From contig JAUVWI010000006.1 of assembly GCA_030604195.1 (NCBI GenBank), positions 1 to 64,000 of the forward strand: a DNA stretch of 64,000 nt. Reading direction: 5' to 3'. The notes below the pieces were generated by a model. The model was not told where the DNA came from. It was given only the letters and a program-made list of their open reading frames with translations, and ran no database searches. This stretch comes from Spirochaetales bacterium (lineage in GTDB: Bacteria; Spirochaetota; Spirochaetia; SZUA-6; DRHE01). Positions within the stretch are counted from its first letter, which is position 1; every line of letters begins with the position of its first letter. Shown one piece after another: positions 1 to 64,000 of the stretch. Position numbers and translations under genes: made by a program.

Positions 1-31
1 CTGAACACGCCTGATTTTAAAGGTAATAGCA
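1..31. repeat. Dispersed short repeat, copy 1 (3' end of trpS)
   Basis: Aligned with a fixed offset, 28 of 31 bases match the segment at 15632-15662, including an exact 20-base run. On the minus strand this copy covers the last codons and stop of trpS. In the other copy the same bases form the first codons of the LysM lipoprotein, in a different reading frame. The match may extend past the left window edge. Confidence 0.6.
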
Positions 32-1009
32 CACCGGGTTCAAACCCATTTTTTCTTTTACTTCAACCATTGTATCTGCCGCAACTTTCCGGCATTTCGC
101 GCCATTCTCATCGAGCACCTGGCGCACGTAATCTCTCTTTCCGGACAATTCCTGATAGCGCTCCTGAATTGGATCCATTACCTTCATCAGGTTTACAAGC
201 AGTTTCTTCTTACAATCGAGACAGCCCATACCTGCAGTTCGGCAGCCCTCGGCCACCTCCTGTTGCTCTCCTTCCGGAGTTACAACCTTGTGATAGCTGA
301 AGATATTGCAGATCTCCGGATTTCCGGGATCTGTGCGCCTTGCCCGCGCCGGATCGGTTTTTGCCGGAGCCAACTTTTTCCATACATTCTCCCGGGAATC
401 AAGCAGGGCAATATAATTGTCCTGGCTCTTGCTCATCTTGCTCTCGCCATCAAGTCCCAGGATGCGCGGTGTTTTGGTTAATTTGGCCCGGCACTCGGGA
501 AATGTGCGGCCATAGCGGCTGTTGAATTTTCTGGCAATTTCCCGGGCAAACTCAATGTGCTGAACCTGGTCCTGGCCAACCGGAACCACCTGTCCCTTAT
601 AGAGCAGAATATCTGCCGCCTGGAGAACCGGATAATCCAAAAGCCCTACATTGATATTCTGACGGTTCTGCCTGGCTTTATCTTTAAACTGGGTCATTCT
701 CTCAAGCTCCCCTAAAGGGGTTACAGTATTGAATATCCAGGTCAGATCTGCATGTCCGGGAACCTCGGATTGAACAAATAGTTTTGTTTTTTCCGGATCG
801 AGTCCGCAGCTATAGAGCCCCAGGGCCAGCTCAAAGACCTGGCCGGCAAAGACCTTCGGATCATACTGGATAGTGACAGCATGAAGATCAACAATAGAGA
901 AATAGCAGGAATAATCATACTGTATATCAACCCAATTTCGCACTGCCCCGAAATAATTACCCAGATGGAGCAATCCGGTTGGTTGTATGCCGCTGAAAAG
1001 TATCTTCAC
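17..1009 (-). CDS. trpS: Tryptophanyl-tRNA synthetase
   Basis: Class I aminoacyl-tRNA synthetase that charges tRNA-Trp with tryptophan in the cytoplasm. The N-terminal HIGH-type signature reads HLGNYFG near residues 16-22, and the KMSKS loop is intact (KMSKSQDN, about residue 193). The product is 330 aa, the usual size for bacterial TrpS. The start ATG is preceded by a GGAG about 14 bases upstream, and a promoter-like pair (TTGTCA-N17-TAAGAT) lies in the 80-bp gap after apgM. It may therefore be transcribed alone as well as by readthrough from the upstream ABC transporter operon. The stop lies inside a short repeat that recurs at the start of the LysM lipoprotein gene. The assignment is secure. 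Confidence 0.97.
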   Translation of the reverse strand: MKILFSGIQPTGLLHLGNYFGAVRNWVDIQYDYSCYFSIVDLHAVTIQYDPKVFAGQVFELALGLYSCGLDPEKTKLFVQSEVPGHADLTWIFNTVTPLGELERMTQFKDKARQNRQNINVGLLDYPVLQAADILLYKGQVVPVGQDQVQHIEFAREIARKFNSRYGRTFPECRAKLTKTPRILGLDGESKMSKSQDNYIALLDSRENVWKKLAPAKTDPARARRTDPGNPEICNIFSYHKVVTPEGEQQEVAEGCRTAGMGCLDCKKKLLVNLMKVMDPIQERYQELSGKRDYVRQVLDENGAKCRKVAADTMVEVKEKMGLNPVCYYL

Positions 1010-1049
1010 TCTGTAACTCCTATACTACGATAGCTTTGAAAATCCGGTA

Positions 1050-1078
1050 ATCTTAACAAAACTTTTATAATATGACAA
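1050..1078 (-). promoter_or_regulatory. Putative sigma70 promoter of trpS
   Basis: On the minus strand, TTGTCA and TAAGAT are separated by 17 bases, about 40 bases upstream of the trpS start and just past the apgM stop. Confidence 0.45.
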
Positions 1079-1089
1079 TCAGCACTGGG

Positions 1090-2265
1090 CTAAAATAAAA
1101 GATCCAGTAGCCCATGGCCTTCCCTGATGAATAAGCCTGATTTTTCCGCTTCAGCTTCCGAATATCTATTTGCCTTATCTGCCTGCACATCTTTTCCATA
1201 GAGCAGGAAAGGAACCGGATCCGAAGTGTGGGTCTTAATCCTGACAGGTGTGGGATGGTCGGGCATAACCAGAATTCTGAAGTCGCCATCAATGTTATTA
1301 AGCAACCTTCCCAGGAATCTTTTATCCAGGTCTTCGATGGCTTTTATTTTTAGACTTACATCTCCGGTATGAGAGGTCTCATCGGTTGAAACAATATGAA
1401 CAACAACAAAATCCTTTTTCTGCAGACATTCCAGGGCTGCATCCGCCTTTCCTTCGTAGTTGGTATCAATCCAACCCGTGGCGCCCTTTACATTAACCAC
1501 CTCAAGCCCGGCGAGCCTGCCGATGCCCTTGATAAGATCCACTGCCGAAATAACGGCGCCTTTTACCCCGTATTTCTTATAAAATTCTGGAATTTCAACT
1601 CCATATCCCTGACCCCATAGCCAGATCTGGGTTGCAGCTTCTTTACCCCGGGATCTCCTTCTTGCATTAACTTTGCTTTTAAGCAGGATCTCCTTTGATC
1701 TGTTCATCAGCCTGTTTACCAGGGCCTCACCTGAGCCAACCGGAAGATAGCCAGTGATGATCTTTCCTGTAATATCGTGGGGAGCAGTACATTTAAGGTT
1801 TTCAAACCTACCCTTAATCACACATAGATGGCGATAAAATACGCCGGGGTAAAAATGGATATTAATATTTGAGAGCTCCGTGTTTAAAAGAGCAATAAGC
1901 TCAACAGCATCTTTGGTCTCTATATATCCGGAAGTAAAATCTTCCATTCTGTCATCTTTAATGGTTACCAGATTGCACCTGAACGCACAATCAGCGCCGG
2001 CAAGCTCAACACCCATGCTTGCAGCTTCTATAGGACCCCTGCCGCCCGGGTAATAGAGACAAGGATCGTACCCCAGTAAGCTTAGATTAGCCACATCACT
2101 GCCGGGCTTAAATCCATCCGGAATTGTCTTCACCATACCAACCAGACCTTCCCTGGCTAATCGATCCATGTTTTCAGTTGTAGCGGCCTCTAAAGGTGTT
2201 CTGTTGCCGATTCCGGCAACAGGCTCATCAGCCATGCCATCGCCTACAACAAGTATGTATTTCAT
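1090..2265 (-). CDS. apgM: Cofactor-independent phosphoglycerate mutase, archaeal ApgM type
   Basis: Interconverts 3- and 2-phosphoglycerate in glycolysis without 2,3-bisphosphoglycerate. This is the metal-dependent, alkaline-phosphatase-fold family. The N-terminus carries the metal-binding GDGMAD motif, followed by a GRGPIEAASMG segment. Further metal-ligand regions are STDETSHTGD and MPDHPTP toward the C-terminus. At 391 aa it matches the roughly 400-aa archaeal-type family rather than the 510-aa GpmI type. A strong AAAGGAG lies upstream of the ATG. The gene starts 12 bases after the dppDF stop, so it is probably the last gene of the transporter operon. That is an odd partner for a peptide-type ABC system, and no metabolic link is obvious. 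Confidence 0.92.
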   Translation of the reverse strand: MKYILVVGDGMADEPVAGIGNRTPLEAATTENMDRLAREGLVGMVKTIPDGFKPGSDVANLSLLGYDPCLYYPGGRGPIEAASMGVELAGADCAFRCNLVTIKDDRMEDFTSGYIETKDAVELIALLNTELSNINIHFYPGVFYRHLCVIKGRFENLKCTAPHDITGKIITGYLPVGSGEALVNRLMNRSKEILLKSKVNARRRSRGKEAATQIWLWGQGYGVEIPEFYKKYGVKGAVISAVDLIKGIGRLAGLEVVNVKGATGWIDTNYEGKADAALECLQKKDFVVVHIVSTDETSHTGDVSLKIKAIEDLDKRFLGRLLNNIDGDFRILVMPDHPTPVRIKTHTSDPVPFLLYGKDVQADKANRYSEAEAEKSGLFIREGHGLLDLLF

Positions 2266-2277
2266 TTAGATCTCCTT

Positions 2278-4365
2278 TTAGCCAACCCCCAAAGAGATCA
2301 CCGGCGGCACTGAACAGAGCTCCTTCAATGGAATATGGCAGCAGATTAGATGGCCCGGGGATACTTCGATTTCAGGCGGCGGAGTGGTAACACAGATCTT
2401 TCCCGCTTTTTTGGGGCAACGTGTATGGAAGCGACAACCGGATCCGGGATTTATCGGGCTGGGAACAGCTCCTTCAAGACGGATTTTTCTAACGGCAACA
2501 TTGTTTTCAAGTATGGGAATGGCTGATAACAACGCCTCGGTATAAGGATGGTAAGGGGGTTGGAATAGCTCATAAGAAGTGCCTGCCTCACATATCTTTC
2601 CCATGTACATTACTACTATTCTATTGCTGATGTGGCGAATCACATTAAGATCATGGCCTATAAACAGGTAACTGATATCATGTTCTTTTTGGAGATCAAT
2701 GAGTAGATTAATGATTCCCGCCTGGATGGATACATCCAGACTCGATATGGGCTCATCACAGATAATCAATTCCGGTTCCGCGGCAAAGGCCCGGGCTATA
2801 CCAACCCGCTGTTTCTCACCACCGGAAAGCTCATGAGGATATCGGTGAAGATAACGTTCGCCTAATTTAACCGATTCAAGGAGCCTTGTAACCTGTTTTT
2901 GCCTCTCTTTTATAGAGCATATCTTGAAAAGTGTCAGTGGTCTGCTTAGTATCTGCTCAACGGTTTTTTGGGGATTAAGTGTGGAATCAGGATTTTGAAA
3001 AATCATCTGTATCTTTTGATTCAGTTCCCTGCTTCGCCTCTTTGCAGTTATCGATACCTTCCCGCCGTTAAAAAGAATCCGGCCATCATCTGCCTCTAAT
3101 AGCCCGACAATACAACGGGCCAGGGTAGTTTTACCGCAGCCGCTCTCTCCCACAATGCCCAGGATCTCTCCCTTCCTGCACTCAAGACTCACCCCGTCAA
3201 TAGCCAGGAGTTTACCACTGCTCACATGAAAGACCTTCTTAAGTTTATCTATTTTCAGCAGGATCTCATGGCTCTCCATTTCCGGTGGTTGTTCTGCAGT
3301 TTCTTTATGACCCTGCCGTTTACCCGAGACAGTATCGCTTAAATCAAGAACCCTTTCATAGAATATACATTTTGTCAGATGACCCGAACCGATATCGGTA
3401 AGAGGAATAACTTTTGCCAGGCAGACATCCTCCACCCGGCCACAGCGAGCAGCAAAGATACAACCGGGCTTTAAATCGGTAATATCGGGTAGAAACCCCT
3501 CGATGTCCTGGAGTCTTTCCTGCACAGCCGCCGTGCTGATCTTGGGGATGCAGCCGAGCAGCCCAAGGGTGTAGCCATGCGCCGGTCTGTTAAATACTGT
3601 GTTAACATCGCCAACCTCTATTATCTCACCGGCATAGATAATTGCCACACGCTCACACACCCTTCTTACAACCCCCAGATCATGGGTAATGTAGAGAATG
3701 GCTGAATTGTATATGTTCTTCATCTCCAAAATCAAGTCAAGAATCCGGGCTTCTGTGGTAACATCCAACCCGGTGGTCGGCTCATCCATGATCAGCAGAT
3801 CGGGCTGTGTGCTGAAGGCCATGGCAATCAACACCCGCTGCTGCTGGCCGCCGCTCATTTCGTGGGGATATTTTCTAGCCATACCCTCCGGATCAGGCAT
3901 ATTGACCTGCTTAAGCATCTCGATGGTACGCTCATAGGCCTCTTCTTTTGACAGATTGAGATGAATACGGAAGACCTCTGCAATCTGACTGCCCACCCGG
4001 TGGGAGGGATTCAGACTGGTCAGCGGTTCCTGGGGAACCAGGGACATCCGTGCGCCGCGAAGGCTTAAAAGCTCAGTGGCAGTAAGGCGGAAGATGTTGG
4101 CGCTGCGAAAAGTGATCTTTCCGTTGGCTATTCTGCCGTTACCGGGTAGATAACGCATAATAGCATAAGCTATCGTACTCTTGCCGCTCCCGGATTCTCC
4201 AACCAGGGCGAATGCTTCACCTGCCCCTATTTCAAGGCTTACCCCGCGCACGGCCTGAATATTCTTTCCCAAAGATGAATAGATTATATCCAGATTCTCT
4301 ATTACCAGTGTAGGCTCACTGTGAGTTGCAGCAAGCTCTCGCTCTGCCCTTGCTTTGTACGTCAC
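2278..4365 (-). CDS. Fused dipeptide/oligopeptide ABC transporter ATPase (DppD-DppF type)
   Basis: A single 695-aa protein carries both ATP-binding subunits of a peptide/nickel-type importer that normally come as two genes. The first half (about 20-340) has Walker A GESGSGKST, signature SGGQQQR and Walker B LLIMDEPTTG. The second half (about 370-680) has GESGCGKTT, SGGEKQR and LIICDEPISS. Each half ends with a Cys-rich oligopeptide-type C-terminal region (PGCIFAARC, PGSGCRFHTRCP), which in this family can bind an iron-sulfur cluster. It starts at GTG in a GTGA overlap with dppC, behind a GGAGGTGG ribosome site. It powers the permease pair just upstream. The substrate is not shown by sequence; the adjoining mttB-like gene suggests a methylated amine or betaine-like compound. 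Confidence 0.93.
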   Translation of the reverse strand: MTYKARAERELAATHSEPTLVIENLDIIYSSLGKNIQAVRGVSLEIGAGEAFALVGESGSGKSTIAYAIMRYLPGNGRIANGKITFRSANIFRLTATELLSLRGARMSLVPQEPLTSLNPSHRVGSQIAEVFRIHLNLSKEEAYERTIEMLKQVNMPDPEGMARKYPHEMSGGQQQRVLIAMAFSTQPDLLIMDEPTTGLDVTTEARILDLILEMKNIYNSAILYITHDLGVVRRVCERVAIIYAGEIIEVGDVNTVFNRPAHGYTLGLLGCIPKISTAAVQERLQDIEGFLPDITDLKPGCIFAARCGRVEDVCLAKVIPLTDIGSGHLTKCIFYERVLDLSDTVSGKRQGHKETAEQPPEMESHEILLKIDKLKKVFHVSSGKLLAIDGVSLECRKGEILGIVGESGCGKTTLARCIVGLLEADDGRILFNGGKVSITAKRRSRELNQKIQMIFQNPDSTLNPQKTVEQILSRPLTLFKICSIKERQKQVTRLLESVKLGERYLHRYPHELSGGEKQRVGIARAFAAEPELIICDEPISSLDVSIQAGIINLLIDLQKEHDISYLFIGHDLNVIRHISNRIVVMYMGKICEAGTSYELFQPPYHPYTEALLSAIPILENNVAVRKIRLEGAVPSPINPGSGCRFHTRCPKKAGKICVTTPPPEIEVSPGHLICCHIPLKELCSVPPVISLGVG

Positions 4366-5222
4366 AGGGGAACCACCTCCTTCTTTCTGGAGCCTTTGGC
4401 AAGGAGCAGGTCCTTCAGGCCTTCCCCCATAATATTGACACCGATCACCGATATCACTATGGCAATGCAGGGGGCGAATACCGGCCAGGGAGTGAGAAAC
4501 ATATAGCCTCTTTCACTTGAAGCCATGAGCCCCCAGTCCGGTGTTGGAGGTGGCTGGCCCAGACCTATGTAACTCAGGCTGGCGCTCAGCAGGATTGCAT
4601 AGCCAAGGCGGATCGATCCCTCTACAATAATAGTGGGCCAGAGATTGGGAAGTATTTCTCTGAAAATGATGTAAAAAGCATTCTCACCCCGGACCCTGGC
4701 CGCATCTATATATTCCAGGGGAACGATATTCAAAGCGGCGCTCCTGATTACCCGTCCCACCCGCGGTGCATAGATTATGCCAATGGCAATAGCACCGTTA
4801 ACCACACCTGGTCCTAGAACACCAACCACAAGCATAGCAAATATGAGTGTGGGAAAGGAAATGAAGATATCGTTCACCCTCATGATCAAATTATCGATCC
4901 AGCCTCCGAAATAGGCGCTTGTGGCGCCAACCAGGATGCCGATAATGAGGGCCAGCGAAGTGCTGAAGGCAGCTATTGTCAAAGTAGTCCTGGTTCCCAC
5001 AATGACCCGGCTTAAAACATCCCTGCCGAAACGGTCGGTGCCCAGCGGGAATGACCCGGAGGGTTGCTCTTTGAGATGCTCATAGTGCATCTCTTGCGGA
5101 TCGTAGGGGGCAATGCTGGTGCCGAATATGCCTATAAGAATAAAGAGCAGCAGGATAATCGAGCCGATTACCAGGCTCGGTGTAATATGGCGCCTGGTAA
5201 ATATTTTTAATATTTTCATCAT
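4362..5222 (-). CDS. ABC transporter permease, DppC type
   Basis: Inner-membrane permease of a peptide/nickel-family importer (286 aa). It has the N-terminal OppC-type segment (an early transmembrane helix followed by APYDPQEM), a conserved PLGTDRFGRDVLSR motif, about six membrane helices, and the EAA-like loop with DAARVRGEN near residue 175. This loop contacts the ATPase. The start ATG overlaps the dppB stop (ATGA), and its own stop overlaps the GTG of the fused ATPase, so the three are translationally coupled. It forms a heterodimer with DppB below the binding protein. The family is certain; the substrate is unknown. Confidence 0.93.
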   Translation of the reverse strand: MMKILKIFTRRHITPSLVIGSIILLLFILIGIFGTSIAPYDPQEMHYEHLKEQPSGSFPLGTDRFGRDVLSRVIVGTRTTLTIAAFSTSLALIIGILVGATSAYFGGWIDNLIMRVNDIFISFPTLIFAMLVVGVLGPGVVNGAIAIGIIYAPRVGRVIRSAALNIVPLEYIDAARVRGENAFYIIFREILPNLWPTIIVEGSIRLGYAILLSASLSYIGLGQPPPTPDWGLMASSERGYMFLTPWPVFAPCIAIVISVIGVNIMGEGLKDLLLAKGSRKKEVVPL

Positions 5223-6202
5223 CCGTACCTTATCCTTGGATTAACAACACTGTAAAGAATGTCCGCTACAAAGTTGGCCAGAACATAGGCCCCGGAAATA
5301 ATGAGCATCGTACCCAGGATGAGAGGGATATCACGATTATTGATGGCAATGATCATCAAATTCCCGATACCAGGGTACGAAAAAACCGCTTCCACAATTA
5401 CGACGCCGGCCAGAATATAGCCGATATTAAAGGCTATTACGGTAATGGCCGGCAAAAGCGCATTGCGCAGGGCGTGGAAAATGATCACCCTTTGGGGAGG
5501 AACACCCTTCAGCACGGCCGTGCGCACGTAATTTGTCTTCAGTTCTTCGATCATCGAGGCTCTCGTCTGCCTGACCACGTAGGCGACACTCTCGAATGAC
5601 AGGGTCAGGCTGGGGAAGATAAGCACGGTGAAGAAAAAGCTTATCTTTTTTAAGAATGAATAATCCTCATAAGGCAAGGCATTAAAAGCCGCGGGAATCC
5701 AATTCAGTTTGACGGAAAAAATGTAGATAAAAATCGATCCAACAAGAAATGCCGGAATGGAGATCATCGAGAGGGTGGAAAAAGAAATAAAGTGATCGAT
5801 AAGTGAGTTTTCCTTTACTGCCGATAAGACTCCAAGGGTCAGCCCGAAAAAAACCATCATCAAGCTGGCCGGGATTGCCAGCAACAAGGAAGCCCTGAGG
5901 CGGGCGAGAATAATCGGACCAACCGGGGCCTTCATGATCAGGGATGTGCCCATGTCTCCACGGAGAACACCTGTGATCCAGTTGAAGTACTGCCGGTAGA
6001 CGGGCAGATCTAGACCGAGCTCTCTTCGGAGCGTTTCAATTGTCTCTTCTCCCAGAGAGTCCTGGGCAACGCCTCCCAGCATCATATCCACGGCATCACC
6101 CGGCATGAACTGGATAATCCCAAAGATAAGGATAGAAATAACCACCAGGAGTATTACAGTTGTTCCCATCCTTTTTATGATGAATAACCCCAACTTGTTC
6201 AT
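5219..6202 (-). CDS. ABC transporter permease, DppB type
   Basis: Inner-membrane permease partner of the DppC-type protein (327 aa from the chosen start). The N-terminal helix is followed by the PGDA segment typical of DppB/OppB. The EAA loop (RTAVLKGVPPQRV) and a C-terminal VNPRIRYG tail are also typical. The ORF track begins 12 codons earlier, but that start lies in the loop of a hairpin and has no ribosome site. I chose the internal ATG (MNKLG), which follows a GGTGG. The stop overlaps the dppC start by ATGA. Confidence 0.92.
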   Translation of the reverse strand: MNKLGLFIIKRMGTTVILLVVISILIFGIIQFMPGDAVDMMLGGVAQDSLGEETIETLRRELGLDLPVYRQYFNWITGVLRGDMGTSLIMKAPVGPIILARLRASLLLAIPASLMMVFFGLTLGVLSAVKENSLIDHFISFSTLSMISIPAFLVGSIFIYIFSVKLNWIPAAFNALPYEDYSFLKKISFFFTVLIFPSLTLSFESVAYVVRQTRASMIEELKTNYVRTAVLKGVPPQRVIIFHALRNALLPAITVIAFNIGYILAGVVIVEAVFSYPGIGNLMIIAINNRDIPLILGTMLIISGAYVLANFVADILYSVVNPRIRYG

Positions 6203-6225
6203 ATGACCACCAAATGAATTATTAA

Positions 6226-6259
6226 GAGTGCCGTACATTCATCTAAGTGCACGGCACTC
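6226..6259 (-). terminator. Intercistronic hairpin between binding protein and permease genes
   Basis: A 9-bp perfect inverted repeat (GAGTGCCGT / ACGGCACTC) with a 16-nt loop lies between the binding-protein stop and the dppB start. No strong U-tract follows on the transcribed strand. It is more likely an mRNA-stabilising or partial attenuation hairpin than a full terminator. Confidence 0.55.
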
Positions 6260-6284
6260 CTTTTTAATGTATACTAAAGGTATA

Positions 6285-7898
6285 CTATTGGATCAACCAG
6301 CCCCTATCTACCCACAGGTAGGTGAGCGGATGCACATCCACACCTCTAACATCCTGGCTCAAGGACATGTAGTGGTTCTTGAAGTAGGGAATAATCGTGA
6401 CCGAGGCTTCACTGACCATTTCCATGGCTTTCCAGTAAAGTTCTTTCCTCTTATTAAAATCTGCTTCGCCTTCCGCTTGCTCCAGCACCTTGTCCAGTGC
6501 AGGATCGCTGTAATGAGACTCATTCTTACCGCCCTCTGAGTGGTAGTAAGGCATTATGCAGGCACTGACTGTCTGCCTGCCCCCCCAGTTGCTGGTCATT
6601 AGCGGTTCCTTAAATTCAATATCGGCCCAGTAGCGGCTGATATCGATTACCTCAAGGTCGATCACAATTCCGGCCTCTTTAGCCATCTGCTTGAAGGCTA
6701 CCGCCAGCTCCATCATCCCCGGTCTGCCGGGGCTGGTGTACATTTTGAAATGGGTTCCCGGGGCAACACCGGCCTCGGCGAGAAGTTTTTTAGCCAGCTC
6801 AATATCCTGGCTCTTTTGTTTTTCATTGGGATTACCGTACACGTGGAAAGGCGGAATGGTCTGGTCGTTACCGATGATCCCGTAACCGCTAAGGGCTATC
6901 TGCAGCGCCGCCTTGCGGTTAATGATATAGGAAAAGGCCTGGCGAAGCTTATCATTGCGAAAGACCCTCCTCTCCGCTGCATTCTGGCCATCGTAAATTT
7001 CCGGATCCAGGTTCAAAACGATGGGCTGGTACCCCAGGGTGGGTGTGCCCTGGATCACAATTTTCTTATCCAGTAATGCCTGGCTGAGCAAATCGTAGCT
7101 TACCCTGTAGACCAGATCTATATCTCCACTCTTGAGAGCCGCCAGTTGTGACAGGTTCTCCTTGATGGGAATGATTCTGTACTCGTCAATATAGGGAAGG
7201 GGCTGACCGTCTTCTCCATCCATAAAGTATTTGTCATTTCTTTCCAGCACCGTAACCCCGCTGGGATCCCATTTCTTAAGCTTGAAGGGACCGGATCCGA
7301 TGGGATTGGTGTCTATCTGGTCGATATTTTCCCTGGCAACGATCCGCGGATAAACACCGCCCAGGTCAACCGGCAGGTCCAGATACGTCGTGGTAAGCTC
7401 GATTACCACCGTGAAATTGTCTTTCACCTCTATCTTATCTATCGGGCCGATGGCATTCCAGCCCCTGGGGCTTACCTCTTTATCAAGGACCCGTTCCAGG
7501 CTGAACTTGACATCTTCCGCCGTTACCTGGCGGCCATTGTGAAAATAGGCATTCTGGTTGATGTAGAAGGTCCATGTCCTGGCATCAGCTGAATGTTCCC
7601 ACCTCTCGGCAAGCTCGGGTACAGCACTGAAGTCACTGGAAATGCGGGTTAGAGTGCTAAAAATGTGGAAGGTTGCATTGTAGGCCTCTTCACCCTTGAC
7701 CTTATGAGGATCAAGCTGCATGACAGGGCTTGCCACTGCCACGGAAATTGTTCCCCCTCTTCTAACCCCACCGGCAACAGCGGCTGCTCCTGCCGGCACA
7801 GCTTCTTTCTGCCCTCCTGCAAACATTACCGACCCAACGGCCAGCAACATCACTCCCATAAGCAGGATAGTTACGAATCTTTTTCTTGATTCTTTCAT
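6285..7898 (-). CDS. Extracellular solute-binding protein, family 5 (peptide/nickel type)
   Basis: Periplasmic substrate-binding protein of the adjacent ABC importer (537 aa). It has a Lys/Arg-rich N-terminus and a hydrophobic signal sequence with an Ala-rich cleavage region (VMFAGGQKEA). The body carries the SBP_bac_5 pattern of LDPHKVKGEEA, LAERWEHSADARTWTF and YFHNGRQVTAEDVKFSLER. The GGQKEA stretch after the signal is a style seen in spirochaetal binding proteins. A good ribosome site (AGAGGAG) precedes the ATG. It is encoded 122 bases after the mttB-like gene and just before the two permeases. Family-5 proteins bind peptides, opines, nickel or glycosides, so the name alone does not give the ligand. 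The genomic partner suggests a methylated compound. Confidence 0.93.
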   Translation of the reverse strand: MKESRKRFVTILLMGVMLLAVGSVMFAGGQKEAVPAGAAAVAGGVRRGGTISVAVASPVMQLDPHKVKGEEAYNATFHIFSTLTRISSDFSAVPELAERWEHSADARTWTFYINQNAYFHNGRQVTAEDVKFSLERVLDKEVSPRGWNAIGPIDKIEVKDNFTVVIELTTTYLDLPVDLGGVYPRIVARENIDQIDTNPIGSGPFKLKKWDPSGVTVLERNDKYFMDGEDGQPLPYIDEYRIIPIKENLSQLAALKSGDIDLVYRVSYDLLSQALLDKKIVIQGTPTLGYQPIVLNLDPEIYDGQNAAERRVFRNDKLRQAFSYIINRKAALQIALSGYGIIGNDQTIPPFHVYGNPNEKQKSQDIELAKKLLAEAGVAPGTHFKMYTSPGRPGMMELAVAFKQMAKEAGIVIDLEVIDISRYWADIEFKEPLMTSNWGGRQTVSACIMPYYHSEGGKNESHYSDPALDKVLEQAEGEADFNKRKELYWKAMEMVSEASVTIIPYFKNHYMSLSQDVRGVDVHPLTYLWVDRGWLIQ

Positions 7899-8020
7899 AA
7901 CACAACTCCTCTTCTGTTTTTTTTAGTTACCGGAAGATCCGGCAGATGGATTAAATCCTTAACCTCCTTCAATATTAATCTTCTTCCATTCCTGCAACGC
8001 AGGATAAATACTATAAAAAG

Positions 8021-9466
8021 CTACTCAACATCAGGCCGATGCCGGGCAACAATCCTGTCAATTGCCTTTATTGTTTCATCGGGCAAACTAACCGGCCGAT
8101 GATTTTTGAATATCTCCTTTGCCTCTTCATTCAGTTTTATTGCCAGGTCCTTTTTTCCCTCCTCTTCCCAGGTATGGTAACGCTCTCTGTTAATGAAGCG
8201 CGGGAACCACAATGACTTTCTGAATTTCTCCGCTGTATGCTCTTCCATGAGAAAATTGCTCCCCGCCATTACCCTCTCCACCACATCTAAAGCAACTGTC
8301 CGGTCGTTGAATTCCAGGGGCCGGAGCATGTACGCGACAAGATCGATGATTTCATCTGCTAATAGTATCGATTCAAAAGAAGAGGTTAAACCAGACTCAA
8401 GATAACCACAGTCATGGATGATATTGCAGCCGTTCAATGTTGCCATGTAGATGGAGAGCGCGGATTCGAGCCCCGCCTGTGCATCCAATACTTTTGAATC
8501 CGACGCCCCTGCAATGCAGAATAAGGGAAGATGATAAAAATGGGCCATATCCGCCAGCGCCTGGTTAAGGACATTCAATTCAGGAGCTCCGTACCGAAAA
8601 ATATTGGTATTCATATCCATAACGGTGGCATCACCGCCAAAAATGAACTTTGCGCCCGCTTTCTTGTTCTGAAAGATAACCAGTCCTGCCAGAGACTCGG
8701 CCAAAGTTTGTACGAGTGTTCCCTCCAGAGTAACAGGCCCTGAGGCACCCAGCATCGGACTGCCGATATAGATAAAGGGAATCTCATAATCGCAGCAGAC
8801 CAACGCCTTATCCACGCCCATCTCCGTATGCACCATGGGCGATAAAGGTTCGGTATATAGAATAAGAGGCGGCTTCCTTTTCAACTCCTCCACACCTCCC
8901 ACCGCTGCTGCAGCCATCTCGATCATGGCATTCATGTCGTTTCTGCCGTGGCCGGTTACAATAGCCGGCTTTTTCGTATTTTTTAACATGGCCTCGTACT
9001 GATGTACAAAATTGCCACCCTTTGGTGTATCATAGGCAATGCCGAAAGACATGACAAAATCAATATTGGGCAAGGCATCACAAAACCTTGCCAGCCTGCC
9101 CACATCCTCTTTCAGACAGGCTCTCCTTTCACCCGTATCAAGGTCAATGGTAGTAGGGCAATCCGACCCGGTGCCGTAATTGCAGGAGCTCTCTTTTAAT
9201 TCCATGGCGCGCTCACCATCCCGGTTAAATATCTCTATTTTACCCGGAGCGGCTTCCAGGGCTTGCAGCACGGCCCGCCTGGGTATCTTTACCCGGTCAG
9301 GGTTCGTAACATCACACCCGGCCCTGCCCAATAGGTCCAAGGCCTCTTCACTCTGCACTTTGCAGCCGATTTCTGCCATCAACCTGAGAGCGTATTCATT
9401 GACCTGGTTTATCTGCTCAGTCGATAGGATGCGGTTGTGAGATGGTTTTTCCAGCGCTATTGACAT
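8021..9466 (-). CDS. MttB-superfamily corrinoid methyltransferase, non-pyrrolysine type
   Basis: Member of the trimethylamine methyltransferase (MttB) superfamily, about the usual 470-490 aa. The ORF runs through without an internal UAG. It is therefore of the non-pyrrolysine class, whose characterised members (MtgB on glycine betaine, MtpB, MtcB) move a methyl group from a quaternary amine to a corrinoid protein. Visible family features are the N-terminal RILSTEQINQVNEYALRLM helix, the GTGSDCPTT segment and the glycine-rich YIGSPMLGASGPVTLEG loop. It starts at ATG behind CAGGAGA, with a TATAAT-like -10 at 9498-9503. It leads the transporter operon and is divergent from an Lrp-type regulator. 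No corrinoid protein, MtgA-like methyltransferase or RamA activator is in this window. The substrate is unassigned. Confidence 0.9.
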   Translation of the reverse strand: MSIALEKPSHNRILSTEQINQVNEYALRLMAEIGCKVQSEEALDLLGRAGCDVTNPDRVKIPRRAVLQALEAAPGKIEIFNRDGERAMELKESSCNYGTGSDCPTTIDLDTGERRACLKEDVGRLARFCDALPNIDFVMSFGIAYDTPKGGNFVHQYEAMLKNTKKPAIVTGHGRNDMNAMIEMAAAAVGGVEELKRKPPLILYTEPLSPMVHTEMGVDKALVCCDYEIPFIYIGSPMLGASGPVTLEGTLVQTLAESLAGLVIFQNKKAGAKFIFGGDATVMDMNTNIFRYGAPELNVLNQALADMAHFYHLPLFCIAGASDSKVLDAQAGLESALSIYMATLNGCNIIHDCGYLESGLTSSFESILLADEIIDLVAYMLRPLEFNDRTVALDVVERVMAGSNFLMEEHTAEKFRKSLWFPRFINRERYHTWEEEGKKDLAIKLNEEAKEIFKNHRPVSLPDETIKAIDRIVARHRPDVE

Positions 9467-9654
9467 CTATCTTCTCCTGAATCTTCCTTTTGTTCGAATT
9501 ATAAGACATTTTGCCTGGAGCAACTGCCTTCTTTTAATTGCGCTTATACACTAGAATTACGCTAAAGTCAATAGATAAACTAATTTTATTTAGTATATGC
9601 AATTTTTTTTTACATTAATCTGTTAAATACAATTTACAAGAGAGCCTTATCTCC

Positions 9655-9683
9655 TTGACAGGAAAGAATCAACATAGTATAAG
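9655..9683 (+). promoter_or_regulatory. Sigma70 promoter of the Lrp-family gene
   Basis: TTGACA and TATAAG are separated by exactly 17 bases and lie about 30 bases before the ATG, predicting a leader of about 20 bases that contains a GGAG ribosome site. The surrounding 9467-9710 spacer is AT-rich and must also hold the divergent mttB promoter and any regulator site. Confidence 0.7.
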
Positions 9684-9710
9684 CTGGTATTGCTGGAGTG
9701 AATTAAGCGA

Positions 9711-10172
9711 ATGAACGATGAAAAACAGGAAATAGACAAACTCGACAGAGAGATCATACTTGAGCTGCAGGAGGATGCCAGAAGACAATTTAAAACTATT
9801 GCCGGAAAACTCAAAGTTTCTGAAGGCACAATAAAAAATCGGGTTGATCGATTGATCAATCGAGGTATTCTAAAATTGGAGGCCAGAGTTAATCCATTTG
9901 CCCTGCCAAGAAGGATCTCAGCAATTGTGGGAGTAAATCTAAAAGAACGGGATCACGAAGAAAAGATAAAGGAAATTGAAAAGATTCCGGGTGTCACCAG
10001 CGTGTGGAATGCCACCGGCCGTTTTGACCTTTTCTTTGAAGTAATGGTCGATTCCCTGAATTCACTAAATGATGTTCTTTTCAGGAGAGATTTAAAAAAG
10101 ATCGGCGGTATCTCTTACACTGAAACATTTGTCATTTTGTCTTCAAATACCAAGTATTTTAAGCTATTGTAA
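9711..10172 (+). CDS. Lrp/AsnC-family transcriptional regulator
   Basis: A 153-aa regulator with an N-terminal winged helix-turn-helix (about 8-65, with IAGKLKVSEGTIKNRVDRL) and a C-terminal RAM ligand-binding domain (about 70-150, with VTSVWNATGRFDLFFEVMV). Lrp-type proteins bind amino acids or related small molecules and usually form octamers on DNA. It is divergent from the mttB-transporter operon with 244 bases between the starts, a classic local-regulator arrangement. I infer that it controls that operon in response to the transported compound or an amino-acid product. It is convergent with glgP. Confidence 0.92.
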   Translation: MNDEKQEIDKLDREIILELQEDARRQFKTIAGKLKVSEGTIKNRVDRLINRGILKLEARVNPFALPRRISAIVGVNLKERDHEEKIKEIEKIPGVTSVWNATGRFDLFFEVMVDSLNSLNDVLFRRDLKKIGGISYTETFVILSSNTKYFKLL

Positions 10173-10205
10173 ACGCCGGGCAGAAGCTCCTCAGCAGGCT
10201 ATTGC

Positions 10206-12755
10206 CTACCCCCACTTAAGCAAACCGGGGGGAAATGGCTCTATTAAAAAGGGATGGCGCGGCAGTACCCTGACAGCATATCCCTGCCGGCCCACATAAT
10301 CGCAGGGAATCTCCGTCTCATAGTTTAAAGCGCCCCCCTTGCCCAAGTTGTCTGCCTTTAAAGGCCTCATTTCCATTCTTCGCGCTCCGCCTATCTCCCC
10401 CCCCGGTGAAAGGGGGCCGAAATAAAGCTCCACAAGCACATCATCCGCAGCAAGACTTCCCAGATCAACCCTGGCCGTTACCTTCAGCTTTTCCCCTACT
10501 CGCCGTCTCCTGTCACCGGTAACCATAGAGTGCTCCACTTGAATATTTCCCCATTGATCCTGCACTCTGGCGATATATTCAGCCACCTCTTTTGCCCTGG
10601 TGAAACCTTTGCCGGAAAAAGCTTCATAATTTGCCAATGCCGGCAGGTAGAATTTGTCTGAGTATTCCATGAGCATTCGATGGCTGCTGAAGCCGCGGCC
10701 CGCCATACTCATTGAATTCTTCATACGCTTTATCCATTCCCGCGGCAAACCATCCCTGCCCCGGCTGTAAAACATGGGGATTATCTCTCTTTCCAGCAGG
10801 TTGTAAAGCGCTTTTCCTTCAATTTCATCCTGGAGAGCTTTTTCTTTATACTCCTCGCCCTGACCTATTGCCCAGCCGCAGTCGGGGCTGAAGGCTTCAG
10901 CCCACCAGCCGTCGAGAATTGAGAGATTGAGCACACCATTAAAGGCCGCTTTCATGCCGCTGGTGCCGCTGGCCTCCATTGGCCTTAAGGGTGTATTCAG
11001 CCACAGATCGCTTCCGGAAACCAGGTAGCGGGCAATGGTCATATCGTAGTCCTCCAGAAAGACTATCCTGCTCCGCACCTCCGGGTTGCCGGCAAAGTGA
11101 ATTATCTCTTTGATCAGCTCTTTACCATCCAGGTCATGGGGATGGGCTTTGCCGGCGAATATCAACTGTACCGGATGTTCATTATCGGTGAGCAGCTTTA
11201 TCAACCGTTCCGGATCCTTTAAGAGCAGGTTCGCCCGCTTATAGGTGGCAAATCTCCTGGCAAAACTTATGGTAAGGGCATAGGGAGAAAGAGCGCCTTC
11301 AACCGCTTCTATTTCGGCAGCGCTCTTGCCGCGGCTCTCTAATTGCGCCTTAAGCCGGTGGCGGGTAAAGGCCACCAGTCTTTCCCGCCGGCGTTCATGG
11401 GTTCTGAAGAGTTCCTCGTCTGAGATGCGCTCCAGCCTTTCCCATATATCAAATTCCATGGGACGGTCATTGAAGGAGGGCCCCAAATAGCGGTCCAGGA
11501 GATCGAGCAGATCATGGGAAATCCAGGTCCGGGGATGAATGCCATTGGTAATAGCAGAGATCGGCACCTCCGCTACCGGCAAACCGGGCCACAGCTTTCG
11601 CCACATTTTTTTCGATACCTGGCCGTGCAGCGAGCTTACCCCGTTTGCGTACGCGGATAATTTCAGCGCCAGCACGGTCATGCAGAATGGCTCTCCCGAA
11701 TCAGCCGGATTCTCTCTGCCCAAAGCTAAAAAATCCTGCCAATCGAGCTTCAGCTCTGCTGCGATTTTCTTAAAATACTTTGCCATCAGGTCAACGGCAA
11801 AACGTTCATTACCTGCTGAGACCGGTGTATGAGTAGTAAAAATATTGGTCGGTTTTACCGCCTGCAGCGCCTGCTTGAAGGTAAGCCCCTGCTCAGCCAC
11901 CAACCGGCGGATACGTTCCAGCCCCAGAAAAGCGGAGTGGCCTTCATTCATATGAGCCGCAGCCGGAGTTATACCCAGGGCAAAGATAGCCCTTATGCCG
12001 CCGATGCCAAGGAGCAGCTCCTGGCGTAGCCGCATTTCGCGGTCACCCCCATAGAGGGTAGCTGTTATCAGGCGATTATCCGGGCTGTTCTCGTCAATAT
12101 TGGCATCAAGCAGATAGAGAGAGCTGCGCCCGATCTTTACTTCCCATACCTGGGCAATAACAAGCTCACCGCCAATATCAACACTGATTCTTACCGCTTC
12201 CCCATCTTTGTCAGCGCAGATGCTTATCGGCATATTATACCAGTCATTTTCCGGGTAGGTTTCCAGCTGAAAACCGTCGGGGTTAAGATACTGCCGGAAA
12301 TACCCCTGCCGGTAGAGCAGTCCCACACCGACAAGCGGCAGACCCAGATCTGAAGCTGTCTTCAAATGATCTCCCGAGAGCACGCCCAGACCCCCGGAGT
12401 AAATGGGAAGCTGGGTATCCAGACCATACTCCATAGAAAAATAGGCGATTGTCCTGGTCATATTGCCGCTGTACCAGCGCTCTCCGTCCAGGTAGCTGCG
12501 GAAACGCGAGCATACCCGCTCTAAAGCAGCCAGATAGGAATCATCTGCAGCTGCCTCTTCAAGCCTCTCCTGGGTTACCAACCCCAAAGTTTTAGCAGGG
12601 TTCTGACGAGAAGCCAGGCAGGCATCATAATCGAGGCGTATGAAGAGCCTGATCGCTTCGAAGTTCCAGCTTATCCAGAGGTTGTACGCCAGTTCCTTTA
12701 AGGGCATCAGCTTTTCAGGAAGATTGGCTTTAACAGTAAAGGGAATAATTTTCAT
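10206..12755 (-). CDS. glgP: Alpha-glucan (glycogen) phosphorylase
   Basis: GT35-family, PLP-dependent enzyme releasing glucose-1-phosphate from glycogen-like glucans. The 849-aa length fits the archaeal/bacterial short form, with an N-terminal DUF3417-type helical region (NLWISWNFEAIRLF). The catalytic core carries SMEYGLDTQLPIYSGGLGVLSGDHLK, and the PLP lysine lies in SGTSGMKAAFNG. A beta-rich C-terminal tail of about 100 aa follows, as in this subfamily. It is divergent from the phosphohexomutase gene with only 73 bases between starts, which makes metabolic sense because the mutase would convert glucose-1-phosphate to glucose-6-phosphate. No clear Shine-Dalgarno sequence precedes the ATG. 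Confidence 0.95.
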   Translation of the reverse strand: MKIIPFTVKANLPEKLMPLKELAYNLWISWNFEAIRLFIRLDYDACLASRQNPAKTLGLVTQERLEEAAADDSYLAALERVCSRFRSYLDGERWYSGNMTRTIAYFSMEYGLDTQLPIYSGGLGVLSGDHLKTASDLGLPLVGVGLLYRQGYFRQYLNPDGFQLETYPENDWYNMPISICADKDGEAVRISVDIGGELVIAQVWEVKIGRSSLYLLDANIDENSPDNRLITATLYGGDREMRLRQELLLGIGGIRAIFALGITPAAAHMNEGHSAFLGLERIRRLVAEQGLTFKQALQAVKPTNIFTTHTPVSAGNERFAVDLMAKYFKKIAAELKLDWQDFLALGRENPADSGEPFCMTVLALKLSAYANGVSSLHGQVSKKMWRKLWPGLPVAEVPISAITNGIHPRTWISHDLLDLLDRYLGPSFNDRPMEFDIWERLERISDEELFRTHERRRERLVAFTRHRLKAQLESRGKSAAEIEAVEGALSPYALTISFARRFATYKRANLLLKDPERLIKLLTDNEHPVQLIFAGKAHPHDLDGKELIKEIIHFAGNPEVRSRIVFLEDYDMTIARYLVSGSDLWLNTPLRPMEASGTSGMKAAFNGVLNLSILDGWWAEAFSPDCGWAIGQGEEYKEKALQDEIEGKALYNLLEREIIPMFYSRGRDGLPREWIKRMKNSMSMAGRGFSSHRMLMEYSDKFYLPALANYEAFSGKGFTRAKEVAEYIARVQDQWGNIQVEHSMVTGDRRRRVGEKLKVTARVDLGSLAADDVLVELYFGPLSPGGEIGGARRMEMRPLKADNLGKGGALNYETEIPCDYVGRQGYAVRVLPRHPFLIEPFPPGLLKWG

Positions 12756-12828
12756 CCGGTTAATATACCTTAATTAGCTGCTGGAAACCAGAGGGAAAGA
12801 TGTTATAATAGCGGCCGCAGGAGGAAAT

Positions 12829-14169
12829 ATGAGCATTTTTAAATCTTACGACATCAGAGGGATCTATAACCAGGAATGGAATAAGGAGCTGGCCTACCGC
12901 ATAGGCTTCTTTCTGCCTTCACTACTCAAGGCTGATGAAATACTTATCGGCAGAGATGCGCGGGAGAGCTCGGATGAAATATTCTCATATTTGAGCCGGG
13001 GCATTATGGCCGCGGGAGGTAACGTCTGCGACATCGGACTCTGCTGTACCCCTGCCGTATACTTTGCCACCTCCTTCTATAATCTCGGCGGCAGTGTAAT
13101 GATTACCGCCTCCCATAACCCTTCCCAATATAACGGTTTAAAAATATCTGCAAGAGACTCTATTCCGGTGGGATACGGCAGCGGTCTGGAAAAACTGGAG
13201 GAATTAGCTTTAAGTTCCACGCCGGTAATACCGGTTGCCGAAAGAGGTTCCCTCCGTAGCCTGGATATCCGCAAGAGTTATATTGCCCACCTGGCGCCCT
13301 ACAAAGAGGGTATCGGTGCCATCAAAGCGGTTATCGACTGCTCAGACGGCACGGCCGGTGTCTTTATTCACGATGTAATCAAGAATCTGCCGGGAGAAAT
13401 TATTACCATGTATGATACACCTGACGGCACTTTTCCCCATCATGAGCCGAATCCCCTGGATGAAAAGAACCTGGCTTCCTTGAAAACAAGAACCCTGGCT
13501 GAAAAGGCTGATCTGGGTATCTGCTTTGATGGTGATGCGGACAGGGTTATGTTTATTGATGAAAAGGGTAATTTTATCTCTCCGGATTTGATTACCGCCC
13601 TGCTTGGAATCTACTTCTTCAAATACAAAAAAAACCTGGGAAGCGCGGTTACCTATGATGTTCGTTCCTCAAGAAGCGTAGTTGAGTTTATCGACTCACT
13701 GGGCGGCAAACCCGTTATCTGCCGAGTGGGTCACTCTCACGCCAAAAAACTGCTCAGAGAGACAAGGGGGATATTCGGTGGGGAACTGGCCGGTCACTAC
13801 TATTTCCGGAATAACTTTTTCTGTGATTCAGCCATGATGGCAGCGTTAATAGTCCTTAACATACTCACTAAAGAGGGAGTCTCCATTTCACAGATGATAG
13901 CGGGCATAAGCAAATATCATTTTTCAGGTGAGTTGAATTTTACAGTTAATGATAAGGACAGGATTATCAGTTCAATAAGTAAAGATTACCGCCATGGTCA
14001 GTCCGTTACAATTGACGGCATACGGATTGATTTTCCTACCTGGTGGTTCTCCCTGCGTAAATCAAATACCGAGCCCTACCTAAGGCTGGTGGTGGAGGCT
14101 GAATCCAGAGCTGAACTCAACAAAATTACTGATGAGTTGAAAGAGAAGATAAAGCGCTATGACAGCTGA
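12829..14169 (+). CDS. Phosphomannomutase/phosphoglucomutase
   Basis: Alpha-D-phosphohexomutase (446 aa) that moves phosphate between C1 and C6 of hexoses. The phosphoserine loop TASHNP (residues 93-98) is intact, as are the Mg-binding DGDADR loop, the sugar-binding GGELAGHYYFRN loop and the C-terminal phosphate-binding RKSNTEPYLRL. The gene has a strong AGGAGG ribosome site and a TATAAT -10 element at 12804-12809, about 20 bases before the ATG; its -35 is poor. It is divergent from glgP, suggesting a role in glycogen breakdown and sugar-nucleotide supply. Whether glucose or mannose phosphate is preferred cannot be read from the sequence. Confidence 0.94.
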   Translation: MSIFKSYDIRGIYNQEWNKELAYRIGFFLPSLLKADEILIGRDARESSDEIFSYLSRGIMAAGGNVCDIGLCCTPAVYFATSFYNLGGSVMITASHNPSQYNGLKISARDSIPVGYGSGLEKLEELALSSTPVIPVAERGSLRSLDIRKSYIAHLAPYKEGIGAIKAVIDCSDGTAGVFIHDVIKNLPGEIITMYDTPDGTFPHHEPNPLDEKNLASLKTRTLAEKADLGICFDGDADRVMFIDEKGNFISPDLITALLGIYFFKYKKNLGSAVTYDVRSSRSVVEFIDSLGGKPVICRVGHSHAKKLLRETRGIFGGELAGHYYFRNNFFCDSAMMAALIVLNILTKEGVSISQMIAGISKYHFSGELNFTVNDKDRIISSISKDYRHGQSVTIDGIRIDFPTWWFSLRKSNTEPYLRLVVEAESRAELNKITDELKEKIKRYDS

Positions 14170-14187
14170 ATAAGCCTAATTTTTTCT

Positions 14188-15663
14188 CTATTTCGGCGGT
14201 ATTATCAGTTTCCAGCCGGGATAGATCAGATCCGGATGCTGAATCAGCTTTCTGTTGCGGCGCCAGATGCGCGGCCAGAGATAGGGATTACCATAGACAA
14301 ACTCATATTCAGCAATACGCCAGAGGCAATCCCTTCTTTCCGGTATCAGCCGCACCACATATAGCGGGCTATCCGGATTCACAGCCTGGGTCTTGTAAAT
14401 TGCAATAAGCCGCTGCGCCTCTTTAAAGTATTCTACTGCCACCTGGTAGTTGCCGTTATCACGCTCGGCCACTCCCCTTTTCCACAATTCCTTAGCCTGG
14501 GTCAGCAAATTCTCTTCAGTAATGTCGGCCAGAACAACGGTGGAGTTATCCAGGGGCAAAGCCTGCGAACTGTTATTACCTTTAGCCTTTTCACTTTCTT
14601 CTTCCCCAATAAACTCCTCGCCGGACCAGGCTTCCGGTTCCACAACAGTACCTTCATCGGTAACTATGGTTAAACCCGCGGCCTCTTCAATCTCGCGCAT
14701 TACCTCCAGCATAAGGGTGTCGGTTTGCTGTTTTTCCTGCTCCGCCTTTCCCTTTGAAAGTTTAACAGCAGCCAGAGCCGTTTCGCGGGCGTTGCCCAGA
14801 TTTTCTTCGCTCTCAATTATCTTATATGCTTGAAAATCTTCAATCCCCTGCCAGTAGAGTTGATTGGCTCTCTCATACTCTGTAGGTGCTCTGCGGTCTG
14901 CGCCAAGATTTTCCGCTTCAGTAAGATATTGATTGGTGTCCCTTTTTAAAATACCTATCCACCTTAAGCGCTCATCCAGTCTCTGGGCCAGATCGGACAT
15001 AGCTTTAAGAGATTCATAGGCCTGCTCATTTGCTCCGGACAGATCTCCCCTATCATAGAGGGCTTGAGCTTTGTCGATCCCTGACACGGCTTCTGCGTAC
15101 TCCCCGGGTAGAAACTTATCCGCATCCATTGAGAGCAGGTTCTTCCGGGAGCGCTCCAGCCGCCGGCTGAACATCTCAACCGCCTTACCGACTGAATTTT
15201 CATAGGCCAGATCAGCTTTCTCGCGGGCCTCACTTAGATATTCACGCGCTTTATCCGGATCTGTATCCCTGATTTTGAGGGCATTATTGAAACTCTTTTT
15301 AGCTTGGACAAATACTTCCGGATCATAATAATCAGCTTCAACTTCTTCCGCCCTGGCAATGGCATTCCGCGCTACGGCCACCTCCTGGTCAGTCACCGGC
15401 TGAACAACTTTCTCCTCAACCACGACAGCTTCAGGTTCCTCCGGTTTTGTTTCCTCAACCGGCTTTTCCACTTCTTTGACTATTTGCTCCTCCGGGGGAG
15501 CTTCAGTTTCAGGAGCTGACTTGCAATTCAGTACTGTTAATACCAAAAAACATACTATAACAAGCTTAAATATACTTTTTCCAGCGCAGACTATATCCTT
15601 ATTCGGGCGCTGGACTTGATTATTTCTTGCGCTGAACTGGCATGATTTTAAAGGTAATAGCAT
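14188..15663 (-). CDS. LysM-domain lipoprotein with long helical region
   Basis: Predicted envelope lipoprotein of 491 aa. After an unusually long N-terminal stretch (46 residues) comes a hydrophobic signal with a relaxed lipobox (LTVLNC). A Pro/Glu/Lys-rich linker, a long charged helical region with tetratricopeptide-like repeats (about 110-400) and a C-terminal LysM module (RRDCLWRIAEYEFVYG...NPYLWPRIW...PGWKL) follow. LysM binds peptidoglycan. The track start is 17 codons too early: a GGAGGG ribosome site and a TTGACG-N17-TACACT promoter place the start at 15663. The first codons coincide with a repeat that also forms the trpS 3' end, so the N-terminus may be a recent graft. The gene is convergent with the mutase. 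Confidence 0.85.
   Translation of the reverse strand: MLLPLKSCQFSARNNQVQRPNKDIVCAGKSIFKLVIVCFLVLTVLNCKSAPETEAPPEEQIVKEVEKPVEETKPEEPEAVVVEEKVVQPVTDQEVAVARNAIARAEEVEADYYDPEVFVQAKKSFNNALKIRDTDPDKAREYLSEAREKADLAYENSVGKAVEMFSRRLERSRKNLLSMDADKFLPGEYAEAVSGIDKAQALYDRGDLSGANEQAYESLKAMSDLAQRLDERLRWIGILKRDTNQYLTEAENLGADRRAPTEYERANQLYWQGIEDFQAYKIIESEENLGNARETALAAVKLSKGKAEQEKQQTDTLMLEVMREIEEAAGLTIVTDEGTVVEPEAWSGEEFIGEEESEKAKGNNSSQALPLDNSTVVLADITEENLLTQAKELWKRGVAERDNGNYQVAVEYFKEAQRLIAIYKTQAVNPDSPLYVVRLIPERRDCLWRIAEYEFVYGNPYLWPRIWRRNRKLIQHPDLIYPGWKLIIPPK
15632..15662. repeat. Dispersed short repeat, copy 2 (5' end of LysM lipoprotein gene)
   Basis: Matches bases 1-31 of the window at 28 of 31 positions. 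It lies directly after the ribosome site and forms the first codons of the lipoprotein gene. Confidence 0.6.
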
Positions 15664-15685
15664 AATAATATCCCTCCGCTTGTAT

Positions 15686-15714
15686 AGTGTAACACGTCTG
15701 AGTTTTCCCGTCAA
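15686..15714 (-). promoter_or_regulatory. Sigma70 promoter of LysM lipoprotein gene
   Basis: On the minus strand TTGACG and TACACT are 17 bases apart, and a GGAGGG ribosome site follows directly. It fixes the start codon at 15663, because the longer track ORF would begin inside the promoter. Confidence 0.65.
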
Positions 15715-15773
15715 GAAAAGTATTATCGATCTCTATTGGCCAAAGAGGACAACTCTGATAACCTGAAATTAAT

Positions 15774-16667
15774 ATGGACTATCTCCCGATTGAAAAGCTC
15801 AGATCATTTGCTGCCAGCTTTGACATATTTACCGGAAGCAAAGCGATTAAAAATGAGCTTTTAGAATTAGGGCTCCTGCCGCCACTACCGGTTGCCGGCA
15901 AAGAATTAGTCTGGGGTTTTAATCTTCTATGTTCTGCTGCAAAGGCAGGTTACAGCAGCCTGCCGGTTGTCAGGATAGGGAAAAAGCCGCTGATAGAACT
16001 GCTGAGGATTGCCATAACAATCGAAGATAGAGCCGGTAATTTCACCTGGGGGGAAATGGAAAGGGTATACAATCTTCTGGTAAAAAAGGGCAGCAGTGAG
16101 CTCTTTAGCAGCCTCTCCCCGCTTCTATTGGGCCATGAGGACAGCCGGCTTTTTGCCCGCGTTGAACAATTCTCAGCCCTGAAAACACAATTGAAAGCAC
16201 TGGTGGATGATAAGCTGATCGATCTTAAAACCGCTCTGCATTGCAATAATTGGCATGCAGCTTTGATTGAAGATATAGGAGTCCTTTTAAGATCGGGGGA
16301 AAATCCCCTCTCCTTCAGCAAACGGCGGCTAATTCTGAATCAACTGCTGGAAGTCTCGATGAAGCATAGAATTCCGGAAGAAAAAATACTTTCGCTGGTC
16401 AGGAATACTCTGAACAGCGCAGATCCTCTTAAAACTGCTCAAGCCCTGCGGTTTCCAGAACTTACCGCCATGGAAGAGCGTTTCCTTGAATTGAAAGGAA
16501 AATTACTGACTGGAACCGGTATTAAATTAACATCGCCCTCCTTCTTTGAGGGTGAGAACTTCAATATGTCTTTCTCTTTTAACAGCAAAAAGGCGCTTGA
16601 GAAAAAAATCAATTACCTGAAGACCTTTGCGGAAAAAACAGATGAGCTCTTTGAACTCTTATATTGA
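15774..16667 (+). CDS. Unknown protein, possibly ParB-like helical, upstream of SplB-like gene
   Basis: I do not recognise this 297-aa protein with confidence. It is soluble, mostly helical and has no signal peptide. Residues about 75-150 (LLRIAITIEDRAGNFTWGEM...SPLLLG) recall the helical middle domain of ParB/Spo0J proteins in spacing and charge. The usual ParB nuclease-type N-domain motif is not evident, so this is only a weak resemblance. The C-terminus (about 230-297) is Lys-rich with a beta-type segment. The end overlaps the next gene by 26 bases, so the two are probably co-translated and functionally linked. Together with the SplB-like and FecR genes it forms a plus-strand trio between convergent neighbours. 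Confidence 0.75.
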   Translation: MDYLPIEKLRSFAASFDIFTGSKAIKNELLELGLLPPLPVAGKELVWGFNLLCSAAKAGYSSLPVVRIGKKPLIELLRIAITIEDRAGNFTWGEMERVYNLLVKKGSSELFSSLSPLLLGHEDSRLFARVEQFSALKTQLKALVDDKLIDLKTALHCNNWHAALIEDIGVLLRSGENPLSFSKRRLILNQLLEVSMKHRIPEEKILSLVRNTLNSADPLKTAQALRFPELTAMEERFLELKGKLLTGTGIKLTSPSFFEGENFNMSFSFNSKKALEKKINYLKTFAEKTDELFELLY

Positions 16668-17748
16668 TCATTTTAAAAAAATATATGTGGCCGAAGAAGT
16701 CCGACATCTCAGGCGCCTTGAAACAGCGCTTCAAAGGTTGCGCCACCTGCCGGTAATCTACATTGATGACAAAGGTGAGATTCCCGGAGAGGATATGAAC
16801 AGTCATACACTCTTTATTTCCGGGTCAAAAGGAGAAACTGTTGGTCACTGTCCCGCTTCACGGGGTCATCTCTGCTGCAACTACATCACCGTGGATCTTT
16901 ATCTGGGCTGTATCCTGAATTGTTCATACTGTATTATGAAAAGCTATCTGAATTTTGCCCCAATCACTATCTACCTGGATACAGAGGTTGCGATAAAACG
17001 AATTATTGAAATTGCTGAAAACAATAAAGATAGAACAATCAGAGTTGGCACAGGCGAAGTGGGCGATTCATTGCTGCTTGATCCGGTTTTCAGGCTCTCT
17101 GAAGATTTTATCCGGGCTCTTTCGCCATTTGCCAATATTTTCCTGGAACTGAAAACAAAAACCCATTTCGTCGATCACCTCCTCGGCCTGGAAAATAAGG
17201 GCAATACGGTTATCGGCTTTTCGCTGAATCCCGAAAAGCTGATCAACCGCTATGAGGGTATAGCCGGCACTCTGGCGGAAAGAATTCAGGCAGCCCGGAA
17301 GAGCGTTGAACATGGTTACCTTGTTTCCTTTCATTTTGATCCGCTATTCCTGACCGGGGACTGGCAGCATCAATATGCGCAGACCATCTCCAGCTTAAAG
17401 GATATTCCCCAGGATAAAATTGCCTGGATAAGCCTGGGAACAATGCGATATACTAAAGAGTTGAAGCAAAAAATGGGCAGCCAGGATTTTCTGCTGGAGG
17501 AATTTATTCCCTGCAGGGATGGTAAATACCGTTACCTGCAGAAGACAAGAAGCGGGGTTTACCGTTATATTCTCAAGCAAATCAGGAAGAGGTGGAGATC
17601 ACCGATACCCGTATACCTGTGTATGGAAAGCCAGGCTGTCTGGAGAAATGTTTTTGGCAGATTGCCCCATGAAATAGCTGAATTAAGTGCTATATTTAAA
17701 GAGGCGCGGGGAGTTGCCTGTGCATCGAACCAAGGGAGGATAATATGA
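16642..17748 (+). CDS. Spore photoproduct lyase-like radical SAM protein lacking the catalytic cysteine
   Basis: Radical SAM enzyme (368 aa) of the SplB family. The iron-sulfur motif is CILNCSYC (CxxxCxxC, Cys90/94/97), almost the same position as Cys91/95/98 in Bacillus SplB. Later SplB-like blocks are present: TKTHFVDHLL, IGFSLNPEKLINRYE and the GYLVSFHFDPL region. The block holding catalytic Cys141 of true lyases (EASCTSDIVG) aligns with IRVGTGEVGD here, with Thr in place of Cys. True thymine-dimer repair of spore photoproduct is thus doubtful. The track start is a TTG; I prefer the ATG five codons later. The stop overlaps the FecR gene start by 4 bases. Confidence 0.85.
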   Translation: MSSLNSYIDHFKKIYVAEEVRHLRRLETALQRLRHLPVIYIDDKGEIPGEDMNSHTLFISGSKGETVGHCPASRGHLCCNYITVDLYLGCILNCSYCIMKSYLNFAPITIYLDTEVAIKRIIEIAENNKDRTIRVGTGEVGDSLLLDPVFRLSEDFIRALSPFANIFLELKTKTHFVDHLLGLENKGNTVIGFSLNPEKLINRYEGIAGTLAERIQAARKSVEHGYLVSFHFDPLFLTGDWQHQYAQTISSLKDIPQDKIAWISLGTMRYTKELKQKMGSQDFLLEEFIPCRDGKYRYLQKTRSGVYRYILKQIRKRWRSPIPVYLCMESQAVWRNVFGRLPHEIAELSAIFKEARGVACASNQGRII

Positions 17749-18869
17749 GGATAAGAGAGATACTGATTAGCCTGTTACTGATAAGCTGCCTGACACCACT
17801 GAATCAGCTATTCGCCGAAGAGATAATAGGTGAAATTGTCTATCTCGAAGATGAAATCGAGATTACCAGGAACAGCGTTGCCCTGGACTATGTAGACATA
17901 GGCACAACCATTGAAAATTTCGATCTCTTAACCACCGGTGAATATGGATTGGCCGAAATCGTTTTAACTACAGAGGACAGTCCGGATACAACAATTAAAG
18001 TCTCGCCAAATACAACTTTTTACTTTGAATTGAATCAACTTAAACAGGGAAACAAGACTACCCTTGGTATGATCTCCGGCTCTGTTTCTATGAAAGTTCA
18101 GAAAATGAGTCGTTCTCAAGCATTTGAGGTACGAACCGAATCGGCAACCATGGGTGTCAGGGGCACCTCTTTTACCGTTACCACCACAGTCGCCGGTGAC
18201 TTGTTAATAACCTGTGAAGAGGGACAGGTTTCCTGCCGGGATGAGGGAGATACAGAACTCTTCGCTGTGCCCGGAAAAGCAGTGGAAAAGCGCACCGACG
18301 AGATTTTCAGAGCCATTCCGGTAGCTGTATCCGATCTTCCTACTTTTAAGGATAACTGGTATGCTGAACGTCTCAGTGTTTTTAGAAGCAACGCCCTGAA
18401 AGCGCTGCGCGGGTATGCTGTCCGGTACCTGACCCTGACGGAAAACTTTAACCAGGCATACAGTAAACTTTACAGGAACGAAGAAATAATCAGCAAATGG
18501 TTCAAAGAGGATAGCAACGGCACCATGGGTTCAACCATGGAAAACATGCGGGAAAAGAAAAAACTGATCGGTGATCTGCTTCGTTTGAGAAGGGTGCTTT
18601 TTATCTTTGAAAGAGTTTACTTCCGGCTGCAGGAGCTGAAAAGTTATTACGATCAGGGTTATGGACGCGGAACCATCAAAGCCGGACTCACCGCTGATGC
18701 TTTCTTCCGCCGCTTTGAGAGGGATAAAGATGAGCTTGGCCGAAAGATGGCGCGCATAAGATATATAACCAAGCTATATTCCATACGGAACAATGGTTCC
18801 TTTCCAACCGATGCTTTTTCAACAGATGAAAGCGGTGACAGCTTTTTGAATTCGGATTTCTCTTTTTAG
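17745..18869 (+). CDS. FecR-domain periplasmic protein
   Basis: 374-aa exported protein. A signal peptide (about 1-24, ending LFAEE) is followed by a FecR-type beta domain (about 27-190) with the characteristic FEVRTESATMGVRGTSFTV block and a CEEGQVSC stretch. A long charged helical C-terminal half follows. FecR domains of this soluble kind occur in many envelope proteins and need not act in iron signalling; no FecI-type sigma gene lies beside it. The gene begins in an ATGA overlap with the SplB-like gene and is the last of the trio. A perfect 6-bp hairpin (18882-18899) lies between it and the convergent cheD, but its flanking T and A runs have the wrong polarity for a terminator. Confidence 0.85.
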   Translation: MRIREILISLLLISCLTPLNQLFAEEIIGEIVYLEDEIEITRNSVALDYVDIGTTIENFDLLTTGEYGLAEIVLTTEDSPDTTIKVSPNTTFYFELNQLKQGNKTTLGMISGSVSMKVQKMSRSQAFEVRTESATMGVRGTSFTVTTTVAGDLLITCEEGQVSCRDEGDTELFAVPGKAVEKRTDEIFRAIPVAVSDLPTFKDNWYAERLSVFRSNALKALRGYAVRYLTLTENFNQAYSKLYRNEEIISKWFKEDSNGTMGSTMENMREKKKLIGDLLRLRRVLFIFERVYFRLQELKSYYDQGYGRGTIKAGLTADAFFRRFERDKDELGRKMARIRYITKLYSIRNNGSFPTDAFSTDESGDSFLNSDFSF

Positions 18870-18900
18870 GATTTTTAGCTGCCGCAACCATCTTTGCGGG

Positions 18901-19491
18901 TTAAAAAAAGGTAAGCTGTTCTTTCTTGACTTCTTTTTCTGTGCGTATTTTATTGAAGTAAGCTGATTCCTCAGAGGCAATGGGTGCGCTCTGAGACCTG
19001 GAAATCTTTTTTAAGAGGATCCTGGATTCTTTGGTAAAAAAATATACTTTTCTCGCTTCATTGCCCCCGACATTAGAGGCAATAAGCGGAATTTTTTCCT
19101 GCTCAAGGAAGGCAAAGGCAAATCTGATATTATTCTCCGGAACCTTGGAAACGTGACCACCCCTGGAACCAAGCACACTGCCGCCGCCAAAAACCTTGGC
19201 CTGAAAATTCTTCTTAACCCCCCCCAATTTGATCAATTCATTTATTAAAAGTTCCATGGCATACATGCCGTACTTGCCGCTTTTAGAAAGATAAAAACGT
19301 TCTTTATCAATTGTATCCGGGAGCATGAAATGATTCATACCCCCAACTTTCTTCACCGGATCATAGAGTACCACGGCTATGCAGGAGCCGAGCAGGGTAT
19401 AGATAACCCGCTCCTGACCGGTCGCGTGGAACTCTCCGGGAAAAATAGTTACCAGCTCAAGCTGGAACTTGATATTATATGATATATTCAC
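18901..19491 (-). CDS. cheD: Chemoreceptor glutamine deamidase CheD
   Basis: CheD deamidates glutamines of chemoreceptors and can interact with CheC-type phosphatases in adaptation. The 196-aa product has the catalytic Cys in LLGSCIAVVLYDP and the catalytic His in GGMNHFMLP, plus the KVFGGGSV strand with the following asparagine-rich segment (NNIRFAF). The C-terminal 35 residues are charged and beyond the usual fold. It starts with GTG in a GTGA overlap with the cheY stop, so the two are co-translated. The operon also supplies two MCP-like proteins. Confidence 0.93.
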   Translation of the reverse strand: MNISYNIKFQLELVTIFPGEFHATGQERVIYTLLGSCIAVVLYDPVKKVGGMNHFMLPDTIDKERFYLSKSGKYGMYAMELLINELIKLGGVKKNFQAKVFGGGSVLGSRGGHVSKVPENNIRFAFAFLEQEKIPLIASNVGGNEARKVYFFTKESRILLKKISRSQSAPIASEESAYFNKIRTEKEVKKEQLTFF

Positions 19492-19865
19492 TTTAAAAAC
19501 TTGGAAACTACGGCAACAAGCTGTTCGGGTTTAAAAGGTTTTACCAGCCACCCTGAAGCTCCAGCTTCTTTGCCCTCCATTTTTTTGCTCTCCTGTGATT
19601 CGGTGGTCAATACTAAAATGGGGATGAATTTAAACACAGTCTTTTTAACCTCTTTTACAAAGGTGATACCATCCATATTGGGCATATTAATATCAGTAAT
19701 AATCATTCCTAGTTCACTCTCATTTCCCTCAAATCCTTTGAGTACTTCCAGTCCTTCGACACCATCCCCTGCCTGTACCACTTCATGGCCGTGTTCACTT
19801 AGAGTAAAGTCAACAGAAGCCCTTAAAGTGGAAGAATCATCAACAATTAATATTTTCTTTGCCAT
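19488..19865 (-). CDS. cheY: CheY-type single-domain response regulator
   Basis: 125-aa receiver domain with no output domain. The acidic pocket is VDDSS, the phosphoacceptor Asp lies in ITDINMPNMDG, and the switch residues are Thr in LVLTTES and Lys in WLVKPFKP. Such proteins carry the phosphate from CheA to the flagellar switch, or act as phosphate sinks. It has a strong GAGGAG ribosome site, follows the MCP-like genes and overlaps cheD. No cheA or cheW lies in the window, so this may be an auxiliary cluster. Confidence 0.92.
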   Translation of the reverse strand: MAKKILIVDDSSTLRASVDFTLSEHGHEVVQAGDGVEGLEVLKGFEGNESELGMIITDINMPNMDGITFVKEVKKTVFKFIPILVLTTESQESKKMEGKEAGASGWLVKPFKPEQLVAVVSKFLK

Positions 19866-19896
19866 AGCACTCCTCGCTTATATCCTTAAAATAAGA

Positions 19897-20601
19897 TCAG
19901 AATAGGGTAAGCCCTCCCTCCTGGCTACCCTCTTCAACCTCAAAGCCACCAATTTCACCTGCAACCTGCTTGTGGCTGAAGATTGTAAATCTTTCGATCA
20001 TAGTCTGCAGCTTATCGTCCTTTATCTGCCATTCCTGCAAACCCATTCCCTGCAGCACCTCTCTCTTTAAGGTTTCCGCCCTGACCTGCACACCTGCCAG
20101 CTCATCTTTTATCTCTGTAATTACCTTACCCAGCATACCAAGGTGCAGAATATCGCCCTCTGACGCATCGAGTAAGGATAAAAAACGCTCTGAGTAGACG
20201 GAAAAATTCTTCAGAGTATCAGCCAGGGTTGTTTTTGAAAACATCAACCGGTCATAACTGCTTTTGATACAATCAGCCGTCTCTTGTACCACTGACATTT
20301 CCATTTCTACTGCATTTGAGTATTTATCAATAATACCGTAGATTTTGTTCAGAGCATGTTTGAGTATTCTCAACGCCTCTTTGACATCATCATCAATTCG
20401 AGCTGTCAACCTGGTCATCTCATTGACCGTTTCCGCTCGATCCTTAAGCACCTCTTGTTTGGCTACCTGGATCCTTGAGGCTACCTCTATGGCATAGAAG
20501 CGATCAATTATTTCAAAGAAATTCTCAAAACCTGTTTTTAATATTGTAATATTCTCAACAATCCGGTTACCGTCACGGCCAATGGCCATTTTCCCCGTCA
20601 T
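19897..20601 (-). CDS. MCP-like helical protein, downstream half
   Basis: A 234-aa soluble, almost wholly helical protein without signal or membrane segments. One block (DRFYAIEVASRIQVAKQE) resembles the hairpin arms of methyl-accepting proteins. The track gives a GTG start at 20643; I prefer the ATG at 20601, which overlaps the preceding stop as ATGA. The frame stays open back through the last 14 codons of the upstream ORF. The pair could be one roughly 610-aa protein split by a single-base change in the GGGGGTTTT run at the junction. The C-terminus (GGFEVEEGSQEGGLTLF) is acidic and glycine-rich, a possible tail for partner binding. No specific function can be assigned. Confidence 0.7.
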   Translation of the reverse strand: MTGKMAIGRDGNRIVENITILKTGFENFFEIIDRFYAIEVASRIQVAKQEVLKDRAETVNEMTRLTARIDDDVKEALRILKHALNKIYGIIDKYSNAVEMEMSVVQETADCIKSSYDRLMFSKTTLADTLKNFSVYSERFLSLLDASEGDILHLGMLGKVITEIKDELAGVQVRAETLKREVLQGMGLQEWQIKDDKLQTMIERFTIFSHKQVAGEIGGFEVEEGSQEGGLTLF

Positions 20602-21707
20602 TGAATGGTCAATGCCTGAAAGAAGCTCCTGTAAAACCCCCACAGATTCGGCAACATCTGTTCCAGAGCTCCCCCCTCCAACTCATTCTTACCCGATTCG
20701 GTAAAGTATTCAAGAAAAGCCCCTCGCTGATCTTCCACATCCCTGAGGGTTGAACGAATATCGGTGAGTTTAGCTGAAAACAAATCGCGGCTCTTCCCGA
20801 TCTTCCGCTCGATATCATCGAGCAGATCCTGGCAAAGCCGGGGGATCTTTTCCACAAATGAAAGCTCATCAAGTAGATGCTCATTGTATTGAGTCTCAGA
20901 ATTGAGATCAAACTCCTTCAAAGAGAGCAGCACGTGCTCAAGTGATTGCTTTATTATATCCTGAAGCTGCACCTCTTCCATAATCCTATAGAGGGGTTTT
21001 TTTACCGCTTTTGCATCTTCAATTACCCCGAAGAGCATCTCTGCCAACTGCTTCACTCCCATATTATATCTATCAAAGCACTTGTTGAGTCTTTCCTGAA
21101 AATCACCAAAAAATCTTTGCTGAAAAGCCTGTATCTCGCCGACCAGTTTACGAAACTCTAAAAAATCTTTAAGAATACTCTCTCCACTCCTGGTAAGGTC
21201 TTCAGTATAGATTACTGTGCGCGAAGAGAGTTTTTTTAATTCATCAGTTATATAGGAAAAGGCCCGTCCTGCAAAACCCGCCTTCAAAGCAACAGTCATT
21301 GCATTCAGGGAAATCAATTCCATTTCTATGGAATCCTCACGGATATTCTCAATCCTGCTGTCCAGGGAACTCAACCGGTCAATACCCTCATTTATTGATG
21401 AAAAGAGGACATTATCACGTTCCTGCATCTCGTTAAAAAAAACAGCAGACTTTTCAATTACCTCTTTCGCCTGGGTGATTATTTCCTCAACCAGGCTATA
21501 CTCCTCAAGTTTTTCAGCTCCGGTTTGTTCAGCAGCAAAATAGCTTATAAGTTGACTGGATTCCGCAAAACCCCGTTCAAGTTCCTTAAACAGCTCCGTA
21601 AGCCTTTGCCCCAGGTTTAAGTATATTTTTTCGCTTTCAGATCCGAGATTTTCTAATTTAGAGAGTAAGTCCTTATTTAGTATCAGGTTGGTTGACAGTT
21701 TCGCCAT
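20598..21707 (-). CDS. Soluble MCP-like chemotaxis signalling protein
   Basis: 369-aa helical protein without membrane segments. The central block ELISLNAMTVALKAGFAGRAFSYITDELKKLSSRT (cited in part) is a degenerate version of the MCP signalling tip, where typical receptors have [27 protein letters not shown]. It could therefore form a receptor-like coiled coil, but the divergence makes normal CheA/CheW contact doubtful. The track begins at a TTG; the ATG at 21707 (MAKLSTN) is more likely. A promoter-like TTGATA-N16-TAATAA ends only about 9 bases upstream of it, so the mRNA would be nearly leaderless. It heads the operon with its downstream partner, cheY and cheD. Confidence 0.75.
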   Translation of the reverse strand: MAKLSTNLILNKDLLSKLENLGSESEKIYLNLGQRLTELFKELERGFAESSQLISYFAAEQTGAEKLEEYSLVEEIITQAKEVIEKSAVFFNEMQERDNVLFSSINEGIDRLSSLDSRIENIREDSIEMELISLNAMTVALKAGFAGRAFSYITDELKKLSSRTVIYTEDLTRSGESILKDFLEFRKLVGEIQAFQQRFFGDFQERLNKCFDRYNMGVKQLAEMLFGVIEDAKAVKKPLYRIMEEVQLQDIIKQSLEHVLLSLKEFDLNSETQYNEHLLDELSFVEKIPRLCQDLLDDIERKIGKSRDLFSAKLTDIRSTLRDVEDQRGAFLEYFTESGKNELEGGALEQMLPNLWGFYRSFFQALTIQ

Positions 21708-21715
21708 TTTAGAGA

Positions 21716-21743
21716 TTATTATGCATTGCAATATTTATATCAA
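21716..21743 (-). promoter_or_regulatory. Putative promoter of MCP-like/cheY/cheD operon
   Basis: TTGATA and TAATAA are 16 bases apart on the minus strand. The expected transcript would start within a few bases of the ATG at 21707. Confidence 0.4.
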
Positions 21744-21756
21744 GCCAATATTTAAG

Positions 21757-21781
21757 AAAACCGGCCATCAGGGCCGGTTTT
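21757..21781 (-). terminator. Intrinsic terminator downstream of the ugpC/malK-type gene
   Basis: A perfect 10-bp stem (AAAACCGGCC / GGCCGGTTTT) with a 5-base loop ends in TTTT on the minus strand, 32 bases past the ATPase stop. It separates that gene from the chemotaxis operon. Confidence 0.8.
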
Positions 21782-21812
21782 CAATTTTCTTTCTTATAAG
21801 AAACTGTTGAGC

Positions 21813-22907
21813 TTATATTATAGTTTTTTCAGTCTCCATATCAAAGAAATGGATCTTCTCCATAGCGGGTTTGAAAAATGCAAAATCACCCACTTTAAAC
21901 TCTAATTGCGGCGGTACCCTTACGACAATCTGATGTTCCTTTGTGCTCACATAAAGAAGTATTTCGGCGCCGAGAGGTTCAACAACCTCTACTTTCGATT
22001 CAATTGTTTCGCCCTCTTTGGCTGACTTGACATACTCGAGGTCCTCGGGGCGTATACCGAAAAGAACATCCTTGTTGGCAAAAGCACGCATTTTATCGGC
22101 AAGGCCGCCTTTAAGTCTGATTTTGAAATCTCCTTCATCGGTTATAATCTGGCCATTCTCCTCTTTTATAACCGCTTTCATTATATTCATTGGCGGTGAG
22201 CCGATAAAACCGGCTACAAAACGATTTACCGGTTTATTGTACGTACCCATTGGCGTACCGATTTGCTGTATATATCCATCCTTCATTATTACAATACGGT
22301 CCCCCATGGTCATAGCCTCAACCTGATCGTGGGTTACATAGATAATCGTTGCCTGAAGCCGGGTGTGCAGAGCCGATATTTCCGCGCGCATTTGAACCCG
22401 TAATTTTGCATCTAAATTGGAAAGGGGTTCATCGAAGAGAAAAACCTTGGGCTGGCGCACAATAGCCCTTCCTACAGCCACCCGCTGCCGCTGTCCCCCT
22501 GAAAGCGCTTTGGGCTTTCTATCTAAAAGCTCTTCTATATCCAGAATCTGAGCTGCCTGCTTTACCCGACTCCGGATTTCATCCTTGGGCATCTTTCTGA
22601 TCTTCAAACCGAAAGCCATATTATCATACACACTCATGTGCGGATATAGGGCATAATTCTGAAAGACCATGGCGATATCGCGGTCCTTTGGCGCTATATC
22701 ATTTACCATACGATCATCGATGTACATCTCGCCGCTGGTAATCTCCTCCAAACCGGCGATCATCCTTAAGGTGGTGGATTTTCCGCACCCTGAGGGCCCT
22801 ACCAGAACCAGAAACTCTTTGTCCTCAACGCTCAGGTTGGCGTCTTCCACCGCTCTCACACCGCCTTCGTAGACCTTGACAATGTTTTTCAATTCTACTG
22901 TTGCCAT
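21813..22907 (-). CDS. ugpC: Sugar ABC transporter ATPase, MalK/UgpC/MsmX type
   Basis: 364-aa ATP-binding subunit of a carbohydrate importer. It has Walker A GPSGCGKST, the Q-loop at MVFQNYALYPHM, signature LSGGQRQR, Walker B VFLFDEPLSNLD and the H-loop YVTHDQ, followed by an OB/TOBE regulatory domain (about 240-364, with FGIRPEDLE). It is transcribed alone from TTGACA-N17-TAATAT with an AGGAGG ribosome site and ends at a clear terminator. No sugar permeases are adjacent, so I infer a shared (MsmX-like) ATPase serving several transporters encoded elsewhere. Confidence 0.93.
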   Translation of the reverse strand: MATVELKNIVKVYEGGVRAVEDANLSVEDKEFLVLVGPSGCGKSTTLRMIAGLEEITSGEMYIDDRMVNDIAPKDRDIAMVFQNYALYPHMSVYDNMAFGLKIRKMPKDEIRSRVKQAAQILDIEELLDRKPKALSGGQRQRVAVGRAIVRQPKVFLFDEPLSNLDAKLRVQMRAEISALHTRLQATIIYVTHDQVEAMTMGDRIVIMKDGYIQQIGTPMGTYNKPVNRFVAGFIGSPPMNIMKAVIKEENGQIITDEGDFKIRLKGGLADKMRAFANKDVLFGIRPEDLEYVKSAKEGETIESKVEVVEPLGAEILLYVSTKEHQIVVRVPPQLEFKVGDFAFFKPAMEKIHFFDMETEKTII

Positions 22908-22940
22908 TAAAAAACCTCCTAAAATTTATCTTATACATTA

Positions 22941-22969
22941 ATATTACCCTGTGGCGGCTTATATGTCAA
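22941..22969 (-). promoter_or_regulatory. Sigma70 promoter of the ugpC/malK-type gene
   Basis: TTGACA-N17-TAATAT on the minus strand, between the stop of the binding lipoprotein and the ATPase start. Confidence 0.7.
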
Positions 22970-22975
22970 TTGTTA

Positions 22976-24229
22976 TTAATGCAGGTTTTCGGCGCGGAAG
23001 GCTTGAATACTGCTTTTAAGGGTTGACTGTTCCTGTTCAAAGGTCAGTGAATCCATCAGCCAGGGAATAATCACCTGGGATTTTATTTCCCGCCAATCAA
23101 CCGGCAGGTTCCGGGGAAAGGAGAGCATATTCGCCGCAGGAATATGACCGATGAGCATGGCATATGCTTGAGGAAAGATGAGTTCATTAACTTTCTGCAG
23201 AGCTGAAAAACCATTGCCGATACCGAAAACCTTCAACCGTTTCCGGTGGTTCATTTTCAGTATTTCCTGCTGTGTATCCGGGGTGAAGAACCATTCCAGG
23301 AAAACCATGGCGCTCTTCTTATTTTTTGCATTGGCTGGAATGCCTATGAATAATATCTCTTCTTCCACGGGAATTCTATTCTGGTGCGAAAGCCAGCGGA
23401 AATCCCTCTCTTCTCCCATACCTTCCAGTAAAGAAAAAAACTCTGCCGAGGAAGTAAGATAAAAAAGAACCCTTTCCTCTTCCGCCAGCTTAATCATTGG
23501 CTCATATAAGTAACGATTTATAAACTCTATATTTTTATCAACACCACTGTTATCGTGATTAATCCAGGTACGGGAGTAATCCAGCGCCTTCTGCATAGCC
23601 TCCTCGTCCCATACAAGCTCTTCCCCTCCTGCCTCTTTAAATGATGTTCCCCACAGAACCGCATTCAGATAGAGAAAGCGTTCTTCCCATAGTGGTGAAA
23701 AGCCCATGCGGATAAAACTATCCTCCTTCAGTCGATTATATTTCGCGCCCTGCTCCCTGAGGGCAGCCAAAGGGATAACCAGTCCGGGTAGTGTACTTCC
23801 GGGCAGTGTACTATCGATCACTTCAGGCTTAAAAAAAACAGCCGGCAGATTAAAAGAGATCGGTAGCAGCACCTGCTTCTTATTGAGCCTTCCCCTGTCC
23901 AGTAATTCCGGGTAGAAGGCTTCGCTGTCTATTCTCCCTCTGGTAAACAATTTATCCAGCGGTTCAAATTGTTCCATAAAAAGAGGTGAATTCAGATAAC
24001 TGCCTATAAGGAGATCGGCAGTTTTTCCATTTTCACTGAAAATCAGCTCAGGCTTCTTTTTATAAGCAATCTCTACTCGATTGTCCTGACCAAGACCGTT
24101 AAAATGTTCCACATACGCGGCCATTTCCGCTCTATCAGTCACCAGAGTAATTGCTTTGCTCTTCAATAAATTACAGCCGGAAAATGAAAGAAAAAATATA
24201 CAGAAAAAGAGAAGAATAGCGCGCTTCAT
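22976..24229 (-). CDS. Extracellular solute-binding lipoprotein, family 1 type
   Basis: 417-aa lipoprotein with a lipobox (LSFSGC, Cys19) after a short hydrophobic signal. The body resembles sugar-type binding proteins (periplasmic family 1): an early LLIGSYLNSP segment, a central WISHQNR-like stretch (WLSHQNRIPVEEEILFIGIPANAKN) and FLEWFFTPDTQQEILK. It precedes the UgpC-type ATPase in the same direction, but each has its own promoter and no permease genes are present. It may bind a glycoside or act as an orphan receptor. The promoter TTGACA-N17-TAGAGT ends only about 11 bases before the ATG, so the mRNA is close to leaderless. Confidence 0.82.
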   Translation of the reverse strand: MKRAILLFFCIFFLSFSGCNLLKSKAITLVTDRAEMAAYVEHFNGLGQDNRVEIAYKKKPELIFSENGKTADLLIGSYLNSPLFMEQFEPLDKLFTRGRIDSEAFYPELLDRGRLNKKQVLLPISFNLPAVFFKPEVIDSTLPGSTLPGLVIPLAALREQGAKYNRLKEDSFIRMGFSPLWEERFLYLNAVLWGTSFKEAGGEELVWDEEAMQKALDYSRTWINHDNSGVDKNIEFINRYLYEPMIKLAEEERVLFYLTSSAEFFSLLEGMGEERDFRWLSHQNRIPVEEEILFIGIPANAKNKKSAMVFLEWFFTPDTQQEILKMNHRKRLKVFGIGNGFSALQKVNELIFPQAYAMLIGHIPAANMLSFPRNLPVDWREIKSQVIIPWLMDSLTFEQEQSTLKSSIQAFRAENLH

Positions 24230-24240
24230 AATTGCACGTC

Positions 24241-24269
24241 ACTCTACGAAAGGATGGTAATATTGTCAA
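24241..24269 (-). promoter_or_regulatory. Putative sigma70 promoter of binding lipoprotein gene
   Basis: TTGACA-N17-TAGAGT on the minus strand. The predicted transcript starts about 5 bases from the ATG, and no Shine-Dalgarno sequence is visible. Confidence 0.5.
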
Positions 24270-24302
24270 GGAACCCTGCCTATACTGTCAGGACCGGTTC
24301 CA

Positions 24303-25328
24303 ATGTCATACTCCTTATATCCTGCTACAGCAGCTAAAATGGCTTTTCCTTCTTGTTTCCAGTCGCTGCCCGGTGATATACTCATTGGATTGGTGAAGAA
24401 GAGCCCTTTTTTAAGCTATTCGCAATATCTCAAAGATAAGTATGGCGAGCCGGTATACAGGGTAGCGGTGGATGCCGGTTTTTCCTGTCCCAATCGCGGC
24501 TGTGATCGTTCGCAGCCGGGGTGCACTTATTGTGAAGTATCCGGTTCCCGGGCCCCTTACCTGGGCAGCCTCCGGGATATCAATAGCCAGATCCAGGGCG
24601 CGATATCATTTTTGAAAAAACGCTATTCAGCCAGAAAGTATATCCTCTATTTTCAGGCCTATTCCAATACCTTTGCCCCCCCGGAGAGGCTCAAAAGTAT
24701 ATACGATTCAGCCTTGAGCGCAGCTCCTTTCCAGGAAATGATAGTAGCGACACGCCCCGACTGCCTGAGCCCCTCAATTGTTGACCTTCTTGCCTCTTAT
24801 AAAGAGCTGGGAATTGATGTATGGACAGAGATAGGACTGCAGTCAGCCTCGGAAATCACCCTTAAACGCATAAAACGGGGCCACACAGTAGCGGATTTTA
24901 TAAAAGCATTTAATTTGCTAAAAGAGCGGAATATAAAGACCGGGATTCATTTGATATTCGGATTGCCCGGGGAAGGACTGGAAGAAATTCTTAAAACCGT
25001 AAACCTGGTGGCCTCTCTTAAGCCGGACGGCCTGAAAATTCACAATCTTCACATCCCCCGGAATACGATTCTCTTTCAGGAGTACCTGATGGGCGAGATA
25101 ACCCTTCCACCGAGTGACCGCCACCTTTTTTACACCATCAAAGCCCTGGAGCTTCTTCCCCCCAGTACGGTTATTATGCGACTCACCTGTGATACACCAG
25201 AAGAAAGACTGGCAAGCCCCCGTAACTTCCTGCCCAAAGCACAATTCTATTCAAAGTTGCGCTCGGAAATGGAAAAACAGAACACCTGGCAGGGAAAATA
25301 TTTTCCAGGAGAAGCAAATAAGGCTTGA
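24303..25328 (+). CDS. Radical SAM protein, YtqA/YhcC (TIGR01212) family
   Basis: 341-aa radical SAM protein. The cluster motif sits in FSCPNRGCDRSQPGCTYC, where the family has C-x-N-R with further cysteines ending CxxC. Downstream are the family blocks KKRYSARKYILYFQAYSNTFAP, WTEIGLQSASEITLKRIKRGH and GIHLIFGLPGE. This subfamily is widespread and lacks a firm assigned reaction, though a tRNA-modification role has been proposed for some members. About 35 residues precede the usual family start (YSQYLKDKYGEPVY), so the true start may be later than the ATG given. It is divergent from the binding lipoprotein. Confidence 0.85.
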   Translation: MSYSLYPATAAKMAFPSCFQSLPGDILIGLVKKSPFLSYSQYLKDKYGEPVYRVAVDAGFSCPNRGCDRSQPGCTYCEVSGSRAPYLGSLRDINSQIQGAISFLKKRYSARKYILYFQAYSNTFAPPERLKSIYDSALSAAPFQEMIVATRPDCLSPSIVDLLASYKELGIDVWTEIGLQSASEITLKRIKRGHTVADFIKAFNLLKERNIKTGIHLIFGLPGEGLEEILKTVNLVASLKPDGLKIHNLHIPRNTILFQEYLMGEITLPPSDRHLFYTIKALELLPPSTVIMRLTCDTPEERLASPRNFLPKAQFYSKLRSEMEKQNTWQGKYFPGEANKA

Positions 25329-25376
25329 CCCCTTTTCTCTCTTTTATTAGCATGAACCTTATCAGGGAGGCGTACT

Positions 25377-25877
25377 GTGGCAATAAAGAATCAGGACATA
25401 GTCGAATTAGTGGAAAAGAGTACTCTGCACTATATAAACAACATCTATAACCGCCATATCCGCAAGGCATTTATGACCATGCAAATGTCGAGAGCTTCAT
25501 GGGAAACACTGGAGCGCTTTACCGACAAATCTGATTATTACAAGGTCCAGGGTTATCAATTTCAGGAAATATATGAATACATCCATGCTGCCGCAACTTT
25601 TGTATATCACGCCAGAAGGGAGGTTCTTCCCAACTTGAAAAGCATTCTATCCGTAGGTTCCGAAACCATGCTCTCCCGGCCGAGCGCCGGCGGCAGCGAT
25701 CTGATTCTGCGCAAAATGGCTATCAATAATTTCGGCGCCAACCTGAGTATCTTTGCTGATATAACAAATGAGCTATACATAAAAACCGTGGCTCTGGATA
25801 AAAAGGAACATCAGGGACAGCGGGCGGTTTACGAACGTATCGATGAATTAAAAGAGGTCGGACACCTTTTAATTTAA
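25377..25877 (+). CDS. Conserved-looking helical protein of unknown function
   Basis: 166-aa soluble protein with no signal peptide or membrane segment. I do not recognise a domain. It is helical and rich in charged and aromatic residues (KVQGYQFQEIYEYIHAAATFVYHARREV). It begins with GTG behind CAGGGAGG, which decides the start because the nearest upstream ATG is out of frame. Its end overlaps the stop of the convergent aminotransferase by 4 bases. It follows the radical SAM gene by 48 bases and may be co-transcribed with it. Confidence 0.78.
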   Translation: MAIKNQDIVELVEKSTLHYINNIYNRHIRKAFMTMQMSRASWETLERFTDKSDYYKVQGYQFQEIYEYIHAAATFVYHARREVLPNLKSILSVGSETMLSRPSAGGSDLILRKMAINNFGANLSIFADITNELYIKTVALDKKEHQGQRAVYERIDELKEVGHLLI

Positions 25878-27166
25878 CAGCTCAACTCTTCAGCAGTTCT
25901 AAAAATTATCTCAAAAAGTTCTTCAAGATTATGCAGATCAACACTTGAGTAAGCTACCCGCAGGTATCTGTCCTGTATGGAGATCGTGCCGATACCCTGC
26001 TCCATGAGCAATTTCTTTCTTAATTTTTCAGCGCTGGAGCCCCCAAAGCGAAAAGTCATAAAGTAACCCGAATTAAAGGGCAGAGGCTCCAGTTTTGAGC
26101 CGGGTGACAGTCTTTCAATAATCTCTTTTACCTTTAAATACCTATCCCTGAGGATAACCAGGGCCGCTTTTTTCTCCTCTCGATGATCGGGGCTCTGCAT
26201 AGCTCTTAAGAGCAGATTCTGAGTCAGGTTATTGGAGTTGGAAATACTCGCTCTGACAGCGCCCATTACCTTACTGATAAGGGCATCGTACTCCCCGGTT
26301 TTAAGGTTCTGCGAGGCAAAGGTGAGAAAACCCACCCGGAAACCCCAAACCAGCTCTTCTTTTGTGGCGCCATCGACCTTAACCGCCAGAATATTCTCAT
26401 GAAGAGATGCTAAAGAGGCAAAGAGTGATTCCTTATGTGTTTCCTCTTCATAAAAAAGTCCGAAATAGGCATCATCCGATACGCACAGGATATTCAATCC
26501 CTTCTGGGCCTGTTCCTTAAGTAGTTGAACAAGGGCTCGGGCCTCCCATTCGGTGGGTGAATAACCGGTGGGGTTGTTGGGAAAGTTAAGCATTAGAATC
26601 ACTTTACCACCGGTAACCCTGTTTAAGGCATCCTTTAGACTCTCGATATTCAATCCCGCCTGCGGGTTAAAAAAGGGGAAGGTAGAGATACTCGCCCTGT
26701 TTCTCTCTTCAAAAATCAGGCGGTAATTACCCCAGAACATATCGGGAACAAGCACACAATCCCCGGGCCCGGCGAATAGATCAGCCAGCACGGAAATCCC
26801 ATGGGTGAGCCCGCTTACAACCAGGGGCAGAGAAGTATTCTGTCCTGCCAGGCTGGGGTTTTTACGTATCATATCGTCGAGCCAGAGCTGCCGCAATTGC
26901 GGATTACCCGGGGTTGGCGCATAGGAAAAGATCTGCTCAGGGGGCAAATCCGGGATAAGCACCTTCAGGGAATTAATGTGCATGGGCTTCCCACCCAGGG
27001 TAGCCATACCCACGGTAGCATTAAAACGGCTGGCATGTTTCTTGGCTTCCGCGGACTGAGACACAATGCCCTTGGGGAAATAGAAACGTTTGCCGAAATC
27101 GGAAAGCAGGCGAAAAATAACCGTTTCTTCTAAGGTTTTATTGAGTTCTGCAGCTAATGTATTCAT
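25874..27166 (-). CDS. PLP-dependent aminotransferase, class I/II
   Basis: 430-aa fold-type I aminotransferase. It shows the NFPNNPTGYSPTE substrate loop, CVSDDAYFGLFY (Asp and Tyr contacting PLP), the lysine-bearing DGATKEELVWGFRVGF, in which the Schiff-base Lys is followed by the phosphate-binding Arg region, and a C-terminal RVAYSS arginine motif. It resembles aspartate/alanine-type enzymes but the substrate is uncertain. Two tandem, nearly identical sigma70 promoters lie directly upstream; the nearer one would start transcription at or next to the ATG and there is no Shine-Dalgarno sequence, so translation may be leaderless. Confidence 0.88.
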   Translation of the reverse strand: MNTLAAELNKTLEETVIFRLLSDFGKRFYFPKGIVSQSAEAKKHASRFNATVGMATLGGKPMHINSLKVLIPDLPPEQIFSYAPTPGNPQLRQLWLDDMIRKNPSLAGQNTSLPLVVSGLTHGISVLADLFAGPGDCVLVPDMFWGNYRLIFEERNRASISTFPFFNPQAGLNIESLKDALNRVTGGKVILMLNFPNNPTGYSPTEWEARALVQLLKEQAQKGLNILCVSDDAYFGLFYEEETHKESLFASLASLHENILAVKVDGATKEELVWGFRVGFLTFASQNLKTGEYDALISKVMGAVRASISNSNNLTQNLLLRAMQSPDHREEKKAALVILRDRYLKVKEIIERLSPGSKLEPLPFNSGYFMTFRFGGSSAEKLRKKLLMEQGIGTISIQDRYLRVAYSSVDLHNLEELFEIIFRTAEELSC

Positions 27167-27172
27167 GCGCTG

Positions 27173-27230
27173 ATATTAATAATTGCAGTAAAAGATGTCA
27201 ATTATTATTATTTGCGGTAAAAAATGTCAA
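27173..27230 (-). promoter_or_regulatory. Tandem duplicated promoters of the aminotransferase gene
   Basis: Two copies of a 29-bp unit on the minus strand. The near copy has TTGACA-N17-TAATAT (27173-27201) and the far copy TTGACA-N17-TAATAA (27202-27230). The near promoter predicts a start at about 27166, the first base of the coding sequence. Confidence 0.7.
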
Positions 27231-27232
27231 TT

Positions 27233-27256
27233 GAGCCGGCTCATGTGAGCCGGCTC
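27233..27256 (-). terminator. Terminator hairpin after feoB
   Basis: A perfect 10-bp stem (GAGCCGGCTC twice, itself a palindrome) with a 4-base loop. On the minus strand it is followed by AATTGACATTTTTT. It lies 20 bases past the feoB stop. Confidence 0.75.
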
Positions 27257-27275
27257 GTTAACTGGAAACTTTAGA

Positions 27276-29603
27276 TTACTCTGTAAGCTTATATCTTACC
27301 TTTCTCCCTATTACTGCGAATAAGGCATAAATCGCAGCAATCATGATAATCGGAATGAGAATCCATATGAATTGATGTCCTACCGTTATCTGAAAAAATA
27401 GAGTGGCCACGATCCAGGCCAGTACGGTTAGGTAGGCCATGGAAAGCCAACCGTAACCCTTTCCGATCTCCCTGACTATCGCACCTAATGCGGCAATACA
27501 TGGAAAATAGATAAGGATAAACAGCAGGTAGGCATAGGCCTGGGCTCCGCCGTAGGTAAAACGTGAACGCATGGCAGAAAATATCTGATCATCAGTTTCA
27601 ATCTCTTCAGCAACAGCTTCTTCATCTCCGCTTATCATACTCATGCCCATCGGGTCCGACAGAGTGCCGAAGATGCCGGAGAGTCCTTCCGGAATGGAAG
27701 CAAAGGCCTCACCTATACCCACCCAGAACTCAAAGGCCTCCTCCCCTTCGGCTTCTCCTTCTTCCGCAGCTCTATCTATCTGGCTGTACAGACTATTCAG
27801 AGTACCGACAACCGCCTCTTTGGCGAATAAACCGGTAAAAATCGATACTGTTGCCGGCCAGTTGTCCTGCTCAATGCCCATGGGCATGAATACGGGGGTA
27901 ATGGCTCTGCCGACACCGGCAAGAACAGAATTAGGAGAATCTTCATTGCCAAAAGTGCCGTCTGTGCCAAGGGAGTTGAGAAAGCTTAAAATGGCAACTA
28001 CAAACACGATTACAATACCGGCCCGCCGCATAAAAATCTTCAAACGGTTCCAGGTATGGATCATGATATGTCTGAACCGCGGGGCATGGTATGGGGGAAG
28101 TTCCATAATAAAAGGTGATGCTTCTCCCTTAAGAAGGGTGCTCTTCATTAGAAGACCGGTCAGCACGGCCAGTACAATCCCGGCTATATAAATTGAAAAA
28201 ACAATGCTTCCTGCAGCATTCGGGAAAAACGCGGCGGCAAACAGGGCATAGACCGGCAGCCGGGCGCCGCAGGACATGAAAGGCGTCATGAATACAGTTA
28301 AATAGCGGTCTTTTTTATTTTCCAGTGTGCGGGTTGCCATAACCGCCGGAATGGTGCAGCCGAAACCCACGATCATGGGTATAAAGGATTTCCCGGGAAG
28401 TCCGATCCAGCGCATAAAACGGTCCATAACAAAAGCAGCCCTGGACATGTAGCCGGAATCTTCCAATAGCGAGAGCATGAGGAACATGGTGAAAATAATC
28501 GGGATAAAGGTGGCCACGGTTTGAATTCCTGCTCCTATTCCTCCGGCAACAATGGTAACGAGCCACTGCGGAGCGCCGGCGCTGCTAAGTAAAACACCTA
28601 ATCCGTCAACAAAAATAGTGCCGAAAAAGATATCGAAAAAGTCTATAAAGGCCCCTCCTACATTAATGGTCACCCAGAATACAAGGTACATAACGGCCAA
28701 AAAAATTGGTATGCCCAATATCCTGTTCATTATTACCTTATCCGCCTTATCAGTTGCGAATATCCGGTCTTTACGCAGCTTGACCACCTTATTAATAATT
28801 CCGTGGATAAAGCCATATTTGTAATCGGCCAACACTATATCAGCGGATTCCTTTAATGTTTTTTCTATTCCAGCCAGGGCCTGCTGAATTTCCAGAGCCT
28901 TTAGCGCGCCTGCCTGCTGCACCTTATCAGTTATCCATTCATCCTGCTCCAGGACTTTTATAGCCATCCACCGTTCATCCGCGCCAATCCGGTTTGCCGG
29001 ATTGGCAAGGCTCGGAGCCCACTTTTCAATTACATCTTCCAGCTCATTCGGATACTCTATCAGATTCTCTGAGATTGTCCCTGCTTCCAGGTTAGCAAGT
29101 ATCGCTTCATTAACACGATCGATATCCTTGGTGTTGATAGCGCTTATTCCTACTGCAGGGTAGCCCAGGACCCTGGACAGCATTTCCACATCAATGCTTA
29201 TATCCCTTTTCTCAGCTAAGTCCATCATGTTCAGCACCACCAGAACCGGTACCTTCATCTCTATCAAATGTGTGGTCAGGTAAAGGTTCCGTTCCAGATT
29301 GGTAGCATCTATAATGTTGATTACCAGGTCCGGCTCACCGCTTAAAAGATAATCCCTGGTTATCTTTTCATCCTCAGAGAAAGCGGTAAGAGCATAAATC
29401 CCGGGAAGATCGACAAAATTTACAGAATTATCTCCCAACCGGACAGTTCCCTCTTTTTTCTCTACTGTGACACCCGGCCAGTTGCCTATGCGCTGTTTTC
29501 CACCGGTAAGCCCGTTAAACAGGGTTGTCTTGCCGCAATTCGGGTTACCGACCACAGCAATGGTAACCGGTTTAACGGAAACAGTAACATTTTCACTTTT
29601 CAT
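27276..29603 (-). CDS. feoB: Ferrous iron transporter FeoB
   Basis: 775-aa inner-membrane Fe(II) uptake protein. The N-terminal G domain has G1 GNPNCGKTTLFN, G3 DLPG and G4 NMMD, followed by a helical GDI-like domain and a membrane region with Gate motifs (CGARLPVYALFAAAFFP; FIPMIVGFGCTIPAV). An acidic insert (AEEGEAEGEEAFEF) sits in a late loop. The track starts 10 codons too early. The ATG at 29603 has AAGGAGGGG in front and overlaps the feoA end by 11 bases. It is co-translated with feoA and ends in a strong terminator. Regulation by the nearby DtxR-type protein is likely. Confidence 0.96.
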   Translation of the reverse strand: MKSENVTVSVKPVTIAVVGNPNCGKTTLFNGLTGGKQRIGNWPGVTVEKKEGTVRLGDNSVNFVDLPGIYALTAFSEDEKITRDYLLSGEPDLVINIIDATNLERNLYLTTHLIEMKVPVLVVLNMMDLAEKRDISIDVEMLSRVLGYPAVGISAINTKDIDRVNEAILANLEAGTISENLIEYPNELEDVIEKWAPSLANPANRIGADERWMAIKVLEQDEWITDKVQQAGALKALEIQQALAGIEKTLKESADIVLADYKYGFIHGIINKVVKLRKDRIFATDKADKVIMNRILGIPIFLAVMYLVFWVTINVGGAFIDFFDIFFGTIFVDGLGVLLSSAGAPQWLVTIVAGGIGAGIQTVATFIPIIFTMFLMLSLLEDSGYMSRAAFVMDRFMRWIGLPGKSFIPMIVGFGCTIPAVMATRTLENKKDRYLTVFMTPFMSCGARLPVYALFAAAFFPNAAGSIVFSIYIAGIVLAVLTGLLMKSTLLKGEASPFIMELPPYHAPRFRHIMIHTWNRLKIFMRRAGIVIVFVVAILSFLNSLGTDGTFGNEDSPNSVLAGVGRAITPVFMPMGIEQDNWPATVSIFTGLFAKEAVVGTLNSLYSQIDRAAEEGEAEGEEAFEFWVGIGEAFASIPEGLSGIFGTLSDPMGMSMISGDEEAVAEEIETDDQIFSAMRSRFTYGGAQAYAYLLFILIYFPCIAALGAIVREIGKGYGWLSMAYLTVLAWIVATLFFQITVGHQFIWILIPIIMIAAIYALFAVIGRKVRYKLTE

Positions 29604-29844
29604 CCTTCCCCTCCTTCTTGACTTGTAACACATCGGCTTCAGCTTTACGCAATGAAAGATTGAAACCCCTCACTTCCACCTCCACCGGATCACCAAACGG
29701 AGCCAGTTTCAATAGTTTTAATTCCGTGCCCCTGGTTAAACCCATGGCGAGCAGCTTGCTGCGGTATGCCGGATCTCTAGAATCGTAGCCCACAATTTCA
29801 GCGCTCTCGCCTACCTTAAGGTCCTTGATTTTAATTGATGACAT
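29593..29844 (-). CDS. feoA: FeoA-domain protein (proximal to FeoB)
   Basis: 83-aa SH3-like FeoA protein that supports FeoB-mediated iron uptake. It shows the family patterns ESAEIVGYDS, LLAMGLTRGTELKLLKLAPFGDPVEVEVRG and a Leu/Arg-rich C-terminus (NLSLRKAEADVLQV). A strong AAAGGAGG lies before the ATG. The end overlaps the feoB start. The promoter region upstream contains two operator-like dyads. Confidence 0.93.
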   Translation of the reverse strand: MSSIKIKDLKVGESAEIVGYDSRDPAYRSKLLAMGLTRGTELKLLKLAPFGDPVEVEVRGFNLSLRKAEADVLQVKKEGKDEK

Positions 29845-29892
29845 GATTGCCTCCTTTATAATTAAATTTTAGACCCTTCGTATTATATTAGA

Positions 29893-29920
29893 TTAGTATA
29901 ACTAAATTAGATATACCTAA
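29893..29920. promoter_or_regulatory. Two DtxR-type operator-like dyads upstream of feoA-feoB
   Basis: Two adjacent imperfect palindromes, TTAGTATAACTAA (29893-29905) and TTAGATATACCTAA (29907-29920). A related sequence, TTAGTTATACCATAT, lies in the promoter of the second feoA gene. The form resembles known DtxR/MntR/TroR-family sites (TTAG...CTAA). A TATAAT-like -10 for feoA lies just downstream. Confidence 0.5.
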
Positions 29921-29937
29921 TTTTTAGTATAAAAAAA

Positions 29938-30183
29938 TTACCCGACCATAATCCTATGGGCCATTCCCCTTCCCAGCATGATCCGTGTATCAAAAATACC
30001 CACAACCATGGGCCCACCATTCGGATTGTTTATTACTTCAATTTCCATACCCGGAACCAGCCCCATGTCTACCAGCTTCCTTCTAAATCCATGGCCACCA
30101 TGGATTGCCTTTATACGTACTCTTCTACCCCGTTCAGCCATTATCAAAGGCATCAGATTACTCCCTGATTTTGAGTTGTTCAT
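29938..30183 (-). CDS. Second FeoA-domain protein
   Basis: A small second FeoA-like protein of 81 aa from the chosen ATG (the track uses an upstream TTG). It has the family core LIMAERGRRVRIKAIHGGHGFRRKLVDMGLVPGMEIEVINNPNGGPM (cited in part) and a C-terminal MLGRGMAHRIMVG. Two FeoA proteins in one locus are common in some anaerobes, where one may modulate FeoB or serve as a free regulatory domain. It has its own promoter with an operator-like dyad in the spacer. It lies between the DtxR-type gene and feoAB. Confidence 0.88.
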   Translation of the reverse strand: MNNSKSGSNLMPLIMAERGRRVRIKAIHGGHGFRRKLVDMGLVPGMEIEVINNPNGGPMVVGIFDTRIMLGRGMAHRIMVG

Positions 30184-30200
30184 TTTGTTAACCAACCCTA

Positions 30201-30229
30201 ATATTATATGGTATAACTAATTCTGTCAA
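30201..30229 (-). promoter_or_regulatory. Promoter with embedded operator-like dyad for second feoA
   Basis: TTGACA-N17-TAATAT on the minus strand, and the spacer contains TTAGTTATACCATAT (30206-30220), related to the two dyads upstream of feoAB. A repressor bound here would block RNA polymerase. Confidence 0.6.
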
Positions 30230-30288
30230 TACTTTTTAAGAAATAAAATAACGACTACTAACACTGGTATGACGGCCATGTGATATAT

Positions 30289-30747
30289 TCAGCTCGCTGT
30301 TCCTTCAATATGCTCTTTCCATGCTTTATGACTTATTTTTCCTGATTCCATCATACCCCTTTCGAATAAGTCGATCAGCCTTGTCATTCTTTTTACCGTA
30401 TCACAATCTATTGCATGCTCCATTTTACAGGCCATATCCTGAGCCCTTCCATTTGGAATAAGCAGAATGGTCTCTAAAAAACGTGTCAGGGTTTGATGCT
30501 TGTTTAATATCTTTTTAGAGATTTTAAGGCCCTCTTTAGTCAGGCTTATAAAGGAATTTTTTTCATAGTTTATTAAACTTTTTTCTCTTAATACCTTTAA
30601 CGCTCCGGTTACAGACGGCATTTTTACTTGTAGAGTTTGAGCAATATCTTTTACCCGGGCGACCCTGTTAGCCTTTTCCAGGTTCATAATTGCTTCCAGG
30701 TAATCTTCCATGTTTGAGGTTAATTTACTTTCGTTTTTAGTTTTCAT
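30289..30747 (-). CDS. DtxR/MntR-family metal-dependent transcriptional regulator
   Basis: 152-aa regulator with an N-terminal winged helix (about 10-75, MEDYLEAIMNLEKANRVARVKDIAQTLQVKMPSVTGALKVL, cited in part) and a dimerisation/metal domain with Glu, Cys and His candidate ligands (KMEHAIDCDTVKRM; HKAW). It lacks the C-terminal SH3/FeoA-like domain of longer DtxR/IdeR proteins and so matches the short MntR type. It lies upstream of two feoA genes and feoB. I infer Fe(II)-dependent repression of these genes through the TTAG...CTAA-like dyads. Metal specificity is not decided by sequence. Confidence 0.88.
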   Translation of the reverse strand: MKTKNESKLTSNMEDYLEAIMNLEKANRVARVKDIAQTLQVKMPSVTGALKVLREKSLINYEKNSFISLTKEGLKISKKILNKHQTLTRFLETILLIPNGRAQDMACKMEHAIDCDTVKRMTRLIDLFERGMMESGKISHKAWKEHIEGTAS

Positions 30748-30868
30748 AATATCAGTTTAACTACTTAATACAAAGAAAACAACTAACTTTATAAGAAATC
30801 CCTAATTCATTCAGGCTTTGTACTTTTTACACAATCATGAAGGCTCTATTGCTAATATTAGTATAGAT

Positions 30869-32092
30869 TCATTTTCTTCTGCCCCAAAGCTCTTTTTTAA
30901 TATCGGAAATTGTCAGCCCCTTTTTCGCCATCAGAACCATTACAAAATAGGTTAAATCCGCAACCTCCCAGATCAGGTTGGCTTCATCAGTGCTGGTCAC
31001 AACCTCTTCCGCCTCTTCTAAAATCTTGTCCATAATATTTTTATCTTCTGCAGCGATCCTCGAAGTGTACGATTTTTCTGAAGGGTTATAGATTCTTTCT
31101 TTTATTACTTCATAAAGCTGCTCAAGGCTGAATTCCTGGTCACCGAAACAGGAGTATCTGTCCAGATGGCAGGCGTTGTTATTTTGCCGCACATGGAATA
31201 GCAGGGAGTCTCTGTCGCAATCATAGCGGGCTTTCAGCAGTTGCTGGTTATTTCCCGATGTCTCGCCCTTGGTCCAGAGTTTATTCCTGCTCCTGCTGAA
31301 ATAGGTTGCCTCTCCGGTGTTCAGTGCCTTTGCAAGTGATTCCTTTGAGGAATAGGCAAGCATCAGAACCTGGCCCATTTCATCCTGAACTACGGTAGGT
31401 ATCAGACCTGTGCTCCTTTCGAAATCGAGAACCCCGGTAAATGCCCCGGTAAGATCAATCTTTCCGGTATACACAGCCATTCCGACCTGGGAGTTCACAT
31501 CCATCCCCTCGAGCACCGCGATCTCGTCGACTGTTGTAATCCCACCTGCGAATGTAATTTTGAGGCCGGTGTTTTCCCTGAGCGCTTTAAGGGTCTCTAA
31601 TCTGCACCCCTGCATAAGACCCTCTCTGTCGATATCCGTATAGAGAATTTCACTGCAGTAGGGCTCAATTTCCTTGAGCTTCTGAAGAGGGGTTTGACCT
31701 GTGGAGCTGGTCCAGCCTCTATCCACTACAAAATCGCCCCTGCTGTCCAGAGCTGCTATCAGCCTTGATTTCGGAAGCTGTTTCATAAAAGCAGGTTGAG
31801 CTCTGGTTCCGATAATAATTTTTCCGGCTCCCGCTTTGAGCAGTTGTTCAGCCTTTTCCACGGTGCGAATCCCGCCTCCGACCCGGCAGTCAAAACATCT
31901 GCACAATTTTTTAATAATTTCCAGGTTGTCGCCCTTTCCAAGCGCTGAATCAAGATCGATCACGGCAATTTCTCCGTAACGGGCAAATTTCTCTGCCAGT
32001 TCAAAAATATTTTCTTTTTCAAGGACCTTTTCCGTGCCCCCTCTTAATTGAACGGCTTTTGCTTCCATAATATCTATGCTTGGTATTATCAT
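30869..32092 (-). CDS. hisAIE: HisA-HisI-HisE triple fusion (histidine biosynthesis)
   Basis: A 407-aa protein joining three histidine enzymes. Residues 1-225 are a ProFAR isomerase (HisA) barrel ([33 protein letters not shown]). Residues 230-325 are phosphoribosyl-AMP cyclohydrolase (HisI) with [18 protein letters not shown] and [10 protein letters not shown]. Residues 330-407 are phosphoribosyl-ATP pyrophosphatase (HisE) with [11 protein letters not shown] and [14 protein letters not shown]. HisI and HisE act before HisA, so the fusion holds three successive steps. HisIE fusions are common, but a leading HisA is not something I know as usual. The HisA loop after strand 5 reads DREGLMQG where most have [KR]DGT, an Asp-to-Glu change worth checking. 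It overlaps the hisF stop by 4 bases and is the last gene of the operon. Confidence 0.93.
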
Positions 32093-32844
32093 ATTCTAAC
32101 CTCGATATGTTTGGATAATAAAAAATCTTTCACTTCCTCGACAGTATATTTACCGTAATGGAAAATGGACGCCGCAAGAGCTCCATCGGCTCTACCGTGG
32201 ATGAAAACCCGGGCAAGGCTTTCAGGCGAACAGGCTCCTCCTGAGGCAATCACAGGGATATTTACCAGTCCTGAGATTGCAGCCGTCAATTCGATATCGT
32301 AACCGGCTTTTGTACCATCCCGGTCCATCGATGTGATAAGTATTTCCCCGGCTCCAAGTTTTTCAACTTTCCCGGCCCATTCAAGTGCATCGATACCTGT
32401 GGGTTCCCTGCCCCCTTTGATGTATACTTCCCAGCTATTCTCTTTTTTCTTTGCATCGATTGCTGCGACAATGCACTGGGTTCCAAATTGCTCTGCTGCT
32501 TCAAAAATAACTTCCGGTTTTTTTACCGCGGTTGTGTTAAGAGTAACCTTATCGGCTCCTGCTTTCAGCAGATCACGTATATCCCGGATGTTACGAATTC
32601 CACCTCCCACCGTAAAGGGAATAAAAACTTGTTCTGCAACCCGGCGAACGATTTCGAGCATAATTCCTCGTTTTTCCACCGAAGCGGTAATGTCCAGAAA
32701 AACAAGCTCGTCAGCACCCTGGGCATTGTATTTACGGGCAAGTTCTACCGGATCGCCGGCATCTCTTAAGTCGGTAAAGTTCGTGCCTTTTACGACTCTT
32801 CCCTCTTTTACATCGAGGCAGGGAATGATCCGTTTAGCTAACAT
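32089..32844 (-). CDS. hisF: Imidazole glycerol phosphate synthase cyclase subunit
   Basis: 251-aa TIM-barrel cyclase that, with HisH, converts PRFAR and ammonia to imidazole glycerol phosphate and AICAR. It has the N-terminal [19 protein letters not shown] with the catalytic Asp, FTVGGGIRN and the second catalytic Asp in [14 protein letters not shown]. The track starts at GTG three codons early. The ATG at 32844 has AAGGAGGTGG in front and overlaps the hisH stop by 7 bases. Confidence 0.96.
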
Positions 32845-33419
32845 GCAAGCCACCTCCTTAAAAACTCAAGTCCAAAAGGCCCGCTCTTTTCAGGGTGGTA
32901 CTGCACGGCTGTTATCTTTTCCCGGCGGACTCCACTCACGAACAGGCCGTTGTAATCGGTCCGGGCTGCTACGATTTCATAGTCTTTGGGGTTGACGAAA
33001 TAGGAATTAACAAAATAGGCGTATCCTTCTTCAAAAAGCCCCTTCTGCACGGGTATAACTTTGTTCCAGCCTGTATGCGGCACTTTTCCCTGTTTATACC
33101 TGGTTACAGTACCCTTAAATATTCCCAATCCTTGCACACCCGGGCTCTCCTCGCTATTATCGAACAGAGCCTGCAATCCAAGGCATATACCCAGGAGAGG
33201 AATGCCTTTTTCCACGGCAATCCTGACTGCAGCATCGAGCTCACTGTTCTTCATATTCATCATCATTGCCCCGAACGAGCCGACACCTGGGAAGATTATC
33301 CTCTCTGCATTAATGATAACATCCGGTTTATCCGAAATCTCAGCCTGTACTCCAAGATAGTGCAGAGCGTTTTTTACGCTCATAAGGTTCCCCGCTCCAT
33401 AGTCTAATATTACAGTCAT
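32838..33419 (-). CDS. hisH: Imidazole glycerol phosphate synthase glutaminase subunit
   Basis: 193-aa class I glutamine amidotransferase supplying ammonia to HisF. It has the nucleophile in [10 protein letters not shown] and the His/Glu pair in [10 protein letters not shown], with the N-terminal [14 protein letters not shown] typical of HisH. It begins right after the hisB stop and overlaps hisF. Complex formation with HisF is well established for the family. Confidence 0.96.
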
Positions 33420-34007
33420 TTACAGCGCTCCTTTTGTGGAGGGTATTTTGCCGGTTGCCCTGGGATCAAGAGAGCAGGCCATTTTCATGGCTCTGGCAAA
33501 TGCCTTGAACACCGCCTCTATCTTGTGATGGTCGCTCCGGCCTTCGATGATTTTTACCACGATGTTTGCATTGAGATTGACTGCAAATGCCTGAAAAAAG
33601 TCCTCGATCAGGTCGGTTTCAAGCTGCCCGCAGAACCGACTTCTGAATTCAGCATCGAATTGGAGGTATGGCCTGCCGCCGATGTCAACGGCAACAAGCG
33701 CGAGCGCCTCATCCATTGGTAAAATAAAATATCCGGCTCGGTTTATTCCCTTCAGGTCACCAAGAGCCTTTTTGAAGGCCTGGCCGAGGACAATACCGCA
33801 GTCCTCTATTGTGTGGTGCTGATCAACCTGCATGTCTCCTGCAGCGGAGACAGTGAGGTCGAATAGACCATGTTTTGAAAAAGTTTCAAGCATGTGGGAA
33901 AAAAAGGCAACAGGAGTATCAATTCTGTATTCTCCGGTCCCGTCTATATTTATACTTGCTGATATCCGGGTTTCCTCTGTCTCTCTATTAACTTCCGCAG
34001 TTCTCAT
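33420..34007 (-). CDS. hisB: Imidazoleglycerol-phosphate dehydratase
   Basis: 195-aa monofunctional dehydratase (no fused phosphatase) for step six of histidine synthesis. Metal-ligand motifs are present: HHTIEDCGIVLGQA and SDHHKIEAVFKA, plus the N-terminal FFSHMLETFSKHG. The start overlaps the HAD phosphatase stop as ATGA, with GGAG nine bases upstream. Confidence 0.96.
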   Translation of the reverse strand: MRTAEVNRETEETRISASINIDGTGEYRIDTPVAFFSHMLETFSKHGLFDLTVSAAGDMQVDQHHTIEDCGIVLGQAFKKALGDLKGINRAGYFILPMDEALALVAVDIGGRPYLQFDAEFRSRFCGQLETDLIEDFFQAFAVNLNANIVVKIIEGRSDHHKIEAVFKAFARAMKMACSLDPRATGKIPSTKGAL

Positions 34008-34699
34008 ACCAGTACTCCTTCTATTTCATTGATATTATTAAGAATAGTCTTCGCTCCATTACTCCTCAAAATTGCAGGCAGCTTGTCTGATTTACTATCA
34101 GGAGGAAGCACGCCGATTACCTGAATGCCTGCACGGCGTGCTGCTTTCATATCGTCTATACTATCGCCAAAATAAATTGCCTTCCTTTTACCAAGGCGCT
34201 CAAGCGCAAGGTTGATGCCGTAAGGATCGGGTTTCCCCCGGCCTTCAGGGCAGTCTTCCATTGTGATGACAACATCGAAATATTGGGCGGCGCTATTCTT
34301 ACCGAGCACATATTCAGCTTCTGCACGGGGTCTGCCGGTAACCATTCCCAGTATGTTGTCCCGGTAAATCCGTTTGAGTGTATTTATGGACATAATCCAG
34401 TTTTCATTGTGGATAAAACCTTTCGTTCTATCCGTACCGCGGTAAAGATTGTTAAATTTCGCTGTGATTTTTCCTTTTTCGATATTCATACCATATTGAA
34501 TGATCAGAGCTTCACTGAGATCCCAGTCGTTGTTGTAACCGCCTTTTTCTTTGATGGTCTGGATTTCATCGGCGGTAACATGCGCATTTGTGAAATGTTT
34601 CACCGTCTCAATGACAGCCTTGTGGTAGGATGCCGAGACATCGACCAGCACGCCGTCCATGTCAAAGAGCAGAACACGTTTATGAAGTATGTTTTTCAT
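34004..34699 (-). CDS. HAD phosphatase in his operon, candidate histidinol-phosphatase
   Basis: 231-aa haloacid-dehalogenase hydrolase of subfamily IA. It has motif I FDMDGVLVD, motif II MVTGRP, motif III KPDP and motif IV FGDSIDDMKAA, with a helical cap at about 20-120. It lies between hisG and hisB with no gap on the 5' side and an ATGA overlap on the 3' side. The pathway needs a histidinol-phosphate phosphatase, and neither a PHP-type nor an IMP-type enzyme is in this operon. I infer that this gene fills the HisN role; the sequence alone shows only a HAD phosphatase. Confidence 0.85.
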   Translation of the reverse strand: MKNILHKRVLLFDMDGVLVDVSASYHKAVIETVKHFTNAHVTADEIQTIKEKGGYNNDWDLSEALIIQYGMNIEKGKITAKFNNLYRGTDRTKGFIHNENWIMSINTLKRIYRDNILGMVTGRPRAEAEYVLGKNSAAQYFDVVITMEDCPEGRGKPDPYGINLALERLGKRKAIYFGDSIDDMKAARRAGIQVIGVLPPDSKSDKLPAILRSNGAKTILNNINEIEGVLV

Positions 34700-35557
34700 T
34701 TATGGGACGACATTATTAATATTGTATACGAGGATGTCGGTTGCGCCGTTTTCCTTGAGAAATGGTATCAGGCTTGCGACTTTTTCCTTCTCAACAGCTA
34801 TCTTCACTGCGTAACCCTGTTCTCCGTAGAGCTCGGCCACGGTTGGTGATTTCATACAGGGCAGGAGCGGAATCAGTCTATCGAGATCTTCTCCGGCAAC
34901 ATTCATCTCAATGAGAAAGCGTTTTCGGCCCTCTATGGCGCTACGAATCAGGGTAATGATGTCTTTGATCTTCCTGGATTTCCACGGGTGCTTCAGAGAT
35001 TCTTTATTAGCAATCATGCAGGTGGATGAAGTCATCAGTTCATCAATAATCTTGAGGTTGTTTGCCCGCAGAGTCTTGCCGGTCGAAGTGTTGTCGATGA
35101 TCATATCGGCATCTTCCGGAACGAAGACTTCAGTTGCGCCGTAGGACTTTATGAGAACGAAGTCTATGTTCAGAGCCTCGAGATACCTGCGGGAAATATT
35201 CTCGTATTCTGAGGCAACGCGGACTGTTTGGAGTTTGAGCTGATCAAAAACCAGTTCATCGGGAATAGCAGCTACTACCCTCACCCTGTTAAAGCCGAGG
35301 TCCATTATTTCTTCTACATCGGCGTCCTGCTCAATGACCCAATCCCTGCCGCAAAAGGCGATATCCTGGGATCCGAGCTCTACGAGCCGTGGTATGTTCT
35401 GGGTTTTTAGAATTTTTACTTCGATTTCCGGATCGCAGATCAACGGCCGGTAGTTGCGTTCATTCTTAGTGAGATTAAGTCCGGCATCTGCAAGTAATTT
35501 TTCCACTTCATTATAAAGTCTGCCTTTTGGCAGTGCAATTTCTATTTTTTCTATCAT
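34700..35557 (-). CDS. hisG: ATP phosphoribosyltransferase, long form
   Basis: 285-aa first enzyme of histidine synthesis, joining ATP and PRPP. It is the long form with a C-terminal regulatory domain (about 210-285, with SPTVAELYGEQGYAVKIAVE) and needs no HisZ. N-terminal ALPKGRLYNEVEKLL, DIAFCGRDWVIE and the phosphate-binding DMIIDNTSTGKTLRANNL are present. The track start is about 13 codons too early. Two adjacent ATGs follow AAAGGAG, and the second has the better spacing. Histidine feedback is typical of the long form. Transcription is probably also controlled by the leader peptide upstream. Confidence 0.95.
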   Translation of the reverse strand: MIEKIEIALPKGRLYNEVEKLLADAGLNLTKNERNYRPLICDPEIEVKILKTQNIPRLVELGSQDIAFCGRDWVIEQDADVEEIMDLGFNRVRVVAAIPDELVFDQLKLQTVRVASEYENISRRYLEALNIDFVLIKSYGATEVFVPEDADMIIDNTSTGKTLRANNLKIIDELMTSSTCMIANKESLKHPWKSRKIKDIITLIRSAIEGRKRFLIEMNVAGEDLDRLIPLLPCMKSPTVAELYGEQGYAVKIAVEKEKVASLIPFLKENGATDILVYNINNVVP

Positions 35558-35687
35558 CATTTTCTCCTTTAAGGACATGCCATACACTGTAAGCAAGGCT
35601 AAAGTGCAGGAAGTAGGGAGCTTTTACGTATGGCGGCTACAATAAAAACTAAGAGTTATCGGATATGGCCATCACGCATTAGCAGCT
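35558..35687 (-). promoter_or_regulatory. his leader RNA with alternative pairings
   Basis: The 130 bases between the leader-peptide stop and hisG hold competing GCCAT and ATGGC segments. The best pair is GCCATAC/GTATGGC (35579-35634), a 7-bp stem ending just before the hisG ribosome site. An earlier TGATGGC can pair either with His-codon bases (CCATCA) or with GCCAT at the leader end. No stem with a following U-tract is evident, so Rho-dependent or translational control is as possible as classic attenuation. Confidence 0.45.
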
Positions 35688-35801
35688 TTAATGGCTAAGT
35701 GAATGATAATGATGATGGTGGCGGGGATGATTCGGATAGGTGGTATTAAAAAATCGGGATTCTATAACATCTAATATGAGGATGATTTGTAAAAGTTTCA
35801 T
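35688..35801 (-). CDS. hisL: Histidine operon leader peptide (HisL-like)
   Basis: A 37-aa ORF, too short for the ORF track, reads MKLLQIILILDVIESRFFNT at its start and ends with NHPRHHHHYHSLSH. Seven of its last 14 codons are histidine, four of them consecutive. It has an excellent AAAGGAG ribosome site seven bases before the ATG, and a promoter lies 46 bases upstream of the ATG. It ends 130 bases before hisG on the same strand. Ribosome stalling at the His codons when charged tRNA-His is scarce is the standard model for such peptides. The sequence resembles no other gene here and its sole role is probably regulatory. Confidence 0.85.
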   Translation of the reverse strand: MKLLQIILILDVIESRFFNTTYPNHPRHHHHYHSLSH

Positions 35802-35847
35802 ATTTTCTCCTTTCTATTACTGAGATTGTAAAATTACCCTCGACAGC

Positions 35848-35877
35848 AGAATAAGAAAAATCCGGTTCATTAGTCAA
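35848..35877 (-). promoter_or_regulatory. Sigma70 promoter of the histidine operon
   Basis: TTGACT-N18-TATTCT on the minus strand, giving a leader of about 40 bases before the HisL start codon. Confidence 0.6.
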
Positions 35878-35975
35878 GCGCTTTTTAAGATGTCTTCCGG
35901 AATATAACCGGGAAGTTCCTTTTTACCTGACTGAAGAAATCGATCGCTTTTCCCCTATAAACCCCTATTAGAATT

Positions 35976-38900
35976 TCAGAGGTCTGTTAGATAAGCAGTA
36001 TAAGCCCGGCGTACTCTTTCCAGACAATTCTTTAGTTCAGCCAGGAAAACTTCTATTTCCACCCCGGCACCCATTATCCTTCTGGCCAGAGCGCGCAGCT
36101 CGAAGGGATCAATGGGTAAGGTATGAAGCTGACGATCCTCGAATAACTGGATAGAATGCTCTACCCGCCTTAAAAAAAGATAATCCCGGCTTAATTGAGC
36201 AGCTGTCGCTGCCGGCAGATAGCCCGCTTCCATTAAAATATTCAAAGCATTCAGAGTATTCCCCTCAAGCAGCTTCCTATCCTTTTTGCGTGAAGCGCAG
36301 ATAAGCTGCAGACCCTGCACCAGAAACTCAATATCCCTGATTCCGCCGGCGCCGAGTTTGACATTTAAAGAGTTCGAGAGCCTGTCACCAAGGTTGTTAA
36401 TGGTTCGCGAACGCATGGTATCTATAGCCTCAATAATCTGCCGCCTTTCCCTACTCTCCAGCAGCAGGGAGCGGGCTTTGTCAATTACCTCATAACCCAG
36501 CTCCAGGTTGCCGGCCACCGGTCTGATCTTTAGCAGCGCCTGTCTTTCCCATAGAGAGGCGCTATGACGATAATAATTCAGCAGGGCTTTATCGGATTGA
36601 ACCAGCTCCCCGGAGCTTCCATACGGCCGCAGGCGAAGATCGACCCGGTAGGCGTAACCCTCCTCAGTATGAATGGAGAGCTCACGCTTAAGCTTTTCCA
36701 TAATCCTGCCGCAGAGCTCGGCGGAGCCGGCGGAAACAGGATCGCCATAGATACCCAACAGATCCACATCTGAACTATAATTCAATTCTGAACCGCCGAG
36801 TTTTCCCAGGGCCAGAATACAAAAATTCAATGGAACACCCTTTGTTCCTTGCCGGCGCTTTATTCCGGCCAGTGTTGCCCGGATTACCGCCTCGGCCAGC
36901 CTGGAAAGCTCCAGGATTATTTCCTGTACGGGAGCGCCCAGGCATATATCCCTGGCAGCGATCCTCAAGATCTCTCTTCTGCGCAACCGGCGCATATTAT
37001 TAAGCCAGTCACTTTCGAAGGTGCAGAGTTCCCGCTCTATATCCTCTTCTCTGCGCACATTCTGTAGATTACCCGGCACAGCCAGCCATGATAGGAATTC
37101 CGGATTGCCGATTAAAGTATCTGCCAGGAATTGACTGCCCGCGAGTATGTTCAGCAGTATTTCCAGTCCCTTCGGCTGGGAGAGCAGCATCTGGTAATGG
37201 TTATCAGCCTGGTCTAATGAAACAACAAAACGCTCCCAGTTATTCAGTGCCATATCAGGATCAGGCAGAGCTTTTAGAATATCCCCGGCCAATACGGCAA
37301 GTTTCACAAAATGTTCCCGCTGTCTTCCCCTGCCGGCCAGTTTTTTTAGATTTACTACAGCTCTCTCCATTCCCTCCAAACCCAGGCTTTTGAGAATCTT
37401 ATGCTGTAGCGGCGGAGGGAGATGTTCAGAGAGAATCAGATCAACAATATTGCCCGAGGCCGGCCCGGGCACTGATTCCCTGCCTAAGTGTTTCTCAACA
37501 AAGGTTCTGATAAACGCAGTGTGGGTTTCAAAATCCAGGTGGAGCTGTTGACCGGGGGAAAGATCCCGGCTCAACTTATAACCCATTCGCCGGGCCAGAT
37601 GAGCGTATTCCTGAGATTCAAGCAGCGGCAGGAAGAGATCCTCAGCTGAACCACGCAGCATACGCAGACTGTTGATCAGATTATGTAGAAAGGTATAAGA
37701 GCCGGCCATTCTTTTTGCTTCGATAGCTGCCAGAACACCTGCACGGCGTAATCTTTTTAGAGCCGGTAGAAGATAAGGAGTTCTCACCTCCGGATTGGTG
37801 TCGCCATAGGTAACCTGGAGGATCTGCACCGTATACTCCAAATCAACCAGCGCGCCCGGGCTGAATTTGGCATTCAATCTTCCCTTAAGGGTTTTATCTT
37901 TAAGCTGCCGGCGGCGCAGAGTGCGTAACTCGGAAAGATCGATACCCCGGGCTGTATATAAAAGCTCATCACGCAATCTTTCTATTCTACGGCCGAGATC
38001 TTTATTCCCTCCGATTGCCCGCAGACGCACTAAAGCCAGTCGCTCAAGAGAATGAGCATCACCACCGGCTCCATAATAGCGGCAGAAGCTTTCCAGGCTG
38101 CAGGCCAGGGGGCCGGAATTTCCGTAGGGTCTTAAGCGTAGATCAAGCTTAAATATTCCCTCCCTCCTGGCCTGGATGTATTCTTTTACTTTACGAACCA
38201 GATGTTCATAGAACTCTGCATTACTTATTACCTGCGGGCCGCTGGTAAATCCTGCATCTCCATAGATCAGCAGCAGCTCGATATCTGAAGCATAACCAAG
38301 ATCACAGCCGCCGAACTTACCCAGGGCCAAAACCGCGCAGCCGGTTTCCAGCCCGGCAATAGTTTGAGGTGTACCGTAATTCTTTTCAATGTGGTTATAG
38401 ACCAGAGCAAAAGCTCTATTGATAATCTCTTCAGCAAGTGAACTCAGGCGTAAAGCCAGCTTCCGGAAATCCATGTCCGGAGTGAGAATATGGTCCATAT
38501 CCAGGAGGAATATCTCCTGGTCCTTAAATTCATTAAGGCATTGGATCTCTTCCTCCCTGGTTTCTGCTCCTTCCAGGGCCCTGGTCAACCTCTTTTTCAG
38601 GTCCCGGGTTGAAGGAGTAAAGGATCGTCCATGGAGATGAGGCTCGAGCATGGGCAGCAGGCTTTCATACTGCAGCCGAATAAAATCCTCCCACAGGAAA
38701 TCACTCGCCCCCAGCAGACGGGCCAGATCCTGCATAATCAGGGGATTGGACAGAAGCTCCAGCCACTTTCCCTGCTCCGGAAGTTTAAGAATATCATCCA
38801 CCATCTTTTCAAAACGGCATAGTGCCGTGTAAGGGTCAGGCGCTCTCCCCAGAAAATAGGTAAACTGTTTGGTCAACAGCACGGAGAGCTTAACCTGATT

Positions 38901-39716
38901 CAGCAGCGCCTGGTCATCTATTTTTTTACCCTGGCCATTCAGAATATCAAATACGTCCTCCACTCTGCCTGCAACTGTGCGAATACTCACCCTTTCAATA
39001 ATGATGCCATTAAGCGTTAGGGCAGTGCTTAAGGCATAGAGGAAAAATGTGGTGTCCTCGGTCACCACCCTGATCCTGGTACAATCAGTGCAGCTTTCAT
39101 CCTCCTCAATATGGAGGGGCTGCAATGCTGAACCCGGTTCAAAATCAAGGGCTTCGAGGCTGGCTGCTACCAACTCATTCACCTGTTCCTTGGCCAGTTC
39201 TGCAGTATCGCTCTTTCCCTGTTCCAGCAAACGAGTTGTAAGTTGAAGCTGGCTGCGCAGCTTTTTTTCCCATTCCGTCAGGCTGAGAGATGAGTTCAGA
39301 TAGCCTGAGAAGCGATCGACAATCCTCCGCCGCTTTAAAGTGCTGATAGCTTTATGGTGCTGACGCCCCCTTCTCCTGCTTCCGGAAACCTCCGGCCCGG
39401 CGCGCTCGTAGGTAAAAATATCGCCTTTAATGATATTAAATCCCAGGGCCCCGAGCGTTCCGGTAAGCAGTGAGAATTCAGCGCTGTAATCAAATGCTGT
39501 AATAGTACATTCCACTTCTTCCCCCTGCCCGCGCTTAAGGTTAAGCTCTACAGGATTTTCAGGAGAAAGACCGGCCAGAGATATTAAATGGCTGCATATT
39601 TCTTTTAGGGAAAAAGCATTATGATAACGCTCGCCCAGACGGTGGAGATGTTCCGTTATTAAAAGCTCATCTACCTCGGGGCATAATTTTTTAAGCTTTT
39701 CCAGAGATGGTTTCAT
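35976..39716 (-). CDS. glnE: Glutamine synthetase adenylyltransferase with two N-terminal ACT-like domains
   Basis: 1246-aa GlnE, about 300 aa longer than the usual 950. The core has two nucleotidyltransferase domains, GKFGGCDLGYASDIELLLIYG near residue 470 (cited in part) and GKLGGSELNYSSDVDLLGIYG near residue 975, with helical domains after each. GlnE adds and removes AMP on glutamine synthetase. The extra N-terminus holds two ACT-like segments: about 66-140 (TITAFDYSAEFSLLTGTLGALGFNIIKGDIFT, ending IVDRFSG) and about 213-285 (IRVVTEDTTFFLYALSTALTLNGIIIERVSIRT). Their pattern recalls the glutamine-sensing ACT pair at the C-terminus of GlnD. I infer that this enzyme senses glutamine directly. 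Its promoter nearly abuts the ATG, and no Shine-Dalgarno sequence is visible. Confidence 0.92.
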   Translation of the reverse strand: MKPSLEKLKKLCPEVDELLITEHLHRLGERYHNAFSLKEICSHLISLAGLSPENPVELNLKRGQGEEVECTITAFDYSAEFSLLTGTLGALGFNIIKGDIFTYERAGPEVSGSRRRGRQHHKAISTLKRRRIVDRFSGYLNSSLSLTEWEKKLRSQLQLTTRLLEQGKSDTAELAKEQVNELVAASLEALDFEPGSALQPLHIEEDESCTDCTRIRVVTEDTTFFLYALSTALTLNGIIIERVSIRTVAGRVEDVFDILNGQGKKIDDQALLNQVKLSVLLTKQFTYFLGRAPDPYTALCRFEKMVDDILKLPEQGKWLELLSNPLIMQDLARLLGASDFLWEDFIRLQYESLLPMLEPHLHGRSFTPSTRDLKKRLTRALEGAETREEEIQCLNEFKDQEIFLLDMDHILTPDMDFRKLALRLSSLAEEIINRAFALVYNHIEKNYGTPQTIAGLETGCAVLALGKFGGCDLGYASDIELLLIYGDAGFTSGPQVISNAEFYEHLVRKVKEYIQARREGIFKLDLRLRPYGNSGPLACSLESFCRYYGAGGDAHSLERLALVRLRAIGGNKDLGRRIERLRDELLYTARGIDLSELRTLRRRQLKDKTLKGRLNAKFSPGALVDLEYTVQILQVTYGDTNPEVRTPYLLPALKRLRRAGVLAAIEAKRMAGSYTFLHNLINSLRMLRGSAEDLFLPLLESQEYAHLARRMGYKLSRDLSPGQQLHLDFETHTAFIRTFVEKHLGRESVPGPASGNIVDLILSEHLPPPLQHKILKSLGLEGMERAVVNLKKLAGRGRQREHFVKLAVLAGDILKALPDPDMALNNWERFVVSLDQADNHYQMLLSQPKGLEILLNILAGSQFLADTLIGNPEFLSWLAVPGNLQNVRREEDIERELCTFESDWLNNMRRLRRREILRIAARDICLGAPVQEIILELSRLAEAVIRATLAGIKRRQGTKGVPLNFCILALGKLGGSELNYSSDVDLLGIYGDPVSAGSAELCGRIMEKLKRELSIHTEEGYAYRVDLRLRPYGSSGELVQSDKALLNYYRHSASLWERQALLKIRPVAGNLELGYEVIDKARSLLLESRERRQIIEAIDTMRSRTINNLGDRLSNSLNVKLGAGGIRDIEFLVQGLQLICASRKKDRKLLEGNTLNALNILMEAGYLPAATAAQLSRDYLFLRRVEHSIQLFEDRQLHTLPIDPFELRALARRIMGAGVEIEVFLAELKNCLERVRRAYTAYLTDL

Positions 39717-39723
39717 TATCTTA

Positions 39724-39754
39724 AGTATAGCATAGAATCAGACGCGACCGTCAA
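39724..39754 (-). promoter_or_regulatory. Putative promoter of glnE
   Basis: TTGACG-N19-TATACT on the minus strand. The spacer is slightly long, and transcription would begin about at the ATG (39716), giving a leaderless mRNA. Confidence 0.4.
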
Positions 39755-39843
39755 TTCTTTAAAAGCCGGGTATTAGCTTAATCCAGAATACAGGCGGAAA
39801 AATGGCCCGGGGTGATTGCAGGCTCAAATACGAAATTCGGTTT

Positions 39844-40803
39844 TTATATCAAATGGCAGGCTGCATAGTGTGAGTTTCCAGAGTCAATCAGCTCCGGCGC
39901 CTTTTCCCTGCATATTGCCATAACATGGGAACAGCGAGTATGAAACCGGCATCCGGCAGGAGGATCTATTGGACTCGGCACATCACCCATAAGTATTTCT
40001 CCCCTTTTTCTATATTTAGGATCAGGCACCGGTATTGCCGAAAGTAATGCCTTGGTATATGGATGCTTTGGATTATTAAACAATTCTATCTTTGAGGTCA
40101 TTTCAACTATTTTACCCAGATACATTACAGCTACACGGTCACTGATATGCTTTATTACGCTTAAGTCATGAGCAATAAATAAAAGGCTTAAACCGAATTC
40201 TTCCTGCAAGTCTTTAAGCAGGTTTATGATCTGAGCCTGAATTGATACATCTAAAGCCGATACTGATTCATCTGCAACTAAAAACTCGGGATTAGTAGCC
40301 AAAGCTCTGGCAATACCGATTCTCTGTCTCTGCCCGCCACTGAACTCATGAGGGTACCTGTTCAGATGCTCTTCGCCGAGTCCTACCTTTTTCATAAGCT
40401 CAGCTACTCTATCTTTCCTCTTATTATTAGGAAGCGTTGCATGTACTTCCATAGGCTCAGCAATAGCAGCTCCTATACTCATCCGGGGGTCTAAAGAACC
40501 GAAAGGATCCTGATAGATGATCATCATCTTTTCCTTCAGCTTCATCATCTCCCGCCTTTTTAAACGGGTAATATCCTGGCCGTTGAAAAAAATACTTCCT
40601 GCAGTCGGTTCCTGTATTCTTAAAATAACCTTACCACAGGTTGTCTTCCCGCATCCGGATTCTCCAACAAGCCCCAAGATTTCTTTTCTTTTTATATAGA
40701 AACTGATATCATCAACAGCCCTGACATATTCACCTTTGTTAAAAAAGGTTTTACCGGTAATAAAGTATTTTTTGAGGTTTCTAATCTCTATGAGCTTATC
40801 CAA
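39844..40803 (-). CDS. oppF: Oligopeptide ABC transporter ATPase, OppF type
   Basis: 319-aa ATPase of a peptide/nickel-type importer. It has Walker A GESGCGKTT, signature FSGGQRQR, Walker B FLVADESVSALD and the C-terminal oligopeptide-type tail (PAGCRFHTRC). The start is TTG, preceded by GGAGAGAAG. It is the last gene of the operon sbp-oppB-oppC-oppD-oppF and pairs with OppD. The substrate is unknown. Confidence 0.93.
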   Translation of the reverse strand: MDKLIEIRNLKKYFITGKTFFNKGEYVRAVDDISFYIKRKEILGLVGESGCGKTTCGKVILRIQEPTAGSIFFNGQDITRLKRREMMKLKEKMMIIYQDPFGSLDPRMSIGAAIAEPMEVHATLPNNKRKDRVAELMKKVGLGEEHLNRYPHEFSGGQRQRIGIARALATNPEFLVADESVSALDVSIQAQIINLLKDLQEEFGLSLLFIAHDLSVIKHISDRVAVMYLGKIVEMTSKIELFNNPKHPYTKALLSAIPVPDPKYRKRGEILMGDVPSPIDPPAGCRFHTRCSHVMAICREKAPELIDSGNSHYAACHLI

Positions 40804-40831
40804 TTTTACTTCTCTCCAGTATCATCTCTAT

Positions 40832-41791
40832 CTACAAATAGCATTTTATAAAATGGTTTTTTTCTACTTCTTTTAAATCAGGCATCTGCCTACGGCACGT
40901 ATTGGAGCTGAAATCGCAGCGAGGATAGAACGGACATCCGGCAGGCAGATCGATTAGATTCGGCACAAGTCCCTTTATTGTTTCCAAACGCTTAACATCT
41001 ACATTCAGCCTTGGTATTGATTTATTCAATCCCTTTGTATAGGGATGAAGCGGATTTCGAAAAAGCGTACCCACATCCGAGTACTCCACAATATGCCCTG
41101 CATACATAACAGCTACAAAATCGCACATTTCCGCAATAACCCCCAAATCATGAGTTATAAGCATAACAGATGCAGCGAATTCTTTTTTCAGGTCATTTAT
41201 CAATCTCAATATTTGCGCCTGGATTGTAACATCCAGCGCTGTTGTAGGTTCATCCGCAATAAGCAGGGTGGGTCTGCAGGATAGAGCCATAGCTATCATA
41301 GCCCTCTGTCTCATTCCGCCGGACAACTCGTGAGGATAGCTGTCCATTCTTTTATCAGCATCCGGCATTCCTACAATATTCAATACCTCTATTGTTTTTT
41401 CTCTTGCCTCCCCTTTTTTAAGTCTCTGATGTATTTGAAGGGTTTCCATAATCTCATGCCCAATTGTAAAAACAGGATCCAATGAAGTCATAGGTTCCTG
41501 AAAAATCATGGATATTTTTCTTCCCCGTATATCCCTCATCTGCTTATCGCTCAAACTTAAAAGGTCTTTGCCTTCAAAACAAATCTCCCCGTTTACAATT
41601 CTGCCAGGGGGATTTGCTATAAGCCGCATTATGGATAGGGCTGTGACACTTTTACCGCACCCCGACTCTCCGACTATTCCCAGGGTTCCCCCACGCTTTA
41701 TACTGAAACTAATCCCATCTACAGCCCTTACTGTTCCCCGGTGTGTAAAGAAAAATGTTTTTAAATCATTTATCTTAAGCAATTCTTCCAT
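40832..41791 (-). CDS. oppD: Oligopeptide ABC transporter ATPase, OppD type
   Basis: 319-aa ATPase partner of OppF. It has Walker [10 protein letters not shown], signature LSGGMRQR, Walker [13 protein letters not shown] and the C-terminal [11 protein letters not shown] cysteine motif. It begins eight bases after oppC and is separate from oppF, unlike the fused ATPase in the first transporter cluster of this window. Confidence 0.93.
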
Positions 41792-41798
41792 AATTCTT

Positions 41799-42680
41799 TT
41801 ATGTCTTAAGCCTTGGATCCAATATGTCCCGAAGTCCGTCTCCCAGGAGATTTAAGCCCAGCACAGAAAAAAGTATAGCAACTCCCGGGAAGGTCGCAGA
41901 CCACCATGCACCGCTTACAATATATGAATAGCTTTTAGAAAGCATGGCTCCCCATTCCGGTGTTGGAGGTTGGGCACCGAGCCCGAGAAATCCCAATGCT
42001 GCACAATCCAATATGGCTGTAGCAAGCATAAGGGTTCCATAAACAATTACCGGCGCTATACTATTAGGGAGAACATGGCGAAATATAATTCGAAAATTGC
42101 TTGACCCAATAGCCTTCTGTACTTCAATATATTCCATCTCCTTAATGTACAGCACTGAACTCCTTATTATTCTTGCCATCTGTGGAGTGTAAACTATACC
42201 TATGGCAATCATAGCTTTATCCAATCCCTGGCCTATCACAGCTACAATAACTATTGCTAAAAGCAGAGCCGGAAACGCAAACATAATATCAACTATTCGC
42301 ATAATCAGTGCATCAACCCATCCACCATAAAAACCTGCTAAAAGGCCGAATAAAATTCCTAAAACCATAGCAATGCTTACCGCTACAAAACCTGCGCTTA
42401 AACTGACTCTGGTTCCATAGATAATCCTGCTCAAGACACACCTTCCCAGTGCATCGCTTCCAAGGGGCATACCTTCTGCGGCATCTTTGCTCCAGAATCC
42501 CGGTTTCAAGCTGTTTGCCAGGTCCGGAGGAGATGGTGTTGGTTCATTGGGAGAGATGAAATTTGCCAGCAGTGCACATAAGACAAGAATAATAATAACG
42601 ATAAGGCCGAATAAGGCCGATTTATTATCCTTCAGCCTTCGCAATATCTCTATAGATTGATTTTCCTTTTTTCTTTCCAT
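41799..42680 (-). CDS. oppC: Oligopeptide ABC transporter permease, OppC type
   Basis: 293-aa inner-membrane permease with an N-terminal cytoplasmic tail, about six helices, the GMPLGSDALGRCVLSR family motif and the permease loop IEVQKAIGSSNFRI. It follows oppB by six bases. It forms the channel with OppB for the substrate delivered by the upstream binding protein. Confidence 0.93.
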   Translation of the reverse strand: MERKKENQSIEILRRLKDNKSALFGLIVIIILVLCALLANFISPNEPTPSPPDLANSLKPGFWSKDAAEGMPLGSDALGRCVLSRIIYGTRVSLSAGFVAVSIAMVLGILFGLLAGFYGGWVDALIMRIVDIMFAFPALLLAIVIVAVIGQGLDKAMIAIGIVYTPQMARIIRSSVLYIKEMEYIEVQKAIGSSNFRIIFRHVLPNSIAPVIVYGTLMLATAILDCAALGFLGLGAQPPTPEWGAMLSKSYSYIVSGAWWSATFPGVAILFSVLGLNLLGDGLRDILDPRLKT

Positions 42681-42686
42681 TATTTC

Positions 42687-43691
42687 TTATTTGTATTTTA
42701 TTCTGGGGTCTATGAGGACGTAGAGTATGTCCGCAATCAGGTTCACAATGACAAAAATAAAGGCAAAAAACATCACACAACCCTGTACTACAGGATAGTC
42801 CCTCATTGTTACGGCTTTAACTACGTACTTTCCGATACCGGGCCATGAGAAAACGGTTTCCGTCAGGAGGGCGCCTGCAAGCAGCAGGCCGAAGTTAAGG
42901 CCGATGACCGTAATAACCGGAATCATGGCATTCCTTACGGCGTGCCTGTAGATTACAAGCCTTTCGGATAATCCCTTTGCCCGTTCCGTCCTTATAAAAT
43001 CCTGTCTCAATACCTCCAGCATACTAGACCGGGTGACCCTGGCGACGGTAGCCATGGGTATGGTTGCCAGGGCTATGGAAGGAAGGATTAAATAGCGAAT
43101 CGTGCTTATCAGAGCCCGAAAATTCAGGGTTATTATGCTGTCCAGTATGTAGAATCCAGTGATGCGTGTGAAAGGAATCAGGACATCAATACGCCCGCTT
43201 ATGGGGAGCCACCTCAGGAACACTCCAAAAATCATCATAAGCATAATACCCAGCCAGAAAACCGGCATTGAAACACCGAAGAGGGCTATTCCCATAGTCG
43301 TGTAATCTAAAGCTGAATACTGTTTAGATGCCGAGATGATCCCTGCAATTGAGCCGACTAAAACAGCCAGCAGCATAGCGCAGATAGTCAGTTCCACGGT
43401 ATTAGGAAACCTGTCCAGTATCTCTCTGGTTACATATTCGTTAGAGGAAATTGAGCGTCCCATGTCTCCCCGAAGGGCCTGCTTCAGCCATATCCAGTAT
43501 TGAACGGGGAGCGGTTTATCCAACCCGTATTTTTCCCTTATAGCCTCTATGGTCTGCGGGGATGCGTGTTCACCTGCCATTGTTCTTGCAGGGTCACCGG
43601 GAGCTAGATGTATTAAGGCGAAAGCTAAAACCGAAGCCCCAAGGAGCACCGGTATTAACATGAGTAATCTCTTTGCAATGTACAACTTCAT
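42687..43691 (-). CDS. oppB: Oligopeptide ABC transporter permease, OppB type
   Basis: 334-aa inner-membrane permease with about six helices. It has the N-terminal AFALIHLAPGDPA segment, the loop FIRTERAKGLSERLVIYRHAVRNA (cited in part) and the C-terminal IDPRIKYK tail. It lies after a strong hairpin that follows the binding-protein gene, which could lower permease expression relative to the binding protein. Confidence 0.93.
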   Translation of the reverse strand: MKLYIAKRLLMLIPVLLGASVLAFALIHLAPGDPARTMAGEHASPQTIEAIREKYGLDKPLPVQYWIWLKQALRGDMGRSISSNEYVTREILDRFPNTVELTICAMLLAVLVGSIAGIISASKQYSALDYTTMGIALFGVSMPVFWLGIMLMMIFGVFLRWLPISGRIDVLIPFTRITGFYILDSIITLNFRALISTIRYLILPSIALATIPMATVARVTRSSMLEVLRQDFIRTERAKGLSERLVIYRHAVRNAMIPVITVIGLNFGLLLAGALLTETVFSWPGIGKYVVKAVTMRDYPVVQGCVMFFAFIFVIVNLIADILYVLIDPRIKYK

Positions 43692-43753
43692 CTGTTCATG
43701 CCTGTTATCATTTCAGCTTCATAACCCATTTTTACGGGTTTTAGTTTTCTAAA

Positions 43754-43784
43754 AATAAAGGGGTGAAAAAATCACCCCTTTATT
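43754..43784 (-). terminator. Attenuating hairpin between binding-protein gene and oppB
   Basis: A 13-bp perfect stem built around AAAGGGGTGA/TCACCCCTTT with a 5-base loop. On the minus strand it is followed by a T-rich run, so it looks like a partial intrinsic terminator inside the operon. Confidence 0.7.
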
Positions 43785-43816
43785 ATAAAAGATTCAAACT
43801 TGACAGCAGGTTTCTC

Positions 43817-45454
43817 CTACTCTAGTGATACAGGATAGAAGAATTTTCTGGATGTTGGATGGAGCACATAGCCCTGCACATTCTTCCTGAAAGCGATGTT
43901 CTGGTTTGAATGAGCCAGGTATACCCAGCAGGCATCTTCATGGATCAGCTCCAGTGCTTTTTTGTAGTACTGCGCTCTTTTTTTCACATCATAGGTCTGC
44001 AGCGCCGCAGTAAGTAAATCCTGGGCCTCTTCTTCCATATAGAAGCCGTAGTTACCAGCCGCGCCTATGTTGCCTGAATTCGGCCCGTATAACACGTTCA
44101 AGAAGTTGTCCGGATCCCCGTTATCTCCGGTCCATCCCAGGAGACACATATTATGCTTGCCAGATTCCGTTTCTTGAAGATATGTTCCCCAATCCACCTG
44201 ATAGATCTTTACATTGATGCCTATAGCGGCCAGATAGCTTTGGATTGCCTCTCCGATCTTGGGAGGATCAAACATATAGGGCCTTGATACGGGCATTACG
44301 TATAGAGTGACTTCGAAGCCGTCTGGATATCCGGCTTCAGCTAAAAGGCCTTTGCCCTTTTCGGGATCGTAGGAATAATCTACTACATCGTCATTGTATC
44401 CCAGCATAAAGGGAGGCATTCCGTTCTTTGCAACAGAAGCGGTTCCCATATAGAGATTGTCCACTATCGATTGCTTATCGATGGCGTGGTTGATGGCCTT
44501 TCTAACCTTCTTTTTGGTCAGTGGCTCAAGGTATCCGGGAGTCTTGGCCAGAGGCTCATTCGCATCGCGCTTTCCATTCTTATTGTCATCCATGTACCCA
44601 TAGCCGGAATTAATAGCCATGTATCCGATATTCATTCCAGGCTCAGTGAGAAGCTTCAAATCCTTGTTAGCTTCAATTCTGTTAAAATCAGCGGGATTGG
44701 GATATTCGATACCATGAACCTCACCCACTTCCAGGGCCATCAGTCTTGCCGAAGCATCGGGAATTACCTTGAAGATCAGTTTATCCAGTTTGGGTCTTTC
44801 CCGCCAGTAATTCTCATTGGCCGCCAGGGTGATGTGATCATCCTTCACCCATTCAACGAATTTGAAAGGACCCGTGCCGGCGGGATTCTTAAAGGCATCC
44901 TCTTTATATTTTTCAGCATTCGAAGGGCTCACAATACAAACGGTGAACATCGCCAGACTGGTCATGATCGATGCATTGATATTGCTCAAAACGATCTTTA
45001 CCTTATAGTCATCGATCTTTTCCACCTTTTCTACATCAGAGAACATGTATCCCCAGTAGACCCACTCTCCGTACTGATTGTAGGGATGATTCTGATCGTA
45101 CTGCCTGGCAAAAGAGAATACAACCGCATCGGCGTTGAAATCCGTTCCGTCGTGGAATCTAACTCCTTTTCTCAAGGAAAAAGTAATTTCCTTTCCATCC
45201 GCAGAAGTTTCCCACGATGTAGCAAGACAGGGCTGAATTTTCGTTGAGCCCTCCTTATACTCCACAAGACCCTCAAAAATATTATCCATCCTCTGGATAG
45301 ATTCCCCGTCCGTCACATCAGCAGGGTCCAGCCTGACAGCGTCTCCGCTGCTGCCGAATATAAAGGTTTTCCCTATTACTTCTTTCTGAGCTCCAGAGAA
45401 AGCAAATCCTGCTAACAGCAACAGCATTAATCCGATCATTAACACCTTTTTCAT
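43817..45454 (-). CDS. Extracellular solute-binding protein, family 5
   Basis: 545-aa periplasmic binding protein of the Opp-type importer. A signal peptide (MKKVLMIGLMLLLLAGFAFSGAQKE, cited in part) is followed by the SBP_bac_5 pattern: RLDPADVTDGES, LATSWETSADGKEITFSLRKG (cited in part) and VRFHDGTDFNADAVVFSF. It has an AAAGGAGG ribosome site and a promoter about 100 bases upstream. It is divided from oppB by a strong hairpin. The ligand, probably a peptide, cannot be read from the sequence. Confidence 0.93.
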   Translation of the reverse strand: MKKVLMIGLMLLLLAGFAFSGAQKEVIGKTFIFGSSGDAVRLDPADVTDGESIQRMDNIFEGLVEYKEGSTKIQPCLATSWETSADGKEITFSLRKGVRFHDGTDFNADAVVFSFARQYDQNHPYNQYGEWVYWGYMFSDVEKVEKIDDYKVKIVLSNINASIMTSLAMFTVCIVSPSNAEKYKEDAFKNPAGTGPFKFVEWVKDDHITLAANENYWRERPKLDKLIFKVIPDASARLMALEVGEVHGIEYPNPADFNRIEANKDLKLLTEPGMNIGYMAINSGYGYMDDNKNGKRDANEPLAKTPGYLEPLTKKKVRKAINHAIDKQSIVDNLYMGTASVAKNGMPPFMLGYNDDVVDYSYDPEKGKGLLAEAGYPDGFEVTLYVMPVSRPYMFDPPKIGEAIQSYLAAIGINVKIYQVDWGTYLQETESGKHNMCLLGWTGDNGDPDNFLNVLYGPNSGNIGAAGNYGFYMEEEAQDLLTAALQTYDVKKRAQYYKKALELIHEDACWVYLAHSNQNIAFRKNVQGYVLHPTSRKFFYPVSLE

Positions 45455-45554
45455 ACTGCCTCCTTTTTAATATTTTTCCCATTCAGGATTTTAGTCTTTA
45501 TGATCTCAATCCGACCAAAATCTATTATAGGAATTTTAAAAATTACTTTCGAAA

Positions 45555-45583
45555 AGAATAAAAGCAATTAAGCGCCTTGTCAA
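45555..45583 (-). promoter_or_regulatory. Sigma70 promoter of the second peptide-type ABC operon
   Basis: TTGACA-N17-TATTCT on the minus strand, between the small coupled ORF and the binding-protein gene. The leader would be about 95 bases. Confidence 0.65.
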
Positions 45584-45597
45584 CAGAATAATGTATA

Positions 45598-45738
45598 TTA
45601 AAAATAATTTTCCCTTCTGTCAAATGCCTTGTTAATTATCTCTTCAGGAACGTAGAACGACATTCGTAAATGGGATTCGCTCTTGAAAGCCTTAAGCGTC
45701 TTCTCTGTCGCTGCAGGGTTAACAATTATGCACCTCAT
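45598..45738 (-). CDS. 46-aa small ORF coupled to the TetR gene
   Basis: Too short for the ORF track. The ATG overlaps the TetR-family stop as ATGA, and 46 codons follow to TAA. The peptide (MRCIIVNPAATEKTLKAFKS...HLRMSFYVPEEIINKAFDRR) has a normal amino-acid mix and a plausible beta-alpha pattern. It could be a co-translated small partner of the regulator or the remnant of a larger gene. No family is recognised, and no separate ribosome site is evident. It lies in an otherwise unassigned 280-bp gap. Confidence 0.5.
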   Translation of the reverse strand: MRCIIVNPAATEKTLKAFKSESHLRMSFYVPEEIINKAFDRRENYF

Positions 45739-46358
45739 CTTTCATCCTCCGCATGTAAAAACATACATAAGAGCCTGCTTGAGAGTTCCGGAATAGATTC
45801 CCGCGGCGGCTTATCTGTTTTCCAGGCCGCGCAGATACCGAAGATCGATCCGCGCAGCACCTGCAGCACCATTTCCGCGGAAAAATCACTGTGCAGTTCA
45901 TTCTTATCAATAGCTGCTTTGATCTCCTCTAAGAGAAATTCATTACAGCGCCGGTAGCTGTCCAGATAGTTGTTTATGGCAGCCGAATCCTCCCGGTGTT
46001 CCGGATCAATAAAGAGGGGAAAGACCCGGGTGAGAATAATCTGCAGCATCTCCATGTTATCATAGTAGAATGCCAGGAGATCACAAATAAATTCCTTAAT
46101 GATCTCTCGATGACTCTTTCCCGAATGACGCAAATGATCGATCTCAATAGTGTGATCATAGTACTCCTGATCCAGGATTATATTCAGGATCTCCGGAATC
46201 CCTTTATAATAATAGTAGAGAGAGCTTTTATCCATGTCCAGGGTATTGGCTATATCCGCCATAGAGGCATTCTTGCCGAACTTTATAAGCACTTTTTTAG
46301 CTTCTTCAAGGATCAGGGCCTTCTTTTTCTCCAGCCGCTTCTGTTTTTTCAAAGACAT
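45735..46358 (-). CDS. TetR-family transcriptional regulator
   Basis: 207-aa regulator. Its N-terminal helix-turn-helix (about 15-60, ASMADIANTLDMDKSSLYYYYKG in part) is typical of TetR, and the C-terminal half is a helical ligand domain. The track uses a TTG four codons earlier that sits against the AGGAGG ribosome site; the ATG at 46358 is better placed. It lies upstream of the peptide-type ABC operon in the same direction and is probably its regulator, with the operator not defined. A 12-bp palindrome (AAAACATGTTTT, 46437-46448) about 80 bases upstream may be its own site. Confidence 0.9.
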   Translation of the reverse strand: MSLKKQKRLEKKKALILEEAKKVLIKFGKNASMADIANTLDMDKSSLYYYYKGIPEILNIILDQEYYDHTIEIDHLRHSGKSHREIIKEFICDLLAFYYDNMEMLQIILTRVFPLFIDPEHREDSAAINNYLDSYRRCNEFLLEEIKAAIDKNELHSDFSAEMVLQVLRGSIFGICAAWKTDKPPRESIPELSSRLLCMFLHAEDER

Positions 46359-46436
46359 CTTATTACTCAAGCCTCCTGACCCTATTAATATCGCCGGTTC
46401 AAATATATTTTTAACATTATATTGGATAATATTTCA

Positions 46437-46448
46437 AAAACATGTTTT
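46437..46448. promoter_or_regulatory. Palindrome upstream of TetR gene
   Basis: Perfect 12-bp palindrome AAAACATGTTTT between the MCP gene end and the TetR gene. It could be an autoregulatory operator. An AT-rich 8-bp hairpin (46456-46477) next to it may end MCP transcription. Confidence 0.3.
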
Positions 46449-46492
46449 GCACAAGAAGATAATTATGCTATTATCTTTGAAATCTTTCATGT

Positions 46493-48277
46493 TCAGCTGC
46501 GCCGGGAAACCTTGAACTCACTGATCCTGCTGTTTAAATTGTCAACAGATTCCCTGTTGTTGTCAGCAACCTTCTGCAAAAGCTCCAGCGCCTTGAGTAC
46601 CTCATCCCCGCCTATTTTCTGTTCACTGGAGGTGTGCAGGATTTCTTCAGCCAGCTGGTCCAGCTCCCGGGTGGTCTGCATTACCAGCCGGCTGCCTTCC
46701 GTTTCCCTGGTCACCGCATCTTTAATTGCTGAAGAGTTTTTAACCAGATGTTCCATGGAAACCATAATCTCCTGGGCGCCGATGCGCTGCTCACTCATGG
46801 CATTGGCAATCTCCAGGATAATCTCCACTGTCTTTTTAATATTGGCCATTATCTCTTCAAAGGCTTTTTCCGCATCTTCAGATAGAGATGTGCCGTGTTC
46901 GATCCGCGAGAGTGTTTCCTTAACACTCTCCTTGATAGTATGGGCTTCACTGGCTGAATCTGAAGCCAGTTTTCGAATTTCTTCAGCAACCACAGCAAAA
47001 CCCTTGCCGCTCTCGCCGGCGTGTGCAGCTTCAATTGAGGCATTCATGGAGAGCAGGTTAGTGGTCGCCGCTATGCGGGAGATACCCCCTATTGCCTCAG
47101 AGATCTTGGTAGATGATTCCTCTATCTGCATAATAGACTGAATAGTGGTTTTTATTTTCTCGCCCCCCTGCCTGGCTATCTCTTCCAGCTGCTCGCCGAT
47201 GTTTTTAAGGGTTTCCGCACTTTTACCCACTGAATTGATTGAACTGACCATCTCTTCCACACCGGCGGAGCTCTCTTCCACTGCCGCAGACTGGCTCTCT
47301 ATATTGGTCTTGATCTCTTCAGTTATTTCCATCATTCCCTCAATTGAGTTGATAGTTTCTCCCACCGAATCTTTCTGCCTGGCCAGATTGTTATTGATAC
47401 TTCCTATCTGTGCTACCATCTCGAGCACAGCGGCCCCGGATTCTTCAACTGCAGCCACCAGGTCCTGGTTGGAACCCTCTACATTATGCGAAACCCTGAT
47501 AATTTCGCCGATAAAATCATCGAGAGAGTTCAAAATAGCATCCAGGTTCCTGCCAAGCTCACCAATCTCATCTTTGCTCTTCAGCCTTGATCTTACAGTC
47601 AGATCTTTTTCATTCAGGCTTTCCAGTGCCCGGGTTATCCGGGTTATGGGCCGCAGATTATAGCGAATGAGAATGGTCATTACCAAACCTATCAGAAATA
47701 CCGCCAGCACGGCTGCCAATAGCAAGCCTTTAATTGAAGCGAGCTTTTTGTTCGAGCTCTCTGTATACGAGAGAACCACCTTATGGACCAGGTTTCTCAG
47801 GGCCATCGCCTTATTTACCTTAATTTGATCAAGAAAACCCTGCAGGCGCTCAGGAGAACTTACCGGATCAAGCAGGCCGGTTAAAGCGGCCCTGTAGGGC
47901 TGCCAGGCGGCTCGCCACTCTTCGATCAGGGCCAGAGTGTCTTGATCTTTTGTAGCGGCCAAACCAAGCTCGGGATCACCAGTTGCCAGACCATTGAGGA
48001 ACCTCTCATAGGTCTGAAGTTCACGCTCCATATTTTCTTTTAGCCGGAACACAGCACTATCACCCTCTTTCTGTGCCTGGTAATAAGATGTTCCGTAATA
48101 GCCGAGCAGAATGGTTCTCATACGCTCGCTCCCGGATATATCAATGGCATTGGTCATACCATCCATGGAGGAAAACTGGACAAACACATAACCTATAACT
48201 CCGCCCATGATCAGACAGGCAATAACGATCAATAACAGCACCCGTCTGAATATTCTCGATTTATTTTTCGCCTTCAT
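46493..48277 (-). CDS. Methyl-accepting chemotaxis protein
   Basis: 594-aa transmembrane chemoreceptor. A first membrane helix (about 10-30) is followed by a periplasmic helical sensor with [15 protein letters not shown], reminiscent of nitrate/type-IV-pili-like sensory domains. A second membrane helix (about 185-205), a HAMP domain ([20 protein letters not shown]) and a signalling domain with the tip [32 protein letters not shown] (cited in part) follow. It ends FKVSRRS, without a CheR-tethering pentapeptide. A GGAGG ribosome site lies before the ATG, and a promoter TTGACA-N17-TAAAGT is upstream. It is not close to the cheD/cheY cluster. Confidence 0.95.
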
Positions 48278-48301
48278 ATATACCTCCAGCCCAATGAATA
48301 G

Positions 48302-48330
48302 ACTTTAATTAAATTAAACCGTCTTGTCAA
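48302..48330 (-). promoter_or_regulatory. Promoter of the chemoreceptor gene
   Basis: TTGACA-N17-TAAAGT on the minus strand, directly before the ribosome site region of the MCP gene. Confidence 0.5.
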
Positions 48331-48384
48331 AGTCAAAGTGTAGTTTAGCGCTTGATTCACTTGCACGTTTGACCATTTGCACAT

Positions 48385-48416
48385 AAACTTGAAACTTAAG
48401 TTTCAAATTCAAGTTT
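48385..48416. promoter_or_regulatory. Nested palindromic operator upstream of cupin gene
   Basis: A perfect 18-bp palindrome TTGAAACTTAAGTTTCAA (48389-48406) sits inside a 9-bp inverted repeat (AAACTTGAA / TTCAAGTTT). It is 17 bases before the cupin start codon and just upstream of its ribosome site. A TTGCAC direct repeat lies 20 bases before it. Confidence 0.6.
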
Positions 48417-48432
48417 GAAAAAAGGAGCAAAA

Positions 48433-48777
48433 ATGGTAACTCATGAAAGTGAAATAAAATCAAATCCGGTTTACCCTGAGGGGGGCAGCGGAATTACCAA
48501 ACAGATTTTAGCCGGACCGCATGACGGTTATAATGGCTTTTTAAGAAAATTTTCTCTTGGACCCGGTGGCCATTCACCCTATCACCATCACAACTGGTCA
48601 CATCTGGTTTACCTGCTTGAGGGCAGCGGTAAGCTGAATAGGAAGGATGGAGAATATCCTCTGAAACAGGGGAGTGTGGTTTACCTGGAGCCCGATGAAG
48701 AGCACAATTTTCAAAATACCGGAGAAGGTGAGTTGGTATTCCTATGCCTGGTACCGGAGCAGGGAGATTCTTACTAA
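48433..48777 (+). CDS. Small single-domain cupin protein
   Basis: 114-aa cupin. The metal-site motif 1 is GGHSPYHHHNWSHLVYLLEGSGKL (cited in part; three histidines and a Glu), and motif 2 is YLEPDEEHNFQNTGEGELVFLCLVP. It fits the conserved beta-barrel that binds Fe, Mn or Zn. The chosen ATG is six codons into the track ORF and follows AAAGGAG. It is preceded by a striking palindrome and followed directly by gpsA, with two bases between stop and start codon. The ligand and reaction are unknown; it may be a regulator or an isomerase/dioxygenase. Confidence 0.88.
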   Translation: MVTHESEIKSNPVYPEGGSGITKQILAGPHDGYNGFLRKFSLGPGGHSPYHHHNWSHLVYLLEGSGKLNRKDGEYPLKQGSVVYLEPDEEHNFQNTGEGELVFLCLVPEQGDSY

Positions 48778-48779
48778 CC

Positions 48780-49880
48780 ATGCGTTTTCCCGGTCAAAAA
48801 GCACATATAGGCATACTTGGCGGCGGCGCCTGGGGCACTGCTATAGCCGTGGTCCTGGCGGAGAAGGGAAATAAAGTGGATATTTGGTGCTACGAGAAGG
48901 AATTAGCCGCCGAAATCAATTCCAAACATACAAACAGCAGGTATTTAATGGGAGTGGATCTTCCCGAGCGGATTAAGGCGGTAACCGACCCGCTTGCGGC
49001 GGTAAATAAAAAAGATTTTCTGTTGGTAGCTATTCCTTCTCTGTACCTGCTGGCAACTATTAAAAAAATAATAACCATTCCCAATATCATGGAGGGTAGG
49101 ACCCTGATCGGAATACTCTCCAAGGGTTTTATTGAGACTGCCCAGGGTATTCAGCTTATCACCGAGGCCATGGAAGACTACCTGCCCGGAATTTACAAAG
49201 GGAATCTGGTCTATATTTCCGGACCCAGCCATGCCGAAGAGGTTGCCCGTGGTAAAATTACCGGGTTGATCAGCGCCTCGGTCAGCGGCAGAAACTCCAT
49301 ACGCTTCCGCGAGCTGCTGACCGGCGGCAGACTGATGGTTTTCTCCTCTCTGGACATTAAGGGAGTCCAGATAAGCGCCGCCCTGAAGAATGTTATTGCC
49401 ATTGCCTTCGGCATGCTGGATGCCTTAAAGGAGTTTTCCGACCAGTTCGGCGACAACACGGAATCCCTGCTCCTGGCTGCAGGGCTCAATGAGATCCTGC
49501 TGATGGGAAAAGCCCTGGGCGCTACTCATGCCGAGACCTTTTCCTCAATCGCCGGTGTGGGTGATCTCGATGTAACCTGCCGCAGCAAGTATGGCCGCAA
49601 CCGCCGCTTGGGACGGGAAATAATCCTCGCCCGCTTGCTTGAAAAATATAATAATATTGAAGAGATCATAAGTGATCTGCCCAATATCGGCTATTATGCT
49701 GAAGGGGTCAGCGCGGCCCGCTATACCTGGCGGTTGGCCAAAAAGTATAACCTGAATCTGCCTATCTGTTCAGGAGTATACCGCATACTTAACCGGGAGG
49801 TTGAACCCCTGCAGGAAGTCGAGTTGATCCTGAAAAGGATTACCGGAGAATCAAAAATCCATCCGGCAATAGAGAAGTAG
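48780..49880 (+). CDS. gpsA: NAD(P)-dependent glycerol-3-phosphate dehydrogenase
   Basis: 366-aa enzyme making sn-glycerol-3-phosphate for phospholipids. The Rossmann motif is GILGGGAWGTAIAVVLAEKG near the N-terminus (cited in part). The C-terminal domain has ISGPSHAEEVARGKITGLISAS, the catalytic Lys in ALKNVIAIAFG and the GVGDLDVTCRSKYGRNRR loop, all typical of GpsA. The track begins at an ATG within the cupin gene; the ATG two bases after the cupin stop gives a better N-terminus. It is convergent with the radical SAM pseudogene, with four bases between stops. Confidence 0.94.
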   Translation: MRFPGQKAHIGILGGGAWGTAIAVVLAEKGNKVDIWCYEKELAAEINSKHTNSRYLMGVDLPERIKAVTDPLAAVNKKDFLLVAIPSLYLLATIKKIITIPNIMEGRTLIGILSKGFIETAQGIQLITEAMEDYLPGIYKGNLVYISGPSHAEEVARGKITGLISASVSGRNSIRFRELLTGGRLMVFSSLDIKGVQISAALKNVIAIAFGMLDALKEFSDQFGDNTESLLLAAGLNEILLMGKALGATHAETFSSIAGVGDLDVTCRSKYGRNRRLGREIILARLLEKYNNIEEIISDLPNIGYYAEGVSAARYTWRLAKKYNLNLPICSGVYRILNREVEPLQEVELILKRITGESKIHPAIEK

Positions 49881-49884
49881 CCGG

Positions 49885-50314
49885 CTATACTGACCTGCTC
49901 GCCCTGGCTAAACCCTTAAGTTCCCGTAGATCGTCAAGATTTAGACCCGGCCATTGTAATGGTAAGAGGGTGTTATTGTGTGTCAGGGGATCTTCAGCCA
50001 GTGGCAAAGGGGAAAGGCGTATGCTCTTTTCCCAGAGTGCGGTTCCCGGCAACAGTTTCTCTTAATATCCCCGGTTTTGCTGTAATCTGGCGGAAGAACT
50101 TACCTGTACCGTTGCTCTTTCTCGGCGGCCTGCCCAGGCGCTCTATACTCTTCTGCTCACGATAATCAAGTCCATTTACCAGATGTACCCGATAGCCGCT
50201 GTCCTGAAGCACCTTGCCCAACTTCAATAATGAATATGGCTTGATAAAGAGATCAAAGAGGGCGAAGTCATAGACCGGAGGAACAACAAGCAGGGCCAGG
50301 GGTTTTTCGATCAT
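49885..50314 (-). pseudogene. Internally deleted B12-binding-domain radical SAM gene
   Basis: The first 75 codons or so read a standard B12-type radical SAM N-terminus (LLVVPPVYDFALFDLFIKPYSLL; GRPPRKSNGTGKFFRQ). About 85 codons from the ATG, the open frame becomes a short unrelated tail. In another frame, right after a stop, a plausible C-terminal block reads EKLLPGTALWEKSIRL and then PLAEDPLTHNNTLLPLQWPG up to a TAG at 49885, in the style of radical SAM C-termini (PGTxLW). The middle, with the CxxxCxxC cluster site, is missing. The simplest view is one gene of about 450 codons that lost its centre in an out-of-frame deletion. Confidence 0.7.
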
Positions 50315-50332
50315 CTAATCATCTTTCCTGCT
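50312..50332. repeat. 21-bp direct repeat, left copy
   Basis: Identical to 52677-52697. It covers the start codon and ribosome site region of the radical SAM pseudogene on the minus strand and marks the left end of a 2.3-kb block. Confidence 0.75.
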
Positions 50333-50435
50333 CAGTATATAACATATTTCCCCCTCATTTTATTATAATTGTATATTTAACTAAAATTGTATAATGTAGG
50401 TTCTTTAACTAATAAATAGGGACAGAACACCCCCC

Positions 50436-50498
50436 TTACCTGCTGGTAAAAAGAGGTAAAAGCTTCTATTTATTGGGACATTACAGATTGTGATGTCC
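50436..50498. promoter_or_regulatory. Inverted repeats upstream of toxin-antitoxin-like pair
   Basis: TTACC-TGCT-GGTAA (50436-50449) and GGACAT-N11-ATGTCC (50476-50498) lie in the 234 bases before the DUF4258 gene. A TATAAT-containing AT-rich stretch is at 50362-50396. Autoregulatory sites are usual for such pairs, but no promoter is certain here. Confidence 0.35.
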
Positions 50499-50566
50499 AG
50501 TTCTGAAAAAATGGGATTGAGAAGGTAGACTGATGCCCTTATTGGCTTGATGTTGTTAGATAGAAA

Positions 50567-50851
50567 ATGGCACGGATACAAGAGATTCGACAAAGGATAA
50601 TTGATAGAGACTATTACCTTTCATCACATGCAGAGGCTGAGATAATAGAAGATAGATTAGAGCGTATGGATATCGAGAATGCTGTCCTTAAAGGAAGAAT
50701 TGAAAAAAAATTAACCCGTGATGTACGGGGTACACGGTACAGGCTTGAAGGCCCTGCAAAAGATGGAAGAACAATCCATATAATTTGTAGGTTTCAAGAG
50801 GAGGGCAGTCTTATTATAATAACAGTGTTTGCTGTAATGGAGGAAATATGA
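50567..50851 (+). CDS. DUF4258-domain protein, candidate toxin
   Basis: 94-aa protein with the DUF4258 pattern: HAEAEIIEDRLERMDIENAVLKG, then YRLEGPAKDGRTIHIICRF and an ITVFAVME strand. This domain belongs to the RelE/BECR-like set, so it is a candidate mRNA-interfering toxin. The next gene encodes a YgiT-type zinc-finger protein and overlaps by ATGA, as in MqsRA-like modules. Function in cells is inferred from family and pairing only. Confidence 0.82.
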   Translation: MARIQEIRQRIIDRDYYLSSHAEAEIIEDRLERMDIENAVLKGRIEKKLTRDVRGTRYRLEGPAKDGRTIHIICRFQEEGSLIIITVFAVMEEI

Positions 50852-51072
50852 TTTGCGAATTTTGTGGGGAACAAACAGTAAAAAAGAAAGTCAAGAAACA
50901 GCACTGGCTTGATGGTAGATTATACGTTGTTGAGAATGTGGAAGCGGAAGTCTGTACTGAATGTGGCGAACGATACTACTATGCTAAAACCCTTGATACT
51001 ATTGATCGACTCCTTAAATCTGAGCACGAAGTAATAGATCGAATGGATGTCGAAGTAGTGAGCTTAAAATGA
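50848..51072 (+). CDS. YgiT-type zinc-finger protein, candidate antitoxin
   Basis: 74-aa protein with two CxxC pairs (CEFC near the start and CTEC about 32 residues later) spaced as in the N-terminal zinc domain of MqsA/YgiT antitoxins. The C-terminal helix-turn-helix of full-length MqsA is absent; instead a short helical tail (TIDRLLKSEHEVIDRM) follows. It overlaps the DUF4258 gene by four bases. Such short proteins may neutralise the toxin without binding DNA. Confidence 0.85.
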   Translation: MICEFCGEQTVKKKVKKQHWLDGRLYVVENVEAEVCTECGERYYYAKTLDTIDRLLKSEHEVIDRMDVEVVSLK

Positions 51073-51195
51073 GAAAAACCTTTTCGTTGATTTTCTATAA
51101 CACAGAATTTATCAATTGAAGGCTTTAATTACAAAATCATCTTAATAGGTATGGAGACAAAATCCGATCCGAACCACTGAATTTCACAACAGGGG

Positions 51196-52290
51196 CTAAG
51201 GCGCCGGAAGCTGGATAACATCGGTTTTTCCGGATTTTAGCAGCGTAATTCCCACAAAGCCTCTGTTTTGATTTTTATTACTGATCTCTTGATTTGCCTT
51301 ATTCAGTATTGTCAGGTTGTTTTCCTCGATGCGCTGCCTCTCCTTTTTCCAACCGGCAAGCCTTTTCTTATTGATATTGATATTACGGCTGATCTTCTTC
51401 CTTTTCACATATTCTTTACCCTCCCTGAACCCCAAATCGATCCCCAAAACAGCGCCAATAGTAATTCCAGCCACGGTACCGCCAATGGTACACAAAACAG
51501 CGACTCTTACCTCCTCCCCTACTTCTGCTTCTGCTGCTTCAAAAACTCCAAAAGCTGCACCAAACAATCCCCCTGCAGCCGACATAACTACTACACTTTC
51601 TCCAAAAGTATCCCAATTAAATTTACGTCTCTTGACCTCTTCCCATTCCTCAAGAGGTACCGGTTTCCCGGGAGGCGCCTGATAGCCCGCCAGGCCTTCA
51701 GCCGAGCCCAGTAAAGGAATAGCAGGATACGCGGTTACACTGTAAAGATTCTTTTCTTTGAAATTGTACTCGAGCCGGCCGTTCTGAACATCCAGTCTGT
51801 TCAGCCCGGCTGGTATTTTCTTCCATTCCAGCGGGGTTCTGCCCAGGTAAGAGCCATTCACTTTTATTTCTGCCACTCCCGAATAGTCTTCATCCGTGTC
51901 TATTGCCAGATAGGCGTATCCGGGCTCAAACCTGATATTGTTTGATAGACATATCTCCGCTGTCTCGATCGATCTGACCACCCGGTTTTTGTTGAGAAAA
52001 AGTAGATATCGCTTTTTTCCCAATATCTTCAGGGCAGATGCCAGATGCTCTATCGCCTTTTGATCTTCATCGAAGCGGCTCTCTTCCATGAAAGCGATCA
52101 TTTCCTCCAAAGCCCTGACAATAACCCCCGACTGAAAATATCTGTCTCCGCTTTCGAGATTTCCTTTAATGATTTTTTTATGGGTGTTGCTTATCCGTTC
52201 CTTGATTATTCCCGGATGTTTTATAATAAAGGAACGATACCTCTCTTCCACGGATCTAAGAAAACTCTCAGCCCTGCGATAGCTTGCCAA
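51196..52290 (-). CDS. PEGA/glycine-zipper envelope protein, probably the 3' part of a frameshifted gene
   Basis: 364-aa ORF starting from TTG with no ribosome site. It holds a helical N-terminal part, a PEGA-like segment (AEIKVNGSYLGRTPLEW...IPAGLNRLDV, near 135-170) and a glycine-rich membrane hairpin (SAAGGLFGAAFGVFEAAEAEVG; GGTVAGITIGAVLG, about 235-285), then a charged tail. The preceding ORF overlaps by 70 bases in another frame, and both read naturally across the join near 52290-52330 (DGFQQLASYRRAESFL after a switch). The two most likely derive from one gene of about 480 codons that lost its frame. I cannot tell whether a functional product remains. Confidence 0.6.
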   Translation of the reverse strand: MASYRRAESFLRSVEERYRSFIIKHPGIIKERISNTHKKIIKGNLESGDRYFQSGVIVRALEEMIAFMEESRFDEDQKAIEHLASALKILGKKRYLLFLNKNRVVRSIETAEICLSNNIRFEPGYAYLAIDTDEDYSGVAEIKVNGSYLGRTPLEWKKIPAGLNRLDVQNGRLEYNFKEKNLYSVTAYPAIPLLGSAEGLAGYQAPPGKPVPLEEWEEVKRRKFNWDTFGESVVVMSAAGGLFGAAFGVFEAAEAEVGEEVRVAVLCTIGGTVAGITIGAVLGIDLGFREGKEYVKRKKISRNININKKRLAGWKKERQRIEENNLTILNKANQEISNKNQNRGFVGITLLKSGKTDVIQLPAP

Positions 52291-52616
52291 CTGTTGAAAG
52301 CCGTCCTTTTCCCTGTCAGCCTGATTGTTACCTTTCCTGCATAAGACGAAACTTCTGTGATCTCAATTTGTTTCGATTGATCAAGCTGAATCCGAATATT
52401 GATACTGTCCGCAAGAAAGGGTTTTATATGATAACCTATGTTCAGCAGCTTGTTGACTATTTCTTTTGAGTACCAATTGATCTCATCAGGATCGAAAGGG
52501 TTGCTCTCCGGCACTTCGGCCACTCCGATGGTTTTAAGCTCCCCTTCGGCCGTCCTCATACTGTACTGTGCGTCTATCCGGGCCTTCTGCGCGGAAGTAA
52601 TAGTGATAATAGTCAA
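52221..52616 (-). pseudogene. 5' part of the frameshifted PEGA/glycine-zipper gene
   Basis: 131-aa ORF with only a TTG at its start, and an in-frame TGA immediately before it. The sequence (MTIITITSAQKARIDAQYSM, then VSSYAGKVTIRLTGKR) looks like the inside of an exported-protein domain with no signal peptide. It ends by running into a frame other than that of the following 364-aa ORF. I read it as the decayed upstream portion of the same gene; its own 5' end is also missing. Confidence 0.5.
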
Positions 52617-52676
52617 TCAAGAATCGTGCACGGAATCGAAAGATAGTATCAACTGTGGCTACCATTATTAATCATC

Positions 52677-52697
52677 CATCTAATCATCTTTCCTGCT
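52677..52697. repeat. 21-bp direct repeat, right copy
   Basis: Identical to 50312-50332. Bases just outside differ. It lies 47 bases before the tRNA-Cys gene and marks the right end of the 2.3-kb block. Confidence 0.75.
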
Positions 52698-52743
52698 GGA
52701 CAAATTGGTTCTTTTTTAGTAAATTACCATCATAATTTATCCA

Positions 52744-52815
52744 GGCGCCGTACCCAAGCGGTAAGGGGGAGGTCTGCAAAACCTTTATGCACCGGTTCGA
52801 ATCCGGTCGGCGCCT
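52744..52815 (+). tRNA. tRNA-Cys (anticodon GCA)
   Basis: 72-nt cloverleaf. The 7-bp acceptor is GGCGCCG/CGGCGCC with U as discriminator, the anticodon loop is CTGCAAA with GCA, and the T arm is CCGGTTCGAATCCGG. CCA is not encoded; a T-run follows at once and probably ends transcription. It lies next to the right copy of the 21-bp repeat. Confidence 0.97.
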
Positions 52816-52822
52816 TTTTTTC

Positions 52823-53692
52823 TTAAAGATCAAAAAAGCTCATTAAAAAGCGTTCCACCCCCATCTCTTCATTTGAGAAAAGGGTCATTGCCCTGGCATA
52901 GGCAGCCACATCACTTTCAGCATTGCGCATAACCACCGGGAAGCCGACTCTCTTCAAGAGAGGAATATCATTCCGCCAGTCGCCAAAGAAGAGCATCTCG
53001 TCAATGGTTAAACCATACTCAGCCAGCAGACGGCTGCTTCCCCGGAACTTGGAAAGAGACCGCGAACGGAAGACTAAGTAAAACGATTCCTGGATGGGCT
53101 GCGGAGAGAGAAAGCAGGCAATTTCCGGCTGCATCCGGTTGCAAAGGCTCTCTTTGACTTTCATCAAAGCCATTTCTTCCGGCCAGGGAATAACTACATG
53201 GGTGGTTCTTTTAAGCGAAGCCTTCTCAGGGGGTGAATCGAGCTTTTCCGACCAATAACTATAATGTTTTTCCTCAACACCACTACGGAAAAAAATAACA
53301 TCATCGTCAATAAGGAATAAAGGCAGAGAGGTACACTTTAAAACCGAGCGTACAAAATCCGCAGAGAGCAGGCTCCCCTCATCCCACAATACCCTGCCCC
53401 GGTCTTTAATTACCGCCCCATCCAGACACACCATGGGTACCTCTAATGCGGAGAAAGTTATATCGGTTAAATTCAGAGTCTTGCCGGTAACGGGGAAAAA
53501 GAGAATATTACGCTTTTCCATCCTGGCAAGAACATCAAAAAACCGGGCGGTCAGTTCTTTACTGGCGGGGAGCAGAGTGCCGTCAAGATCACTGCCCACT
53601 GCTTTGGGAACCGGGGTTTCTGTTAAAAAACAATCACTCGCCTTAAACAGGCTCGCCTTAAATAGGCTCTCCGGAGTGGTGCTGGAATTCAT
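52823..53692 (-). CDS. HAD-superfamily hydrolase, Cof type
   Basis: 289-aa phosphatase of the Cof (class IIB) HAD family. It has the motif I SDLDGTLLPASKE, a Thr in motif II (PVTGKTLNLT) and a motif IV MLFFGDWRNDIPLLKRVG. Substrates in the family are sugar phosphates, flavin or vitamin B6 phosphates. The N-terminal extension holds a tandem 15-bp duplication (LFKASLFKAS). It starts in an ATGA overlap with the upstream sugar-type transporter, which points to a sugar phosphate. Confidence 0.88.
   Translation of the reverse strand: MNSSTTPESLFKASLFKASDCFLTETPVPKAVGSDLDGTLLPASKELTARFFDVLARMEKRNILFFPVTGKTLNLTDITFSALEVPMVCLDGAVIKDRGRVLWDEGSLLSADFVRSVLKCTSLPLFLIDDDVIFFRSGVEEKHYSYWSEKLDSPPEKASLKRTTHVVIPWPEEMALMKVKESLCNRMQPEIACFLSPQPIQESFYLVFRSRSLSKFRGSSRLLAEYGLTIDEMLFFGDWRNDIPLLKRVGFPVVMRNAESDVAAYARAMTLFSNEEMGVERFLMSFFDL
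53637..53666. repeat. 15-bp tandem duplication in the HAD gene
   Basis: Two adjacent copies of CTCGCCTTAAACAGG differing by one base. They encode LFKAS twice near the N-terminus of the HAD hydrolase. Confidence 0.75.
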
Positions 53693-55011
53693 TCCAGATC
53701 GATATGGCGGCTTTTAAATTTTTCCTTTTCCGCTTCTTCCTCCGGAGAGAGGGCCTCTCCCTTTTTAACGCCAACCATCATCAGCAGTGCGAAAAGGAAA
53801 AAAACAATCGAATAGGGAAAAAGCGAGATCATGCCAAAGCGATCGGTTACAAATCCTGCCAGGGGAGGTGAAACCATCTGTCCCAGGGAGGAGAAGAAGT
53901 AATAGAGACCGGTATAGGTCCCTATCCTGGCAGCGCTGGCCAGCTCCCAGACAATTGTAATGGAGTTGACGTTGATAAAGGCCCAGGCAATCCCGGCCAA
54001 TGAAAAGAGCAGATAGAGCAGAGGAATTGATCGTACAAAGAATACTACGCAGAGAACCAGAATAAAGAGAACAAGCCCGATAAATATAGTCTTTCTGCGT
54101 CCCAGGCGGGTACCGATAAAGCCGGCCGGCAGAGCAGAAATCACAAAAAAGAGGGAAATCGAGGTTAAAATACGGGCGGCTGCACTCTCTTTAATAGCCA
54201 GAACCTTCACACCATAGGTCGTAAACCAGGTTTCCATGGAGTTGAATGCGGCAAACCAGAAAAAGATGGCAGCCATAATAAAGAGTACGGACCATTCTTT
54301 TTCCCGGAATATATCTTTTACTGAATTAATGATACCTGGTTCCTTTCCCTTTTTTTCCGGTTTGACTGACCGCGGTTCACGAATAAAGATTAAAAGAACG
54401 ATCAGCGCCAGGACCATTACGCCGGCTGCGGTTACAAAGGGAATGGGAACGCCCAGATCATAGAGAAAACTGCCCACCAGATAGGCCAGTATGGAACCGA
54501 CACCGCCCATTAAATTGATAACACCATTAGCCTTACTGCGGAATCTCGAGGGAGTAACATCCGGCATCAGAGAGACCACGGGCGCCCGGTAGAGCGCCAT
54601 GGCAATATTAAAGAGCATGATAATAATAAAGAGGGGAAGCAATCCCGATGCAAGCTGCAGCCTGCCGATAAGCGGCAGGGTAAGTTCAACCGCAGTCCCG
54701 GCCGGCCGATCCCGGAAATAGGGAATCAGCATAAAAAAGAGAGCTGCCAGGGGAATACCCAGCGCTATGTAGGGCATTCTCCGCCCCAGCCTGGTATTGG
54801 TTTTATCACTCAAGGCCCCTATCAAGGGCTGGATAATAATCGCCGCCCAGTTATCTACGGTCATAATAAAACCGATAATCATGGCGCTGCTTATGTATTT
54901 CCCTAAGAAAATAGGCACATAGGCATTATAAAGAGCCCAGCACATGGCAGTGGTAAAAAAACCCAGTCCGATTACAAAGGTTTTTCCATAGTTCAGGCGG
55001 TCTATTTTCAT
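53689..55011 (-). CDS. MFS sugar transporter, GPH/SLC45-like
   Basis: 440-aa inner-membrane transporter with about 12 helices. The N-terminal half has the DNWAAIIIQPLIGALSDKTNTRLGRRMPYI motif (cited in part), typical of glycoside-pentoside-hexuronide:cation symporters and eukaryotic SLC45 proteins. The C-terminal segment is hydrophilic (EEEAEKEKFKSRHIDLE). It is translationally coupled to the HAD phosphatase and divergent from a cNMP-binding protein. I infer sugar uptake; the sugar is unknown. Confidence 0.9.
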   Translation of the reverse strand: MKIDRLNYGKTFVIGLGFFTTAMCWALYNAYVPIFLGKYISSAMIIGFIMTVDNWAAIIIQPLIGALSDKTNTRLGRRMPYIALGIPLAALFFMLIPYFRDRPAGTAVELTLPLIGRLQLASGLLPLFIIIMLFNIAMALYRAPVVSLMPDVTPSRFRSKANGVINLMGGVGSILAYLVGSFLYDLGVPIPFVTAAGVMVLALIVLLIFIREPRSVKPEKKGKEPGIINSVKDIFREKEWSVLFIMAAIFFWFAAFNSMETWFTTYGVKVLAIKESAAARILTSISLFFVISALPAGFIGTRLGRRKTIFIGLVLFILVLCVVFFVRSIPLLYLLFSLAGIAWAFINVNSITIVWELASAARIGTYTGLYYFFSSLGQMVSPPLAGFVTDRFGMISLFPYSIVFFLFALLMMVGVKKGEALSPEEEAEKEKFKSRHIDLE

Positions 55012-55028
55012 GAATTTCCTCTTGGATC

Positions 55029-55087
55029 ATCCTACCTGAAAGAGATTTTATAAGTCAAGGTAGGAATTATCCTACTTAACATTGACA
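55029..55087. promoter_or_regulatory. Divergent promoters with a central palindrome (MFS / cNMP protein)
   Basis: The minus-strand promoter TTGACT-N18-TAGGAT (55029-55058) serves the MFS gene. The plus-strand -35 TTGACA (55082-55087), with TATACT at 55105-55110 after 17 bases, serves the cNMP gene. Between them lies GTAGGA-ATTA-TCCTAC (55060-55075). A third CCTACC overlaps the MFS -10. One regulator could act on both genes. Confidence 0.6.
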
Positions 55088-55144
55088 ATACCTTTCCCGA
55101 TTTATATACTAGCATTAATTTTACCTGTTCTGTTAGGGAATTAC

Positions 55145-56365
55145 ATGGCGAATCCGCTTCAGCTCTCTATTGTTAACTTCAGAAAAAACTCATATATCAT
55201 CATTGAGGGTAAACAGCATGCCACAAACTTCTATATTATACGCAGCGGAAAAGTGCAGATAAGCAAAGAGGTTGAGGTAGTAGAGGAAGAAGGGGGCAAT
55301 ATTTTGGGTCCCGGAGATTTTTTCGGAGTTGTTTCCACCATGTCATCTCACAGCCATATTGAAACCGCAATGGCTCTTACGGATGTCTCGATGATCTCAG
55401 TACAGAGAGATCAATACGATCAGCTCATTGAACGTAACACCCCGATTGCTATGAAGATCATCCAGGCTTTCTCCCGGAGAATGCGCTATCTTGACGACGC
55501 CATGACCAGGCTCGCCTTTAAGAGCACTGCCAAGGAAGATACCTCACATCTCTTCAAGGTAGCTGAATATTATGCCCGGCAGAGCCAGTACAACCAGGCT
55601 TATTACGCCTACTACCGCTATATTCAGTACTGTCCGCAGGGCGCGCAGGTAAATATTGCCAAAGAAAGAATGGCTAAAATACACCCCTATGCCAGGGCTG
55701 TCTATCTTGACAAGAGTAAGGCCGAATTCAACCGCGTTTATCCCAAAAACACCATGATCTGCAGTGAGGGTGAACCGGGGGACGAACTCTTTATTATTCA
55801 GAAAGGCAGTGTCAAGATTACCAAGATAGTAGAGGATAATGAAGTACTCTTAGCTATACTTAAAGGCGGTGACATTTTCGGCGAGATGGCATTGCTGGAA
55901 AATAAACCGCGGGCTGCCACAGTAATTGCTCATGAAGACGTTCATGTTATGGCTGTTAACCGCGCTAATTTCGCCCGCATGGTACAGAGTCAGCCTCAGT
56001 TAATTACCCGCCTTACCACGCTGCTGGCTGAACGTATATGGATGATCTACCGGCAACTCTCCAACACGATTATGGAAAATCCCCTGGGGAGGTTATATGA
56101 CCGGTTATGGCTGGAGCTGGAAAAGAACCGAATACAAGCCGACAAAGGCACTCCCTATACCTTTGAATTCGGCCCCAAGGTACTGATCAATATGGTAGGT
56201 TTGCCTGCCGACCAGGGCAACGCCCTGACACGTAAGCTTTTCGACAATAAAAAAATCAAGATAGTTGATGACCACATCTTTGTTTCAGATAGTGAAGAGA
56301 TCAAAAAGCAGGCTGAGTATCACCGTAAAATGGAAAGAATCCAGAAAGCCAGACAGGGCAAATAG
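55145..56365 (+). CDS. Tandem cyclic-nucleotide-binding domain protein
   Basis: 406-aa protein with two cNMP-binding (CRP-like) beta-roll domains, about 5-115 and about 205-320, joined by a TPR-like helical stretch (YYARQSQYNQAYYAYYRYIQ). The second has the better phosphate-binding cassette (GDIFGEMALLENKPRAATV). A C-terminal helical part (about 330-406) takes the place of a DNA-binding domain but lacks an obvious helix-turn-helix. The track start is a TTG that is actually the -35 promoter element; the ATG at 55145 follows TTAGGG. Such proteins are frequent in spirochaetes. It may signal through partner proteins rather than DNA. Confidence 0.85.
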   Translation: MANPLQLSIVNFRKNSYIIIEGKQHATNFYIIRSGKVQISKEVEVVEEEGGNILGPGDFFGVVSTMSSHSHIETAMALTDVSMISVQRDQYDQLIERNTPIAMKIIQAFSRRMRYLDDAMTRLAFKSTAKEDTSHLFKVAEYYARQSQYNQAYYAYYRYIQYCPQGAQVNIAKERMAKIHPYARAVYLDKSKAEFNRVYPKNTMICSEGEPGDELFIIQKGSVKITKIVEDNEVLLAILKGGDIFGEMALLENKPRAATVIAHEDVHVMAVNRANFARMVQSQPQLITRLTTLLAERIWMIYRQLSNTIMENPLGRLYDRLWLELEKNRIQADKGTPYTFEFGPKVLINMVGLPADQGNALTRKLFDNKKIKIVDDHIFVSDSEEIKKQAEYHRKMERIQKARQGK

Positions 56366-56371
56366 TTTTTC

Positions 56372-58063
56372 TTAATAAATTCCCTGAATATAAATATCCG
56401 ACCAATTCGAACTGTAGCTGTGCAGGTTTCCTGTTGCTTCTTCGTGCAGGTTCTGCAGGCTTGGCACATCGAGCCGATAGACCGCCCTGCCGTCCGCTTT
56501 CATCTGTTTAAGATTTACCAGCCCTTTGGCAAAGGCTATATGGGCGAAATCGAGATTGCCGAAATAATATTCACGCGGGGTTACGCTTTCCGCCAGGTCT
56601 ACCGGCAACTCAAAATTCTGCTCTTTTGATTTATCACCTAAAAACGGGTCCACCGGCAACCAGCCGATATTTTCAATATAGCACTCCGCCCAATAATGCT
56701 TGCTGCTTTTCCGGTTTCTGCCAATAATATAGCCTGCCACCGGCCTGGTGGGGATACCGGCGCTCCGGCTTAAAGCGCAGAAGAGGATTGAATAGATATA
56801 GGAATCACCCTCTTTACTATCGATAGCCTTAATGACATCCCTCTCCTCCGGATTTTCAATAAACGATAAGCGCGCTAAAACCCACCGGTAGATAGTCCGC
56901 GCCTGAAAATAGGGGGTTTTTATGTTTCCGATTATCGCCCTGCTCAGCTTAATTATTCGTTCATCCGCCGAAGGCACTAACATATCCGGGGCGGTATACT
57001 TTTTATAGAGCCGCCGGTTCTGGTCATAGCTTCGGGAAAGATTGTCCGTATTGACCTTAGTGGCTACGGAATAACGGTCAAACATGATATCCTGAACGAC
57101 CCGGTAATTCCGTCCGTTCTCCAGCTCGCTTAATAGAAAAAGCCTGGTCGTGTTTACCTGGTCAAAGAGAGCTTCAGGCTCCTGGGCTACTAATTGTATT
57201 TCCCGCTGCTCCGGTGACTCGATGACCTGGGGGAGCCACAGGTAGAGGCTATTTTCCGCTTCACTGACAATATTATCTATTTCAACATAATACTTCAGAT
57301 GGTAGGTCCGCTTATCGGGAAAAAGCTTGGTTCCCGATTCACCCTCCACCTCAAAGTAAAGGGCATTGCTTTGACCCTTATCAGTGATCACTAAAAGCTG
57401 ACCTGAGGAAGCGCCGTCAGGCACCCGCACCCTGATTTCATGATCGCTCCAATCTTCATAGTCCTGATCATAATCCCAGGCGGGTATCAGGGTTGCCAAC
57501 TCCTCCTGGTGGTAATCGCTCAGCTCATCACCCGAGATCCAGGTGAAAAAAACCCTGGAATCGCCTCTGTTCAGCCCGAAATTCATACCTTCCACGATTT
57601 GAAGATTACCAATCTCTCCCCTGGCCAGGCTTAAAGCACGTATATAAGGTTCCCCTGCTTTTCTCGGTCCCGAGAGCAGCTTGGGAATTTGTTCACGGTT
57701 GGTAAAGAGATATCTCCTGCTCTTGCCGTTCCTGGTGACAACCTGAACTAATCCTGAGTTAATTTCTTCAGGGATCCTCAAGCTGATAGTCGAATCCGTC
57801 CATTCAAGGTAGCTGGAAGAAACCGGAGGGTAGCCGGATATTCTTACCTCGCCACCGTTACGGCTCGCCCCAAAATACCTCCCCCTTATTACCATAACTT
57901 CTCCCGGAGCGCCGATTTTCGGAGTAATGGCCTCTATTACCGGAGGCCTCCCCGTTACCCGTGAACTCAATAATAGAATGGCAATAAGCAGCAAAAACAC
58001 ACCTGATAGAATAAATTCCTGCCTGCCAAAGGTTTTTTTAGAGGATTTGTCTTTCACTTTCAT
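56372..58063 (-). CDS. Membrane-anchored IPT/TIG and transglutaminase-like protein
   Basis: 563-aa protein. After a single N-terminal membrane anchor (about 15-38) come IPT/TIG beta-sandwich repeats (about 45-120 with ITPKIGAPGEVMVIRGRYFG, and about 140-240). A C-terminal transglutaminase-like domain has the catalytic Cys in SILFCALSRSAGIPTR, His in SKHYWAEC and Asp in PVDPFLG. Such domains often act as proteases or cross-linkers in the envelope. It begins directly after the stop of the small periplasmic protein and is the last gene of the sigma/anti-sigma operon. Confidence 0.87.
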   Translation of the reverse strand: MKVKDKSSKKTFGRQEFILSGVFLLLIAILLLSSRVTGRPPVIEAITPKIGAPGEVMVIRGRYFGASRNGGEVRISGYPPVSSSYLEWTDSTISLRIPEEINSGLVQVVTRNGKSRRYLFTNREQIPKLLSGPRKAGEPYIRALSLARGEIGNLQIVEGMNFGLNRGDSRVFFTWISGDELSDYHQEELATLIPAWDYDQDYEDWSDHEIRVRVPDGASSGQLLVITDKGQSNALYFEVEGESGTKLFPDKRTYHLKYYVEIDNIVSEAENSLYLWLPQVIESPEQREIQLVAQEPEALFDQVNTTRLFLLSELENGRNYRVVQDIMFDRYSVATKVNTDNLSRSYDQNRRLYKKYTAPDMLVPSADERIIKLSRAIIGNIKTPYFQARTIYRWVLARLSFIENPEERDVIKAIDSKEGDSYIYSILFCALSRSAGIPTRPVAGYIIGRNRKSSKHYWAECYIENIGWLPVDPFLGDKSKEQNFELPVDLAESVTPREYYFGNLDFAHIAFAKGLVNLKQMKADGRAVYRLDVPSLQNLHEEATGNLHSYSSNWSDIYIQGIY

Positions 58064-58555
58064 TTAATCGGCTGATTTCTCCAGCAGGTCCTTATATGAA
58101 AGGATCTCAATCTCCAGCTGGATATTAAAACTTTTGGGTAATCTTTTAGAAACACCCAGGGGGAAAAACAGGACCTTTTCACCCAGAGAAATGGGAATAC
58201 TCTTTACAGTGCTTAGATATTTTACCTCACTCTCGGCCATTTCCGAGAGCAGAACCTCTCCCTGAGCCACCAGCAGCAGCTTGCCGTTTTCCTGCCAGTA
58301 GGGAGTAAGCACAACGAAAATGCGAATATTTTCTCCAAGTAATTTAACCGCAATAGATCTTCCGGGAATTGTCAATTTACTGCTCTGCATGTTCCATTCC
58401 TGCTCTGCACCCGGGGGGAGCACTGTGGCAATAATATTCAACTGTAAAGCTTTATCCAAAATCGGACGGAGAGCTTCCTCCAGTTCGATCTCCTGGGCAT
58501 TGCCTCTGAAAATAGCCATAACTAACAAAATCAGGACGGAAATTCGCTTTACCAT
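58064..58555 (-). CDS. Small exported protein of unknown function
   Basis: 163-aa protein with an N-terminal signal peptide ending near FRGNAQE. The rest is beta-rich and acidic (ALRPILDKALQLNIIATVLPPGAEQEWNM). No family is recognised. It overlaps the anti-sigma gene by seven bases and abuts the transglutaminase-like gene, so it probably belongs to the same envelope response unit. Confidence 0.8.
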   Translation of the reverse strand: MVKRISVLILLVMAIFRGNAQEIELEEALRPILDKALQLNIIATVLPPGAEQEWNMQSSKLTIPGRSIAVKLLGENIRIFVVLTPYWQENGKLLLVAQGEVLLSEMAESEVKYLSTVKSIPISLGEKVLFFPLGVSKRLPKSFNIQLEIEILSYKDLLEKSAD

Positions 58556-59100
58556 GGCTTATCCCGCTTATACTCCGCTGCCCGGAACATTTCCGCCTCG
58601 CCAACCACAAAAAATTTCGGCTCTTTGGGCAGCTGAATAATAATTTCCTGCCTGCTGCCGTTCAACTCCAGAGATTTCAGAATACGTTCCAGATCATCAA
58701 TGGGAGCTGTAACCAATACTTCCGAGCTGCCTGAAGGCTGGGTGCGAATGCTCATAATGCGGTAATCAGTACGCAATGACAGAAGCAGAGTGGAAAAGCC
58801 CAAAATTATCATCAGCAGAACTGCCGCTGCCGCCGCAGGCAGGGGTAGCGCAACCCGCCTTCTCCAAAAGGACACCTGCTGCCTGCTAATGAGTCCGGCC
58901 AGATAGGAGCGGCCTCTTTCCTGGGAATCGCGAAAATCAGGAGCAGCTTCTAAAGCAAGCTGTTCCCTGGTAAAGATCATTTCATCTAATTTATGCTTAC
59001 AGGAAAGACAGAGGGTTAAATGCTCTTCAATTACTTTCTTCCATGGACCCTCTACCTCGTTATCCAGGTATGCGGAAAGAGTTTCACCGCCAGGACACAT
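58549..59100 (-). CDS. Zinc-finger anti-sigma factor
   Basis: 183-aa membrane protein. The N-terminal domain has the HxxxCxxC anti-sigma signature (EEHLTLCLSCKHKL), and a single membrane helix follows (about 105-130: ALPLPAAAAAVLLMIILGF). The outer C-terminal domain is beta-rich. It probably holds the ECF sigma factor inactive until an envelope signal arrives. The track start is 31 codons too early; the ATG at 59100 follows GAGG and overlaps the sigma stop by 17 bases. Confidence 0.9.
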   Translation of the reverse strand: MCPGGETLSAYLDNEVEGPWKKVIEEHLTLCLSCKHKLDEMIFTREQLALEAAPDFRDSQERGRSYLAGLISRQQVSFWRRRVALPLPAAAAAVLLMIILGFSTLLLSLRTDYRIMSIRTQPSGSSEVLVTAPIDDLERILKSLELNGSRQEIIIQLPKEPKFFVVGEAEMFRAAEYKRDKPW

Positions 59101-59608
59101 GCTCTGTTTCCTCTTTAAGTATTTGCGCCAGACGCTGCCGCGCCCTAAAAACCCTGATCTTGACATTTCCCTCACTGATACCAAGTATGGCACCGATTTC
59201 TTTATAGTTCAAGCCTGCGTACTCCTTTAAAACAACTGCCATGCGCAAACGATACGGAATTTTATCTAAAGCTCGCTGAATACGTTTTATTGTTTCTTGC
59301 TTAATATATTCATGCTCACTGGAAGCTGCTGCAAGAGGGACTGTCTTTTTGAATTTCTCAAAGGCTTTCCTTTGCCTGGATTTCTTTTTCTCATAATTGA
59401 GGGAAATATTTTTAACCACGCGGATCAGCCAGTATTTGGTTTGATTAATATCCGGCAGCGGTTTTTTCCTCTCAAAATATTTAATAAAGGCTTCATGGCA
59501 GAGATCCTCAGCCTGCTCCGCATCTCCGGTAATATGATAGGCCAGTTTATGGATTAATGGGTAAAGGGTTTCATATGCCTCTTCGAAAAGTACCTGATCG
59601 ATTTTCAC
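59084..59608 (-). CDS. ECF RNA polymerase sigma factor
   Basis: 174-aa sigma-70 family member with region 2 (LYPLIHKLAYHITGDAEQAEDLCHEAFIKYFE, cited in part) and region 4 (LNYKEIGAILGISEGNVKIRVFRARQRLAQIL), and no region 3: an ECF sigma of the RpoE/SigW type. The GTG chosen overlaps the cysS stop as GTGA; the track GTG is seven codons earlier. Targets are unknown, but the operon suggests the envelope. Confidence 0.9.
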   Translation of the reverse strand: MKIDQVLFEEAYETLYPLIHKLAYHITGDAEQAEDLCHEAFIKYFERKKPLPDINQTKYWLIRVVKNISLNYEKKKSRQRKAFEKFKKTVPLAAASSEHEYIKQETIKRIQRALDKIPYRLRMAVVLKEYAGLNYKEIGAILGISEGNVKIRVFRARQRLAQILKEETEHVSWR

Positions 59609-61044
59609 CCTGCCTGCTTCTTGCGCCACTCCGTTCCGGAGGGTGTGTCCCTTAAAATTATTCCCTGCTCGTTCAACTCTGCTCTTATTTTATCTGCTCT
59701 CCGGAAATCCTTCCCGGCTCTGGCCAGCTCTCTCTCTTTGATAAGCATTTTGATCTGCTCATCGATTTCCTCATCCTGCAACATCAACTTAGCGATATCA
59801 AGCCCCAGAACTTTATCCATTTCATAGAGGATTGTAAGTTTCTCAGCCGCCTTTATTTCGTTATCTTTCAAAAGACCCCAGAAATCGGCCAGCGCCCTGG
59901 GTGTGTTCAGATCATAGCCTATATTTTTCTTAAAAGCAGTCAGGTACTCTTCTGCTTCAGCCCCTCTTTCTGCGCCTGGCACAGTTTCACCGGGTTGAGC
60001 TCCACTCTCTTCAACCTCACCCTGCAAATGGATCAGCCGCTCCGCCATATTAGCTCTTGCCGATTTAGCGCCCTCCAGACCTTCAAAACTGAACTGAAGC
60101 TGGCTGCGGTAGTGAGCCCCTAAACAGAAATAACGGTAGTCAAGAGCTTCAAAACCCTGTTCAAGCAAAGCCGCTAAAGTAAGGAATTTCCCTGAAGATT
60201 TGGCCATCTTCTCCTTATTCAATACCAGGAACTCACCATGCAGCCAGTGGTTTACCCATTTTTTCCCGGTAGCCGCTTCCGACTGGGCAATTTCATTGGT
60301 ATGATGCACGGAAATGTGATCCACACCGCCGCAATGAATATCAAATTGTTCCCCTAAATACTTTATGGACATGGCGCTGCACTCAATATGCCAGCCCGGA
60401 TAGCCTCGTCCCCAGGGAGAATCCCAGATCATTGCCTGGTGTTCAAATTTTGAACGGGTAAACCAGAGCACAAAATCATGAGGGTTTTTTTTGTTCTTAT
60501 CCACTTCAATTCTGGCGCCCGCTTTTAATTCCTGTAGATTAAGCAGGGCCATTTTGCCGTAATCCTTGGCTTTGGCAATATCAAAATAGAGGTTGCCGCC
60601 GGCAGAATAGGTAAAACCGTTATCCTCTATTCTCTTGATCAGCTCGATCATCTCAGTAATATGCTCTGTTGCTCTGCAGATAATCGTAGGCTTTAAGATA
60701 TTTAGTGATTCCAGATCCTTAAAAAAAGCTTCGGAGTAAAACTCGGCAATATCCCAGACACTTCTTCCCTGCTCCCTGGAGCTTTTCACCATTTTATCTT
60801 CACCCTGATCAGCATCGTCGGTAAGGTGGCCCACATCTGTTACATTCATAACCTGCTTTACGCTATACCCCATGTATTCAAGGGTGCGCCGCAAAATATC
60901 TTCAAAGAGATAGGTGCGTAAATTGCCTATATGGGCGAAATTATAAACAGTAGGCCCACAGGTATATAGGCCGGCTTCATTAGCAGTTATTGGCACAAAA
61001 TCCTCTATTTTTCGCCCCAGGGTATTAAAAAGCTTGAGAATCAA
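59605..61044 (-). CDS. cysS: Cysteinyl-tRNA synthetase
   Basis: 479-aa class I synthetase charging tRNA-Cys. It has the zinc-site/HIGH region GLYTCGPTVYNFAHIGNLRTYLF (cited in part) and KMAKSSGK. The start is TTG, with GGAGG five bases upstream, so it is well supported. It is the first gene of the run leading into the ECF sigma gene, with stop and start overlapping by GTGA. The tRNA-Cys gene lies 7 kb away in this window. Confidence 0.96.
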   Translation of the reverse strand: MILKLFNTLGRKIEDFVPITANEAGLYTCGPTVYNFAHIGNLRTYLFEDILRRTLEYMGYSVKQVMNVTDVGHLTDDADQGEDKMVKSSREQGRSVWDIAEFYSEAFFKDLESLNILKPTIICRATEHITEMIELIKRIEDNGFTYSAGGNLYFDIAKAKDYGKMALLNLQELKAGARIEVDKNKKNPHDFVLWFTRSKFEHQAMIWDSPWGRGYPGWHIECSAMSIKYLGEQFDIHCGGVDHISVHHTNEIAQSEAATGKKWVNHWLHGEFLVLNKEKMAKSSGKFLTLAALLEQGFEALDYRYFCLGAHYRSQLQFSFEGLEGAKSARANMAERLIHLQGEVEESGAQPGETVPGAERGAEAEEYLTAFKKNIGYDLNTPRALADFWGLLKDNEIKAAEKLTILYEMDKVLGLDIAKLMLQDEEIDEQIKMLIKERELARAGKDFRRADKIRAELNEQGIILRDTPSGTEWRKKQAG

Positions 61045-61099
61045 GACTTCCTCCGCGCAGTAAGTAGATAAAATTGGGTTTTACCTGTAAAATGGTACT

Positions 61100-62023
61100 G
61101 TGAAGAACTTAAAGAAATTATTAAAAATAATCAATATGCGGAGCCGGGTTCTCTTCAACGAACCTATGAGCAGCCATACTTCTTTCCGTATCGGCGGGCC
61201 GGCTGATGTTTTTGTAACCCCTCAGAACCTGAAAGAATTGAAAAATATCTATCACCTCTGTCTAAATGAAGAGCTGCCCTTTTTCCTGTTGGGTGAAGGC
61301 GCCAACTCTTTAGTATCCGACCGGGGGATCAGGGGCATAGTAATCGATCTCTCATTATTTTCCGGATCTTTTTTTGAACCGGAAAAGGAGTTATTCGGCG
61401 CCCACTGCGGTATGGCTGTAAGTCAGGCCAGTTTGGAAGCCCAGCACCTGGCCCTATCAGGCATGGAGTTTATCTATTCCATGCCGGGCAGCGTGGGAGG
61501 CTCAATCTGGATGAACGCTCGCTGCTACGGCTTTTCAGTTTCCGATATTCTAGCGGAAGTGGAGCTTTTAGATGACAACCTGCAGCTCAGACGTTTTAGG
61601 GTTTCCCCTGAAGAATTCGGTTACAAAAAATCACCCTTCCAGTCAGGCAACTCGATTATTTTGAAGGGTTTTTTTCGCCTGGCACCCGGCAATAAGGAGC
61701 AGATAAAGGCTGAAATGGATCAATATAAACAGGATAGAACTGCAAAGGGACATTTTCTCTTTCCCTGCGCCGGATCGATATTTAAAAACAACCGCGATTT
61801 CGGCCGGCCAACCGGTAAGATAATTGATTCTTTAGGATTAAAGGGTTACAGCATCGGTGGAGCTGAAATTTCACAGTCCCATGCTAATTTAATAGTCAAT
61901 ACCGGCAAAAGTAAAGCTACGGATGTTCTTAAGCTGATAGAATTTATTGAAGAAAAAGTATATGCCGGTTTCGGCTATAAACTGGAAAGAGAGATACTTT
62001 TAATTGGTGAATGGAGTAACTGA
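61100..62023 (+). CDS. murB: UDP-N-acetylenolpyruvoylglucosamine reductase
   Basis: 307-aa FAD-dependent enzyme for peptidoglycan precursor synthesis. It has the N-terminal NEPMSSHTSFRIGGPADVFV, the FAD loop LGEGANSLVSDRGIRGIV and C-terminal FPCAGSIFKN...PTGKIIDSLGLKG with Ser and Glu residues. It looks like the short type that lacks the extra Tyr-loop. The start is uncertain: GTG (61100) or ATG (61136). It is divergent from cysS. Confidence 0.94.
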   Translation: MKNLKKLLKIINMRSRVLFNEPMSSHTSFRIGGPADVFVTPQNLKELKNIYHLCLNEELPFFLLGEGANSLVSDRGIRGIVIDLSLFSGSFFEPEKELFGAHCGMAVSQASLEAQHLALSGMEFIYSMPGSVGGSIWMNARCYGFSVSDILAEVELLDDNLQLRRFRVSPEEFGYKKSPFQSGNSIILKGFFRLAPGNKEQIKAEMDQYKQDRTAKGHFLFPCAGSIFKNNRDFGRPTGKIIDSLGLKGYSIGGAEISQSHANLIVNTGKSKATDVLKLIEFIEEKVYAGFGYKLEREILLIGEWSN

Positions 62024-62025
62024 CT

Positions 62026-63375
62026 ATGAGTAAAACCTTGGAGAATATAACAGAATACCTGGCGCTGATGAAGGAAAGGGAGCTTAAGGAGCTGCTGGCC
62101 GAAGTGCCCCTTTCTGAGCTTATTGAACTATGGGATTCTTTGAATGAAGAAGAGGAGCTTAAAATATTCACTTCGCTTACCATAGAACAGAAAGTGGATC
62201 TGATGACTTCTTTAGCACTCTCAAAGCAGGAAGCCCTGATAACCTCACTTACCGGTGAACATTTGAAAATCTTATTAGCCGAGATGGATCCTGACGATTT
62301 AACTGACTTCATTCAATCTGTAAGCCCGGAGGTTCGTGAAGCTGTCTGGAATGCCCTGGGTGAAGAGGCAAAGAGAGAGACCCAGTTCCTGCTGAAGTTT
62401 GATGAAGATGATGCAGCCGGCCTGATGACTCCCCGCTACCTGGCCCTGCGCCCCTCCCTTACTGTTGCCCAGGCTTTAACCTGGGTCAGGAAGAGTGTAG
62501 CCAGCATTGAAACCATCTATTATATCTATATCCTGGATCAGCTTCAGCGGCTCATAGGCGTTGTCTCCCTGCGTGATATCCTGGCCGCAGAAAATGAAGA
62601 ATTGATTGAAAATATTATGGTAAAAAATGTCACTTCGGTATTTGACGATACAGACCGGGAAGAGGCTGCCACTATCCTGGAAACCTATGATTTTCTGGCT
62701 CTGCCCGTTGTCGACCACTATCACCGGCTGCTCGGTATTATCACCTTTGATGATATTATCGACGTTATCCGGGAAGAACAGACCGAAGATATTTACAAAA
62801 TGGGCGCTATGGGGGGAAGTACCGATCCCTACCTCGAGAGCACGATCCTGGCTTTAGTAAAGAAAAGAATTCCCTGGCTCATTATTCTGCTTATGGCGGC
62901 CACCATTACCACCAATGTTATAGCCCATTACCAGGCGGTGCTGCAGACAGCTGTGGTTCTGGCCTTTTTTATACCAATTGTTACCGGCACCGGCGGCAAC
63001 TCCGGCACCCAATCAGCCACCCTGATGATCCGCGGACTGGCCACCGGCGAAATCCGTTTTCGTGATCTCCGGCGTATTTTACTAAAAGAGATTCTGGTGG
63101 GAACCACAATCGGTCTGACTTTGGGCCTGCTGACAATCGGCCGCTCAATGTTTTTTCCGCCCTATATTACCCTGAATGAAGCTACGGCCGTGGGTCTGGC
63201 CATGACTTTTGTGGTAATTATAGCCACCCTGGTGGGCACCATAGCCCCGATAATTATTGACCGGCTGGGAAAGGATCCGGCCGTAATGGCCGGGCCATTA
63301 ATGGCTACGATAATTGATGTGTCGGGATTGACTATCTATTTCGAAACAGCTAAATTCCTGCTCAAAATCAACTGA
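62026..63375 (+). CDS. mgtE: Magnesium transporter MgtE
   Basis: 449-aa Mg2+ channel protein. It has an N-terminal helical superhelix domain (about 10-125), two CBS domains (about 130-255) and a C-terminal membrane domain of five helices with the pore segment PIVTGTGGNSGTQSATLMIRGLA (cited in part). In MgtE the CBS region binds Mg2+ and closes the channel. It begins two bases after the murB stop and is probably co-transcribed with it. Confidence 0.95.
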   Translation: MSKTLENITEYLALMKERELKELLAEVPLSELIELWDSLNEEEELKIFTSLTIEQKVDLMTSLALSKQEALITSLTGEHLKILLAEMDPDDLTDFIQSVSPEVREAVWNALGEEAKRETQFLLKFDEDDAAGLMTPRYLALRPSLTVAQALTWVRKSVASIETIYYIYILDQLQRLIGVVSLRDILAAENEELIENIMVKNVTSVFDDTDREEAATILETYDFLALPVVDHYHRLLGIITFDDIIDVIREEQTEDIYKMGAMGGSTDPYLESTILALVKKRIPWLIILLMAATITTNVIAHYQAVLQTAVVLAFFIPIVTGTGGNSGTQSATLMIRGLATGEIRFRDLRRILLKEILVGTTIGLTLGLLTIGRSMFFPPYITLNEATAVGLAMTFVVIIATLVGTIAPIIIDRLGKDPAVMAGPLMATIIDVSGLTIYFETAKFLLKIN

Positions 63376-63376
63376 T

Positions 63377-64000
63377 TCAATTTTCCGCTTCCCAGCCTAT
63401 TTTTAAGATACAATTATCAAAGGGCAAAGGGCCGGTCATTAAAAACCGCCATTCTTCGGCCGGCAGCTCTTCAACACCCCCTTTTAGATAAAAACACCTG
63501 CTGCCGGCTGTGGTTGAGCCGGCTTGAGAGAATCCCTTAACTTCGATTTCCATAAGCAATGAATGGCTGACAGCCTCTGTAAAAAAAGTGCGCCACTCCA
63601 AAGCGAAAAATGTGTTTTCACTCCGGCGGCTGCCCTTCAGGCAGAGTTTCTTTTCCGGCAGCTCTTCTTCTCCCCACTTGCCTGAAAAACATCCACTCAA
63701 CTCTCTGCCTGCGTTTGACAGCTCCACTCCAGTTTTAAGGGTAATACTCTGCTCACTTTTACCGTATTGGTCATAATCAATTTTCCCTGTTGTTGCTGAT
63801 TCGGCAGTTATAGTCACCTCCTGCCCAGGCTTAAATTCCTTCTCCGCACTGAAGCCCAGGCTTTGCCAGCCCGGCAAATATCTCCGGCCGTGAAGGCCAT
63901 GTAAGATATTTCGCTGGTAGGTTAAGCTGATTACTGCTGATCCGGACAGGAAATACTCTGACTCCGCCCCGAACCTGAGCCAATCATCTATTATTTCACC
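63377..64000 (-). CDS. C-terminal part of an unknown, beta-rich exported protein (cut by window edge)
   Basis: The track gives 166 aa, but the frame stays open to the right window edge, adding about 41 residues (GEIIDDWLRFGAESEYFLSG and onward). The 207 visible residues alternate charged and hydrophobic positions (YGKSEQSITLKTGVELSNAG), as in outer-membrane beta-barrel or similar beta proteins. There is no recognised motif and the start is not in view. It converges with mgtE with one base between stops. Confidence 0.65.
   Translation of the reverse strand, partial: GEIIDDWLRFGAESEYFLSGSAVISLTYQRNILHGLHGRRYLPGWQSLGFSAEKEFKPGQEVTITAESATTGKIDYDQYGKSEQSITLKTGVELSNAGRELSGCFSGKWGEEELPEKKLCLKGSRRSENTFFALEWRTFFTEAVSHSLLMEIEVKGFSQAGSTTAGSRCFYLKGGVEELPAEEWRFLMTGPLPFDNCILKIGWEAEN

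Follow-up and report, generated by a model that had tools for sequence, protein, structure and literature searches.

There are thousands of non-pyrrolysine MttBs, most of which lack a known substrate. The glycine betaine system MtgBCA from Desulfitobacterium hafniense (MtgBCD in roseobacters) resembles the locus described in this study: it depends on an MttB-superfamily enzyme with a similar fold (TM score about 0.86) and on corrinoid and MtgA-like partners, which in our case are encoded in trans. MtgBCA differs in possessing an OpuD/BCCT carrier, whereas our locus has a peptide-type importer and an Lrp regulator, and its MttB is 27% identical to MtgB, belongs to a separate clade and has other pocket-side residues. 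The Eubacterium limosum systems were compared by their descriptions. The choline/phosphocholine system MthKBCA combines an MttB-family enzyme with a phosphate-transferring protein, as does our locus; in E. limosum it is a kinase that readies choline for MthB (PMC12155760). In contrast to the apgM-like protein and Dpp-type importer described here, however, MthKBCA has a serine-kinase-related choline kinase and an EamA-type carrier (PMC12155760). MtpB, MtcB and MtyB are also non-pyrrolysine MttB-family enzymes, and the corrinoid protein MtqC is common to several MttBs there; we propose a similar sharing of trans-encoded proteins.

The importer resembles the family-5 importers (Dpp, Opp and Nik), which likewise consist of a family-5 solute-binding protein (SBP5), two permeases and DppD/DppF-type ATPase domains. 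Unlike them, it has fused ATPases, an SBP5 that scores under all NCBIfam equivalog cut-offs and a linked MttB gene. The carriers of known quaternary-amine units are of the OpuD/BCCT type (DCMF and roseobacters), the EamA type (E. limosum) or the ProU type (a Mesorhizobium plasmid). Among the papers listed by our literature searches, none describes an MttB together with a peptide/oligopeptide (family-5) importer.

Organization of the cassette

The window is the whole stretch of DNA that was analyzed (64,000 nucleotides), and comes from a 3.83-Mb draft spirochaete genome (97% complete, 6% contamination). The sequence-only reading had proposed that an MttB gene heads an operon with SBP5, two permeases and a fused DppD-DppF ATPase (DppDF), divergent from an Lrp regulator. 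All of these genes were confirmed by domain matches, and their reading frames are intact. However, the reading missed an apgM gene at positions 1090-2265, although this gene travels with the unit. The unit consists of seven genes (Lrp, MttB, SBP5, DppB, DppC, DppDF and apgM). The features are as follows.

9711..10172, (+), divergent: Lrp/AsnC-family regulator (HTH_AsnC PF13404 and AsnC_trans_reg PF01037)
9655..9683, (+): putative sigma70-type promoter of lrp, TTGACA-17-TATAAG (kept in locus L068, described below)
9571..9543, (-): putative sigma70-type promoter of the mttB operon, TTGACT-17-TATAAG (TTGACA-17-TATAAT in L068)
8021..9466, (-): non-pyrrolysine MttB-family corrinoid methyltransferase, 481 aa (PF06253, 296 bits)
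6285..7898, (-): SBP5 with a W-x-x-R / N-E-x-H motif (PF00496, 266 bits)
5219..6238, (-): DppB-type permease (PF00528 and PF19300)
4362..5222, (-): DppC-type permease (PF00528 and PF12911)
2278..4365, (-): DppDF, 695 aa (two ABC_tran and two oligo_HPY domains)
1090..2265, (-): apgM-family protein (cofactor-independent phosphoglycerate mutase / proposed homoserine kinase), a cassette member (NF003242 and TIGR02535)
17..1009, (-): trpS, downstream of the cassette and not a member of it, as judged by its identity pattern across genomes

The spacings of MttB-SBP5, SBP5-DppB and DppDF-apgM are 122, 46 and 12 bp, respectively, and DppB/DppC and DppC/DppDF overlap by 4 bp. No Rfam match to an RNA element or riboswitch was found upstream of the operon. 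With SBP_bac_5, BPD_transp_1 permeases and oligo_HPY ATPases, the importer belongs to the family-5 (Dpp/Opp/Nik) class. The best solved relatives of the SBP5 are 5U4O and AgaA. The predicted structure of the SBP5 (pLDDT 59) was too poor for assignment of a ligand class, and this approach was dropped.

Several other regions of the contig were recorded. A separate second SBP5/Opp operon with unfused ATPases and without MttB is located at 39844-45454 (-) of the window, and an unusual HisA-HisIE fusion lies inside a his operon at 30869-32092 (-). Just to the right of the window, the contig that bears the MttB unit has a cluster resembling cobalamin assembly and uptake genes (L037:3767-10811; C66:67767-74811), in which CobT and CobQ were confirmed and the other genes were assigned by inspection.

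The MttB enzyme and its partners in trans

The MttB protein matches PF06253 over nearly its full length (residues 12-477; 296 bits against a cut-off of 25). In contrast, its score against the pyrrolysine-MttB model TIGR02369 is 391 bits, under the cut-off of 525. The gene has no in-frame stop or amber codon, and Ala321 aligns with the pyrrolysine residue of Methanosarcina MttB (7XCL), in agreement with its earlier description as a non-pyrrolysine enzyme. The predicted model (pLDDT 87) has a TIM-barrel fold, and its best PDB match is MtgB (9YCE), followed by 2QNE and 7XCL; the TM score against 9YCE and 2QNE is about 0.86. The sequence identities are 27% to MtgB, 28% to Pyl-MttB and 26% to 4YYC. 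In a tree of 58 MttBs, which was obtained by a short search with SH-aLRT as the sole support and does not include MtpB, MtcB, MtyB or MthB, the window MttB falls into a 13-member clade (SH-aLRT 100, stem 0.84). This clade is separate from MtgB, Pyl-MttB, 4YYC and all paralogs of the source genome, which encodes 13 full-length MttBs as well as fragments. Judged by sequence, the window MttB is thus a member of the non-pyrrolysine MttB superfamily and not an MtgB. Plasmid-encoded relatives reach at most 31% identity, and their neighbors are ProU-type or other carriers.

Several residues, D279, E248 and F265 among them, are strictly conserved within the clade and occur in no other MttB compared. 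In the predicted model, D279 directly follows the barrel strand 274-277 on the pocket side. Furthermore, S236, which is typical of the clade, aligns with Met249 of MttB. Because pocket-side residues differ, a pocket and hence a substrate different from those of MtgB are plausible. The suggestion that the unit may act on a new substrate is consistent with the separation of the window MttB from the glycine betaine enzyme.

The unit might nevertheless handle a known betaine (glycine betaine, proline betaine, carnitine, gamma-butyrobetaine or phosphocholine), with the peptide-type importer as an alternative carrier. Quaternary amines are the substrates of all characterized non-pyrrolysine MttBs (PMC8604678, PMC12155760), and the clade separation comes from a tree without MtpB, MtcB, MtyB and MthB. 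However, the low identity to MtgB, the separate clade and the OpuD/BCCT, EamA or ProU-type carriers of known betaine units all speak against this explanation. We consider it rather unlikely, although it is the strongest of the alternatives.

The sequence-only reading had observed that neither a corrinoid protein nor an activator is present in the window, and had suggested that a corrinoid partner could be encoded elsewhere. The genome-wide matches indeed fall on other contigs. There are nine B12-binding_2 matches over several contigs, and at least six apparently distinct MtgC-like corrinoid proteins possess the D-x-H-x-x-G motif. On contig C111, an activator with 2Fe-2S and RACo domains adjoins a pterin-binding MtgA-like enzyme. 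Thus, the MtgA-like methyltransferase and the activator proposed by that reading are both present; however, the activator is of the RACo type and scores far under the RamA cut-off. Neither MtrH nor the acetyl-CoA synthase CdhC was found in the source genome, and MtrH as the methyl acceptor and acetogenesis via CdhC were rejected. The most likely fate of the methyl group is therefore the folate pool, from which it would be oxidized or used in biosynthesis.

The source genome also encodes at least five MtmB homologues without pyrrolysine on contigs C117, C29, C48 and C111 (L021 9667-11046 and 17955-19307; L023 6271-7731; L029 691-2076; L031 4377-5753), mostly beside corrinoid proteins and at times beside MttB. 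On contig C81 (L020:4807-10323), an 1838-aa protein with an amidotransferase-like N-terminal start (MCGIVGYFG) is encoded between two MttB genes, and AOR-like and Fe-alcohol-dehydrogenase-like genes are nearby.

Transfer of the cassette and recurrence of the MttB-importer pairing

Orthologs were sought in 80 relatives, in 84,980 species genomes and, for two phyla, in about 390 genomes each. These genomes are draft MAGs, and independent copies of the cassette are few. In a congener (G001), DppC-DppB-SBP5-MttB was found with 93-94% identity on a contig cut at both ends. In G059, a spirochaete from another family, locus L068 contains Lrp-MttB-SBP5-DppB-DppC-DppDF-apgM in the same order with 84-93% identity. 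The flanks of this cassette are unrelated to those of the window, and its 56-kb contig carries a Tex gene without a homologue in the window's family. The window trpS is 94% identical to that of the congener and 71% identical within the same family. In contrast, the trpS of G059, which is not linked to the cassette, is 36% identical to the window trpS. The high identity of the cassette against that of trpS, together with the unrelated flanks and Tex, indicates that the seven-gene cassette has moved horizontally between families as a unit. L068 is the sole near-identical transferred copy that was found.

A more distant arrangement is present at locus L092 of a MAG labeled as deltaproteobacterial, where Lrp directly precedes MttB (70% identity). 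The Lrp copies that adjoin orthologous MttB genes at L068 and L092 are 93% and 83% identical to that of the window, respectively. A stretch of 6 kb at L092 also includes an apgM gene (47%), another Lrp, a corrinoid protein and, where the contig ends, the start of an SBP5 (its N-terminus) that is 52% identical to one SBP5 of the source genome. Conservation of the importer holds for three close copies (the source genome, the congener and one horizontally related genome). It does not extend to the other MttB orthologs at 63-72% identity, which have no such importer nearby and in whose genomes the best SBP5 match is 31%. No consistent neighbor was found across the wider clade: the neighbors include kbl-tdh, asd, PhnW-PhnX, a choline-kinase-like protein, AOR with a second MttB, and argJ. 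Because the farther orthologs lack the importer, an import unit is not a property of the entire MttB clade.

Two spirochaete MAGs share syntenic clusters (L095:423-8783 and L096:918-9251). Besides an ortholog of the MttB in the window, these encode another MttB, an AOR-like protein, putative cyclases and an old-yellow-enzyme-type flavin oxidoreductase. These clusters are a possible complete pathway for another substrate.

The combination of MttB, a peptide-type importer and Lrp had been regarded as a possible new unit. The pairing is real at this locus, but it is not unique, since other MttB lineages are located on SBP5/Dpp operons. In the source genome, contig C32 carries a second operon (SBP5-DppB-DppC-fused DppDF-MttB), and further loci were found in G006 (L072), G011 (L086), G444 (L135) and Chloroflexi (L136, which also holds a corrinoid protein); L135 and L136 were found with SBP5, not MttB, as the query. 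Thus, MttB and the peptide-type importer form a recurring pairing, with six separate linkages in several phyla. Two direct MttB-SBP5 abutments are observed in the source genome, against about 0.1 expected by chance in a rough estimate that assumes 13 MttB, 14 SBP5 and about 3800 genes.

In the SBP5 tree, the MttB-linked proteins fall into one group of 11 members (SH-aLRT 98), 8 of which are MttB-linked. This clustering was matched in 1 of 500 label shuffles, with three of the rows being near-copies. The linkage is not absolute, because two unlinked SBP5s from G445 are inside the group. W-x-x-R and N-E-type motifs, in a variant form at L136, are common to the MttB-linked SBP5s; they were spotted post hoc and are absent from 10 other scorable SBP5s of the source genome. 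By inspection, other MttBs of the source genome lie beside other ABC classes. This suggests that the carrier class may reflect the MttB substrate.

It is conceivable that MttB and the importer are neighbors without a common substrate: the importer would be an ordinary peptide or nickel type and the MttB substrate would enter the cell otherwise. Most MttB orthologs indeed have no importer beside them, and SBP5 systems are common (14 genes in the source genome). However, the whole cassette was transferred intact, the pairing is seen in six separate linkages with more abutments in the source genome than expected by chance, and the linked SBP5s cluster in the tree. Mere proximity is accordingly an unlikely explanation.

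Two related loci were also noted. On contig C41 (L028:1892-10708), a split-ATPase Opp operon is followed, after a few genes, by an MttB broken into two frames; this is possibly a decayed third MttB-importer pair. In G006 (L072:8341-19532 and L120:2714-5875), an MtmB-like protein, MttB, an indolepyruvate-ferredoxin-oxidoreductase-like pair and an SBP5/Dpp importer are encoded in a region that also has aconitase-X-like and opine-dehydrogenase-like genes. This gene content suggests that a methylated amino acid is completely degraded.

The apgM gene and the proposed pathway

The apgM protein scores 538 bits against NF003242 (cut-off 426) and 527 bits against TIGR02535 (cut-off 446), two models that do not distinguish the mutase from the homoserine kinase. 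TIGR02535 proteins are proposed homoserine kinases, of which the kinase activity is unproven (PMC7311316). The gene was found with MttB in three lineages, with 85% identity in the transferred cassette and, as described above, 47% at L092. It could also be a hitch-hiking housekeeping gene.

Taking these results together, we think it probable that the locus is a horizontally mobile catabolic unit for import and corrin-dependent demethylation of a quaternary amino-acid-like solute. The family-5 ABC importer would take up an amino-acid-like zwitterion that is quaternary or N-methylated in another way, and MttB would move one methyl group to the Co(I) corrinoid of a trans-encoded MtgC-like protein. 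The MtgA-like enzyme would then hand the methyl group on to tetrahydrofolate, and the RACo-type activator would rescue oxidized corrinoid. Lrp may sense the substrate or product and control the divergent operon. The apgM-type protein may work on the substrate or the demethylated product, and its label as a proposed homoserine kinase suggests a homoserine- or threonine-like skeleton. Several observations weigh against this explanation: the importer is absent beside the MttB of most genomes with 63-72% orthologs, and apparently from these genomes; their neighborhoods vary widely; the operon lacks a corrinoid protein; there is one near-identical transferred copy; and apgM may have hitch-hiked.

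DGTS betaine lipids carry N,N,N-trimethylhomoserine as their head group. A more specific explanation is that the substrate is a homoserine-type betaine (for example, N,N,N-trimethylhomoserine or its glyceryl ether derived from DGTS), with MttB starting the demethylation and apgM phosphorylating the released homoserine. The retention of apgM with MttB in three lineages, its match to TIGR02535 and the presence of kbl-tdh (L090) and asd (L094) among the clade neighbors are consistent with this explanation, and a peptide-type carrier would fit a bulky zwitterion. However, the homoserine kinase activity of the TIGR02535 family is unproven, and the kbl-tdh and asd neighbors are single cases, which we regard as a hint of homoserine/threonine chemistry and a lead only. 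In this specific form the explanation is quite improbable. Finally, the cassette of G059 (estimated contamination 8%) could be a binning artefact, which would confine conservation to one genus; but its contig, bearing a Tex gene without a homologue in the window's family, does not derive from that family irrespective of its bin, and this explanation is very improbable.

If the import-and-demethylation unit is as proposed, the conserved importer, regulator and tailoring gene accompanying one MttB clade offer an experimental handle on a new substrate through ligand screens of the binding protein, and the recurrent MttB-SBP5 pairing offers a way to sort other orphan MttBs. Corrin-dependent demethylation would also be extended to a non-acetogenic spirochaete, as CdhC was not found. 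More tentatively, the locus may possibly represent a new B12-dependent import and demethylation route for a quaternary amino-acid-like compound, perhaps including homoserine-type betaines of betaine lipids, in which a dedicated peptide-type importer subfamily, repeatedly paired with MttB enzymes, spreads as a cassette among anaerobes.

A different chemistry may apply at one other member of the clade. At L098:1346-4912, genes for phosphonoacetaldehyde hydrolase and 2-aminoethylphosphonate transaminase adjoin an MttB that is orthologous to that of the window (64%). These phosphonate neighbors hint at trimethylaminoethylphosphonate as a possible substrate of the MttB at that locus.
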